Positions 1-64,000 of a stretch of DNA of 64,000 bases are shown here, in pieces. The notes beneath the pieces are model-generated. The model was not told the DNA's origin, made no database searches, and saw only the letters and a program-made list of their open reading frames with translations. Source of the stretch: Dichomitus squalens LYAD-421 SS1 (lineage: Eukaryota; Basidiomycota; Agaricomycetes; Polyporales; Polyporaceae). Positions within the stretch are counted from its first letter, which is position 1. Each line of letters starts with the position of its first letter. The stretch is taken from NCBI RefSeq assembly GCF_000275845.1, contig NW_006766884.1, forward strand, positions 1,478,594-1,542,593, written 5' to 3'. Both the position numbers and the translations under genes were made by a program.

Positions 1-697
1 TGATGTCCGGCCTGGATTTGGAACGGCTCGTTCTGAGCGGTGGCCCTCTCGGGTGGGTACCATCCCTCGCTGACATACTTCCGACGCTGAAAACGAACGC
101 CATTCAGGCTGATGCAAGCCGCCTTTGATTACGCTGTGGAATATGTCCACCAGCGGAAACAATTTGGCAAGCCGATTGGCGAGTTCCAGCTCATGCAGGG
201 TGAGATCCATGCTTCGGGTCTCAGTCCAGGTACACGGTAACCAACATTGCCCGGACTGCAGGTAAACTTGCAGATATGTATACCAAGCTGAATGCATCTA
301 GAGCGTATGTCTATGCCGTTGCGAAAGCGTGCGACCAGGGGAAAGTCAGCCGTAGAGTAAGTTATGCTGGCTTCGGAATATAGCAGCGTCCTGACAGTAG
401 TACACTACCAGGACTGTGCGGGAGCGATCCTCTACTCTTCCGATCGGGCTGTTGAGGTCACAATGGAAGCCATGCAAAGTCTGGGCGGGAATGGTTACAT
501 TAATGGTACGTTTGCGACCCTGATTGAGTGTCCTGCCTCTCGCTGAACCACGCTTCGATTGCGTGAACGCAGAGTATCCCACCGGTCGATTCCTTCGGGA
601 TGCTCGTCTGTACACGGTCGGTGCCGGTACGCAGGAGATCCGCCGGATGCTCATCGGGCGCGAGTTTAACGAGGAGTTCAAGCGCCAAGCTGCATAA
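1..697 (+). CDS. IVD: Isovaleryl-CoA dehydrogenase, 3' part
   Basis: This is the C-terminal part of a mitochondrial FAD acyl-CoA dehydrogenase. The enzyme oxidises isovaleryl-CoA to 3-methylcrotonyl-CoA in leucine breakdown and passes electrons to ETF. The gene enters from outside the window, so its start is missing. The spliced exons read [36 protein letters not shown], a [20 protein letters not shown] segment, [20 protein letters not shown], and a [18 protein letters not shown] tail ending at 697. RKQFG and [10 protein letters not shown] are typical of the isovaleryl branch. Introns are GT-AG (the first is 53-107) and about 55-65 nt long. Family assignment is firm. Choosing isovaleryl over other short-chain members rests on resemblance across the last third only. 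Confidence 0.9.
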
Positions 698-1478
698 GCT
701 GCCCAAGTCGATCTCCATGGGGTCACTGAATCGGACGCTCTCGACGCGCTTGTAGCACAATGTATGACTATCATTCATCGCACGCACCAAATAGAACGCG
801 TTGGGAAGGGTAAGTGAGTACGCTGCGGCCTGCGGCTCGGGTTGGCGCATGTCGGCTGCTGCCGTGATATTACTTAGCGCGATCGACATGTCGCGATCGC
901 GAGGAGTGCGGGGAAAATGAGCCGCCTGCCTTCCGAGCCGACTATCCGACCCTTGGACTTTGCGCGACCGACACCGTGCTCAGCGACCACGTCGTGCGTC
1001 GCAGCGAGCACCGTTTCGAATATTCCTGTATACACCTCTGCGTCTGGTGACTCTGCGTCGACCTGCAATGAGCCCATCCTGAAGCGGACTCGCGCAGACG
1101 TCAACTGAGTTTGACGCGCGGAATGCGGGGAAGAAACGGGCGCGCTCGAGCTCATGGGGCTCCTCTCCGGCCGCGAGCTCTCGCAATTGTTCAACGTTCG
1201 ACGTTTCAGCGAGCCGTAAGCATCTTTATGCGGGCGATCAGCCACGCTCAGGGGACAAATCACGGCCAGCTGACTCCCCGCCCCTGCACCGGACATCAAG
1301 TGCTTGACCTTCATATGTCATAAAATTTGACCCTAGTCTCATAAACCGTCCCGCCGCCCCGCTCTTGCCTCGCCCTCCCCTCGAGTCATACTCGCCGCCA
1401 GCGTAGGCTTAAGCCTAAGGCCGCCCCCTCCCTTCCTGGATCACCACCACCGCACCTTCGGCAGTCCAAGAAGTTGTC
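698..1478. other. Intergenic, IVD to MFS transporter
   Basis: I see no convincing gene here. The open frames on both strands are short, arginine-rich and lack splice-consistent continuations. The last ~150 bases, rich in C and T (around 1345-1440), lie just before the transporter ATG and probably belong to its promoter or 5' UTR. Confidence 0.5.
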
Positions 1479-3578
1479 ATGGCCGACGGTAAGTGCGATC
1501 CGTACTAGCACAAGCCGCCGACTGCTAACTGGCTCATCGCTCCCTCTGATGCATGTAGTCAAGCACGATGCAGAATCGGATTCCGGGCTGGAGAGCCGCA
1601 CAGCGCCCTCCGATGTGGAGAAGCAGTACAATCTCGCGCCGTATGGCGTCCCAGAGGAAGGGGCCTACAAGGCGCGCTTCCCGAACATCGACGAGCGGAA
1701 GGTCATTCGCAAGATCGACATGCGCGTCGTACCCGTGCTTTGCGTCTTGTACTTGCTCGCCTTCCTTGACCGGTGAGCATAAGCTGAGGTTATAGAGCGC
1801 GCGGGCTCATAGCTCACAGTCGTGGTGTCCCCGCTCCAGGGTGAACATCTCGAATGCAGCCATATTTGGGCTGAAGAAGGACCTGAAGTTGGGAGGGAAC
1901 GAGTTCAATCAAGCACTGGTCGTCTTGTAAGTCGTGATGTCACTGCAGCAACCTCCCTATTCTCAACGCGCCCCAGCTTCGTGCCATACGTGTTGTTCGA
2001 AATCCCCTCGAATGCTCTGCTCAAGCACTTCAGGCCTCACGTCTGGCGTATGCCCTTCTACCTTCTCGCATATACGCGTGTCTGACGCGTCTCTCTAGTG
2101 TCCCTTTGCATGTTCCTCTTCGGCCTGATTACTATGCTGCAAGGCTTCACACAAAACCTGAGCGGCCTGATCGCGACGCGCTTCTTCCTCGGGCTGGTCG
2201 AGAGCGGCGTCTTCCCCGCCTGCTTCTACCTCATCGCGATGTGGTACAAGCGTTCGGAGGCGCAGAAACGCTACTCTTTCTTCTTCTCCTCCACCACCCT
2301 CGCCGGTGGGTTCGGTGGTCTGCTTGCCAGTGCCATCGGCAAGATGGACGGGCTGCGTGGGTACCATGGCTGGCGTTGGATCTTCATCCTTGGTTAGTTC
2401 TCTGCTATGAACGACGTGTAAGACCATGCCCTCAACTGAAATGTGCGGGACAGAGGGCGTCGCAACCGTCGTCTTCTCGGTCATTCTATACTTCACCATC
2501 TCCGACTTCCCTGAGGAGGTCACGTGGCTAAGCAAAGAGGAGAAGGAGTTCGTGAAAGCGCGTCTGTACGAGGATGTCGGCGCGTCGAAGCGCAGCGAGC
2601 CACTCACATTGAAGAGTGTCCTCGAGGTCTTCAAGGACTGTAGGCATATCCCGCACTTTTAACCTATGGGCCCCAGAACTGAGAGGTCGTGTAGGGAAGA
2701 TCATCGTCGGCGGCTTCATGTACCTCGGTCTCGTCGTTCCCGCCTACTCATACGGTCAGTGCATGTCTTCCTCTTGTCCCGCCTCATGCCCATCCCTGTG
2801 GTCCGCCAACAGCGTACTTCGCGCCCTCGATCATCCAGAGCCTGGGCAACGGCGCGATCCACACGCAGCTGCTCTCCGTCCCGCCCTGGGCGTGCGCATT
2901 CGCGCTCGCGATGCTCTCCGCCACGCTCTCCGACTGGCTCCGGATGCGCTTCGCCTTCGTCCTCGCCACGACCGCCGTGTCCCTCACGGGGTTCGTCATC
3001 CTGCTCGTCGTGCACGACAACACGCACCTGCAGTACGCCGCGCTCTTCCTCGCCGCGATGGGCACGTATGCGGCGATGCCGATCATCGTGTGTTGGTTCA
3101 ACACGAACCGTAAGTCCGCCGCGTCCTCCGTCTCCGTCTGGCGTGGGGAACGTGGGGTGCTGAATTCCTGACTTGCTCGACAGTGGGCGGCCACCACAGA
3201 CGCGCCGTCGGCACGGCGTTCCAGGTCGGCTTCGGAAACAGTACGTGCCCCGTGTTTCGCCTCCCCGCATTCCCACTAACACTGGTGCACCGTTCTCGTC
3301 CATATCTCCCAACTTGCGCCCATCGCCTCGCAGTCGGCGGTATCATCGCGGTGTTCGCCTTCCTCGCCAAGGACGCGCCGAAGTACATCTCGGGCTACAG
3401 CGTCTGCATCGCGTTCATCGCCGTCTCCCTGATCGCGAACACCGTCTACTTCCTGGGCGTGTCGTGGGAGAACCGGACGCGCGACCGCAACGCGGCCAAG
3501 GGCGCGTACGACGACCTCACCCACGAAGACAAGAAGCGGATGGGCGACCTCAACCCCGACTACAGATACTTCACGTGA
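1479..3578 (+). CDS. MFS transporter, anion:cation symporter (allantoate permease-like)
   Basis: This is a plasma-membrane proton symporter of the major facilitator superfamily. It belongs to the fungal anion:cation symporter group, which includes allantoate, nicotinate and other organic-anion permeases; the substrate cannot be read from sequence. The chosen start (1479) is spliced at 1489-1558 to give MADVKHDAESDS. Later exons give VVPVLCVLYLLAFLDRVNI (helix 1), VPYVLFEIPSN, an RFFLGLVESGVFPACFYLI segment, GWRWIFILEG, a long central loop with DFPEEVTWLSKEEKEFVKAR, and the second six-helix half. The C-terminus, with GDLNPDYRYFT, is typical of this group. About nine GT-AG introns are needed. 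Lying near an aminotransferase and arginase, it could supply a nitrogen source, but that is inference. Confidence 0.88.
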
Positions 3579-4144
3579 ACGCTGTCCGGGTGTGCGCCCG
3601 GGGTCGGCTTCCCGCTGTGATACGGGCCATAGGATAACTCGCGTGCTACCAGCACTAAAATACATACCTTGTACTATAGGTGTTCCCGCATTGTATTGTG
3701 TACATTCCCCGACATGATCATAACGATGCATTTTTCTTCCTGGCGAGCGCTTGTTTTTGCTCGTTCCGAGGCTGTCGAGAGAGGAATGCCATGTCCAAAT
3801 GACACATGCAACGTCTCCGCGAAGCCTGTATTCGAACAGCAGCGTACATTGCTGCCATGGGTGCTATCGTTCCATCGTCGCAGTGACGTATATCAACGAG
3901 AGCCGAGCGTCTTCGCTAATTCGCGAAGCTCCCAGCATCTGTGCCAAGACCTATGTACTCCTATGGGCGCAAGCGTGTCGTATCGTATCGTATCGGATCG
4001 TCGAAAGTCCGTGGTTAGCATGATAAACTTGGTGGTACAACAATGGCCAAATAACCGTTTTCTCCTTTTTTCACAACTGTCGTCGTCGTCGTCGTCGGAA
4101 ACTAGCGCGTGCGCGCGCGCGCTCGACTCTGGCCACGCCGCACT
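3579..4144. other. Intergenic between convergent MFS and aminotransferase
   Basis: This is the 3' space shared by two convergent genes. It contains short simple repeats: a TATCG-type tract at about 3976-4003, a GTC tract at about 4080-4098 and a GC run near 4108-4120. No gene was seen. Confidence 0.5.
3976..4003. repeat. Pentanucleotide microsatellite (TATCG-type)
   Basis: Three to four near-perfect tandem copies of a TATCG/GTATC pentamer lie in non-coding sequence downstream of the transporter. It is short and useful only as a possible length-variable marker. Confidence 0.6.
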
Positions 4145-6098
4145 CTAGACGAACTTGTCCGCCTGGGAGCTGCCGTCGACGCTCTTCTTGTAGCTGTGCC
4201 CGAACGCGTGCCCGCCCTCCTTCTTCGCCTTCTTCAGCACGCGCGCGATCGCGTCGAGGCCCTTGTCCAGATCCTCCAGCGGCGGCCCGAACGAGAGCCG
4301 CACGAAGTGGTGGCACGGCGAGTGGAAGAGGTTCCGGCGGTGCGCGGGGTTGATGTCGAAGAAGATGCCGGGGATCACGATCGTCTTCTCCTTGAGGAGC
4401 TCCTCGAAGAACGTCAGGCCGTTGTTCAGCGGCGCGGGCAGGCGCTCGAGGTTCAGCCAGATGTAGAACGTCGCGACGGGCGGCACGGCGACGTGCAGCC
4501 CGAGCTCGTCGAGCCGCTTGAGCACGTGGTCGCGCTTCGCCTTGAAGTGCTTCTGGAGCGCGATCTTCTCCGCGTGCACGCGCTGGGGGTCGAGGAGCGG
4601 GACCGCGGCGAGCTGCAGGCTGTGCGGGGGCCGCGGACTCTGGTTAGGGGTGCTGGTCGTGGTAAGATAGAGGTTGCGGGACGTACGGGTGGTTGGCTCC
4701 GCCGTCAAGGAAGGACCCGGACTGCGAGAGCGCTGTGATCAGGTTCTTGGGGCCGAGGACCCAGCAGACACGCCAGCCGGGAAGGCGCCAGTTCTGGGAC
4801 TACAGCGTCAGTCCTCTGTGACGTAGCTCGTACATTACGAGCAGACTTCACCTTGGTGAGACCGTTCACGATGACGACGGGGTCGCCATTGACGTTGTCG
4901 ATGTAACTTGCGGAGGAGACGGACTTTCCGTACTCTTCCTCTTTTTCCGGGTACAGGTACCACGAGTAGAACTGCGGATGCGCGTACCGCTCCTCAGAAG
5001 AAGTCGTGCAGTATGACCCAAATAAGACTGACCTCGTCCAGGATGAGCGTCGTCGAGGCTTCACGGCAGGTGGCGACGAGCGACTTCAGTTCTTCGCCCT
5101 GGATAACCTGGCCTGTGGGGTTGCGCGGGTTGGACGCGATGATGACCTCAAGGCCCTGGGTGCGGATGTCGCGCTTGATTTGGTCCACGTCAAGGCGGTA
5201 CTGTTGCTCCTCATCAAGGCTGCGTGGAACCGAAAACCCGATGGCCAGTGAGCGTGAGGCGATCTAAATATGGCTGTGTGCGTCTTACGCGGTAGGCACG
5301 GGCACGAGGCGTTTGAACGCGCTCAGAACCTGATCGTATGCGGTGTAGTCGGGCACTTGGTACGACTGGATTGGTTACAGATCCGGGGTCAATACTTCGT
5401 GCATGCTCCACGGAACGGGAACGAGGCTATGCTTACGCAATAGACTTCACCGATGACAGCAGCGACGCGAGACAGACCAGCGCGACCTCCGGGAACGATG
5501 CAGACGTTCTCGTAAGTGTACTGGCTAATCTTGTCCTGGCGGTACTGTTGATTGTAGAGGTTGGCCACTGCCTCACGCAGCTCTGTTGCGATGGACGCAA
5601 AGATAGACAGATAGATGTGAATACGCGCTCATCCAGAGTAACCAGTGTCGTTGAGACACACTCACCCTTGACACCGGTGGTGGGCGCGTACTCGAGAGAG
5701 TCCTCGGGAAGAGGGATGCTCGTCGGACGCGGAGGCGCATCAGGGATGAGACCGACTTCGGGGGCACCCTGACCAAGATTAGCCCACTCGTGTGAGGATG
5801 CGTAGGAGAAGCCGTTGGCCATGGCACGGTCAGAGCAATAGATGACACCGGTGGAGCCCGGGTGCTCGATACCGGGGATGGTCTCCTCATCTGGGTTCAC
5901 GGTCTGAGGGAGGGCTGCGCCGCCCTTGGGCTTGTTGTGACCAGCGGACTGGCGAAAAAGCTACACGGACCCGGGCTGTGAGTCAAGCTACCTACTGAGA
6001 GCAGACAAGACACGTACCCTGTGGGCCTCTGAGTCCTTTTCATGACGGAAGTGTCTGACGACTTCGTGGACCTGTTGTTCGAAGCGGGATTCGGCCAT
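4145..6098 (-). CDS. Class I/II PLP-dependent aminotransferase
   Basis: This is a fold-type I pyridoxal-phosphate aminotransferase of the aspartate/alanine aminotransferase superfamily. It starts MAESRFEQQVHEVVRHFRHE at 6098. Next comes an N-terminal block with WANLGQGAPEVG and LPEDSLEYAPTTGV, then the substrate and PLP-ring region ASNPRNPTGQVIQGEELK, an LILDE strand, and the PLP-lysine region VNGLTK joined by an intron to NWRLPGWRVCW. The C-terminal domain has the carboxylate-binding arginine in HHFVRLSFGPP. About seven short introns were inferred. The domain order is complete. The amino donor is unknown; amino-acid catabolism is plausible given IVD and arginase nearby. It is convergent with the MFS gene and divergent from arginase, with about 560 bases between the two starts. 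Confidence 0.85.
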
Positions 6099-6657
6099 GG
6101 TCAACAAGAGGGAGACGAGACGAGATTGGGAGCGGGATACGCACTACGTCGCGGAAGTGGAGCGGAGTTGAGCGGCCGGACCTGGATATGGGGGTGCTCG
6201 CGCCGGACATGACGAGGAAGTTAGGTAGGAGATGACAGCGAAGACGAGGGCGTGGGGGGAAGACTAGGGGCTCTCTGAGTGGGAATATATATTGGGAGAC
6301 CACCATCGATATACATATCCATCATGAAAGATGTCGCCTGCAGGCTGGGGCGCCGCGAGCTGCTATAGGCTGTTCCATCCATCGCCGTCCGCTACGACAA
6401 CATCCACCTGGGCCAGTGCTGATGGCAGCGTATTCTTAGTACGCCCTCTTCAAGATTAGATTAGATCCTCTAGCGCCCCATGTCGTCACGAGAACACCCA
6501 CACCGATCTCGGACCTTGCTATTGCATCAAGCACAGGCGCCCATAAAAGTGTTCTTATACTGCTGGCCACGTACACTTGGCACGTCTTACTCTGTTGCTC
6601 GCTGTCTAACCTCATTTATATTCTGCTCATCGCATAGAGAACGTCTACTCGCCCATA
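6099..6657. promoter_or_regulatory. Divergent promoter region, aminotransferase and arginase
   Basis: This 559-base gap holds the 5' regions of two divergently transcribed nitrogen-metabolism genes. No coding exon was recognised. A TATATATT-like stretch occurs near 6285-6295, on the aminotransferase side. Shared regulation is an inference from the arrangement only. Confidence 0.4.
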
Positions 6658-8081
6658 ATGACCGCCCAACTTCAATCTTCCGTCTCCCGCTTCCTCCCGG
6701 ATCCAAAGACCGTCGCGGTAAGCGAGTCCTTCTCTCATCTCATCTTCCCCGGGTCCTCACGACCCCGAAGATCGTGGGTTGCCCCTTCAGGTGAGCATCT
6801 ACCATTCCATATTCCAGACACGCGTCAAACATGCGTACCGCGTAATCCCAGGGGTGGTCAGGTATGTCGCATGACCACACCTGTCGCTTCTCCCGGAATC
6901 TCATCTCGTGATCGCGTCTGTGCTTTTCAGGCAAAGCTCGGTGTGGACAAAGGTCCCATCCGCCTCGTCGAGGCCGGTCTGCCTCAGCAGCTCGCAGAGC
7001 TCGGTTGGGACGTCAAATTCGACGGCCACCACCAGTTTGAAGATATCGGCACCGAGAACGACCCTCCCATTGGCAAGCTCAAGAACCCTCGCTTTGTGTC
7101 ACGCGTCTGCAAGGCCGTCGCGCAGGTCGTCGGCGACCATGCGAAAAAGGGCCAGTTGCCTCTCACCCTCGGCGGCGATCACTCTCTGGTGCGCCCTATA
7201 CTCTCATAGTGGCGTAATCGCGCTCATCCCCGTCGGCGAGAACAGGCCATGGGCACTATTTCCGGGACACTTGAGTACGTCAACTACTCGCGTATACTGC
7301 AGTCCCGTCGCGGCTTCATGCGCTTTGACGTACCATAGGAAGTATCCCGACGCATGCGTCATCTGGGTAGACGCACACGCCGACATCAACACCGCCGAAA
7401 CCACCGATTCCGGTACGTCCGCAAACCCTACCCTTCATATCCGCCCACACCGCGTGCGCCGGCGGTGCGCCCGCCACCGCGCCCGTCGCCTCGCTAACCC
7501 GTCCCTCCCCCTCCGTCCACAGGCAACATCCACGGCATGCCGCTCTCCTTCCTGCTCGGCATCGGCCCCAAGGTCGACGAGTTCGCGTGGGTGCAGCCGC
7601 TGCTCAAGCCGCACCGGCTCGTCTACATCGGCCTGCGCGACGTCGACGCGGGCGAGCGCCGCATCCTCAAGGAGCACGGCATCAAGGCGTTCAGCATGCA
7701 CGAGGTCGACAAGTACGGCATCGGGCGCGTCGTCGAGATGGCGCTCGACCACGTCAACCCGGGCCGCACGCTGCCCGTCCACCTCAGCTTCGACGTCGAC
7801 GCGCTCGACCCGACCGTCGCGCCGTCGACGGGCACGCCCGTGCGGGGCGGGCTGACGTTCCGGGAGGGGCATTATATTTGCGAGGCGGTGTACGAGACGG
7901 GCTGCCTGGTCGCGCTGGACATCATGGAGGTCAACCCGTCGCTTGCGGACCAGGCGAGCGTGGAGCAGACGGTGGCGGTTGGGTGCTCGCTGGCAAGATC
8001 TGCGCTTGGTGAGTCCTCGCGCTAGTGGGCACGTCCGATTGGACTCGCTGACGCTGGAACTTAGGTGAGACTTTGCTGTGA
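6658..8081 (+). CDS. CAR1: Arginase
   Basis: This is a manganese arginase (ureohydrolase) splitting arginine to ornithine and urea. The spliced protein starts [20 protein letters not shown]. The first metal-ligand region is GGDHSL joined to [23 protein letters not shown] supplies the DxHxD ligands, [14 protein letters not shown] the substrate loop, and SFDVDALDP the second metal aspartates; [11 protein letters not shown] follows. It ends SALGETLL, normal for fungal arginases. The N-terminal IVGCPF and RGGQ stretch is encoded by a 20-nt exon (6771-6790) and a 10-nt exon (6852-6861), followed by a longer exon at 6931-7188. The start is the first ATG in frame with this series. It is convergent with the F-box gene, 179 bases away. 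Confidence 0.95.
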
Positions 8082-8260
8082 GCGATTTGTTAGATGTGAA
8101 GATCGCATTGCGTATTGCTACTAGACGTAGTATACCTCTTGTAATACGACGCTCTTGATTCCAGTCCTCCGTGCGCCGTCTGCGATCGAGATTCTGATGA
8201 GCGCAAAGCACCATGTCGGCGTCGCGAAGCAGTGCCTAGGCGGCCATGGTCGTCGATTCA

Positions 8261-10057
8261 TTACAGCACTTCAATTCGATCCACGTGATGCCGCAGACTC
8301 GCAAGCACGATCTCAGGAAACTCTACAGTCTCCAAGCACTCCAGCCTCGCACCCGCGGAGGCCCTCGCAAGACAGCACCGCTCGACGCACCACAGCTCGT
8401 CCACCCCCGGCCGAGTCCACCAGTTCACCCGCAAGCTCCTCAGCGCCGGGCACACGATCTCTCCCTCGGCCCCCTCGCCCCAAGAATCCTCCTCCTCCTC
8501 CCCTTCCTCCTCCTCAAGCTCCTCTTCCTCTTCGCCACCCTCCTCTCCGATCCCCTGGCCCTCCCCAGCCTCCCCAAGCGGCAGCTCCCGCGCCCGCGCG
8601 CCGAGCGCCGCGAACACCCGCCGCGCATGCGCGGGGTGCACGCCCACCTCCAGCCGCCGCACGGTCCGCACGCTCTCCCACAGCCGCCGGAGCCGCGCGA
8701 CGTCGTCGCGCTCCGCGGGCTCGCGCGCGTCCGCGTCGTAGAACGGCACGAGCGCGACGGACAGCTCCGTGAGCGCGGGGAGCGGGACCGCCTTGAGGCC
8801 CTCGCAGAGCCGCGGGACGCGGCGCGGTCTGCGGGCGCGCGGGGAGCGCGCTTCGTCTTCGGAGAGGCGCCACTGGACCGTGAGCGGGGCGAAGGGCTCC
8901 GCGTCCGCGTCGGAGTAGGGGGAGGGGGGGAGAGACGAGAAGGAGGCGAGCGTCGGGCGGTGGAGGACGAACGCGGCGCGGCGCACCGCGCCCGCGAGCG
9001 CCTCGAGCGAGCCGCAGTCCTCGTAGAGCGGCGAGGAGACGCGGCCGTCGAAGCGGAGCGTGACCGCGGTCGTGCGCGGGGCGAACGCTATGTGCGGGAG
9101 GACGGAGAACGCGGCGTCGAAGAGCGGGCCGACGTGGAGCTGCAGGCGGCGGAGGCGCGGGAGGAACGCGCGGGGCTCGTCGGCGAGCGCGTGCGGGGGG
9201 CGGCGGAGGTCCGCCTTGGGGGTCGCGGTGCGGAGGGCGAGGAGCTCGAGCTGGGGGCTCGCGCGGAGGGTGTGGAGGAGGGCGGCGAGCGGGGGCGCGG
9301 GGCCGCAGGCGAGCTCGAGGCGGACGAGGCGCTCGTAGGGGAGCCAGGGGACGGAGATGTTGCGCGCGTGGAGGACGCGGAGGGGCGGCATCGCGTGGTC
9401 GAGGAGGGAGGTGCGCGCGGCGGCGAAGCCGGAGCCGGAGTTGGCGCCTGCGCTGTCGAGCCAGAGCTTGTCGAGCATGGGGACGGGGCAGCGGCCGAGG
9501 GTGTCGAGGACGAGCGCGACCTGCTCGGAGGTGTCGAGGACGATGCCGAGCTCCTGGATGCGCTCTGAGCAGTCGCCGATGACGCTCGCGAGGGCGAGGA
9601 GGTCGTAGACGGCGCTCGGGTCGCCGTCGGGCTCGCTGTCGGTATGAAAGGGGTGCGTGAAGAGGACGGAGATAGGGAAACCTCCTGTGCGTTCGAGCAT
9701 CTCGTTGATCATCATGCGGTTCGCGAAAGAGCCGGTGACGCGGAGGAAGGTCCAGAGACGGGGGCGAGTGAGCATGAGACGACGCCAATGGGTGCAGACG
9801 TGGGAGAGCGCGATGACGTTCGCCCATAATGGGACCGGCCTGCGCCTCGGACCGTATACATTGCGGTAGTCCTCGCCATCGTCGTCATGATCGTGGGGGT
9901 AGAGTGGCTGGGTGTCGTCAGGTAAGCTTGTGGGAATGAGGGGGACAAGGAATGCACGGACCTCTGAATGTCGTTCTCCTGGGAAACACATCAGGCTACG
10001 CATGGCGTGGAAGATCTCTTCAAGGATGTCATCAGGGAAGTCCGTCAAGCGAATCAT
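8261..10057 (-). CDS. F-box domain protein
   Basis: This is an intronless 598-residue protein with an N-terminal F-box (FPDDILEEIFHAM, then VIALSHVCTHWRRL at about residues 85-98) and a long leucine-rich C-terminal region. That is the usual design of the large Agaricomycete F-box family. Such proteins are substrate adaptors of SCF ubiquitin ligases; the target here is unknown. An acidic low-complexity tract of glutamates lies near the C-terminus (about positions 8480-8540). The gene is very GC-rich, so long shadow frames run through it on both strands. The start at 10057 is the ATG immediately before the F-box. Confidence 0.82.
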   Translation of the reverse strand: MIRLTDFPDDILEEIFHAMRSLMCFPGERHSEVRAFLVPLIPTSLPDDTQPLYPHDHDDDGEDYRNVYGPRRRPVPLWANVIALSHVCTHWRRLMLTRPRLWTFLRVTGSFANRMMINEMLERTGGFPISVLFTHPFHTDSEPDGDPSAVYDLLALASVIGDCSERIQELGIVLDTSEQVALVLDTLGRCPVPMLDKLWLDSAGANSGSGFAAARTSLLDHAMPPLRVLHARNISVPWLPYERLVRLELACGPAPPLAALLHTLRASPQLELLALRTATPKADLRRPPHALADEPRAFLPRLRRLQLHVGPLFDAAFSVLPHIAFAPRTTAVTLRFDGRVSSPLYEDCGSLEALAGAVRRAAFVLHRPTLASFSSLPPSPYSDADAEPFAPLTVQWRLSEDEARSPRARRPRRVPRLCEGLKAVPLPALTELSVALVPFYDADAREPAERDDVARLRRLWESVRTVRRLEVGVHPAHARRVFAALGARARELPLGEAGEGQGIGEEGGEEEEELEEEEGEEEEDSWGEGAEGEIVCPALRSLRVNWWTRPGVDELWCVERCCLARASAGARLECLETVEFPEIVLASLRHHVDRIEVL

Positions 10058-12122
10058 CGCAGTGGATGGCGGAGGGATGGGTGCAAGTGTCTTGGGATAC
10101 TGCCCGCAGGAAGCTGTGAAGACGTCCTAATAGTCGTCCTAGAGGTGCACGTGTCTTAGGCGCGAAACAAAGGGGGTGGCGACACTGGGGTGGCAGAGGA
10201 AGATGGTGTGCATCAGAAGCTCGTGTAAAACCCATTGTACACACCGCAGTCGATTGGCGAGAGTCGCCACGATTGTGCTCGTGGCTTTGAGTTTAGAGCT
10301 TGCAGCCAGCCCTAGGCCTTCCACCACTAACACGAGCACGTGATGCCGCACGCGTCGCGTCGCAGCCTGAGGTGGTTTGGCTCTTCGACCCCTGCCACAA
10401 AGGCCGCGCGCCTCAATATCGTCCGCTTGGTCAACCTCTCCGTATTCCATCACTTCGTGCTATCACGTCCGCGTACGTCCGACGAACGAATAGCTATACT
10501 TCATGTCTTCGGAGACAACGCTCCATCGACCATGGGGGGATGTCATCCCGCCTCGCCAACTGTCACCGACTATTCGCTCGGGCTCGAGCACTTGTTCTCA
10601 ACTCTAGACACGGCGCATTCTTCGATCATAGGTATCGTCGATTCGAACCAATCCAAGGCGATCCGCTCGATCCACTCCATCACGTTCGATGTGACCACAC
10701 CAGCGTCGGCCTCACGATCGCCTGTTCGGCCCATGTCAGCCGTCAGCCACCTCTGGTTTGCCACTATATGAACCTCCCGAGAGCACGACTAGACCGCCCT
10801 CCCTCTCTTCTCCTTCTCCCTCGTGTCCCCGCCTTCCTCCAGGTGCCAGCTCTGGGCCTTCAAGCCCGTCTAGCTCCTGGATCTCCCTGGTCTCCGCGTC
10901 AGTAATCACCACCATCAAGAGGCTGTATCGTGCAAACGGGCGCATAGAAGACGGTCAGGTGGCCAGGCTGGGGCTGGTATGATTCTTGTTTGCGGCCTTG
11001 GCTTTGGTTCTGGTTCTGGTTTCCGTCCTCAATTTGTGGAATGGGTTCCGGTCCTGGAGGTTCCCAGCAGGGGTTCGGGTCTGGATGGCTTCGGTGTGGT
11101 TGTCTGTCTGGGGAGCTTTGGTCCGACGTTCTGGCCTGGTATGTCTGTCTGGGGTTTCGATACGTGGTTCTGATTCGGACTCTCGGGATGCAGCTTCGTT
11201 GGAGGCTTTGGTGTTGGTCCTCGGTCTGTGGTTTCGGTCTCGGGTCTTGGCTCGAGCTACTGGTTTGGGAGCTCGGCGTGAAGAGTCGGTCTTACGCTTG
11301 GCCTGGGATCTTGTCTGGAGCTTCGGCCTGGGACGTCGATCTGGTGGTTTTCTAGATCGGGCTTTCGAGTCGTGACGTTGGGTTGGGCTTTCAGGGGGCT
11401 GTTCCATTCGGGGGCTTACTTCCGGGTTCCCGTCATGGGGTTTTGGCGTGAGGGCTTGGTTCGCCAGAGGCTTGAGTGCGGGGTCTCAGCCTGGAGTTTC
11501 GACCTGTGGCTTGCGTTTGGTATCCTGGGGTGCAATTCTCGTCCAAGGCTCTGTTCTCGGATCTGTGTCGGCACTTTCGGTCTTGATGACGGTTCCAGGC
11601 TTCTGTCTAGGATTTCTGGTGGGCGCTCGAAACTAGGGGCTACGGTCTAGGAAGCTGGTCTGCGATATCAGTCTGGGGATTGGTCTGAGTCTGGGGCTTA
11701 CCCGGGGGAGGGACTTCGGTCCTGGCGCATACCTTTTCGTGGTCCTCGGGATAAGTACCTCGTCGCGCCCTACTCCTCGTTACGGCGGGGATTAGTGCGC
11801 GGGGAGGGAAACCAAAATGCGTTATGTTGTCGCCTAACGGGCGATTCGAGCATATGGGCACTTCGGATTGGCACACCGTTCAACGCTCAATGGAGCGTGT
11901 ATGTTGTGGCATAAACCCCACAATATCTTCCAACGTCTCATGTGTCTTCGTATTGTGGAGGTCGGTTTTCTTATGAGGTTTAACAGCATGTTGATTGTGC
12001 GTTACGCAGATACATGTCGAGCACGTCACGAATCCTGTATGGTCACGGTCAGAAGGGTGATGACACCATCCACAGCGATGCCTGCGGACCAATCGGCTCG
12101 TCAGCTTGTGCTGCTCGAGTGC
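10058..12122. other. Long intergenic region with skewed repeat block
   Basis: About 2 kb separates the F-box start from the end of the secreted-protein gene. I recognise no protein in it. Positions 10060-10950 hold scattered short frames without family motifs. Positions about 10975-11740 hold the G/T-skewed degenerate repeat described separately. The remainder, to 12122, is AT-richer and looks non-coding. Confidence 0.5.
10975..11740. repeat. G/T-rich degenerate short-repeat block
   Basis: For roughly 760 bases the plus strand is dominated by G and T. Words such as GGTTCTGG, GTCTGGGG, GGTTTCGG and TCGGTCTC recur in irregular order, and A is scarce. The minus strand therefore reads as a low-complexity K/R/T/P-rich open frame with no recognisable domain, which I treat as a consequence of composition. 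It looks like an eroded minisatellite made of variants of a 5-7 base unit. No coding feature or transposase is associated with it. Confidence 0.6.
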
Positions 12123-13111
12123 TCAAGCGTCCAACGCGCTCGCACCGTGATTGACACCGTCGCTGCCAGCTGGCATGAGACCGGTGATGTTCTTTGCTAC
12201 CGTGTTGTACGTCACGCCTCCGTGGCTTTTCGTACCCACTGCAGCCGCCACGAGTTCGTTGCTGTCATGGTATGGAATGAGTACCGTGCCCACGCATGGT
12301 TAGAAGCAGAGACGCACCGTCCGATGTTGTAGCCGTCGTCGACGAGGTCGTGGTTCGCGCTCGCGTCCTGCTCCTTGGAAACGCTAGAATCAGTTGTGAC
12401 ATGTTATCAGCCCGACAACGATTGTGCATATAGTCATTGTAACGTACGCAAGGAAGAGCGCACCACTGTTGGCACTCGGACCATTCTGGCGCCAGACCCT
12501 ACAAATGCGGATACAGTCAGTTTTACACGATGTTCAAATGGGAAGCACGACGCTCACCGGAAGTGGTTCCCGCCGAGCAAGCTCTCGAAACACGTTCCGA
12601 GGAAATCGTTCCCAAAGTCCTGGCGGAACTCGATCGTTTGATTCAGCGACCCGTTGCCATCACCGAGGTTGGCCGTCTGAGGCGTTCCGAGGTGCAAGCC
12701 GAGACACTCTTTTGAGCTGGGCACGTTTTCGAGCGGCGAGGGGGGGAACCCCCGCGATGCGCCCTGTCAGCATCTACACATCTGGGCGGGCGTGCAGTTT
12801 GACTTGAGCACACTCACAAGCTGATCGCCTGTGCGTAATTCAAGATCCCGTCGTCCGTGAGCACGTCCGGGGAACTCTGCCCCGAGATGATCACCTGTGA
12901 AGAGCGAGGGCGTCAGGACATGGGCGTCGATCGCTGTCAGGAAGGGGGCGCGCAGCACATTCAAGGGTTCGCCGCCGAACGTGGCGTTGTCGAAGATGCT
13001 CCCGCCGCCCTGTGCAGGATCGAAGAAGTCGACGGCGCGCTTCTGGATGGCCAAGCCGGTGACCGCAGAAGCGTAGAATAGCCCGAACAGAGCGAGTGGA
13101 GCGCAGAGCAT
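12123..13111 (-). CDS. Conserved basidiomycete secreted protein
   Basis: This is a secreted protein of unknown function assembled from six short exons. It begins with a signal peptide (MLCAPLALFGLFYASAVTG). The mature part contains GGGSIFDNATFGGEPLNV, then IISGQSSPDVLTDDGILNYA, SKECLGLHLGTPQTANLG, DGNGSLNQTIEFRQDFG, CFESLLGGNHFRVWRQNG, SANSGALFLA, and DDGYNIGRNELVAAAVG. It ends NHGASALDA at 12123. From memory, many mushroom genomes carry secreted proteins with the same ordered blocks, but I know of no assigned activity. All introns are GT-AG; the first splits GEPLN from VIISG. An N-glycosylation site (NITG) and several cysteines fit an extracellular location. The exon chain is well supported; function is not. 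Confidence 0.8.
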
Positions 13112-14357
13112 GTTGTCGTTATTGGCGTACGTCGAATGCGATAGTTTAGAAGAAGCTCAAGGGGTAGACCGACAAGTAACAAGACGCAAAAAGGCCAAGG
13201 CGTGAATACGGAAGGGAGCGAACGGGTCGACAACCAGCTGTTGACCTAGCGTCTCTGGCTGTCGGTGCTCAGACCTTTATAGGTCTCCGGTGGTAGAGGG
13301 GCTGACAGGTACAACAATCCTGCCCGTCGGCTGACAATTCGTCGGTCGACGACCAGGATCGCCAAGCAGGACCGCAGAGACAATCATCAACGCAACGTGT
13401 CGACGTCGCTCGTGTCCTGTATTCGCTTATGGAGGATTTGCCGCCAGAGAGGAGAGCGCATCGGTCTCGAAGAGGGCTGCCGTCATCGCCCTCTATCGAC
13501 CGAGCACTCTAGTAGCATCAATACGTCCAAAAAAGGCGCTACCCCCGCGCGCCCGAAAGTAAGGGCCGGATGCTGACCTTAAAGCCAGGGCGAAACCAAG
13601 ATCAACTTGCCACCGCTGAATAGCCTGGTTTCACCGAGCTACGCAACGTCCCTGATGCCATTGCCGGCAGAGGTGTCCATGCCGCCCTTGCCACAAGGAG
13701 CAGACACCAACGCGGACGGTTTAGAGAGGTGTTTGATGGCGGAGGAGCGGGATGACGACCACGGGTCGGCTTGTCGCCATCGTAACCACGGTGATCCAAG
13801 TTATCGGCGAGTATGTGAGGACGTCGAGGTCTATGCGACTCACGGTCGGGCGCAAGCCGCACTTGGCAGATCGTACGAGAACGCGTAACGTCACAGTCAC
13901 GTGAACACAGCAAATCCACCTCCGACGGAGTGCAGTTCGAACCACTCCGAGGACCGCGACCACATATGGCCCGTCTCATTTCCGACTCGTCCGGTTGGCA
14001 AGGTTGTCTACCAGAGATGCACAGCGCAGCACTTACCGCAACGGCGCGTTATGCATGCCAAGTTGCGTCTCGCGACTCTCGCCAGATCGGACTGGGACCC
14101 ACGACTCACGAGGCAGCCACAGCATGTGTCGCTTGCCATGTCATGTTCAGCTACGCCTGCGACCAGTCGGAGATGGGAAAGCTCGTGGAGAGGCTGCTAT
14201 ACAGGTCCCGACAGGCAGGCCGGAATCGTCACTGACATACGAACGACAGCGCAAGTCAGCCTCTGTCAGCCTCGATGCCAGTCTCGCCCTACGGGGCACC
14301 TCTCCTACGCCGTGCTCGACCCGTCGATAGCGCGTCCTCTACATCTTTCCTACGGAC
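13112..14357. other. Intergenic, divergent secreted protein and Zn2Cys6 factor
   Basis: This 1.2 kb gap lies between two divergent genes and should hold both promoters. Several medium open frames occur, but they are arginine- and serine-rich and show no family motif or consistent exon chain. No RNA gene was seen. Confidence 0.45.
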
Positions 14358-16370
14358 ATGCAGTTTCCCCTCAACTTCTTGCCGCCCGACGTGCTGGCCA
14401 CGCACCCTCTATCTGCCTTTCATCCTCGCAATGGCCATCAAGTCCAAGGTCGGAAGTCGCCCGCGGTTTCCGCTGCTCCCAAGGCGCCCGGTCTACACCC
14501 TCTTGTCTATGCGCAACAGCTCGGCTGGTCCGGGATCAGGGACGACAACGCTCTTCAAGCGCGACGTCAGGCGGCCGCCTCTCCGCAGGTCCAAGCCGCA
14601 TACCCGCAAGCCCAAGCCGCGCAGGTGCCATTTGCCTCAGCACCCCCAGTGCCACCACTTGCCAGCACCTTCCAGACGTACCCGTTCGGTGGCTTTCCTC
14701 ACGGCGGATCGGGACCAGGTTCTCAGGTATACCAACTTCCTCAGCATGCGGCCAACGCGACGATGCAGCAGGACCTAGCTGTATACCAGACACAGCTCCT
14801 GCAAGCTGCGCTCGAGCGGAATCTCGTTATCCCCTACTTTGTGCAGACCCAAGCTCAGACGCACACAGAAGCAGCAGCAGCACCACCACCACCACCACCA
14901 CCGGCCACCGCCACCGCGGACGCAGGGCCAACGATGAGCGTACTGGACACCAAGGATCCCTTCGTGTACGTCCATCCGCCGCCCGAGACGCTCACGACGG
15001 CGCAAGGCCGCAAGCTGTTCAAACGTCTACCCAAGACGCGCATCAGGATCGAGCAGGCGTGCGAGGCGTGCAGGAAGCGGAAGAGCAAGGTGAGCGTCAT
15101 ACTCTGCTCTGGCTGTCGGAGCTTCCATCTTATACCTCACCCTCGCCGGCAGTGCACAGGCGAAAGACCGACGTGCAAGCGCTGTGACAGGCAGGAGGTG
15201 GAATGCGTTTATATCGCGGAGCACCGGGCGAATAAATGGAAGCGCATGCAGAACCGGGTGCCGAGGCCTATGGACTTGGACGAAGGCTACGACGGCGACG
15301 GCACTGGCGCTCTGTCCCCTTGTCCGCCTGCTGATTCCTCGCGTTCGTCTTCCTCTGTTTCCGTATCTGCGTACTCGTCTGGGACTGCGGTCGACAGCCG
15401 GGCTCCGCCGCAAGGGTCTGGCTGTGGGTCGGCTGACACGCTGTGCGCTCCGTCTATGTTCTACGTCCCTCCACCTCTGGCTGGATCTTCGCTTCCTCGG
15501 CCTTCCTCTGTCGGAGACGTACAAGCTTCTGCTCAACTCCCTTCTGGCAGCTTTGCGGGGGGCAACGATGCTATGGCCGGGCCTTCTAGCACACTCCGCT
15601 CGTCGGTGTCATCTCAGACTATCGCCTCAGGTACCTCACTTCCACCCCCGACGTTATGCGTTACAGGAGCTTCTAGTCCCCGCTCGCAGCAACCCTTGTC
15701 AAATGAGCCCAACGGCTTTCTGCAGTACGTACTATCCGCTCCTTAGTCCGGGACTGAGTTAACCCGAACACTGCGGCGCCCCATATGTGACCTCATGACA
15801 CTCAACGTAAACTCTTCCCACAGCCCCCAGCAATGCAGGACAAGGATCCCCACGCCGCACTCGACACCCTTGGCGACGACCACGGACCATGCGACGAGGG
15901 CAGGCGACGTCGCGGACGTGGTCGAGCGTCTGATCTACCTGGCCAAGGAGCAGGACCTGCAGTGCCGTAACGGGCCCCCGCCTCTCGGCCGCGGTAGCTC
16001 CTCATCATCGTCTAACGCCTCTGGCGCTCGATCTGGAGCGCAGACGCCGTCCGACTACTTCGCCTTACCCCTCCCCGCGGGATCCGACCCCCCCACCGGT
16101 CTCTATTCAAAGCAAGCGGCTCGGGACATGCTGGCGGTCCCCGGGCAGGCGGAGATGGCGAGGTCGGACAGCGTAGCGACCGGATTCTCGCAGATGGCCT
16201 TGTCGTCGTCGTCGCTGTCGTCGTGTGGTGCGTCGGTGGCGGATAGCTTGGCGTCGGGGACGTCGGGGCAGGACTGGGGGGACGATTATTGCAGTCTGGA
16301 GTACGAGATGTACTTCCACTCCTCGGGTCTTCCGGACTCCGTACCTTCGGACGTGTCCTTCCATCGTTAG
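14358..16370 (+). CDS. Zn2Cys6 fungal transcription factor
   Basis: This is a nuclear DNA-binding regulator of about 616 residues. Three exons (14358-15089, 15153-15724, 15824-16370) sum to an exact multiple of three. The binuclear zinc cluster is completed by splicing CEACRKRKSK to CTGERPTCKRC and VECVY. This gives the C-x2-C-x6-C-x5-C-x2-C-x6-C pattern, preceded by the basic stretch KLFKRLPKTRIRIEQ. The N-terminal third is rich in Q, A and P, including an alanine/proline run from a CAG/CAC repeat. The C-terminal part is serine-rich and acidic, suiting an activation domain. No fungal-specific middle homology domain was recognised. It is immediately upstream of WC-2 in the same orientation; target genes are unknown. 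Confidence 0.88.
14871..14902 (+). repeat. In-frame GCA/CAC trinucleotide repeat
   Basis: A short CAG-type then CAC-type triplet tract lies inside the transcription-factor coding region and encodes an Ala run followed by a Pro run. It is a likely site of length polymorphism between strains. Confidence 0.7.
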
Positions 16371-16761
16371 CTCTCAACCTTATGGCAATGATCATCACGT
16401 TTCGTTCTCGCTAGCATCAAAGGCTCGGCCGTGATGACTGTTTTCTCCTGCTGCACACACTGGCAGCCATTCACCATGCCTCATCCCAAGGGGATGCAGT
16501 CTGAGGGCGACGCACTGACAATGCAGAACGGAAGCGTTCGATCGCGTCAGGACCCATATGGACCCACCGTTCTTGGGCGGTTGGCTTACGTGATTTATCC
16601 CGAAGTAGAAATAGCGCTGAGCAAGGGATCGAGGACGGGTGCTATCAACGCTGCTCTACTCCCATTTCCAGCCACTCCCGCGAAGACGGCCGCGGATATG
16701 TTGCATCCACGCCTCTCACCCCCTCGCATCCCTCTTGCCTCCGCCACCAGCACGCCGTGAG
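16371..16761. other. Intergenic upstream of WC-2
   Basis: About 390 bases lie between two genes in the same orientation. Pyrimidine-rich sequence near 16700-16745 directly precedes the WC-2 ATG. No coding feature was recognised. Confidence 0.45.
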
Positions 16762-17975
16762 ATGGCCTCAAGTGCTCCCCCGCCGCAGCCCGTGCCCGAC
16801 GCCTCGTCCAGCCAGCCCGCCGACCCGCTCAGCCCCGCCAAGGAGATCCCCGTGTTCGAGTTCACGAAGCGCAAGCGGTGGGCGGACCTCCTCGTCACCG
16901 AGCTCAACGACACCGTCATCCTCGTCCTCTCCGAGACGTGCCAGGTCTGGTACTGCGGCAACGCGATCACCGAGCTGCTGGGCTGGCGCGACGACGAGCT
17001 CGTGGACGGCGATCTGATCGATCTTATGAACGGTGCGTGTCCTTGCCGCGCCCTCTCTCTCTCCACCCGAGACGAGGCGCGTCGCCTGCATTCACGATGG
17101 CACCTTCTGACCACGATCACACACAGCGGACGACCGGGGCCCCTTCCGCGCGGCGTTCGCGGAGAGCATCCGCACCAAGACGGACATGCTCGCGTACGCG
17201 CGGCTGCAGTGCAAGAACGAGTTCTACGTGTCCGCGACCGACTACACCTCCGCCCCCAAGGAGGTCCTCTTCGAGCTCCGCGGGCGCCCGCACTACCTCC
17301 CGCACTCGGACGACTTCAAGTGCTACTTCGCCATGGCGCAGCCCTACCCGAGCCGGAACACCGCCATGTGCGTCTCTCTGCCGGTTCTGGGGCACGAAGC
17401 TAAACCGCAGGTGCCCGCGCCGACAGGCTGAACACGTTCCTCGAGCTCAAGATGGAGAACGAGCGACTCCAGCAGCGCGTCGCGCAGCTCCGTGACCAGT
17501 CGCAGGCGCTCGGCGGCCCTTCCGACAACTTCTTCGCCTCTTCAGACAGCTTTGGCGCCCCGGAGGGTGCGAGGCCGAGCTTCGAGCTTGGGGGTTCAGG
17601 CCTTGGGCCAGACGCCGAGGACGACGGGCCTCGGAAGAAGGTATGCTCCGCGTGGGATCTTTGACGTGCGCGTGTAGGCTGACTGGAGCCACGTACGTTC
17701 TGCTCTGCAGCTGAAGCGTTCTGTGGCCGATCAACACGTATGCGTGACCTGCGGGAGGACGGATTCGCCCGAATGGCGCAAGGTGCGTGTTCTAGATAAT
17801 CTCCAGCAGTCAGAAGAACAGTAGTCTCACGTACTGCGGTTGTCAGGGTCCGATGGGACCGAAGACACTATGCAACGCATGCGGCTTGCGGTGGGCGAAG
17901 AAGGCCCGCAAGAACGGCGAAGGCGAGGGGGAAGGCGAAGCCTCGCAGAGCGGCAGTTCCAATATCATCTTTTAG
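16762..17975 (+). CDS. wc-2: White collar 2 blue-light transcription factor
   Basis: This is the GATA-type DNA-binding partner of the WC-1 photoreceptor in the white-collar complex, which drives blue-light responses such as mushroom development. A PAS domain begins [20 protein letters not shown] and continues through the intron after DLIDLMN into [19 protein letters not shown] short coiled coil ([20 protein letters not shown]) follows. The C-terminus carries one GATA zinc finger: [14 protein letters not shown] joined to [20 protein letters not shown], with CxxC-x18-CxxC spacing and the WC-2-type DSPEWRKGP loop. The protein is shorter than the ascomycete form and is normal for Agaricomycete WC-2. 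All introns used are GT-AG. The protein ends SSNIIF at 17975. Confidence 0.94.
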
Positions 17976-18217
17976 ACTCCTTGCGTCCCTCTTACTAGGG
18001 TATACATACCCTCATTGGTTCTGTGTTGTATCATACATCATGACTTTTCCCTTTAGAGCATTGGGTTTTCTTGGACCTTTTGACTTCGTATACACGACAC
18101 TTATCACGCAGGCGCTTCCCAAGTACTGATGGGATGAAGTCTGACGCCCAAGCTGTGCTTGGCTCTCTATCGATCACGAGCCAGAACTTGTCTCTCCTCG
18201 ACGAACTTGGCTGAAGC

Positions 18218-19848
18218 ATGGCTGATACGCCTCAAATCGCTGACACCTCGCCCCACGACTGGAAGTACATCTCAGAAGGAGGCTCGACAATCGTCTTCTC
18301 CTACACCGGTCCGCCACACCCCCAATTCGACGGAACCGCGCTCCGGCTCCGGAAGGGCCCCGTCCCTGAGCGCGAGCACTCGGATACAGAGCAGTACCAG
18401 CAGCCTCAGTTCTCAGAGACGCACGACCACGCAGAGGAGCCGGACGACCCGACGATCGTGTTCCAGCGCGCGGTCATCGAGCGGCTCGTCCCGAGGCAGT
18501 TCCTGCCGAGGCTCGACGCCGTGCGCGTCGAGCGCGCCTGGTTGCAGCAGCTGGCGCACTTGACGGAGGCGCAGAGGCCGAAGGAGCGGCGGGCGAAGGA
18601 CAGGATCGATACCGGGCGGAGGAAGGCGGTGCTTGCGACGGACTTGGTTGGCGGGGACGGGTGGGCGGTCGAGATCAAGGTGCGTCGTCGTCGCACGTCG
18701 GCTTGTCGCAACCCTCGCTCAAGCAAGCCTACGCTGTCTGCTCCTGCGTTCTTGGGGACGTCTGCTCCTGCGTTCTTGGGGACGTCTGCTCCTGCGTTCT
18801 TGGGGACGCAGCCGAAGTGGGGCTTCCTGCCCGCACGTACGCACCTCTCGGACGAGACGCGCGAGATCAAGACGCGGACGTGCCGCTTCTGCATGCACGC
18901 GCACCTGAAGAGCACGCAGGGCGAGGACGTCTCGCTCGGGTACTGCCCGCTCGACCTCTTCGCGCGCGACAAGGCGCGCGTCACACGCGCGCTGCACGCG
19001 CTGTGGAGCGTCTGGCTCGGGAGCGGGGCCGCGGTGAACAACCTGCGCGTGTTCGTCCAGGGCCGCAAGCTCACGCCCGCCGCCGACGTGCGTCTTCTTC
19101 CCCCCACCCTCGCGCGGTGGCCCTGATCCTGATTAACCTCGCCCGTTTCTGCGTTTGCATCTGTGGGCCCGCGTGCCTGTCGCCTGTTTGTGCGTCATCG
19201 TGATCTCGCCGACAGCGGCCAGCGTCCCTCGCCCCGCTCGCCGCGCAGCTCTTCCCGGAAGCGTCGCACGAAGGAGGCCCTGCGCACACGCCCGACGAGG
19301 TCCGCGACGCGCTCACGTCTGCGCTCCTGCCCCTCCTGCTCGACACGCCCGTCCTCCGTACCCTGTCGACCCTCCAACGCACCCTCGACGCGCTGGACGT
19401 CGAGGGCCTCACCGCGCTCTGGGCGCGCCTCCGCCCGGCCGACGCGGCCGAGCTCGGGGAAGGCGAGGCGGACCCCGACATGGCAGAATGGACGCGCTTC
19501 GTCGACACGTACCTCTCGCGGCACCCCCCTCGCCCCGAGTCCGCGTCCGCGTCCGAGGCACAGACGCAGACGCGGACACGCGCCTGCCCGCCAGCAGAGG
19601 CGGACGAGGACGAGCTCCGGTACCAGCTGCAGGCGTACCTCCTCTCCGCGTCGTTCAAGGACTGCTCCGTCATCCTGCGCATGAAGCCTGGACAGGCCGT
19701 CGGGCAGGGGACGATCACCGTGATCGACCTGGACGTGAAGGGCATCGAGAGGCTGGCCAAGTGGGCGAAGCTCGATCGGGAGATCGTCGACGCCTACAGG
19801 GGCATCCCGCCGAGGGACTGTGTCGATGCCTGGGCGATCTCAGCTTAA
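18218..19848 (+). CDS. IPK1: Inositol-pentakisphosphate 2-kinase
   Basis: This enzyme phosphorylates inositol 1,3,4,5,6-pentakisphosphate at position 2 to make phytate (InsP6), which supports nuclear mRNA export. Three exons (18218-18679, 18812-19087, 19216-19848) give about 456 residues. Diagnostic features are GGSTIVFSYTGP near the N-terminus, the family motif EIK joined by splicing to PKWGFLP, CRFCMHAHLK, YCPLDLFA, and the C-terminal SFKDCSVILRM then ITVIDLDVKGIERLAKW. The first intron (18680-18811) is 132 nt, has no stop codon in frame and contains three copies of a 24-bp unit. The gene is GC-rich and follows WC-2 by about 240 bases in the same direction. Confidence 0.92.
18737..18808 (+). 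repeat. IPK1: Three perfect 24-bp tandem repeats inside IPK1 intron 1
   Basis: Three identical head-to-tail 24-base units (18737-18760, 18761-18784, 18785-18808), each beginning TCTGCTCCTG, end three bases before the exon that starts CCGAAGTGG. The unit length is a multiple of three and the units read through in frame with the flanking exons. Confidence 0.95.
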
Positions 19849-20319
19849 GGTTGAAGCTAAGTTTCGTCCTGTGCCTCACGCGATCTTCCACAGGTAGTGC
19901 TTCCACCGCGAGCCAGGCTTTTGTGTTGATTACGCAACGAGATGCGCCTTTGGAGTCAATCCGAGGTTATCGGGACCTGTTGCATTGCATATACACCACT
20001 ACGTCCGACTGGGCAGATCACAGGAGACCCCGAAGCTTCCATTTACATCTTGCAATAAGATTACGATATAGTATGTCATGTTTTGCCTAGCAGCATGGGG
20101 ATAACACACATACGTAAGTGAAGCAGGAGACGACGACAGGAATGGGAGGAAGATTGAGACAGAGCGAGTGAATCAGCAGAGCAACAGTGTCCCCACGACT
20201 AAGCCACGACAGGTATGTAAGTTACATCTATGTTGTGAGCGGAAGTTCTATTGCCGCCAGTCCATCAGGGCGGAAACTAAACCAATGAGCAAGAAATTCG
20301 GATGTCGAGGCCTTGGCCT
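19849..20319. other. Intergenic between convergent IPK1 and SDR
   Basis: This 470-base shared 3' region is AT-richer than its neighbours. No gene was recognised. Confidence 0.5.
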
Positions 20320-21894
20320 TTAGATGATGCAGTAGCCGCCGTCCACGCGGATCTCAGCTCCTGTCATGAATCGCGACGCGTCGCTGGCAAGGAAAACGAT
20401 CGCGCCAGCAAGATCTTCGGGCTCTCCCATCTGCGGTCAATCTAGTCAACACAGGTGCCGTGCAGCTTTGGGATGGAACCACTCACCCGTCCCATTGGTG
20501 TCAGGCTTTCCCAAGTTTTCTGGGGACACGCCACGAGTATCAGCACCTGATCGCACACGGGGTACACTGGTGAGAGACGTACCTTCAGCTCCTGGTCGTG
20601 TGCGAGAATAGTGCGCGTGAGCTTCGTGAGCATGTAACCTGGGCTATAGGTGGATGTCGCAAGGCACGACACGGTTAGCTCGTCGCCACAGAAGCTATGA
20701 CATCACAACATACCTGAGCGTGTTCACACGAACGCCCTTCTTGGCCCATTCCACGCCCAAGCTGGCCGCCATATGCTTGACGGCTACACGCAAACAAAAT
20801 GGTGAGCAAAAGCTCTCATGGCTTCCAGCCACACGTGACGGGAAGTGCTGTGTTGAAACACGTACCAGCCTTGGCCGCGTTATACGGGGTCTGGGGCTGC
20901 GGAATGTTGACAATCTAGATGGAGTGTGGGGTATCAGCCGGGATTACGCCGAGCCGCGATCAGTTGTTTACTTACGTTGGCGCTCATACTCGCCACCAGC
21001 ACAACGCTTCCTCCGCCTTGGGGAATCATGTTGCGCGCGGCCTCGCGCGCAGTGAAGAACGCGCCATGGACGTTGATGTCATAGAGACGTTTTATCCGGT
21101 CGAAGGGGTAGCTGGAGAAGGAAGAGGCGGAAGAGCACAGCGTCAGCGTCGGTGGGGCGCGCCATTGATGAGAAGCGCCGTTACGCACTCGAAGGCGGAG
21201 TAGTTCTCGACGATACCTGCGGGAGAACGATGATCGGGTGAGCAGATAGCCTTGGCGTAGCTGGCGCGATGACGAACCTGCTGACGCCACGACCGAGTCG
21301 ACGCGGCCGTACGTGTCCATGACGCGCCTGAACGCCTGCTGCACCGAGAGCTCCGAGGAGACGTCGCAGCCGACGCCGATGACACGGTAGTCGCTGGGCT
21401 CCATTTCACTGTCAACTTCACACCTTATCAGCGTTGTGTGGCGAATAGGCGGGAGAGGGGGCGGAGGGATCGAAAGCGCGATACTGACCGCAGGCAGCCT
21501 TGATGAGCTCTTCGGCAGCATGCTCGGCCTCTTCCTCCTTGAGGTCGACGATGGCGAGGGAGGTGCACCCGGACTGGATGAACGCGCGGCAGAACTCGTT
21601 GCCGAGACCGCGCGCGGCGCCGGTGACGAGGCAGACCTATTCAGGGGGGAAGCGCGGGGGATGAGCGGGGGGCGCGGCGGAAGTAGAGGGGCAGCGGACC
21701 TTGTTAGCCATGGAGAAGTCGGGGAGGGTCTTGACGACGCGCGCTTTGGCGGCGATGCTGTTCAGCTTGGCCTTGACGGCGGCATCATCGCTGTTGAAGC
21801 GCGCCTGGACTGGGGGTGTGCGCGGCGTGCGGGGTGCGCGGAGGAGGGTGCGGGAGGTGGCAGGGAGGGTGCGAGCGAGGAGGGACGGGGCCAT
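20320..21894 (-). CDS. Short-chain dehydrogenase/reductase, probable mitochondrial targeting
   Basis: This is an NAD(P)-dependent oxidoreductase of the classical SDR family, spread over about ten exons. The N-terminus ([20 protein letters not shown], 65 residues before the fold) is Arg/Ser/Ala-rich without acidic residues and resembles a mitochondrial presequence. The Rossmann fold follows: [19 protein letters not shown] (TGxxxGxG), then CDVSS and VASAG. The catalytic serine is in VVLVASMSA and the YxxxK pair in [20 protein letters not shown] and [17 protein letters not shown] close the protein at 20320. Relatives include mannitol, sorbose and arabinitol dehydrogenases, but the substrate is not evident. 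It is convergent with IPK1. Confidence 0.87.
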
Positions 21895-22808
21895 GGCAGC
21901 GGGGGAGGATGGTGGGGGATGTGGGGAGAGGGGAGGGGAGCTGGGGCGAATTTATTGGCGGGGACGGGGTGGCCAGACTCTGGCGCAGACGGGTGGGACT
22001 TGGGAGCTGTCGTCTGTGCACTCGCAGGAGCCGTACATAAGCTGTCTTCTGCCCGCGATTGGCTCGCCTTCCGGGCGTCTACTGGGCTCGATGCCCCGGT
22101 CCGACGTTCCTTGCGCCGCCTCGCGACTCCCCGCCCGACATCAGCCCCATCCCGGCCTAGACCTCCCCCGCTCTACCCCGCCCCATTCTCGGTTCACCCC
22201 ACGCCCAGACACTCGCTTTGCCGTCACTCTTCAAGCAAATTTCAAGCATATGTTATGTATCGTCGGCGGACGCGCGGGCACACATACGTAGCGAGACACA
22301 GGTGGTAGTAGTAGTAGGTATGGGTTCGAGGGGTCATATGTAGGAACGAGCGTGGGGTATCCGTTCGAGCTGAGCAACAGGATAGCGGGCCAAATATGTA
22401 GACACATCTAAAGTACGTAGAACAATAGCTATAAACGTAAAAGGCACGACGGAGCGAAGTCTCGAAATCGAACCAACAATCGTGATCTATCCGGGGCGGA
22501 GGAAGAATGGGGAAGCCGACCGGAAGCATCCAAAGCGACACGGTCCTCTCCGCCTGGGAGAATATTGTACACTATCCAGGTGCCGGCTGCCACCAGGATC
22601 GAAATCGATGGATGAGGTTGGGGAGTGCGCTGGCCAACAGCCGCAGGATATGTGAGATGGAAGGGGAGATGGCGAGGATGGCGAGGAGAGATAGGATGAT
22701 CGTGAAAAGAAACACGTCGCGAGAAGAGAGTGAGAGTGTGAGAGGGAGGTATCCGGATCCGATCCAGCCAAATGGGAGATATGCATAAGAACACCGCACC
22801 CGCGTCGA
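21895..22808. other. Intergenic between SDR promoter and kinesin 3' end
   Basis: About 0.9 kb holds the upstream region of the SDR gene and the downstream region of the kinesin gene, both on the minus strand. Frames present are short and of unlikely composition. I saw no gene. A short GTAGTA tract lies near 22305-22317. Confidence 0.5.
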
Positions 22809-25800
22809 TCATAGACACGCAAACTTCGATTTGCGCCGCTGCAGCTCCTCCATCCGGCTGTCGAGCTGTGCTCGCGCACGCTCCTTCGCCCGCCGCTCCT
22901 CGTCAAGGCGCGACTCGAGTGACTGCTTCTCCTCCACGATCGACCGCCGCACGTTGACCACCTCCGCCTTGGCCTCCTGGAGCTCCGTCCGCAGATTGGC
23001 GATCTGAGAGTTCAGGTTGTCGCGTTCGCGAGCCAGCTCTGTCGCCTGCATCCGCGCCTTGCGGACTGGGAGAAGATTCCGTGACCGTCAGTCGGAACGC
23101 TCTACACGCAGATCACCGAGCAACAGACGCTTACGATTTTTCTCCGAATCCCCAAGCGACGCCTCAAGCGTGGCAACCATGTCCATGTGAGCCTGAAGGT
23201 CCGTCTCGCAATGATTCAGCTGCTTGTTCAGCGTCTTGATCATCGCTTCCTGCTCCTCGATCTGTTTCGACTGTTGCGCGAGCTGCGCAACAACCTTCGG
23301 ATCGGGCTCCCGTGACCCTGCAAGCGGCGACGGCAGACCTCCGGCGAGCGAGTGGTTAACAGACGTCGCAGGCGTGGACGGTGACTCTCCGTCGATGCTA
23401 ATGCTGCGCGAGGAGATACCGGCGGAAGAGGAGGAGCTAGTCTGTTCGTGCATAATTCTGGGGGCGGGGGGGATAGGAACAGTCGGCGGAGGTGTGGGAG
23501 GCGGGAGTTTGCCAGGTGACATGATGCCTGTCGCACGTGTGTAAGACACAGTGCGATCCACTGGCGGGCGCGAAGGCGTCGTCGGGCTGCCGAGTTGCTG
23601 CTGGAGGTCGCGGAGGAGCGCGTCCTGCCGGTTCTTCTCGGCCACGAGAGTGTCCATCTCGTCCTTCGTGCGTTGGAGGTTCTCCTGCATCTCCGCGATG
23701 ACGGAGCGGTGCCTCTCAAGCTCGTCGACGAGCGACTGACGCTTGGACGCTTCCTTGACGAGCGCCGATGTCTCCTCGTGCGTCCGTTGGAGCTCGGCAC
23801 GCAGCTTGTCGACCTCGGCTGAAAGCTCGTCGCGCTCGCCATGTACGGCAGAGAGCTCCGTTTCGAGCGCGGTGATGGACGCAGTCTTCTGCTGCATGGC
23901 CGAATCGTGCGCCTGCCGCATCTCCTCGCGCGCGTGGACCCATTCCTCCGCAGCAGCTTTGTGGGTGTCAAGCTCGTCTAAGAGGCTGTTGTGCTCCTTC
24001 GTCAAGTTCTCTAGCTCCTCGGCGTGCTTCTTGCGGAGTTCTTCTAGAAGGAGGTTGTGGTTCCGGAGGAGGGTCTCGCGCTCTGCAGCATGAGTCTGCT
24101 CCACGTCGGCGAGCGTTGCCTTCAAGTGCTCCTTTTCACGAGCAAGGAGTTCCTCGGTCTCCGATCGCGAGTTCTCGAGCTCCGAGCGATGCTGTTCCTC
24201 GGCCGCGACAAGAGCAGCTTGAGCCTCAGTCGTGGCAGTCTGGTGCTCCGCCTTGAGACGAGTGATCTCCTCCGTGTGCTCCTTGAGCAGAGCACAGCGC
24301 TGCTCCTCCCAATCGGAGCTGGACGACGAGAGCGCGGACTTATGCGTATCCGCGAGACGTCCAAGCTCCTCGGCGTGTGCGCGTTGGACCTCGGCGAGAG
24401 CAGCTACATGCTCGTCCTTCAGAGCTTGAAGAGCCGCCTCGTGCTGAGAGTGTGAGGTGGCTTGCTGTTCCTCGGCCGCCTTTGAGACCTGTTCCAACTC
24501 GGATCGCAATGCCGCCTCTGACGCGGCGCGCTCGGTCTTGCTCTCCTCCAAGGCAGCAGTCAGCCTCGCGATCTCCTGTGCGGACTCCTCGTTGAGCTTC
24601 GCGATGACTGCAGAGTGCTCATCGGCGAGTTTCTCGAGGTCAGCTTGATGCGCCTTGTCCTTGTCCGCGAGCGCACGAGCGTGCTCCGCATGCAACCTCT
24701 CAACTTCATCGCTGAACTCGAGCTCCTTCTTGGCGAGAGTTTGGGTATGATCTGCCTTCAGACGCTGCAGGGATTCACGATGCTGGTCGAGCTTCGCAGC
24801 GAGTGCCTGCACATGCTCATCCTTCAGCCGCTGCATGTCTGACGCGAACTGCTGCTCCTTGTTCTTCATGGCTGAAGCGTGCTCTTCCTGCAATGTATGA
24901 AGTGCTTCGTCGCGAGCAGACTCGGACTCGGAAAGAGTACCCTGGCGAGAAATCTCTGCCATACGGAGTTCGCGGGTATGCTCGTCCTTCAGTCGCTCCA
25001 TTGCTGTCGCCGCTTCCGCCGCCTGCTTCTCGAGCGCTTGGGCATGGTCAGCACGGAGCTTGGTCAGGGCGTTGTAGTACTCCTCTTCGATGCGCGAGAG
25101 GTGAGCGGCGTGCTGCTCCTCGATGGTCTTCGTCGTCTCCTGGTGCTCGGCGGTCGCCTTGGCGAGAGCATCTGAGTGCTCGGCCTGAACTTTCTGCAGC
25201 GTCTCCTCCGCTTCCTGAGCACGACGGCGCACTTCTCCCAGGTGATCGGCCTCGAGCTTGCCTATTGCCGCCGCGTGCTCGGCCTTTAGGACGTTGATGG
25301 CGCCTTCGTGGTTGGCAGCCGACTTCACGATGGCAGCCTCGTGCTCGGAACGGGTACGCTCGAGTAGCCCAGCAGCCTCATCGAGGCGGCGATGTAGTTC
25401 ATCTTCGTGCTCCGCCTTAAGCTTGCCAAACGCGTCCTCGTGTTCGTGCTGGGCCTTCTCTAGGGCAGCAGACGACTCGGCGACTTGAGCGCGAAGCTCT
25501 CCAAGAGATGCCTCGTGATCTTCCTTGAGCTTGGCAATGAGAACACCGAGTTCGGCTTCCTTAGCGCGAAGCGCTTCTTCGTGATCAGCTCTGAGCTGCT
25601 GAACCTCTGCCGCGTGAGTCTCTTCGGCTTGATTCAATGACTCGACAAGGTCAGCTTCACGCTTCTTGAGATGCTCCAACGTGACCTGGAGCTCGGCTTC
25701 TTGACGCTGCGCCTCCTCTACGGACTGAGTGAGCTCTGCCTGGCGGACTTGCAGAGCCTCCATCTCCTTGATGTCCTGCGCGTGGTTCGCAAGGTCCTCC

Positions 25801-28800
25801 TCGTGCTTCTTGCGAAGAGCTTCAAGCTCCGTACTCATGTTGAGGGCCTGCCGTGACGTGAACAACAAGCCCCACTTCTACCTGGGTTGACCTACATACC
25901 TGATCGCGTGAGAGTACCTGCAGGTCCTCGTGCTGCTTACGAACTTGGTTGAGCTGGCTGGTAAGATCGTCAACAACCTCCTTGTGCTTCGACTCTTTCT
26001 GTGCCATCGACCTGCAGACGTCGTACAGAGTCAGCCGAAGATGCTACTCTGGGTGTCGTTTCTACATACCGCATCAGCTCATTGAGTCTCACTAGCGACT
26101 CATCGACATCGGAAGCGGTGTATGAATTGACGTGGTGGAGGTCCAGACTCTTTCGAATCTCGCTGAACTGGGTAATGGTTTGGGGCGAAAGGTGGAGGAG
26201 AGTGTCGTCTGCATTGGGCTCAGGGGCATTTCGCTTGGACGCGACGAGAGTTTGCGCCGCCTCTGCCTGGTTCTTCTCCCTCAACGTCGACTCAAGAGAG
26301 GAGATCTCGGCCTCTCGTTCCTTGATGACATCCTGGAGGCGCATGATTTCTTCTTCAAGACTGGCAACGGAACGTTCGGTGGGGGAGATGGCGACGGAAG
26401 GCAAGGAAATGGATAGATTGGGACGAGAGTGTCCAGGGGACATCGAGATCGAACTACTTGTTCCATGACTGGAAGTAGAAGCTTTGCGCGACCTGGCCGA
26501 GGATAGCTCCTGCGATAGCGATACAGATTGCGAGAGCGATCTGACTGCCGTGTCATTAGGAAGTAAGTCTTTCTCGCTACCGGATACATACCTGGAGTGG
26601 AGAGACTCGGACGAGGCCGCGTTGCGGAAAAAAAGGCGTCGTCCTGATCCAGTTGACGACTCCTGGTCTTTCGACCTGTTGATCCTGCGCCTAGGGGAAA
26701 CATCTCCACGTTCCGGAGACTCGGGCGCCGGCACAGGAGCGTTGACCTTGGCCTCCTGCAGTTGAGCAGCAAGATCGGCAATCTCGCGGAGGGCATCACG
26801 GTACTTCGCCGTGACAGACGACAGGTCCGCGAGGGTAGCCGTGTGGGTCTGCTGGAGAGTGACGAGTTGGGCTTCGAGAGAGCCATCGGCCTCGTGGGGA
26901 GAAGAAGCCTCCGAGTTGGCACCATTTGTCGTAGTGCCGTTCGTGTTCGTGCCGTTCGTCTTGACAGGGGAGACGGCTTCGAGTTCCTTCTTCGCTTTCT
27001 GGACTTCGTTCGCCAGCTCGCCCAACCGCTCCCTCTCCTCGCTCGCCGCCCTTCTCTTTGCCTCCCATTCTTCCATCTTTTGCTCAAGCTCGCGAACCTT
27101 CGCCTCCCTCTGCTCTAGGTCTGACCTCCAACTCTCGCCATCCTGCTTCAGACTCTCCAGGCGAGACTCCAAAGCCGCCACTTGATCGCATCGCTTCTCG
27201 CACTCACGCTCCAGTTTCTCCACGGTCTCCCGCAATGCAAGCACTGATTCATCCGACTTCGCAAGACGAGCTTCCAAGTCTGCAATGTACGCTGAAGAGT
27301 GCGACTCGGTGTCCTTGTAGCGCGCGAGTTCACGCTTGAGGTCGGTGATGGAACCACTAGACGATGTCTGGCTCTCATCGTACTGGCGCACCTTCTCCTC
27401 GAGGTCGTGGACGTACGCCTATAAACTTAATGTCAGCGTATAGTTGCAACATACACAACCCCTCTCTTGCCTCTGTTGACGCTTCGCGCTCTGCTAGCTT
27501 CGCGACGCGAGCTTTGAGCTCTTCGACATACATCTCCGTCGTAGCATGACGCTCAGCGAGGGTGTTGTACTCGTTCTCCTTCTCGTCGTAGAGGTCATTC
27601 GTGTGACGAAGCGCAGCGCGGTTAAGCTTGAGTTCTGCCTCCATTGCACTGATGGTCTTCTCGTACTCCTCGATGACCGGTCCAACGATCTCCTCGTACT
27701 TCGCCGTCCCGGCTAGGCGACCGCCCGTCGAGTTCCTCTGCTTCTCGGCAAGCTCGTTCCGCAGCCGAGTCAGTTCCTCGGTGCGCTCCACGAACTTCTC
27801 ACGGAGGTCCTCGTAGTTGTTTCGAAGTTCCGTCATTTGCGCCAGGACCTTCTTGGGAGCGCCCTCCGCAGAATCAGAGGATGAGCTCGCGGCAACCGCA
27901 CCACCACCTTCCTTGATCTGCTTCATCTCCTTCCTCAACCGCGTGACCATACCCTGCAACCACTCCACATCGTCCCAGCCCTCCTCCTTCTCGTTCACGA
28001 CGGCGCGGTTCTTGATATTCCTCGCTCGGTTCGCATACTTGAGAGTGTTCACGGTCTCGTTCGCGTTCCATTCGGCAGGGCTTACACATGCGATCATGAG
28101 TGTATGCGCGTTACCTCCTAGGGAGTCTTGGAGGAGACGCGTGAGCTTGGAGTCACGATAGGGTATGTACGACGCAGTATGCGACTTCGCCTTCGCGGGG
28201 TCGCCAAGGGCGGATATGACGTTCCCGAGCGCGAGAAGACCGCTGTTGATAGAGATACCCTCCTTGATACGCTCGCCCGCGGCGGCCGTACGTTTGAGCT
28301 ACTTGGTGGTGAGAACTTAATACACTGGGTCTGATGGAGAGCACTCACGCGTTCCGAACCAGCCAAATCCACGAAATGGAACTTCGAGACCACAGTGACC
28401 CACTCCCCACGATCCTCACCTCCGTCCTTCGCAGCATTCCTTCCGACATCCGGCGACAAGAATCCGAGCGAGCTTGCAGGACGCGTGCCACGGGCGATAG
28501 CAGATTGGAAGCTCGGTGTTGAGGGACGGCCAAACGTAGGCGAGGAGACCCGGCTACCACCAGGGGCGCCGACGACGACGGAGCCGGGTCGAGCAATGCG
28601 AGAGGGCGACCTTCCATTGGGAGGGAGAGGGGACGATGAGCGTGGGGGTGGGCCGCTTCCGGTGAACTTCTTCTGCATCAGTGTCAGAGAGAAGATTGCG
28701 TGAGATCGCGAAGATTGCGCGTTCATGTCCGTTTCATTGGTACGCCTGATAGAGGCCCCTTGGCGGATCAAGCTGGACGGAAGAGGGCGTTAGAGTTGTA

Positions 28801-29631
28801 ATCCAACAACTATGCCGAACTGCGGCGTGTGATAGCAACGGCACCGCAGAAGGACTACACAGGGCGGAGGGATAGCGGATGCAACATGGACAGGGCACTC
28901 ACTTCATAACATCGTTCGCATTCTTCACGTTAACCTCTCGCAGGCCTTCCCAAATGATGTGACCCTGCTTGTCCTCTCGAATCTGCACGTCGCGTCTACC
29001 GGCAGTATCGTCGGCCAGCAAGTCGATTAGGTCTTCGTTGTAGATTTCAATATAGGAACCCTTGATACTATAGGTCCAGGCCCCGCCACGTTCCTCCTTG
29101 AGCTCCCTACACCGAGAGAAGATTGTCGAAACAGCTCGAGGAATGATGCCCATGCCGTTGTTGGGATCCGTGGGGTCCGCGTCCAGGTCCATGCCAGTCA
29201 TAGTAAATGTCTTACCACTACTGGTCTGGCCATAAGCCAAGATAGTGCAGTTGAATCCTTCCACGAAGCGAGAAATGAGCGGGAGCGCAGTGGAGGTAAA
29301 CATGGCATATTGTGTGGTCGAGGGGGGGTGGACTTGGTCGAAGGTGAACGTCTGTTTTTTGGCGTTGTTGGCCGAGGACGACACGGGTGCAGCAGGTGCG
29401 CCCGGACCAGGTGAAGGAGTGGCATCCACGCTGACAGTGGTGTTCGAGACGGCATTGATTACATTGCGCTGAAAGCGACTTGGAATGGAAGTGAGGTCGT
29501 GCTGGGTGGTAGGGCGGATACGGAGGGCTGCAATGGCGTCGTATTGGGAACAGTGAGAAGACTGCACTGGAAGCGGACTCACCGACTTGCACCGAGGTGG
29601 AAGCCGCACTGGACGGCTGCGACGGCGCCAT
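22809..29631 (-). CDS. Kinesin-4-like motor with long coiled coil
   Basis: This is an N-terminal kinesin motor protein that should move along microtubules. It starts [16 protein letters not shown] and is spliced to ALRIRPTTQ (exon 28903-29527). The motor has P-loop [13 protein letters not shown], switch [12 protein letters not shown], switch [11 protein letters not shown], and [20 protein letters not shown]. The end of the motor, [19 protein letters not shown], is typical of kinesin-4 (KIF4/KIF21 type). The rest, mainly the unbroken exon 23088-25868, is a very long coiled coil of repeated EHxxAL-type heptads ending RKSKFACL at 22809. A Ser/Pro/Gly-rich insertion of about 90 residues sits between switch I and switch II. 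Class assignment within kinesins is moderately sure; motor identity is certain. Confidence 0.9.
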
Positions 29632-30659
29632 GGCAAGAGGCGTGCGCGGGGGCGACGAGCACAGAGCCTCGACGACGTCCCGTATGATGGTGAGGGAGTG
29701 GGAGAAGGGGGAAACAACGAACGGAAGCTGCCCGGCTCGGTGTCACTAGGCTGCCCGCTTGCTCGGCTAATCCCCGCCTTGAACGCACTTATAAATCCCC
29801 CTACTAATCAGCATCTAACATCTTATACACTCTCGTGCGAGGCGCCCGTCCCCCACTTCATCCATCTTACATCTCATTCCTATACAGCCTTTCCGAGACT
29901 ATCAAAACGAGATGATTGTCCTTGAATCCTACGGAACGTGTGTTGAGACTATGGCGATGTCGAACAGATCCAGGGGCACTTCCTTCGTTCCTTAGCTGCA
30001 GCCACTCATAGATGCCGCAGTATCTGTACTTATGCGCCCTTCGGGAGGGTCCCGTCCATTCCTCAAGCGCTGATCGTTGATCTCAGCCACCGGGTCCCTA
30101 CTGTAATGGCCGGTTGTCGTCGTAACCACATTACCTAATGGTGCCGCAACCACCACCAGAAGCTCAGATATGGCGGCCTGATCTCGTCGTGCACTCCGCC
30201 AAGTGTCAAACAAGCATACTGATAGCAAGCCGCCAGCTCTCTGACGCAATCAACGTTTTGAATGCCTAACCCGACAAAAGTGCGTATACACACGTTCACC
30301 CCGCCGCCCCATAGCAAGGCATTGAAACATTCTTGCGATAGCGACGGAACGACGGTGCATCCTTGCCTCGTGCTCCCCGACATATCGACTATAGTGGCAT
30401 GGAAAATGCGGTCCACATAGTACCCGCAGTACATGGAAGTCAAACAGTTTGGCCACAGATGTCAGTATCCCTATAAGGCCTGGGAACAGAACCTGTCTTC
30501 AATCAATACCTGCCCCTGGTTGATCAGCAAAGAACATAGTTCAAGGAACGAAAGAACCGAAATCACCGCCGCACTCACTGCACCGATGCTTCTGCTTCCA
30601 CCCCTCTTATGACAGGCGTATACCACGCGCTCCTGCCAGTTGACAGGATCTCGCCCTCC
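29632..30659. other. Intergenic upstream of kinesin
   Basis: About 1 kb without a supported gene. Minus-strand frames around 30135-30456 are open but show no motif, and no splice-linked chain could be built. This region includes the kinesin promoter. Confidence 0.45.
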
Positions 30660-31462
30660 CTACTCCATGCCTTCCGTCGTGTCCGGGGACAAGAACCCCA
30701 CTCTCTTGTAAATCTTTTCGACACTCGGATCATGTACGTTCAGGTTGACTTCTTCCTTCGTCCCTGCTGAGGAAGCTCCAACGACACCTTCCAGGCCGCT
30801 GGGATGGGCTCCCAGATAGTACCGTCTTCGGTAGTGGCTGCAGTCAGCGGACTACTCCTAGTGAATGCGAGGTGAAGCGGGAGGATGGAGTCGAGGTCCT
30901 CCAGCGTGGCTAAGGACATGGTAGTGCAAATGGGAGCCGCACCAGATGGAGGTAGAAGCGATGATAGAGTGGCATAACCGACTTTGACGGGCGGTCCTCG
31001 ATCGACGACGCGAAGTTGAGTGCCCGGAGCACTCCTACATTGTCAGGTGCAATGACATGGCCTAGTAAAGGTGAGTCGGCGCGGGAGAGAAGGGAGTTGC
31101 AGAGGAGTTGAACGGCGTCGAGGACATCCGCGACGGGCATCTCCCCCTCGTTCCATGGCGTGCACAACAACCAAGCAGCAGTCGCAGAAGGCTTCGCGAG
31201 GCTGATCCTGTAGTATGAAACAAGCATTGTCCATAATCAGCAATACATCCAGCGAATCGAATTGCCCGCCCACATACACAAGATTGTCCTCCAGGTATAT
31301 TGCGCACAAACTCATGGTGCTTGGTTCTACAGATTCTGCCAGGTTCCGTATGACATCGTGGAGGTTACCGAGGATAGAGTTCATGAAGCTGTTATCGTAT
31401 TGCTCCATCGCCTCCAAGAAGGCGGATGGTTCCGCATAGTTCACGACGCGGAGTTGGGCCAT
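30660..31462 (-). pseudogene. Decayed GNAT-type acetyltransferase
   Basis: Fragments of one GNAT-like protein occur in order but in different frames. They are MAQLRVVNYAEPSAFLEAME (start 31462), then ADVLDAVQLLCNSLLSRADS and PLLGHVIAPDN, then GPPVKVGYATLSSLLPPSG and DLDSILPLHLAF, and finally YYLGAHPSG and EVNLNVHDPSVEKIYKRVGF, ending at 30660. The last block is a typical GNAT C-terminal strand. Canonical GT-AG introns do not rejoin the frames at the two places I tested. The usual acetyl-CoA-binding segment (a basic Q/RxxGxG/A loop) between the last two blocks is missing, and the expected C-terminal extension is absent. I infer a pseudogene. Unrecognised introns or sequence errors could explain part of the breakage. 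Confidence 0.55.
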
Positions 31463-32075
31463 GTTGAAGTCTAGATACGAGGGTTTGACGTGCCATCGTA
31501 AGACCTACTATGTTATGTACTCCATCAATGCCTACCCCATGAGTCAGACTACATACATCTCGAGCGTTGTGACTCGTCCGTACCTGTCCACTCTGAGACG
31601 CCTGCGCATCGCAATGCCCAAACGACGTTGCGATTTGCACAACAGGTCATCCTAAGTTCATTCACTTTATTGAGTATTTGGTCGGTATGGTACAAGAGCT
31701 CACTTTCAAGCTGTCGGGTCGGGTTTTCAGAGTCTATCGAAGTCGATGCACGTCTTCCCATAATCGCATGGAGTAGCAGGGCTGTGAGCTAATATCTCAT
31801 TCTGTATGTTCCACTGAGTTATCGAGGGTGAGTCGAGAACAGCAGAAAATCCGCTATTGAGTATGTCGCTTAGTATTAATGTCGCTCAGGTCCAGTGCGG
31901 TCCGGCTTGGTTGGATTACGGTAATAGGGTTCAGCCGATCTCCTGGAGTGTCCTGGGCGTCATGTAGCAGACCGCTTGCTACTCTCAATTCCTTACACCA
32001 TCCCTTGACTTCGCAGAGTAGACTGCCCAGAGTCCTCTGCTTATCATTCTATTTCAAAGGCTTCATAGTTCTGAT
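31463..32075. other. Intergenic upstream of ARPC1
   Basis: About 610 bases between the GNAT remnant and ARPC1. Pyrimidine-rich sequence precedes the ARPC1 ATG. No other feature was supported. Confidence 0.45.
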
Positions 32076-33552
32076 ATGGCTCCCATCGAGGTGGTTAGCC
32101 TCAGCCAGCAGAGCCCCGTCACCTGCCATGCCTTTAACGCGGACCGCTCTCGTACGTCTCGTACTGTTTTCAGGTGGCATCGATGTGCGTTCTCATACGG
32201 CATTTCTGCCATTGTAGAGATCGCTGTTAGCCTGAACTCCAACGAAGTTCGGATTTACGCTCGTCAGGGCAATGTCTGGAACCATATCGATACGCTCTCT
32301 GAGGTCAGTTGCTTCGTAGCCTTGACCAGAGCTCGCTCGTATTCACTCGCGATGTCACCGCCCAACTGCGAATAACAGCACGACAAGCCGATCACCTCCA
32401 TCGACTGGGCTCCTAAATCCAATCGCATCGTTACCTCTGCGCAGGACAGGAACGCGTATGTCTGGCAGCAAACTCCCGATCCCCAGACCGGGAATGTAAT
32501 TTGGAAGCCCACGCTTGTCCTGCTTCGTGTTAACCGCGCTGCGACATTTGTGCGCTGGAGCCCAAATGAGGACAAGTTTGCCGTTGCAAGTGGTGCTCGG
32601 TGAGTTCTTGTCATTCTACCCCACCCAAGCAGCCCATAGTCATGCCTATCAGTGCGATCGCCATCTGCTCCTTCGATCCGGAGGGTGACTGGTGGGTCTC
32701 CCGTCTGCTCAAGAAGCCCATCCGGTCGACTGTTCTGTCTGTCGACTGGCACCCCAATAATGTCCTACTTGCTGCTGGGAGTGCCGACATGAAGGCGCGC
32801 GTTTTCTCCGCCTACATCAAGGACGTCGATAAGAGGTGCGTCCACATGTATCTCTTGCTCTGAACCATCGCTGATAGTCAGTCAGGCCTGCTCCCTCTGT
32901 CTGGGGCGAGAAGTTGCCCTTCAACACAATCTGTGGTGAATACGCTAGCCCGTCCGGAGGTTGGGTTCACAGTGTCGGCTTCTCTCCTTCCGGTGACGTG
33001 CTCGCCTTCGCTTCTCACGACAGCACTCTCAATATCGTCTACCCCGGCGGCCCTGCTATCTACACCATCAAGTTGGCCATCCTTCCGCTGGTCACACTGA
33101 CCTGGACTACCGAGGAGACGATCGTAGCTGCGGGCCACGATTGCCAGCCCCTGGTATTCGGCGGCAACCATGGTGGCTGGGAGCTCATTGGCAGCCTCGA
33201 CGACGTGCACTCCAACAAGTCGTCTGGCGGCTCGCGGTCAGGCTTCGGTGGCGCATCGCCTGTCGGTCGTCTCAACAGCGCTGCGTTCAACACCTTCCGC
33301 AATGCTGCGGAACGCGGTATCTCCAACGTCCCCGGATCTCCGACCACCTCTTCTTCCACGGAGTCCGAAGTCTTCACGGTCCATCAGAATACGATTACCA
33401 GCGTGCGACCGTACGCAGGCGTGCCCGGCCAGGTCACGCAGGTCAGCACGTCTGGTGTGGACGGGAAGCTCGTTGTTTGGGACGTCAACGCCGTCACGCC
33501 TATCAGCGCCACTGGATTAGCTGGGAAGCTAGGAAAGCTACAGGTGCGGTGA
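32076..33552 (+). CDS. ARPC1: Arp2/3 complex subunit 1 (WD40)
   Basis: This is the WD40 seven-blade beta-propeller subunit of the Arp2/3 complex, which nucleates branched actin at endocytic patches. The start [20 protein letters not shown] is followed by [40 protein letters not shown] then leads to [50 protein letters not shown] and [20 protein letters not shown]. The last blade reads [15 protein letters not shown], ending at 33552. A Ser/Gly-rich loop of about 60 residues before the last blade matches the variable insert known in ARPC1. Introns are short and GT-AG. The gene is convergent with DAD3, leaving 119 bases between stops. Confidence 0.94.
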
Positions 33553-33671
33553 AAGCATGTATCGATACAAGCAGTGTACAATCAGAATTCGAGAGTAGAA
33601 TGCAATGGCGATACCATTGAGGTTCGGATATGCTGTTGGTTGCGTAGAAGGTGACAGTCGAAGCACGGAGG

Positions 33672-34115
33672 TCATTCTCTAATCGTGGCATCCGCTGTCG
33701 TATCTGCATACGGGCCCGACAGATCTGCCATGGGCTGCTCGTTGATAACGGCCCACACTGATGCCTTGAACTATTGCATGGTGTGTGCGCGCGCTGAGAA
33801 TCGTATCGCGCTTGCAACACGTTGGAGCACGCACCAATGTCAAAACCAAACCCATCTTCACCTCCAACGCCCGTAGCTGCTTCAACATCTTCTCGTCCGG
33901 AGCCTCGCTCACTCTGCGTGTCTCGGCGATAAGCTACGATGTCCGCAGCGTATGTTCCACGGTTCAATGCGCGATGAAGAGTTAAATCATACCTCTTTGA
34001 TGTTCTGGGAGAGCTTGGCATACTGCCAGAGCACCTCTGCCTCCAACTCGGACAGGTTGGGGTGACCCTCGTACGGGTTCGCTTCAAAGACAGAGCCTGA
34101 GAATAATGTAGCCAT
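33672..34115 (-). CDS. DAD3: DASH complex subunit DAD3
   Basis: This is a kinetochore protein of the DASH/Dam1 ring that couples chromosomes to spindle microtubules. Three exons (34115-33993, 33921-33835, 33770-33672) give exactly 102 residues. The protein contains NPYEGHPNLSELEAEVLWQY, AKLSQNIKE, then RRVSEAPDEKMLKQLRALEV and KMGLVLTLFKASVWAVINEQ, which is the complete DAD3 domain. Both introns are GT-AG and 71 and 64 nt long. The reading frame is continuous after splicing, so the gene looks intact. No single exon exceeds 123 nt, which makes it easy to miss. Confidence 0.93.
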
Positions 34116-37100
34116 CCTGGTCTCAGAGTATACATGAACAACAGTGAGGAGAAAGGGAAACCAGACAGATACAGGCAATTGAGGTGGTGAAGAAAGAGCA
34201 AGCCGAGTCGTCCAAGACTGGAGCGCACGTGATCGCGGTCCCGGGCCCCGCGGCCACCGTCGCCGTGTCCGCGGTCACGATGAACGCCTCTTCTCGTGCT
34301 CTTTGTTAGCAAGATACCTCGATCGGTCATGCAGCATACTTGGCTATATGTCTCATGTCGTGCGATTGTAGTACAGCACTCTGCTGAGGAAGACACCTGG
34401 GCCTGATACCAAGGAAGCCCGCGACCATAGGCCTCCTTAGCGCATCCTGAACTTTCGCCTCCAAGGACCCTTGGATCAAACGCAAGCTTACACTATGGCC
34501 TGTACTCTTCGATGCTCGTCATTGGCCCCGTCGCACTGGAACATTCCCGCCTGTACGTACTTGTTCCATTCCACGTGTTGCTTTAGCTCACTCAGGCACG
34601 TATGCTTCTACAGTAGATCTCGAATACGAAGAGAGGGCTTATGGTTACACACCGGATAACCTTGTCACGGCTCGAAGCATAAGTGCACTTCACGAAGTCG
34701 GCACTTGCCACTTTACGGGCGCCGAAAGCAAGGCCGTTCCACAGCTGGGGGACCATGCCAAGCACTACTCTCGGACGCAGAGCGTACATGATCAGTCTAT
34801 TTGATCTCAGTACTGTTTCGGACAACATAGCCTATGCATATATGCTTCTTCCAAATTTCATGGCTGTCCCTGTACCATTCGGGGCTCGCATTCTGGTACG
34901 GTGGCTGACCAGACATCACGAGATGCACCGGATATTGCCTAGTGTACGTATAACATCTTGGTCGTTCGGTATGATGGGCTTATGACTTTGTCCCGGGACA
35001 GATCAGTCCCAGTCGATGTTCAAGGACATGTCACATACGCGTCTTGCTGCATAGCGGTCATGGCCCGGACCCTCTTGTGCGCTCTTGTGCGCAATAGTCT
35101 CCGCGGCTGTAGTCGACAATAGGCACTGACGCCCCACACAATAACGTCCCGTTCGCGGACCCATATCTGAGCTCAAAACGATCGCATGCCCCTTCCTCAT
35201 GTTTCATATCAAGTCCTCCTGCTGTCCTGGCTACCCCTCATGCTGCCCGAATAGGACGGAATCGAGAGCAAGGGCGACGATCATTACGAGCGCCGCCTCA
35301 TGGCCAACCTCGATCGGGACTCGTGTGCGCCCCGGAGCCCACATTGACGCTATGTGCGAAGGAACAAGACACTGGCGAGTCCGCGAGCCGTTTCAAGTGT
35401 TCCAGGTATGCATGTGTGCTCGCTACTTGCTGATGGTCCGTATGCGCGCGTCGTGCTCTCACAATAGCAAGAGGTCATCAGAGCCGTTCTGGACGCGCGG
35501 ATGGGCGGTACCGAGGGCCGTCTGTCGCTCCAGCTGTTTCAGCTGGCGAGAAAGGGCCCACACACTGGCGACAAGACCAAGAGGCCGCAATTCTCGGCAT
35601 CAAAGGGTAGATCATGCTCTTCCGGCGTCGCTGCGCAATGCGACGAGATATTTCGCGCCACAACACCTCAAGCGCGAACGCGGGACCGCTTCAACAGATG
35701 AACTAGCCGAGCTGCTAGCGTTGTGTCACAACGATTCCATCTCATTGGGCCTGCACCGGGTGTCATACAGGGTCCAAACTAGAACGCCGCACCGAGTGGT
35801 CGCGCTCTCTGTAGCCGAACAAGTGACTGGACAAGCATATTGCACGCCTTCTCTCCCGCCAGCGGTAAAGTTTTAGAGTTACTGCGGGTGCCTCGGAAAT
35901 CACCCTAAGCGTCATCTACGCAATCTCATTTTCGATCCAAAACGTAGCACACTAATAGTCATGTCCACCACGTCTATGACCTGATGCGTACAGGCATGAG
36001 CCGAGACGAGATCCTGTATCTGAACCATGATGGCATCCCATGCTCTAGCTAGCAGGCTACCAGCACGAGGCGAGTTCGTCAGAGATGTATGAGAACAAGA
36101 CGCGAGATGGAGAAAGACAATAAGACCGCGATCGGGGAAGAGATCGTTTCGGACATACGGCTGCGCTTCCCGCATCGGCCACCCCGGACCACGCTAAATT
36201 CATATCGGGCTTTCTACGAGTTGACCAGTTCGGATTGAGTCCGAGGTTAATTGCATCACGCGTACATTTCAATAGCACTACAAAAAAGCTATTAACGTCC
36301 AAACGGCCCTGTAGGTGGAAAGTGATCATCTTCATGCGGTCCGCAACTTCGTCCAACATCCGTCTTTGAGTTCCAGAGATCGAGCACGCGGGAACACGAA
36401 GCGAGTGAATAACGACCGACAGTCCGCATTGAACGCGAAAATAGCACAGAACGACAGTATGGTATACAGAGCAAGTATCCTGGCAGACTGGCACGCGGTA
36501 TCTCCGCCTTCTCATGGCAGCTCTTCTTCTTCAGACTACCGCGTGCGTGCGTAGCATACACCATCCTACAACAACTCCCAAGTTATCCAGGTGCTAGCGT
36601 AGGCATACGCCGGCGTCGTGTTCAAGACGGCCGGTGCATTACGGCGTCGGGCAGGTCGCCTGGCGCGGGATTATGGTGAGGGTTTGGTACAGGCGTGTCT
36701 GGGGAGTGCGAGAGGTGCACGAGGGGATTGGGCGGACGTGGCCGGCCGGCGGTTCGTGTAAGACGAAAGAGTGTCTATGTGAGGGAATGGACTGGGCGCG
36801 CAATCGAGCGATATATATGACACAGTGGACAGGACCTATAAAAGGTCAGCGAATGCGAGACAGTGACGGTTGGAGCGGACGTACTTCTTCGAGGTCTAGA
36901 CTTACACACATCCAACATTTGAATTAGAATAAGATTAGCAGATGAACGTCGAAAGTGAGTCGATGGTAGTGGGTGGGTTATTAGGAGTACGACGTCCGGG
37001 ATTGGGCACAGACGACGATGAGAGGTGCGAGCACGAAGGGGCACGAGGGAGTGTAGGTCATGTTGGAGCCGATCGTGACAGGCCGGTCATAAGGGGGCAA

Positions 37101-37117
37101 AATGGAAATCCACTGCG
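34116..37117. other. Gene-poor 3 kb stretch
   Basis: Most of this stretch shows only short random frames. One sub-region, about 35230-35740, has coding-like plus-strand fragments (for example EVIRAVLDARMGGTEGRLSL, then LQLFQLARKGPHTGDKTKRP, and HLKRERGTASTDELAELLAL). I cannot join them into one protein or name a family. It may be an eroded gene or an unrecognised accessory gene. No transposase signature or long terminal repeat was recognised. Confidence 0.4.
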
Positions 37118-38446
37118 TTACTTGCTGACGTTACGGCGAGCGGGACAAGGCCCCGCCTCCGAGGCGCGGTAGCTGATGCCAGGGTCGGACAGCGAGTGTC
37201 CCAGCCGCCGTGCCGTGCGCTGCCGCCCGCGGGGAGGGTCCCGGGCTCGAGCCTGAGCTTTCGCCTTGACTAGCAGTACGTCTTCGTCCTCGTCCTCATC
37301 GTCGGCCAAGCACATGCGGTCCTCGTCAGGGTCCGCAAGGGTCGACTCATCCTCCGTCATGCACGCATCCGAGTCGCTGTCGCAGTCAGAGGCGGAGTCG
37401 TACTCATGGTCGCTATCGCTATCGTTGTAGTCACAGTACGTGTGCACGCGACGCCAGTAACGCCCGAGGAACAGCTTGATGTCGTCTCCCATCTTGAGAT
37501 ACTCGACATTGCGGGCCAGACCGTCCCAGGTGAGGTCGCCGTTGTCCAGCGCCTCCTCCATGAAGGACGTTGACCCAAAGTAGATGTAGTGAATGATGTG
37601 ATGGAAGGAGGCGGGGTCGGGAACAGGCAGATGAATGACAGGATGCGTACACGTCGACGAGGGGAGAATGCAAGGGAAGCGAGGAGGAGAAGCTGCAGAC
37701 TGATGCGGTAGACCTGGCAGGGCGTCCGTCGGTGTCTCCATTGCGAGGTCGAACGGCGATGCTCCGCTTAGCAGACCCCTAAAGAGCGCGGAGTGCGCAC
37801 ACAGGTAGTCCATGTGCAACTAGCAAGGACGTTAGGGCCATATAAGTGCGCAAGACTAGGTAACCAACCTTCATGATCATCCGTCGCGGTCGTACAGACT
37901 TACGAGTAGGACTCTGCCCCGCAGCCGAAGGGGACGCGTCCTCCAACCCGAAGGACTCAGCGCTCATCTCGGCGCTGATACCCATATCCCGGAACGCATC
38001 GCAGACACCTGCAGATGCTTGCGTCTTGTCGGAAGGTGATTCATGGTCTAATGAAACAACTACATAAGAAAAGCGAAGATGTAAGGCGACGCGGCACTCT
38101 CGAATGTAGGGTAGAGGGATGTACCAATCGTGCAGTCGGATGTCTCCGGCCTGCTCCAGTAGTGGGGTGCCAGGCGGCGGAGCTGGTCAATGATGTACTC
38201 GAGCGGAACGTCGGCGAGAGCTGGGGGCGGGAACGGGCGGGGGACAAAGGGAACGTGATACATTGCACGGCGGATCGGCGCCAAAGAAGGATAGGGGGAG
38301 GACAAGGCACCAGAGGTCCGGGCGAGGGAGGCCAGACGAGCAGAAGCGGAATGGCTTATAGGTGTGTGGACGAGGCTGCTATTGTCTGCCGGAGACATGT
38401 TTTCGGAAAAGGTATGTTGTGGAAGTGGATTGAGAGGAGGCGCCAC
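37118..38446 (-). CDS. Clp1-like (clampless) developmental protein
   Basis: Three exons give about 400 residues. Exon 1 contains EYIIDQLRRLAPHYWSRPET and SDCTI. Exon 2 is a Ser/Asp/Glu-rich linker ending RRMIMK. Exon 3 begins LHMDYLCAHSALFRGLLSGA, SPFDL, then LPVPDPASFHHIIHYIYFG and WDGLARNVEYLKMGDDIKLF. It ends with a strongly acidic tract and a basic C-terminus. By memory these blocks match the mushroom Clp1-like family named after Coprinopsis clp1, needed for clamp-cell formation under mating-type control. The middle segment also resembles a BTB-like fold. Two in-frame ATGs (38446 and 38398) could start it. Family naming is from recollection and deserves caution; gene reality is well supported. 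Confidence 0.65.
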
Positions 38447-41320
38447 CTGATTAGGAAGCCTTGCGCCGGAGGTGAGGCGTGCTAGGAGGGGCTCCTAAGA
38501 TCACTGGTCAATTGTTTCGACTCGGGGCTTCGCCCAAGGACAAAGAATGCGAACGGAAAGTGAATGTTCCGCAAAGTCGGGGAAAAGAGGAGAGTGGAAG
38601 AACGAAGAAAGCCCGCTGTGGCGGGAGACAAGCTGGTCGATTAGCAGGGCGATAGAAGGATTTATAGAGCAATACGGAGTGATGCAACGCAACCTCGCAA
38701 CAGACCCGTCGACGACAAGACGGACAGAGAACTTCCAAGTCCAGCAGATCTTCTCGATCTAGCCGCACCCGACCACTGTGTTCTTTTGCGCTCCGCTGGA
38801 ATTTCCCTCGTCCCGCCTCTCCGTGCCCGAGTCCGTCGCCGCATCTGCGTGGGCGCTGTCCCAGCGTTGCCTTGTTCCCGAGCTCTTATTGTCTTTCGCT
38901 TTCCTGTTCGAGAGCCTCGTGTCCAACGCGTGCTCGCATCCAAGATCTCCCCCTGCCCACCATACATCCCTGTCGCCGGCTGCTTCGGACACCCATCACG
39001 ATCTGCTGACTCGCAGACGTCCCAGGTCCACATCGCCCGCCCTTCCACCTCCCCCGTCACCAGAACATCCAAATCAGACGCTGCCATGAATCACAAGTCT
39101 TCTCAGATCATGCGGGGTTGTCGCGCTATTGCCTGCCATCACCAATGCAGGCCACAGCTTCGAAGAGAGAGACCTGACTAAGACTAGGGGATCGTTTCCG
39201 TTGATCTCACCTTGTATCCGCTTCTGCATTGTCGACGCCGCGGATAGCCTCGTGCCCACATCCACAAATTCATTTCGGCTCGAGCTCCTCCACTGTCTGC
39301 CCCGCCATCCACAGCTGCAGTCCAGGTCTCGCGTACCAGAACCCACGGCACAAGACTCACATACCTCAATCAAGATGCGCAGCAACCGCTCGTGCCGGCT
39401 GATCATGGACTAGTCAACGTTCCTATTAGAACTCGCTAGGGTCCCCGACCATAGACGCATAGCTAACGGTGAATCCATCGGAGCTAGGACAACACTATCG
39501 ACACCTAGAACACACAGGCAAACGTTAGCATCGATTCGGATGTCCCTCAAGCACGTAAACCTCGGATACATTGTTGATGCTGCGTCCCGACCGTCGCTAG
39601 CGGTACGCCAACACTCACAGTACCACCGGAGCGTCTGCTAGACTTATGACTCTTGCGCGTGCTCGGGTTGATCCGAGTTGCTTTAAGCAACACCATCCAT
39701 CCTTCTCCCGTCTCACGAAAGAACAAAGGGAGAGCAGTTGAGTGGACTTCTTCGAGGACGGTGAGAAAAACCAGCGCAATGGAGAGCACATTTTCTCAAC
39801 AATCGGCCGTCCTGCTAATCACCGTGATGGCTGAATGTCATAGCACAGGAATAGTCACCGAGCGTCTCGCACAATCATCCTTAGAGGCCGAACACAGTTA
39901 TACACATACGGTTGTGTTGGGTACGCGCACTTGCCGCGTAAGCCACCGACAGATTGTAAGATAGTCTGCCGGCGTCTAGTGCGCAACATCACAGACCAGC
40001 ACAAGCAGCATCATAGATGTTCAGCTCACGAGGTCGCGGCTTCGTGATTATCGACGTTGATTGTCTTTGCGACAGCGACACAGCAGAGGAGCCGAGTCGC
40101 ACGTTGCGCGTCATGTCACAGGCGTCGAACGGGTAAATGTTCCCCAGGTCTGCTTGGGCGACCCTGTCGCGTAGAGAAAACAATAAAGCTCGACCTTCGC
40201 GGCATCAAGATGTCACGACCAGCATCGGGCTGTCTATCAGGTTCACACCGTATCCCAGAGAAGCTCCGGAAGCGCGACTACAGTATCTGCCGATGTGCCG
40301 CAGTACTTCTCCCGGCGGACGACAGTAAGAACGGATGAGGGGAGCCGGTTCGTCGGCTAGACGTACTGTAAAGCGCGGAAGTTGGCGGGGCGCAGGAACT
40401 TGGCATGTCCCAGAAAGGCACCTTTCGTAGACGCTTATGTGGTCGAGTGGCTGCTGGCAGTCTCCATTCCACGGGTCAAGCTTTCAAGGGGTGACCACAG
40501 CCAGGTTCTGCTCGCAATATGTCGGCATGGCGCTGTACGCTGCCATAAGGTACCCAAATACCACGGCGCTCGATAGCTGTCCCCTTGCGCCACACGAGGA
40601 GAGGGAGACAATCTCCGCGCCCAACTGACACGCACAGGGTCTGGACAGTCCGAAGACCCATGGGGTAACACGTACACGGCGGCGCGAAGCACGTTGCGTC
40701 TGTCCCGCGAATCAAGAGGGTCGTTAATTATTCCAGCCAGTGCCACGGTCCAGATACCTCGAACCAGCGGCGGTGACTCCGCATAACGTTGTACGAAAAG
40801 GGGGCTTTCCGAACGACAGACTCGACAATCACCATGCGGGATTGGCCCACATGGCGAGTGCATCGGGACGTATGTGGGAGAACAATGGAACTGTTCTGTC
40901 GCCGCCGACCGACGACGCCATTTCGAATTCGTGCGAGTGCGTCGCCGTTGCGTAACTTGCCACAATGGGGCGCTGAATCGGCGCAACAGTGTCTTGGAAG
41001 GCCGCCACCGACCACATCCACAGTGCCACGCCACTTGCGCTCCCAGGAAGATTGTTATCAGACAGAACTTTGAAGTGTAAGGGAGGACGAGGCTTAGCAC
41101 TAGGAGTAGCATACGTCGCAGAGGATAAGCTCTGGCTCTCAGGGAAGTCATCCTAGAGTTACGCAAGTCAGTGCAGCTTGGGACGTGGAGAAGTGCCGAA
41201 CTAACTATTCTCGATATATGAGAGGATTCGAAGGTCGGGAACCCGGGGATTGTACAACGTGTAGCACTCGGAAGTATGGGAATGGGTGTGTGGGACGGCC
41301 TCGACGGATTGTGCATGCTG
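38447..41320. other. Gene-poor 2.9 kb stretch
   Basis: No gene could be supported between the Clp1-like start and the kinase end. Small plus-strand frames near 38780-39110 lack motifs. A 320-codon minus-strand frame (40435-41397) overlaps the last kinase exon and has a few hydrophobic runs, but its composition is unusual and I do not call it. Possible remnants of older genes are likely but not identifiable. Confidence 0.45.
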
Positions 41321-43089
41321 CTACGCTGCGCTTCCCGCTTCGGCTTGAGTAGTACTTGGAGCGCGGTGAATCGTCTCAGATGCCTCCTTTTCGACACGCT
41401 GCCGCTTCCGTGCGCGTTCGGCGTCTGCCCTGATTTCGTTGAATTCCAGTAGAGGAGGGGGGCGTTTCAGCTTGAGCTCAGGGAGCTTGCGCTGTTCGGG
41501 CAGTGGTCTGGAATGTACCTCCTCGCGAGGGTCCGGGATAGGGTCGGGTACGAAGGGTGCCTAGTTGCGATTTGAGAGTCAGCCATCACGTCGGTTGCAG
41601 TCAACTGCGAAGAAGGACGTACGGGATCTACTCTCAATGCGATCCGGTTCCACCTGATGTCCTTGAAGAGAGGGTGTGATCGGAGTTCTGCATTGATCAT
41701 GGAGCCGTTCGGGCGCGGCGTCGACAGTGCGCCAAAGCGTTTGTCGAGGTCGTACATGAATGCATTCTGAAAGAACTTTGCGATGGCTGAAGGCACTGGC
41801 CGATTGTAATGGATCTTCTGTGCTGTCACGCTCTCCTGAATCTTCGTAACCCCGACTCCGTTAAAGGGCTGCACGGGCCGTCAGAATCTCGGGGTCAGTG
41901 GTTCGGCGGGAGACGAGGACTCACAAGGGCGTTCATGAGCATGTCGAAGAAAGTCACGGCTGCCGCCCACCAGTCGACCGCATACCGGGATTCACGCGAG
42001 CCCATGTTCTTGGCGAGCGCTTCTGGGCTCATGAAGGAGATGGTGCCTATGTGGTCGGTCCACTCCGTGCGTTCGTCGATGTATCGCGAGAGTCCGAAGT
42101 CGGTGATCATGGCATACCCATCCGCGCCGATAAGAACATTGTCAGTCTTGATGTCTCGATGGATGATGCCCTGGCTATGGAGAAACTCGATTCCCAGGAT
42201 GATGTTGGAGTAGTAGAAGAGGGCGTCGTGGAGGTGGAGTCCACCAGTGCGCTGGACATGGTCCAGAAGCGTTCCACAGGGAGCATACTCGAGCATCAGG
42301 TATGTGTTCCGAACATCAACGTACGCGTCCAGGAGACCTATGATGAAGGGGTTCCAAGGAAGCTTGCTCAATATTCGACGCTCAGCGTGCTTCTTGGCGG
42401 CGGCGATGTCTCGATCCCAGCAGTCATCATTCTAGGCCAAGAGTGAGCAGCGCCACAGAGGTAAATACTTCAGAACACGCACTCTTTCCGTGTCGCGGAA
42501 TATGCGCTTTGAGATGGTTTTCATAGCGAACACCGCACCGGATTCTGGGGTGGTACGGCTCTTGACTTGGGCGAGGTAGACTTCGGCCCAACCTCCATCG
42601 CCTGATAGAGATAGTAAGTGTGCAATACATGAGCGGTATGTGAGAAACAAACCTAGCATCCTCACACACTCCAAATCACTCAGGTTTACTCTGGAGACTT
42701 TCGGGATCACGTTAGAGTCTAAGCTCTGTGCCGGTGGCGTCGAGGGAGTCGGTTTACGTTGTCTTCGTGATGTTCCGTCTGCCCTGTCGAGCTGTTGAAC
42801 ATGTAGTCAGTGGATAAAGTGTAGCTCTTCCCATTTTAGGGCACACCTTTACTCTTGAAGAAGATGCTATAGGGCTATGCAGACGTTGTGTGCGAGAGAT
42901 CTGCCCCGGTTTCTTGGCTGTCGCAAAACCGCCATTCTTCCCAGCTTGTTCCGAGAAGTGGTAAGGGGTAGCCTTTTTTGCCACAGGCATATCTGAGGGA
43001 TGTTTCTGGTAGGTACCGTAGGGGGTTGTGGTGAAGGTGGATGGAAGGCTGTTGAGAGTGGCGGTCGCATTCAAGTTCACGACGCGCAC
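41321..43089 (-). CDS. Serine/threonine protein kinase (AGC-like)
   Basis: This kinase has a complete catalytic core over several exons. The N-terminal extension (MRVVNLNATATLNSLPSTFT) is about 120 residues. The core begins NLSDLECVRMLG spliced to DGGWAEVYLA (Gly loop), then VFAMKTISKR (ATP lysine). It continues with YLMLEYAPCGTLLDHV, IIHRDIKTDNVL (catalytic loop), ITDFGLSRYID (DFG), and GTISFMSPEAL in the activation segment. WAAAVTFFDMLMNAL and FMYDLDKRFGA complete the C-lobe. A basic tail (RADAERARKRQRVEKEASET) ends at 41321. The C-lobe and the tail with LFKDIRWNRIALR suggest an AGC-type relative, but a specific orthologue is not apparent. It is divergent from STT4, with 272 bases between starts. 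Confidence 0.87.
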
Positions 43090-43361
43090 AATAAAGTAGC
43101 CACCGCGGTCACGTGTAACATTGTACCTTGATCGGCCCGGTCCATTCAGCGCCCATTGATTCGCTGCATCGGCTCACTACGTTAAGACAGCCTTTCCTCC
43201 GTCCCCTCGAGCTCTCTGGCTTCGCCTTCTCCAGCAGCGACTCATTACTCCGAATTATAGCCGTCTGGTTATAATATACCTGCATTTGTGATCTTGCTGG
43301 ACTGAGGACATCCTTGTCTGCTTGGCTTTCCACCTTGTTAACAAGTCATCTCTATCCAATA
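43090..43361. promoter_or_regulatory. Divergent promoter, kinase and STT4
   Basis: A 272-base gap separates two oppositely oriented starts, so both promoters must fit within it. Specific sites were not identified. Confidence 0.45.
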
Positions 43362-46300
43362 ATGGATCAGTACGTCCATTTGTTGGATCTGCGTACAGTC
43401 TTTCTTACCACCAAAACAGTCTTGAGCTCAACATTCGACAGCTCACTCTGTCTGACCTCGCCGAGAGTATTGGAGAGGTCAAGGGCGAAGGTGCCGATGC
43501 GGACGACGTCGTGTCTGCCATTGACCTTATCACATCAAGAGTTGAGACCCGACAGCTTTCCAAGGCTTCTGACGAGCAAGATAACCTCCCTGACGGCTAT
43601 TCTCTCAACGGGGACTCCCACGAAAACGGTGAAGCGGTAGCAGAAGAGAGGGTATTCATGGTGAGTAATCAAGCTGCCACGCCTTCATCTCGTCGCCTGA
43701 CACTCTCCAGTCGAACTCGCGGGTGCAATGCAACATTGGTTTTGCAGAGCTTGCCATTAACATGCCACACTCGCACGTCAAAGACACAGTCCCTGTCCTC
43801 GTCGATATCCTGCGTGATGTCCCATACATTGATTTTGACCGCTGCCTCTCGTGGGATGGTATGTTTCTGTACGGCTTCTGCGTGGATATAGTCACGCTGA
43901 GATCTTCTCTAGAATGGGCTATGCCTGATCAGCTGGTCTCTACCACCGTGACTGCTCTGCTTAAGATCGCAAGTGCTCATCCTGAGTATAGACAAGTTAC
44001 TTTCGACGCCATCACGAACCTTGTGAAGGAGATTGTCCCTAGATTCCAGACTGAAGACTGTGAGTGGTCACTGTTAGTATACGCCACCATGCTAACTATG
44101 AACCCCAGCCTTTGACGTCCTGTCCCAATACGCTCCTGCTTTTCACGGACTATACAGAGCTGTCATCTCTATTCCCTTCGACTGGTCTCCCGAGGAATGG
44201 CGTTCTCTCGCCGAACCCCTCAACCAGCTCTTCTTGCCAGACACCATTGAGCGCCTCAACAAGCTCCCTATCGAGGCTCTGAGTGGATCCGGCGAGGATG
44301 TGGAGAAGATCACCTACGTTCAAACCCTCGTCTCTCGGTACATCTCTTGCGGCCGTCCCCTCACCGGTTACTTCATCGTTTGCTGCGTCATTGAGGCGAA
44401 ATGGACGATTCTCGCGCAGGCTATGAGCCGGACGTACTCGACAAAGGACATCGACGTGGCCCCCGCGCCGCAAGAGGCCGCAGCGGCCAACATTGCCTGG
44501 CAGAAGTTGTTGAAGTATCATGAACCAGGAAACGGCTTCACAGAAGAGAGTCAGAGGGTCCTTTTGCGAACGACTATGCGGAACGTTTTGCACATCTTCG
44601 CCACGCTGCTTGTACTGATTCAGGAGATGGACTCGGATCCGGCCGATGATAGCTACGCATGGGAGACCATGTCTGAAAGTCTGGTGCGTCACTTGGCAGA
44701 ATAATCTCACTAGTACAACGTCTGACGGTCTACCACGCAGAAACTTGCAGCCGTGTGCTGTGCCGCTCTGGACGAGTTGGATCCAGGTCTCTATGAACGC
44801 TTGAAGACACTTCTCAGTTCGGAGTCCCCCATTGTCGACAGCATGGTTCAGGAGGCTGCGCTAAAGTCGACCTCTATCCTCGTCCGGTGGTCGGTCTACA
44901 GCATTAGCCGGTCGGTGTACTCGACTGATCCTGTTATAGCTTCCCAGACATTGCCGCCCCTATGGCCAACCACCTGCGACGCTTCGTCACCTCACCGCTG
45001 TCGATTTTCGAATTTGAGTTCGCGTCCACTGCGCGTACGCCATCGTCTCTATTGGCCGCTGCAAGATGTCTTTCACTCTGCATCGACGTGGGTGGTGGTT
45101 CTCTATATGTCTACGTTCTATGTTGATATCAGCTATGCCACAGCTTGCTCCGGGAGACGACCTCATCATGTCTTACATGTACTCTCTGTTGAATTACATT
45201 GCAGCGACCAGCAAGGATATCTTCGAGACATCAAGCATCATTATGAACCTTGCGGACGTTCCCGACCTGTCCACTTTGCACTCTGTCGAGACCGGGTTGA
45301 GAGGCCTGTCGGAGGACGAGAAGCGTACGGTCGGCATCAGCACAATCTCAGTTGCATCGCGCCTCGCACTCGAGAACAAGAACGAGGAGGTCTGTCATCA
45401 ATCTTATGTACGAGATGATTGCGATATAACACCTTGACAGGTTACCCGTTTGACCATCTCGATGCTGCTACAACGGATGCGAGCCGCGGAGCCAACGGTG
45501 GAGGCCGCGATTGCGTACAATCTCGTTGACTTGGCCCTCATTGCGCCTCAGAGCGCTTTCGTCGATATCATACGTGCCTTCTCTTCAATCAATCGATCCG
45601 CAAACCTCGATGACACAAGGTTCTCAAACAATATGGTACGGCGTCTTTTCTATTGCACCATAGTAAATCGTCACTAAATAACTCTTTGCAGGTTCTTGCA
45701 GCACAGACGAGACTCGCGAAAGAGCTGAGGGGCCGCCCAGAGCTTTACCAGCTCTATCTGACAGAGCTACTGACCCTGTTTGCGGACAAGGGCGTCGCCA
45801 TCCAGAACGCTGCCATATCAAATCACCATGCTAAGGTCCGTCGACCCCAAAAAGAACCTTACGCCTCGTGCACGCAGCTATCTGACTTTGACCTCCTTAC
45901 GCAGCTAGAGGAGATGTCGGAGCAGCTCGCTTCCCTTCTTCTGCCCATCGACGCCCTCCTCAGCCACGAAGACTTCGAGATTGGCCCAGACGCCTCGTAC
46001 AATGTCGTCACGCTCTTCCGCAACATGTGGTTCCTCTGCGCCCTCTTCGGCTTCACAGCCCCAGCGACCCGTACACCCACCGCGATGGAGTGGCGCCAGC
46101 CCGCGCTCGCGCGCATTGCCACGCGCACTCCGCCAATCGTCCTTGAGGAGGCGCATGACACGATCGTAAGCGACCTCGAGTACAACACAGTCATTCGGCA
46201 AGAGTATGTCGAAACCGTCATCGCCAAGCCCCGGGCGCTGCTCACAAAGCATATCCCGCTCCGTGCGAGCGAAGTGCGCTACCTCCTGCCAGGGCAGGTG

Positions 46301-49300
46301 CTCTTCCTCCTCGCCATGCACGACGTTGAGAGCATGCGGGCCGCCGCCGGCTGCCCATCGTCACTCGTCACGTACTTCGTCAACAAGGGCATCAACAAGA
46401 ACACCGGCCTGTTGCAGTGCATGGAGGCTGTTGCAGAGAAGGTCATCAGGGGCGCGATCTCTGACCTGAACGGCCAGGCGGCGAAGCAGGCGCTGCCGAG
46501 TGGATTGTCGATGGAGCTCCGCGCGCTGCTTGTGGCGAGCACGCATCGGATCCTCAAGGCGCGGGAGATCGCTGCGCGGTACTTGAACAGGCTGATCACG
46601 TCGTTCCCTTCTCTCATGTGCGACCCGCCGTTGGTGTTCGCAATCCTTGAGGTATTGACGCTGCTGCGCCGCGCAACGGAGAACGAATTCTTGGATGAGG
46701 TGTGTGGGAATGCTAGCGCACTACTTGACAAGCTGATGACGGCCTGGACTGCAGGACAACCCGACATACACCTACTACTCCGACCGTGCAGACTTCACGC
46801 TCCAGCTTACCGATAACTACGAGGCGCGGAACCAGATGCTTTCCCAGCTTCAGCGGGAAGCGAGCACGTGGTTCGAGCTTGCGCTCAGCAGAGCTCCCAT
46901 TGAGCTGCACTCGACACTTCAGGTAAGAAATGTTGCATGGTGGCTGGACACTCCGGTGTTTCTGAAAGCAATATCCAGAAATACCTGGCGACGGTCCCGA
47001 ACTCGTCGCTCATGGAGTCCTGCGAGCTCGGAGCGTCAATCGCCCTCAATTGGGCGAAGGCAATCGGTCCGATCGAAAGAAAGCTTGGTAAGTTCGCAAA
47101 ATACTTAGGTATACCCCGTGTCTCACTTTCTCCAACAGCGTCCCTGTCCTCTATGTCAATCTTCAAACCCGACCGCGCGAAGACCCTAGCAAACCAGCTA
47201 GCGTCTAAGGGATACTACACGGGCGAAGCAGCGGGCTTTAAGTTTGGTCGTGCTAGCGGTGATTGTGGCATATATCAAGTCGTTTCCATATCGCTGATAG
47301 ATCACCTTGTTAGGACTGGATGGATTGGATGATCCGTTGTCCTTCGTGCCGAAGCGAGAGATCACGCTGCTCAAGAAGCGGATTGCGGATGCTATCACCT
47401 CGATCCGAGACAAGACGAATACATTGACGGTCGCGGATCTCAAGCGCCTCCTGTTCCGTGCTGCATCGACTCTCATTTTCCTCGAAGAGGTGACTTAAAT
47501 ATGTACAATCTCCTGTTCACGGGGTTTGACACTGGCTGTAGTGGGACCACGATTTGGCACACTACCTTGTGGCTCTACCATTCGAAGCATTTACCCAGGC
47601 CTCCATCTCTGCCGGCATCGAGTGCTGGTCCTGGGTAATTGCAGAGAAACCCACTTTTGAGGTCACTCTCATGTCGGAAATCGCCGCAGCTTGGGATGCC
47701 AGCATCAAACATGGTAAAGGCATGTTTTCCAAGAGCCAGAAGTGAGTTCAGCACGCCACCTCTGCTCGTCTTCTTGCTCAAGCCTGTCGTGTTATAGTTA
47801 CGTTGATCCGTTTTTGCAGGAAGTACAGTACAGCCCGACAGACAAAGCTACCATAGACCGCCTCACAAGAACCGCTGCAAGACTGATCACTCCTCACGGG
47901 CTCATCCTCCAGCTTCTGTTCAGCAGGTTGCAAGCTGCGAGGTATCGGAGACCTGGATTGATGCTGCTATTTCAACGGCTAGCCCTTTCCTCCGCTCGCG
48001 CGCACGAGACCATGTCGTGAGTACACGTGGTGATCTGTGATGTCCTCTATTGAATTCCCCGCAGAACGCATCCCCTGGCTCGCGAAGCTCGCTTCTCATT
48101 CCTACTCTTCGGGTTCGAAGTACTCAAGAGCTCATTTCTTGACGTCTTCTGTGAACACCAGCTGCGAACCAGTCTCTATAACGCAGCCTATTCTTGGTTC
48201 GCCGTGCGGCCACAGTAGGTCTTTGCCTATTTCGATGCCTCAGGCGAAGAGATTGACCGTGTTTACCAGATGGTCGTATGGCTCGAATCGAGTGCAGGTC
48301 GACGCAGATATCAAGTTGTTGTCTGAGTTTCTATCCTATCTGCAAGCAGACTCGATCAGGGGTTATGCGCCCATTTCGAGCCTTGCGCCAACGCATGCCC
48401 CAACTCAGGCTCCTTGTATGTGCTTTGCTCTAAGTACCGGAATCGTCAACCTCAACCGAACATTACTCGCAGACTATATCGCCGCTCTCAAGAATCTAGG
48501 ACTGCCTCTCAGGCTTCTGGTTGAGAATGAAGTATTCCGCTTGACTGTCTGGGGCAATCCCGTCAACGATACAAAGCGGGGACAGGACCACATATGTCTT
48601 GTAGAGAAAACGATGCTAGACGTGGGTCGCACTCTGTTACGATGATTGCTGATTGCGCATTGACGACGATCGTACAGAACGCTTGGACAGCTGCCATCCG
48701 CAGAACTTGGAACATCGACCCTGCTATCGCCGTCTACATGGCTGAGCGATTCAGTCAGCCAGCAGTGCAGACTGCCGTTAGTAGCCTAGTGCGGTCGAAT
48801 ACTCGAGACGTTCTGGACGTTCCCGAAGGCCTTCACTTCCTTGTAACCGAAAGCCTTGGCGCGAGTGTTCAACGCGATCTAAGGGTATGTTGCATTTGTT
48901 GTCTTCACTTGAGATGAAGCCGACTAGAGTGTACTTCAGTACCTACTCCTCTGGGCCCCTGTTCCTCCAGTGCTCGCTATCACCTTCTTCGAACGCCGCT
49001 ACAACAACCATCCTCAGTTGTTACAATATGCTCATCGGGTACTGGAGCAACATCCCGTGGACTTGACGTTCTTCTTCGTTCCGCAAGTCGTACAGGCCCT
49101 TCGATACGATGATCTGGGTATGTGAGGGCGCTGGACCCTGCCGAAAGCAAGTTGACCATTTTGTCAGGCTACGTCGCACGCTTCATCTTTGAGACCGCAA
49201 AAATCTCGCAACTTTTTTGTCATCAGATCATTTGGAACATGAAGGCCAACTGCTATAGGGATGACGCTGGGGAACAAGAGGACCCGATGAAACCTACTCT

Positions 49301-50854
49301 GGACCGGATGACTGATATGGTTGTCGACTCGCTGTCGGGCGAGGCGCGTGCGTTCTACGATCGCGAATTCGGCTTTTTCAACGAAGTTACCTCTATCTCG
49401 GGCAAGCTCAAGCCCTTCATCAAGAGGACGAAGCCGGAGAAGAAGGTACGTAACTGACTTCATTATGACGAGCTGGAAGGAGATATATCTACTTGTGACC
49501 CATAGGCAAAGATCGACGAGGAAATGGCTAAGATCGTAGTCCAAGTCGGTGTATACCTTCCGAGCAATCCGGACGGCAAGGTCATCGACATCGATAAGAA
49601 GTCCGGACGACCGCTCCAAAGTCACGCGAAGGCAGGTCTCCAGTGAGCGTCTTCCCTAACTAATGCTGATTGCAGATAATAGGCGCCCTTCATGGCTACC
49701 TTCAAGGTGCGCAAGGAGCGACTGGTCGTCAAGGGCTCTTCCGACAATATTCTGGATGCGGATACCCAAGGCCAGGAGGAGACCGAGGAGTATGACATCT
49801 GGCAGCAGGCTATTTTCAAAGTCGGAGACGACTGTCGTCAAGACGTTCTCGCTCTCCAGGTCATAGCGATGTTCAAGAACATATTCACGAGTGTTGGACT
49901 GACCCTCTACGTCTACCCTTACCGCGTGACGGCCACTGCTCCTGGTGTAAGTTGCCACCACACACTCCAGTGATAATCGCTGACTCGTAGCACCATAGTG
50001 TGGTGTCATTGATGTGGTGCCTAATGCAACATCTCGTGATGAGATGGGTCGAGCGAAGGTCAATGATCTCCTCGATTTCTTCGTCGCCAAATACGGCGGA
50101 GAGGACACGGTGGAGTTTCAGAAAGCTCGCCTGAATTTCATTCAATCCATGGCGGCCTATTCTGTGGTGTGCTACATCCTGCAGGTCAAGGATCGCCACA
50201 ACGGGAACATCATGATCGACGGAGAGGGCCATATCGTCCACATTGGTAGGCGCTCAAATATCCCTCTGTTCAAGGCACATCGTTGATTCGTCTCGTTGCA
50301 GATTTTGGCTTTCTATTTGACATAGATGAGTCCTGGCACATATGGCGTTGGGATATTGGCTGACATTCTCTCTTGTGATCTCTCTACGTCCTGGAGTGAG
50401 TCGCTTCGCTATTGATCCTACTAACCGCCATTGACCACGCGACGCAGGGTGTCAAATTTGAGCCGAACTCTTTCAAGCTCACGCACGAGATGGTTGTCCT
50501 CATGGGCGGACGGACCTCGCAAGGTTACCAACTCTTCCAACAGTTGACAGTGAAGGCGTTCTTAGCTATACGGCCGCATGCCGATCAGCTTGTCAGCACG
50601 GTACAGCTGATGCTTGACACTTGCCTTCCATCCTTCAAGGGGGAGCCCACGATCCGTAGGCTCAAGGAGCGTTTCGCGCTGCACTTGAATGAGCGTCAAG
50701 CAGCGGAGTACATGATGTCTATTGTGAGGAACGCGTACGAGAACGTGCGGAGCACTGTGTATGACGAATTCCAGAGGGTACGTGCATCGAATTCATTGCA
50801 TTGAAACCCATCTCACACCTCGTATAGCTCCAAAATGGCATACCATACAAGTAG
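43362..50854 (+). CDS. STT4: Phosphatidylinositol 4-kinase STT4 (type III alpha)
   Basis: This large lipid kinase makes phosphatidylinositol 4-phosphate at the plasma membrane. A tiny first coding exon (MD plus part of a codon) is spliced to LELNIRQLTLSDLAESIGEV. A helical-repeat region of about 1,400 residues follows, then the lipid-kinase-unique segment (YVARFIFETAKISQLFCHQI). The catalytic domain has FMATFKVRKERLVVKG, FKVGDDCRQDVLALQVIAMF, LQVKDRHNGNIMIDGEGHIV (catalytic loop) and HIDFGFLFDI. After that come GGVKFEPNSFKLTHEMVVLM and the C-terminus ending LQNGIPYK at 50854. Most introns are GT-AG. Just after the DFG-containing exon the frame is kept only by an AT-AC intron (50326-50387) and an 8-nt exon (50388-50395) that restores IGPGG. 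About 25 exons are required. Confidence 0.94.
50388..50395 (+). other. STT4: 8-nt microexon of STT4 encoding part of GPG
   Basis: The sequence GTCCTGGA lies between an upstream intron with AT and AC ends (50326-50387) and a downstream GT-AG intron (50396-50447, branch-like CTAAC at 50421). Joined to the preceding ...ATA G and the following GGT GTC it yields I-G-P-G-G-V-K-F, the expected PI4K activation-loop start. No GT donor in the interval keeps the frame. Confidence 0.75.
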
Positions 50855-51261
50855 GCGAGATGTGTTGCGATGGGCTCCGAGAAATTGTCTTGTTCATGTT
50901 TATTGGTAGTAGCAGTATATATCTCATAGGTCTCAGGGACGGTAGTAGTAGGGATGATTTTAGCGCCCAACGCGAGGGCTATGTTAGCGCGCGAAGTTGA
51001 GAAGTGTCCGAAGGACGATCACTTCGGCTTACCGCAGCACAACATGCTACCCTCTCCAGGTCCGCGAATTCGGATTTTCACTACTTTGCTTGTGCGCTTT
51101 GCACACGCCACCCGCCACTCTTTGGGTAGGAGCCACTGGTGCTCGCGTGTCCCACCCGCCCTCTGTCTTACAAGCTCATCACTTCCAGTCTCGCTCGCCA
51201 CTGAGATCCCCGCTTCCTCTTTCTCAAGCTGCGATCGCCATCCTTGATCTGAAGCTATAGA
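50855..51261. other. Intergenic, STT4 to RdRP
   Basis: About 400 bases between two genes in the same direction. It contains the STT4 3' end and the RdRP promoter. A TAGTAG tract lies near 50942-50950. No gene was seen. Confidence 0.45.
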
Positions 51262-54200
51262 ATGAATATTGAGCTCGCGGACGTGTCCTTCGAAGCTAGC
51301 GAGTGGGATGTAAAGCGAGCCTTTGGTGCCATCCTTCACGGCGAAGGTTTCTACAATGCATCTGACCCAAAGTCGCGACCCATGTGAGTGTCCAGGACAC
51401 CAAGAATCGGCCGTCGCTTGCACTCACCCGTCGTAGCAACTTCAAGGTCTCACTGAACCCTGGCCGCGGTGGCGTCCAAAATAATGGCTCGGGAGAGCTG
51501 ATCCTGCCTAATCGCAAGTTGGGTGATAAACTCCTGAAATGGGTGTACGAAGATCACAACCCGGTCCTCGTACTCGGACGAAAGATCAGGCTTTTCCGAA
51601 GTAAAGATCGACCCAGCCGGAGCTTGCAGGAGACGCTCGATAAAACTCCATATCTCGATCCTGCCCTCGAAGAGAAACGGGAAGAGAAGCTCAGAAAGCT
51701 TGACATGGGCTTACATGTCGATAAACTCCAGTTTGGCGTGTTCTATCGTCACCCGCAAGATCCTATGACTGCCTCTCGGATATTCTCTCGCGAGTTTGAG
51801 TGGGGCCACCGGAATAAGGGAGCGGGAATGATGTGGTTTGAATACGATCACAAGCTCATCCGCATCCAGGTTGGTACATGTCCATTACAGGGCGCTCCCA
51901 ACCATGTACATACGTGCTGATGACGCGCAGCTTGGGGACAAGATGACCGAAGAAATCGGCTCCAACGTCGCTATCACCTTCTCAAACATTCGACGAATGG
52001 CTATAGGTATGGATTATGGCAATCCATGTGAGCACCCTGGTTCTCATCGCTCCCTGCTGCGTTGACGAGCGAACACCTGTCTCAGTCATTGTATTTGAGC
52101 TGTTGACGCCTCCGATGCTCGAACGCGAGCGCTTCAACCGCACAAGGACCGGCGAGGATTGGCGAGACCAACGCAAGTTTAGGCAAAGGCTCAGCAGTCT
52201 CAACGACGCCCACGCAGTTGTAGCTCCGTACGCGCACCACATCCGCCTCATCCTCCATTCGGAGCAAGACATCCTCACATTCGCGGAGTTATGCACTGTG
52301 GCCGATCTCAAGAAGCCGTTCTGGATCAACGTCGAATCTTTCAACAACGGCTTCTTTTCGCCGAAACAACTCCATCTATACCACATTTGGGTTTCCAAGT
52401 TTGCTTGGCCCGTTGCCTTCCAGCTTGAGTCCCTTCTCCACAATGGCTTACTACACACTGAGGATCTTCTCAAGCACTTCCGGAGCCACATCGAGAAGCT
52501 CTGTCGAGACTATCCCGATGATGCAGGCGACATCCTTCGTGACTTCTCCGAGGCGCTTCGTACCAAGGCTCCTCTAGATACTTACATGGACTGCTTCCGT
52601 CGCGTTACGCCCGGTACGGGAGGACAGAAGTGGGGGACACTTCGCAGCGACGGTCAGATGACGGAGCGGGCGCGGGACTCTGGAAAGTTCAAATGCTATC
52701 ACGTTACATTCACTCCTACCCGTATCCTCCTCGAGGGACCTTACGTGAGCCAAAGCAATCGTGTCATCCGACAGTTCGCCGGGTACGAGGACCACTTTCT
52801 CCGTGTCGACTTCCGCGACGAGGATCGCCTACAGTACAGATGGGCACGAGAGGTAAGTGTTGTAGCCTTCCCCCCAAATCACCGCACAGCTGACGATATC
52901 GGAGGTTGATGGTACGACACTCCTGGAAGAGCGCGTGGGTGGCACGCTGAAACACGGCTTCGACCTCGGAGGGCGCCACTTCGAGTTCCTCGCATATTCA
53001 CAATCCGCTTTGCGCGAGCACGCGGTGTGGTTCATGAACCCCTTCGATCACCCAACACGAGGTTACGTAGACGGACAACGCATCCGCGACAGCCTAGGCG
53101 ACTTTTCCAAGGTCATCGACGCGCCGTCGAAGTATGCCGCACGTCTCGCTCAAGCGTTCACGGCAACGGACCCATCTGTGTCTATTTCACACGACCAGTG
53201 TGAGGAGATGTCTGACATGGGCGAAGAACCGTACCTGTTCACCGACGGAGTCGGCACCATCTCGCCCAAGCTGGGCGATATGATCTGGGAGGCCTTGTGT
53301 ACAGCGAAAGAAGATCTCCGGCGCCATGAGCGCAAGCCCTCCGCGGTAAGTGGAATATTGTAGTGCATGGCGCTGGACGCTTACTTTGCCCCAGTATCAA
53401 ATACGGTACCTAGGTGAGCCCCTCGAAGACGGCCATGTACTAATACTGACGATCACTCTAGGATATAAAGGTATGGTGGGTATTGACGAACGACTTGAGG
53501 GTGTCAAGATGCGCCTCAGGCCGTCCATGAATAAGTTCGACGCCCTTGACAAGGACGTTGCGCCAATTGAGATTGCACGCTGGTTCGACAACCCGGGAAC
53601 TTCATATCTGAACAGGTCAGTCCTTCCCGAGATGTCGCTTCCAATATATCTGTCCTAACATAGATAATGTAGGTCACTCGTCATGATCCTCGAAGACCGC
53701 GGAGTGGACAAGGCAGTGTTCCAGAAGCTGCAAGACAAGGCGGTGGAAGCAGTGGTCACGGCGTCCGACTCCATCGATGGAACCGTCACATTACTCAAGA
53801 CGCACAACATCGGGCTCAGTCTCGGACTGCCGTATATTCTCAGAGGCCTTAAGGCTATCGGGATGGGAATGAAGGAAAAAGAAGTGACCACCGGAACCCT
53901 CAATGATACCTTCCTCTACAGTCTGATTGGATATGCTCAAGCCCACATTCTGCGCGACATGAAGCACAGTGCCAGGATACCGATTCCGGACAGCTATCTC
54001 CTTGTGGGTTTGGCAGATGAAGGGCCTGCGTATGAGGCGGAGGGTGTGCAGAACGTCTTCTGCCTCAAGGAAAACCAAATCTTCGGTACGTAAGCCATGA
54101 ATCTACTTCCCGCCTGATCATCTGATATGCTCGTGAAGCTTGTGTTCAGAACGAGACGGACGATGAACCAACTTACCTTCAAGGTATGGCATCGTTTACA

Positions 54201-55754
54201 TAACAGCAACTTGTCAACCCAACGTGGCCGTAGGCGTAGTGGTGATTTCTCGTAGTCCTGTCGTCCACCCCGGAGATGGTGAGTACTCGTACCACCTATC
54301 AGTGCGACGCATGTCTCTCATCTTCACGTAGTTCAGCGTGTATATGCTATTGGCAAGCCTCCCGATGACAAGGTCTGCTTCTTCCGGAACCTTAGGAACG
54401 TGGTAGTTCTCCCCTCCGTTGGTGCGTTTCCTCAGCGTGTCTGTCCAATGGACCCAACTTACTTGCCTTGCACGTCTTGACAGGGAAGCGTTCGCTCGCT
54501 TCTATGTTAGGTGGAGGTGATCTTGATGGGTAAGGACTTACTACTCTCCTTTGGAGCGTCTCGAGTTCATAGTTGTACAGGGACCTCTACTCCGTCATCA
54601 AATATAGCCCCTTGCTGCCGACCGAGCATGCAGACCCTGGATCATATGAACCTGTAGGTACTAAGAGACTTCCAGATGGACGGCAAAGCACTGTGGACGA
54701 TATCTGCGATTTCGTCGTAGAGTATCTCAACTCCGACGTTTTGGTATGTCGTTGTATCTTCAATGGATACAGTACGTTAACGCAGATTTATAGGGTCTCC
54801 TTTCCGATCGACACCTGATAATTGCGGGTGAGTACCTTGATCTGGCTGCTGTGTTCTTCATAGGGCGCGCCAAGTTGACGTGTCCGATAACTGCTCAGAC
54901 CAATCGCGAGAGGGAACAAACGACCCGGCTTGCCTAGATTTGGCTCAATTGTGTAGTCAAGCCGTCGACTACCCAAAGAATGGAATCCCGGTGGATATTC
55001 ATGATTCTCCTCGCCTATTGATTCGTTTCAAGCCAGACTGGAAGATGGTAGCCTTTCCCCTCCCTTTGCAACCCATCTTTCGCTTATCTCGGCTTTCTCC
55101 TTTGTCTAGGCCGAAGACAACGACCCTCGCGACACAGACTACTACTTGTCCCCTCGAGCGCTGGGAGAATTGTTCCGGAGCATCACAATCCCGAAGCCCA
55201 AACCATCTGCTGAGTCTTTCCCCAACCCTGATGGGCCCAAGATTGTATCAAAGCCTGCGAAGAGAGAACCGCCACTCTCAGATGTCATCTCCTTGGCGCT
55301 GAAGCCATTCATCGAGCGGCAGCTGCACTTCTACGAGAATTCCGACAGGAACGTGGCCGATATGAGGGGCCTTTTCCTCCGCTACGAGCAAGAGCTACGG
55401 TACATCTGTGTCACACACGCTCTCTCCGATGCCCCGGACATACGGCTGCAGGAAGAGGAAGTTGCGATTGGGACAATCCTTGCGAACTGCTCCCAGCATC
55501 GCTGGAGAACCGACCGTATGCATCGCATGCGCATGCACGCGGGAGAACTTGCTCGGGAAATCAAGTACAAGTTATATCACCCCTCCGACGTCTTGAATCC
55601 GGACCAAGGCGAGCTCCTCTACGGTCTGTCGCAGGCGTGGCTTGCGTGGGACTTTGGGACGAGGAACAGCTCCGTGTTCGGCGCGCGGAGCTTTAGTCTA
55701 GTCGCTCTAGGGGTGGTACTGGATACCCTGTCGAAGCTGGGTGGCATTCCGTGA
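51262..55754 (+). CDS. Cellular RNA-dependent RNA polymerase (RNAi)
   Basis: This eukaryotic RdRP of the QDE-1/RDR family converts single-stranded RNA to dsRNA for small-RNA silencing. It starts MNIELADVSFEASEWDVKRA, an RRM-like N-terminus, and runs about 1,200 residues over more than ten exons. Core motifs include YLFTDGVGTISPKLGDMIWE, MNKFDALDKDVAPIEIARW, LVGLADEGPAYEAEGVQNVF and VVVISRSPVVHPGDVQRVYA. The catalytic loop GGGDLDGDLYSVIKY has the DxDGD metal triad intact; an intron splits its last glycine codon. A C-terminal helical region ends LVALGVVLDTLSKLGGIP at 55754. No frameshift was found, so the enzyme looks functional. Agaricomycetes usually have several such paralogues; which one this is cannot be judged. 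Confidence 0.94.
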
Positions 55755-55864
55755 CGTTTCTGTATTGCATGTTGTAGCCTCGATGAGTGTGTGGCATCTT
55801 CTGATTTGTATGTGTATGATGTAGTGCAGTATTGAGTCCCTGCAGATCAATGTAACCCTATGCT

Positions 55865-57336
55865 ATGGTCACCGTGTTACCCCGCACTCTTCCACCGACC
55901 ACGATGTCGGGTCACGTCGTGCGTTCTCGCCATCGACTATCATGGACTACCCTTGGGATTTGGAGAGTCAGTTTACTGGGGCTGTATGTGTTTTCAGTCT
56001 GTTGTCATGCTGCCAAGATCGGCCCTCGTGAGTTCTCCTCGCTGTCCTCCAAGGCCATGGCTTCCCTAGTCGCATCCCCCGACCCGTTGCGCAATGTCGA
56101 CCCTTCCAACCCCCAGTCGCATTTGTCGCGAATACTGGTCCCACGACCGCCGGATACGGAGAACAACACCATGGTCCGGAAGTACATTGTTGACACGATG
56201 AAGAAACTGAACTGGCACGTCGAGGAGGACACCTTCAATGACACCACACCATACGGCGTGAAACATTTCACGAATGTGATTGCTACGAAGGACCCGCAGG
56301 CCCCCCGACGTGTCATTTTAGCTGCACACTTTGATAGCAAGTTCTTCGCGGCATATCCGCAAAACCAGGCGAGTGCTCGGGATTGTTCGGGCTCGTTGAA
56401 GTATGCTTGCTGACGTGTCAGGTAGTAGTTTCTTGGTGCTACGGACTCCGCGGCACCCTGTGCATTCATGCTGGACCTCGCAGAAACGTTAGATCCTCTA
56501 CTGAACGAGCGAATGGCACGATTAGAGAATGGCGAGGAGGATGACGAGGATGTGGCTGAGACTACGCTGCAACTGGTATTCTTCGATGGGGAGGAGGCGT
56601 TCAAGGATTGGACCGCTACAGACTCGATATACGGCGCGAGGTATGTTAACCTTACCAGGCTGTTCCGCATCTTAAAACGGAAACAGACACTTGGCACACA
56701 AGTGGTCTACGACCTACATCGCTCCTCATTCAAAACGAAGGTTACTGCCGGCTTCGACTACGGAGCTTGGGACGATTGAGCACCTCATCTTGCTTGATCT
56801 ACTCGGGGCACCCCACCCACAAATTCGATCTTCCTTCGTCGACACGGCCTGGCTCCATGACGCTATCGCGTCAGCAGAAAGGCGACTCGCAGATAGTGGC
56901 GCATTCGCATACGAGAAGGATGGCATCAAAGCGGTCGAGACGTTCAGGCCGTTTTTCGTCCCCCGTGAGGGTCCTCAGTTCAACTTTGGTGGGATCGAGG
57001 ATGACCACATACCCTTCTTGAGGCTTGGTGTGGACGTGCTGCACATCATCGCCAGTCCGTTCCCACGAGTATGGCATACCCTCAAGGTAGGTGTCCGAAA
57101 GATGCCAGACAGATGCAAGGCTGAGACAACACTGCCCAGGACGACGCATCTGCTCTGGATATAGCCACGATGCGGCGCTGGAATCTAATCCTTCGTGTGT
57201 TCATGGCGGAATACCTCCATCTCCGACCTGCGGAGTTGACCCGCGACGAAGTTTCCAGGCCACAACTTCATTCAGCCGACGAGCTGGTAAGCAGGCATCG
57301 CTACCAAGTCGATCCAGGCTAATATCATTTCAGTAG
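55865..57336 (+). CDS. Glutaminyl-peptide cyclotransferase (M28 family)
   Basis: This zinc enzyme forms N-terminal pyroglutamate on secreted proteins. The N-terminus has a hydrophobic signal or anchor (WRVSLLGLYVFSVCCHA). The M28 fold follows: VILAAHFDSKFF, FLGATDSAAPCAFMLDLAET (zinc Asp), LVFFDGEEAFKDWTATDSIY (zinc/catalytic Glu), GTIEHLILLDLLGAPHP, and GGIEDDHIPFLRLGVDVLHI (zinc His). One intron is GC-AG (56369-56428). The last intron, if removed (57287-57333), puts a TAG directly after HSADEL at 57334-57336. If it is retained, translation adds VSRHRYQVDPG and stops at 57320-57322. The start at 55865 has a second ATG 13 codons later that may be preferred. Family identity is firm. Confidence 0.9.
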
Positions 57337-57571
57337 CTGACTCTCGGGTAAAGTAGTCAATCGTGGTGACCAGGATAGACTACTTCATTGGTGCCTTAGA
57401 GCAAGGCCGTATGCAATTGTAACTCGATGAACTGCCACAGGATCGTACAAGGTGGCTGTGCTGTCACGCGCAGTAGCAGCCAGTCAACGTAAGCTTGCGA
57501 GTGTTGCTTCTTGGACGCCTAGTCTGTGGATTCCACTACGAGTGTTGCGGGTGACGGTGGAGATGGGTGAT

Positions 57572-58483
57572 TCACTCTAAGAGAAGAGTCTTATAATGCT
57601 TAATGAGGGCCGTTGCATCCGCTGCGACCTGTAGCGCAGCCACGGTGACTTGTCAGCAGCCAAGTAGGGCATGTAAGCCGTCTACATACCTTCTGATTCT
57701 CTATGTTCTCTGCCATTCGAGCGTTAGCTAAGGCGTATATTTTCTTGCGTGACTTCTCTCGTGAGATGGTTTGTGCTTCCACTACAGAACGACGGCGGTC
57801 AGTGTGACACCTAGGAGCTGTATCAGTTTGACTAGCAGCGTACACATAGCACTGGCTTCGTTGATCTGCGCTGCTCGACGGTGGGACAAGTCTTCGATGA
57901 CTTCAGTATGATGGCCAAGAAGGGTCTGAACGCATGCCTTCGTAGCGCGTCAAGAGCACGTTGAGGCCTCGACATTTGCGAACATGCGTACATTCTGCTC
58001 GGCCAGAATGACCCTGAACTGGTTCAGTGTGGCTTCCTGAGTGACCTCCTTTGCTCTGAGATCGGAGACCAAAGCACGAGCCTTGTCGCTATGGGGTGAT
58101 GAGACTGACTATATGCGCATATACTTTGTGGAAAGTGCTCACAGGGACGCCATGCCGTCCCGCAGGGATGCCTCGGCTTTCTTGCGCGCCGTCGTATATA
58201 ATGCATCTCTTTCTTTTTGGAACGCGATTGACCGTGCGGACGACTTAGTCGCTTTTCTTTCTGGCAAATTATCGGGTTGAGAGGAATGTTTCTATGATTC
58301 GTTGAATTAGATTGCGTACTTTGCATTTCTTGTAACATGGCAAGCATCTCGACCATGCTACGTAACATCAGTGGGGGCGCACTGAACTCTCTTGTGTCGG
58401 ACTGCTCACCTGTCTTCGTCGCCTTCTTCTTCTGCGGCGTCTTCTTCATCTACCTCCATATCTTCTTCTAATTTTTGACTCAT
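57572..58483 (-). CDS. Small coiled-coil protein, unknown function
   Basis: Six short exons assemble without a break into about 190 residues. The start MSQKLEEDMEVDEEDAAEEE is acidic. Next come MVEMLAMLQEMQKRKATKSS, FQKERDALYTTARKKAEASL, KARALVSDLRAKEVTQEATL, CVQTLLGHHTEVIEDLSHRR and SREKSRKKIYALANARMAEN. The protein ends ATALIKHYKTLLLE at 57572. Heptad-like spacing through residues 30-180 predicts a long coiled coil; there is no signal peptide or membrane segment. Donors and acceptors are all GT-AG, and phases match at each join. I do not recognise the family; a structural or kinetochore/cytoskeletal role is possible but only a guess. Confidence 0.68.
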
Positions 58484-58883
58484 GACCGCATATTTACGCG
58501 CTGCAGACGACGGACGAGCCAAGTGCGACCGCATATGGGTGGGCACGGCCGCGGGTGGTTGGCTGGGTCCTGCGCGGTGGTGAATACAGCTGGCAACGAC
58601 GGCAATTTATAAACATACGAGCTTGAGTGACACCTCTCTTCGGCATTCTTTCACTCTCTTTGCGGGTGATCGTCTGAGAGGAACCGTTGAGATGGAGGAA
58701 CACTCTACTATCGGGGGCCCCTGGCGTCGTGGACAGCTGGTCACTGTGGAAGCCTGTCAACGGTGTTCGCCTGCCTAATCGGGCGACCGCCACAGCTTCC
58801 GTGACCTTGCAGGAGTACCAACCGGAGAAAGGATTTATAGAGGGATACGATTCTACACGGGCACGACAACGACAGGAACTGTG
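58484..58883. other. Intergenic between coiled-coil gene and TRS23
   Basis: About 400 bases between two minus-strand genes. It holds the coiled-coil gene's promoter and the TRS23 3' region. No further gene was recognised. Confidence 0.45.
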
Positions 58884-59442
58884 TCAACCCAGTAGCGCGA
58901 CTATACGAGTATCGAAGCCTTCGCTACGGATGGGCATCTCGGGTGTGTGGAACGGGTTCTTCATGACGGCATCTGCGTAGATCTCGTATACCTTCTGCAA
59001 GACCGAGTCTGCTGAAGGCTCAACCAAGGAAGTCAACAGGACAAACTTCGTCCCTGAGAGGCGTAGGTGAGAGCCAGCCGCACGTTTGTACTAGATGCAT
59101 ACCAGTAGCAGTCAATAGAATGTTCATCTTGAATGTCTCGCCAGAAATAACGTGAGCACCGGAGCTCGAGCCTGTTGGCGATAGACGACTTGTAATGGCG
59201 TGAATTCCGTGTAGAGTGCCCGCGAGCACGAGATACTCGTTAGATGTCAGATGGGGGAGCCCATCTACATAACATCGTCAGCTGTGCTCGGATAAGCGGC
59301 CACAAGCTTGCTCACCACCGAAGCTACGCTCGTACACCAGGCCTCCAGCCTTGTTTATAACCTTATAAAATGGTTCCTTGGTTGTAATAAAGCATCAAAT
59401 GAAGATTGTGAGGGGACATACCCAGAGACCGAAGATGGCCAT
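58884..59442 (-). CDS. TRS23: TRAPP complex subunit TRS23 (TRAPPC4, synbindin)
   Basis: This is a core subunit of the TRAPP tethering complex, the Rab GTPase exchange factor for ER-Golgi and Golgi traffic. Four exons give a protein of about 145 residues with a longin-like fold. It starts MAIFGLW, spliced to VINKAGGLVYERSFG, then DGLPHLTSNEYLVLAGTLHG, IHAITSRLSPTGSSSGAHVI, GETFKMNILLTATG, and GTKFVLLTSLVEPSADSVLQ. The C-terminus has KVYEIYADAVMKNPFHTPEM and RIVALLG. Every join uses GT-AG and preserves phase. It is divergent from HOP1. Confidence 0.93.
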
Positions 59443-59596
59443 GGCAAGTAGGCTCTTGAAGCAGGTAAGCGCCAGCGTTCATGTGAGCGGAACGCGTCTG
59501 GGAACGCGTCGCGTTTCAAGCTCCGATCAGAGTTACGCCTCGTCTTGGAGTCTGCGCCTCCACCTTGTCTTCCTCTCCCATGCCGGAGTTCCCATC
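59443..59596. promoter_or_regulatory. Short divergent promoter, TRS23 and HOP1
   Basis: Only 154 bases separate the two proposed start codons. A housekeeping trafficking gene and a meiosis gene would thus share one compact promoter. An upstream non-coding or short coding exon of HOP1 could change the distance. Confidence 0.45.
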
Positions 59597-62500
59597 ATGC
59601 AGGCACAAGTCGTCGTAACAGATCAGAATCAGGTACTCTCCCTAATGCTATTTCTCACACATTTACTTGTCTGAAGACTATTGCAGACGGTCATTACGTC
59701 GCAGCAGAGTCTGCAGTCCGTCCAGACGCTCTTGCGGGCCGGCCTTGGCTGTATCACATACCTGAGGTAGCGTCCGTTCTTCTTGCAACAATGCCTCCGA
59801 TTGAATGCGTCACAGGAATCTTCTCCCGTCGGACAACTTCTCAGAAAGTATGTCATGCGTAGACTATATGCGCCTACTTTGTCTAACATTGCGCATACAT
59901 CAGGCTATCTGACTTCATCGAGTCCCGACACGCTGCCTTCGCAGTCCTCCAAGTCTGGCAGCTCGTTCGCTTCAACCGACAGCCGACCAAATGTTAGCGG
60001 GTTTAAGATTATGACCGTTACGCGAGGATTCACAGAGGAGGCGGATAAGCTTCTCGATTACATGGTGAGTGTCTTCGCATGTGTATGGCAGAAGGTGATG
60101 ATATCCTAGTGACATCACCTAGGAGAACGGCGTATTCGACGCTTTGCAGAAGAATTATCTACGCAGCTTCGTATTTGCTGTATATCTGGTAAGGACATGT
60201 CATCGCTCGAAGGGGCTGTTGGTTGAACGCACTCGTTGCAGGACGACCAAGACCCCAACAAGTCCGTGTTTCAAGCCATGCCACTGTTGTTTTTATTGTG
60301 ACTGATCTCTGGCATTCAGCATCATTGAATCTTACACCTTCAATTTCAATGTGAGGTCTCACCTCTATACCGTATGTCGTCAGGTCATTCGAATAACGCT
60401 CTTCAGTACTACGAGGTTCCTGGGACGAAGGAGACAATACCCGTAATGACACTTGGAGAAGAGATGAACAAGCTCTCTTTGTCTGCGCCAAGTCGAGCGC
60501 AGGATCCTGTGGCCGAGGCAATGAGGAAGGGTAAGGTTCCCACTCTGGGAGAAGTGAAACGGAGCTTGAAGGTTCGTAGGAGACCTTCACCTCTCATCGC
60601 CCATCCTCTAATAACCTGCAGACTCTGATCAAAAACCTCATACAAGCGACTACACAAATGGACCCTCTTCCGAGTGAGTGACCGCTAATCGACCTTCGTC
60701 CTGCTGATTCAAACACTGCATATCAGAACGACGTTTTGCCACCTTCAAGCTCTTCTATTACGACAACACACCTGACGAGTATGAGCCTCCTCACTTCCGT
60801 CCCGGAGATGCGGACAGGGATAAATGGTTCATGACTACCCACCACAAGCAAGAGGTTCCGGAGCGTTGTAGCGTTGGCTTTGTTCACACAGGTTACCACG
60901 GAGTTGACGTGAAAGTGACATCCGTGTCCGCGTACCTGCCTTCTGGCGAAGATAATAACGCGCCTTTCCTGGGAACCACTGAACGGAATGTGTTTGCAGC
61001 GCCTTCTTTGACTCCCATGGAAGAAGCTGTGATACGCGCTCAGCAGATAGAGACGCAGCGTAGAGATGCAGCTGAACGCCGGGTGATCTGGAATGGTGAC
61101 GACAATATGGGAGATGTAGGCAGATCTAACGGCGGCGCAGGTGACATCGACATCAGTGAGTCTTATGTTATTGTTGTCCCTCGCAACTCATATTGACCGT
61201 TCAATGCTTAATGCATCAGTGCCTGTCGGTATCCGGAATGATGATGGTGATATTGTACCGCTCTCACCCGTTGCGCGAGGGGAGGAAAGCGCAATGGAAG
61301 CGCAATATGCAGGAAGACCGGAAAGCATACCGGTGTGCATCGGTCAACTGGTGAGTTCGACACATCCTCCTGGTATAGCTTTCTCTGATGACGTTCGTAG
61401 GCCATAGTCGGGGCGCACCCTGGGCAAGAAGTCTCTCCGACGCAAGAGATTGAGGATTCTCCGGCCCGACCGTCTTTGCTCACCTCTGTCCATTCTTCTC
61501 CGAGATCGCCAACACCTACGCCGAAACCTAGAAACTCGTCCTGTCGTCATATCGGCGGCGATGAGTTTTCCCTCCCACCCTCCGACGCTGTACCGTCCGT
61601 ATCCTCGTCCGCCGAAGGGCCGGAGAGCATTGATACGCAATACCTGAAAGATATGATCATGGCGGATATGACGGCCCAAGAAGATGACGGCGTGATGCTA
61701 GGTGGGCCTTCCCACTGTTACCGCGTGTAGCCATTACCTATGAGAAGTCCCTTCTAGACATGGAAACGCAACAAATTCAGGGCTTCTCCGGCACAGACGA
61801 GCCTATCGAGCCAGTCGACGAAGTGCACACTCCAGCCACCGACACACCCATGGAGCAGGACCAACTCGTCGATACGCCCCCAGACTGCGAATGTGGTGTA
61901 CAGGTATGTGGTATGTTAAGAGGGAGCACATGTATTAACGTCCATTACAGCTTACCGATTGCGATATATGCTGCTGTGACGGTGGTTGCGAGAGATGGTT
62001 TCATCTATGGTGAAGCTCCCCAAGATTCGAGGTGAGGATCACGTTGACAAGCGCGTTCCATACACAGGTGCATGGGATATCACTCCGCACAGGATCCGCG
62101 AATCCCGGAGAAATTCATCTGCTTCGACTGTCGCGTTCGGGCGGATCGCAATTGGGAACTCATCGTAGTGCACGACCTATACCCGCGGATGATCGCACGT
62201 TTCAAGGACCTAGCCATACAAAGGTAGGCACGTATTGCGTCCGGAGTCACCTGCTTCCAGACTGACAATCGAAGGCGAGGAATTAAAGTCTTCGAGAACT
62301 ACGTTCCGCCAGGGTTATCGGCGTTCGCTAAGCTGATTGGTTAGCTCATGTGACCTTCTATGTCCAGACCACCTACAGACCTTCCCTCCTACAGGTTGCG
62401 ATTCTACTGTTGCGGGTCAGGTATTCAAATGGCTAGAGACAGAAGGTATGGCGTACAATTCTTTATCCGTATATACTGACGGGGGTCATGCCGATAGGTT

Positions 62501-63157
62501 TCATCGCTCAAGAAACTCGAGAAGTGGATGACACAGGGTTGATTGAGACGAGGATGGTGTCTTCTAAGCGTAAAGGTCGAAGCGGCAAAATGGGCCCGAA
62601 GCCGAGAACTGGACTGCGCCGCAAAAACTTGCAGAAGCCGGTGTACGTCTTCGTGGAAACGATCAAGAACGAGGATGTCTATCAGGACCACTTCAATCCC
62701 GATCCCGAAGTCGAAAAGAGGCTACTTGGATTATCTGATCTGGTCTGGCCCCCACGTGTAGTGCCGTGCCAGTTGCTGATTCAATGCGTGAACAGAAACC
62801 GGATCGCAAAAGTCGCAGGAAGAAGAACGGCGCAAACAGCCACCATGCGGCCGAAGCGTAGTAGCGTTTCATTAATCCCCGTGCTTAGCTGACAAGGGTG
62901 GCATCTACAGGAACAAAACAAATTCCCTCCCACAAGAACCTGCTCACCGGAACGATGCCAACCGGAACCAAGAAGCAGTCCGCACCCAAGTGCTCTCAGC
63001 CGCCATGGAATCCCAAACTCAAGAGGAGATGCAATTTTTGCCCCCGGTCGCTCGGCACGACGAACTGAAGAGGAAAGCGAGCAGGTCAGGTGAAAACTCT
63101 GTGAAGGAGAAGAAGATCAAAATTTCTCTAGTACCGCCTGTCGACCTCGGGGACTGA
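59597..63157 (+). CDS. HOP1: Meiotic chromosome-axis protein HOP1 (HORMA + PHD)
   Basis: HOP1 organises meiotic chromosome axes and promotes inter-homologue recombination. It starts MQAQVVVTDQNQ, joined to TVITSQQSLQSVQTLLRAGL (HORMA start), then GCITYLRNLLPSDNFSE, FKIMTVTRGFTEEADKLLDY and IESYTFNFNYYEVPG. TLIKNLIQATTQMDPLPKRR and FATFKLFYYDNTPDEYEPPH complete the HORMA domain. A Ser/Thr/Pro-rich linker with three TQ sites leads to a PHD-like zinc finger (CECGVQ, DCDICCCDGGCERWFHLWC, EKFICFDCRVR), then a winged-helix-like part with VAGQVFKWLETEGFIAQET. The basic C-terminus ends KEKKIKISLVPPVDLGD at 63157. About 16 short GT-AG introns are needed. The start is less certain than the rest. Confidence 0.92.
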
Positions 63158-63506
63158 TCGATTCTAGGCCTTGGTGCGCTCGTCCTGGTCACACCGCTCT
63201 CATTGCCTGCTCTTGCTCTCTGCTGACCTCCCTGGCGACGCTTCTGTGACCTATCAGAGTCTGTTGACCCCTTTGCCTTACACTGTACGCATGCGATAAT
63301 TACGTTCTCTAAGCTGTGTCATGTATCCATCGCTGAATTCCATTTGGCTGCGAGTCACCCGATGCAGCTCGTATGTGTGTTCGTCCACAATCCGATGAGT
63401 CCTGGCGCTCAATTAGTCACGGTGGGATGAGGCGCCGTGGCCTAGACGTCTCTGTGGCCTAGGCCTTTCGAACATCGCACACCGGCTGTTCAACCAGTAC
63501 TATCGC

Positions 63507-63542
63507 GACCCCAGTGTTCGGACAGACCCCAGTGTTCGGACA
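63507..63542 (+). repeat. 18-bp tandem duplication at the inverted-repeat end
   Basis: Two perfect adjacent copies of an 18-base unit starting GACCCCAGTG (63507-63524 and 63525-63542). The second copy contains the left inverted-repeat sequence of the candidate element. Confidence 0.9.
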
Positions 63543-64000
63543 AACGACCGTATCTCCGTCATTGTCCACTCGATAAACTTGCAAGTTGGAAGGTAGGTGC
63601 CCATATGTGTTCCAAATAAGCAGCAAAACGAACTGAATTTATATCATAAAGCCTTGGGGCGATCTTGCAGAAGGGAGTGGTGCAACCCTTCCCTATCAAA
63701 GCTTCGGGAGTCTCGCTTCGTATACCTCTTCGGGCGCTTCCATACAAATTTCGTGTACGTATTTCTACCTACGCATATTACTCACTACCCAATTTTCCGA
63801 GGCCTGCTCAGGGGAACACAGAGAAGAAACAAGAAGCAGCCCTCAAGGGCGTGACACTGCAGCCACAGTTTGACTCTCCGACTTGCTCGGGATGCTCGGC
63901 TAAGGCTCATCAAGCTGGAGAACGGGGATTCCCCGAAGACCGGCAGGTGTCGGCAAGCGTGACAGATCGTGACCTGCTGTGCGGAGAATTGTCCGAACAC
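63530..64000. mobile_element. Candidate MITE or transposon end with 12-bp inverted repeats
   Basis: GTGTTCGGACAA at 63532-63543 is the exact reverse complement of TTGTCCGAACAC at 63989-64000, the last bases of the window. The left copy is preceded by CA, giving CAGTGTTCGGACAA, a terminus reminiscent of Tc1/mariner-pogo type inverted repeats. The interval of about 470 bases would be a non-autonomous element. The right boundary and any target duplication lie outside the window, and no transposase motif is visible. Confidence 0.45.

Follow-up and report, generated by a model that had tools for sequence, protein, structure and literature searches.

The window analysed here, a 64,000-nt stretch of the Dichomitus squalens genome (40.3 Mb, 116 contigs), contains a gene for a PI4K-alpha type phosphatidylinositol 4-kinase, STT4. 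The question raised by this locus is whether its catalytic core is interrupted by an intron with AT-AC ends followed by an exon of only 8 nt. Our analysis confirmed this reading of the sequence. Very probably, it is a real U2-type AT-AC intron that is inherited across Agaricomycetes and lies in the part of the gene encoding the kinase activation loop, where a constitutive 8-nt exon and then an ordinary GT-AG intron come after it.

The deposited PI4K of Dichomitus squalens (P0001) could be spliced onto the window over its 1973 residues with 29 introns and two substitutions, so P0001 comes from another strain or allele. The kinase domain of the window gene matched PI4KA structures (E 1.5e-95), the alignment with which shows DFGFMFESSPGG, and the DFG...PGG activation loop of the orthologous kinase is present. 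When P0001 was compared with the whole assembly, 18 of the 23 matches lay in the window gene and the other five elsewhere at 31-44% identity; no second copy of STT4 was thus found in the assembly. The identity of the gene, originally proposed from the sequence letters, was borne out by the P0001 mapping, the structure match and the single locus. The 29 introns are 48-69 nt in size (median 55) and comprise 27 GT-AG introns, one GC-AG intron (49632-49682) and one AT-AC intron (50326-50387) by the P0001 mapping. G is found at +5 in 27 and T at +6 in 26 of the 29 introns, and CTRAY is present in 13. The features around the AT-AC intron are as follows.

43362..50854, + strand: STT4 (PI4K-alpha type phosphatidylinositol 4-kinase) gene from start to stop codon, 29 introns (P0001 mapping)
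50302..50325, + strand: exon upstream of the AT-AC intron, 24 nt, encoding most of DFGFLFDI and ending GACATAG
50326..50387, + strand: AT-AC intron, 62 nt, phase 1 (enumeration and P0001 mapping)
50326..50331, + strand: 5' splice site ATGAGT (P0001 mapping)
50360..50364, + strand: candidate branch site CTGAC with its A at 50363, 24 nt upstream of the 3' end
50380..50387, + strand: 3' splice site CTCTCTAC, pyrimidine-rich (window sequence)
50388..50395, + strand: 8-nt microexon GTCCTGGA, which completes G and encodes PG (P0001 mapping; protein GPGG)
50396..50447, + strand: 52-nt GT-AG intron, GTGAGT...CTAAC (50421-50425)...GACGCAG (P0001 mapping)
50448..50777, + strand: exon after the GT-AG intron, GGT GTC AAA TTT GAG... 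(P0001 mapping)

The upstream exon stops with TTTGACATAG at 50325, the AT-AC intron begins ATGAGTCC and has its 3' end CTCTCTAC at 50387, and the exon from 50448 starts GGTGTCAAATTTGAG. For P0001 to map, 50326-50387 (AT-AC) and 50396-50447 (GT-AG) have to be spliced out, and the 8 nt between them (50388-50395) have to be kept in the exon chain. The coordinates and letters given for the two introns and the microexon in the original prediction proved exact in the window sequence. If the AT-AC intron were retained, 12 foreign codons would follow FDI before a stop (FDI-DESWHIWRWDIG). The heptamer GTCCTGG occurs both inside the AT-AC intron (50330-50336) and at the start of the microexon (50388-50394), with no longer similarity seen.

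To determine whether the AT-AC reading is forced, we enumerated the structures that lead from the DFG exon to KFEPN by one or two introns, with GT-AG, GC-AG and AT-AC introns allowed. GT-AG introns alone gave 28 structures and a single in-frame stop-free product, which is without PGG. Together with GC-AG introns there were 151 structures and nine such products, and PGG was absent from all nine. When AT-AC introns were added, the 526 structures yielded 33 in-frame stop-free products, three of them containing PGG, and HIDFGFLFDIGPGGVKFEP was obtained from one structure only, which combines AT-AC 50326-50387 with GT-AG 50396-50447. This is the structure that the original prediction gave for I-G-P-G-G-V-K-F. 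The accompanying claim that no GT-AG intron could reach the next exon was slightly too strong, since one GT-AG structure (50347-50400) keeps the frame without a stop; we rejected this structure, as 23 unrelated residues replace GPG. Gene-finding rules restricted to GT-AG and GC-AG introns produced the wrong products DIDES... and DIDDRFGVKF on the window, of the same class as the models deposited for relatives. Within the 64-kb window, the pattern ATRAGT...CTRAY...YAC with a length of 45-100 nt occurred once on the + strand, at the STT4 intron; the - strand has three occurrences, which start from two donors. Genome-wide counts of the donor motif were uninformative. The degenerate pattern DFGFLFDI-G/ATRAGT (the slash marks a splice junction here and below) had no match in viral or prokaryote contigs, as expected.

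Relatives were collected by three protein searches, from which the best 120 of 3177, 367 and 3180 matches gave 167 STT4 clusters together. The query of the second search was on purpose a read-through model, which favours read-through models, and this search added 24 clusters, six of which have Asp after FDI (D-type). The expected reading after FDI in STT4 relatives is GPGG. Among the 167 listed clusters, 112 show xPGG, which is uninformative on the intron ends, 42 are D-type (FDI-D...) and 13 are without the HIDFG motif, because their exon has been skipped or replaced; in the first list (best 120 of 3177 matches) the corresponding numbers are 72, 36 and 12. Because the exon ends GAY-ATH-G, read-through into a GT intron gives GGT (Gly) and read-through into an AT intron gives GAT (Asp). 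Asp follows FDI in all 42 read-through clusters, whereas FDI-G without a following PGG, which read-through of a GT donor would show, was found in none of the 154 motif-bearing listed clusters. Back-translated from these misannotated proteins, all 42 D-type clusters imply A at +1. The residue after D is K in 16, E in 16, D in five, N in three, M in one and T in one. K and E correspond to GAT-AAG and GAT-GAG, and so to genomic G/ATAAG or G/ATGAG, while D and N (5 + 3) fit a predicted splice at the GT within ATRA/GT. The M (Amanita thiersii, DMF, which would be ATATG) and the T fall outside ATRAG.

The acceptor end can be read, likewise by back-translation, from RPGG, found in seven of the 167 listed clusters and preceded by L in six and by A in one. 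Since the microexon begins with G, Arg before PGG requires C or A, never G, as the last intron base; LRPGG and ARPGG would be as expected of YTA-CGT or GCA-CGT, that is YAC/GT, A at -1 being allowed too. Both intron ends are visible in three proteins, from Trametes punicea (P0008), Russula (P0121) and Mycena (P0140). The STT4 model of the last (Mycena sp. CBHHK59/15) seems to keep the whole AT-AC intron in frame, as an insert of 24 residues, about 69 nt, running from D to R before PGG.

As an indel control, 165 of the 167 proteins were aligned over residues 1641-2003 (earlier gene-model numbering), P0090 and P0137 being skipped without an anchor. Residues 1880-1889, into which the AT-AC intron and the following intron fall, have 34 indels of at least 2 residues, and residues 1870-1879, which also include the position of the GT-AG intron 50246-50301, have 12; at three other intron positions, the GC-AG intron included, there are 3, 3 and 2. 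The control is not clean, since 56 indels lie in a loop of variable sequence (1720-1739) and 16 lie close to the last short exon (1990-1999). The GC-AG intron (AAG/GCAGGT...AATAG/GCG) is also required by P0001, and few relatives are disrupted at its site (3 indel events). All 17 proteins labelled 'lgn' show xPGG. Eight of them (P0019, P0036, P0048, P0073, P0106, P0109, P0165 and P0166), all with GPGG, lie on contigs 87-820 nt longer than the reading frame; these contigs are too short for about 29 introns of about 55 nt, and thus they are probably transcripts. Together with P0001, which needs the junction, they give indirect evidence that it occurs in RNA.

AT-AC introns are normally missed by ab initio gene prediction. 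Of the 126 listed STT4 clusters with Agaricomycete names, 54 have a damaged catalytic loop in the deposited protein (48 of 120 in the first list, which is unbiased), which suggests that the AT-AC intron of STT4 is often misannotated in Agaricomycetes. Such damage means that gene models in catalogues have to allow for AT-AC splicing.

The taxa were split by the names in the search tables; a look-up of order or class covered part of them. The 126 named Agaricomycete clusters listed comprise 72 xPGG, 42 D-type and 12 without the motif, and the 24 named clusters from outside the class (22 Tremellomycetes and two Calocera) comprise 23 xPGG and one without the motif. All D-type clusters are thus from Agaricomycetes, and they belong to nine orders: Polyporales, Agaricales, Boletales, Atheliales, Russulales, Hymenochaetales, Sistotremastrales, Hysterangiales and Cantharellales. 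In P0159 (Tremellales sp. Uapishka_1), the exon of the DFG motif is skipped in the annotated protein, as in several Agaricomycetes, and the AT-AC intron may extend into Tremellales. Cantharellus and Botryobasidium, which are placed in Cantharellales (PMC7550596), have GPGG, and in both the intron could be absent or GT-AG; in the D-type Cantharellales the donor end alone is visible. As D-type clusters in Cantharellales and in the other orders span the base of the class, the AT donor was most simply present in the class ancestor. Agaricomycetes are given an age of 280 Mya in PMC7550596 and the split of Cantharellales is dated to 243 Mya in PMC9935835, and by these published dates the AT-AC intron probably goes back to the base of Agaricomycetes, about 240-280 Myr. 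Its traces in wrongly predicted proteins thus point to retention by mushroom-forming fungi over a span of well over 200 million years. The original prediction had treated the donor as a local change of G1 to A. This does not agree with A at +1 being seen, as a read-through Asp codon, in 42 of the 167 listed clusters and across nine orders; it is hardly a strain mutation, and AT-AC looks ancestral for Agaricomycetes.

The same data bear on several other explanations. It is highly improbable that a GT-AG intron received its AT-AC ends through sequencing errors in the assembly, or through a strain mutation: two substitutions would give GTGAGT and CTAG, and P0001 is from another strain or allele, but errors are unlikely to have hit, independently of each other, just the first base and the last, and A at +1 recurs in the 42 listed clusters of other species while G at -1 is excluded in seven. 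That the segment is an unremoved insertion in a broken gene whose kinase has been lost is scarcely credible, for although read-through reaches the stop after FDI-DESWHIWRWDIG, the assembly has this single STT4 locus, 1971 of 1973 residues are identical to P0001, and a donor, a branch site and a pyrimidine-rich acceptor are all present. The intron might also be real, with AT-AC ends that arose several times in parallel from GT-AG within Agaricomycetes. Such parallel origin would accord with the GPGG of some Cantharellales and with the fact that in most relatives the donors alone are visible; every origin, however, requires paired changes at both ends, and the donor ATRAG recurs across the nine orders, so that we consider repeated origin quite unlikely and favour common descent.

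The identity of the spliceosome was judged from the intron signals. AT-AC ends are characteristic of some U12-type introns, and minor snRNA genes were detected in one fungus, Cutaneotrichosporon oleaginosum, according to Frey and Pucker (PMC7072748). However, the consensus for U12 introns is RTATCCTT at the donor and CCTTAAC at the branch site (PMC2846911, PMC3033335), from which the STT4 intron deviates at +3 to +6 of its donor ATGAGTCC and in its branch site, CTGAC. Dikarya are reported to have no minor introns at all (PMC10639083), and Basidiomycota to lack U12 splicing (PMC2846911). Removal by the minor spliceosome is therefore very unlikely. The U2-type signals noted in the original prediction are indeed present: the donor ATGAGT has G at +5, CTGAC lies 24 nt before the end, and the 3' end CTCTCTAC is pyrimidine-rich. 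The donor bases GAGT at +3 to +6 are also the commonest donor core in STT4 (6 of 29 introns). Rfam models detected U2 (five matches), U4 (two) and U6 (six) in the D. squalens genome, whereas U11, U12, U4atac and U6atac had no match, in a search that was silent in the control genomes and missed U1 too; likewise PDCD7 had no match in D. squalens and none in the controls. The lack of matches to minor-spliceosome components is only weakly informative, being consistent with absence. The six U6 matches are 117 nt long against a model of 105 positions, and fungal U1 may be too divergent for its model. A related scenario concerns the origin of the intron: an ancestral U12-type AT-AC intron may have gained G at +5 when the minor spliceosome was lost in Dikarya, and been locked by A1/C-1 coupling since. 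We regard this as rather unlikely; if true, the intron would be a stranded relic of minor splicing.

For a U2-type AT-AC intron, U1 and then U6 would recognise ATRAGT through positions +2 to +6 despite the mismatch of A+1, and the branch adenosine 50363 would attack at A+1. The pair of A+1 and C-1 would stand in for the G/G contact in the second step, with exon ligation at YAC/. In an essential gene, a change at one end would block splicing, which may explain why AT-AC persists with no easy drift to GT-AG. Mis-splicing at this site would destroy a lipid kinase.

Several features of this intron have counterparts in known systems. The animal sodium-channel U2-type AT-AC introns (e.g. SCN4A intron 21) share with it AT-AC ends and G at +5, and are described as removed by the major spliceosome (PMC2831892). 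The same paper speaks of a 'trap', in which both ends must change at once; this would fit the STT4 intron, and could be tested by comparing many sequenced mushrooms. A U12 origin has been proposed for the sodium-channel introns, in animals that keep the minor spliceosome, while the group of D. squalens is reported to be without it; the STT4 intron would be a class-wide, very old U2-type AT-AC intron in fungi reported to be without that machinery. The STT4 intron further differs in its length of 62 nt and in the 8 nt of the next exon. In budding yeast, AT-AC junctions are reported in the SUT635 protointron, as an alternative in RPL30 and in A1/C-1 mutants (PMC6726248), and AT-AC is reported as the most efficient pair after GT-AG (PMC6726248, crediting Parker and Siliciano 1993). 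Use of A+1 with C-1 by the major spliceosome would be the likeness to STT4; according to PMC6726248, however, no standard yeast intron is normally AT-AC, whereas that of STT4 lies between coding exons of an essential gene.

Among fungi, AT-AC introns make up 0.019% of annotated introns (PMC7072748). The polypore Ganoderma lingzhi has 13 annotated among about 92,000, and PMC11590231 describes Sanger confirmation of one, in the zf-C4pol gene chr6g0094801. The G. lingzhi introns resemble the STT4 case in their polypore host and in having been missed by the original gene set, but the confirmed one is in another gene. In the filamentous fungus Trichoderma virens, the microexon of Xlr2 is likewise a coding exon of very small size; its inclusion is regulated (PMC11121469), while the STT4 microexon is needed for the activation loop. 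STT4 is not named in the titles and opening abstract lines found on fungal, basidiomycete, mushroom or U2-type AT-AC introns, and no paper joining a phosphatidylinositol 4-kinase with an AT-AC intron was found outside the subscription literature. U2-type AT-AC introns are already known; what is unusual is that one should persist throughout a class, next to an 8-nt exon and in a gene that is essential.

Other AT-AC candidates were also detected in the D. squalens genome. A call in REV3 (L025 3921-3990) was rejected because it looks like a model error, the open frame running through as SLYPSIMIAYNYCYSTCLGR. In the DNA polymerase delta gene (L026), which was found by a PF14260 match, a candidate lies at 4581-4641 (C5:539080-539140) and reads ATATGTTC...CCCTAAC...GACAC. 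Its removal yields KVRGLFERGE, to be compared with KLRTAFERGH in the solved chain 3iay. There are 27 single-intron structures at this site, five of them in frame, and the two of these that are GT-AG delete VRGLFE or more. The polymerase delta intron is thus likely, though not certainly, real. Its donor ATATGTTC and branch site CCCTAACT resemble those of a U12 intron with +5 and +6 changed, and judged by these motifs it looks even more like a converted U12 intron than the one in STT4. If both are relics of this kind, they may belong to a small group of such introns in Agaricomycetes.
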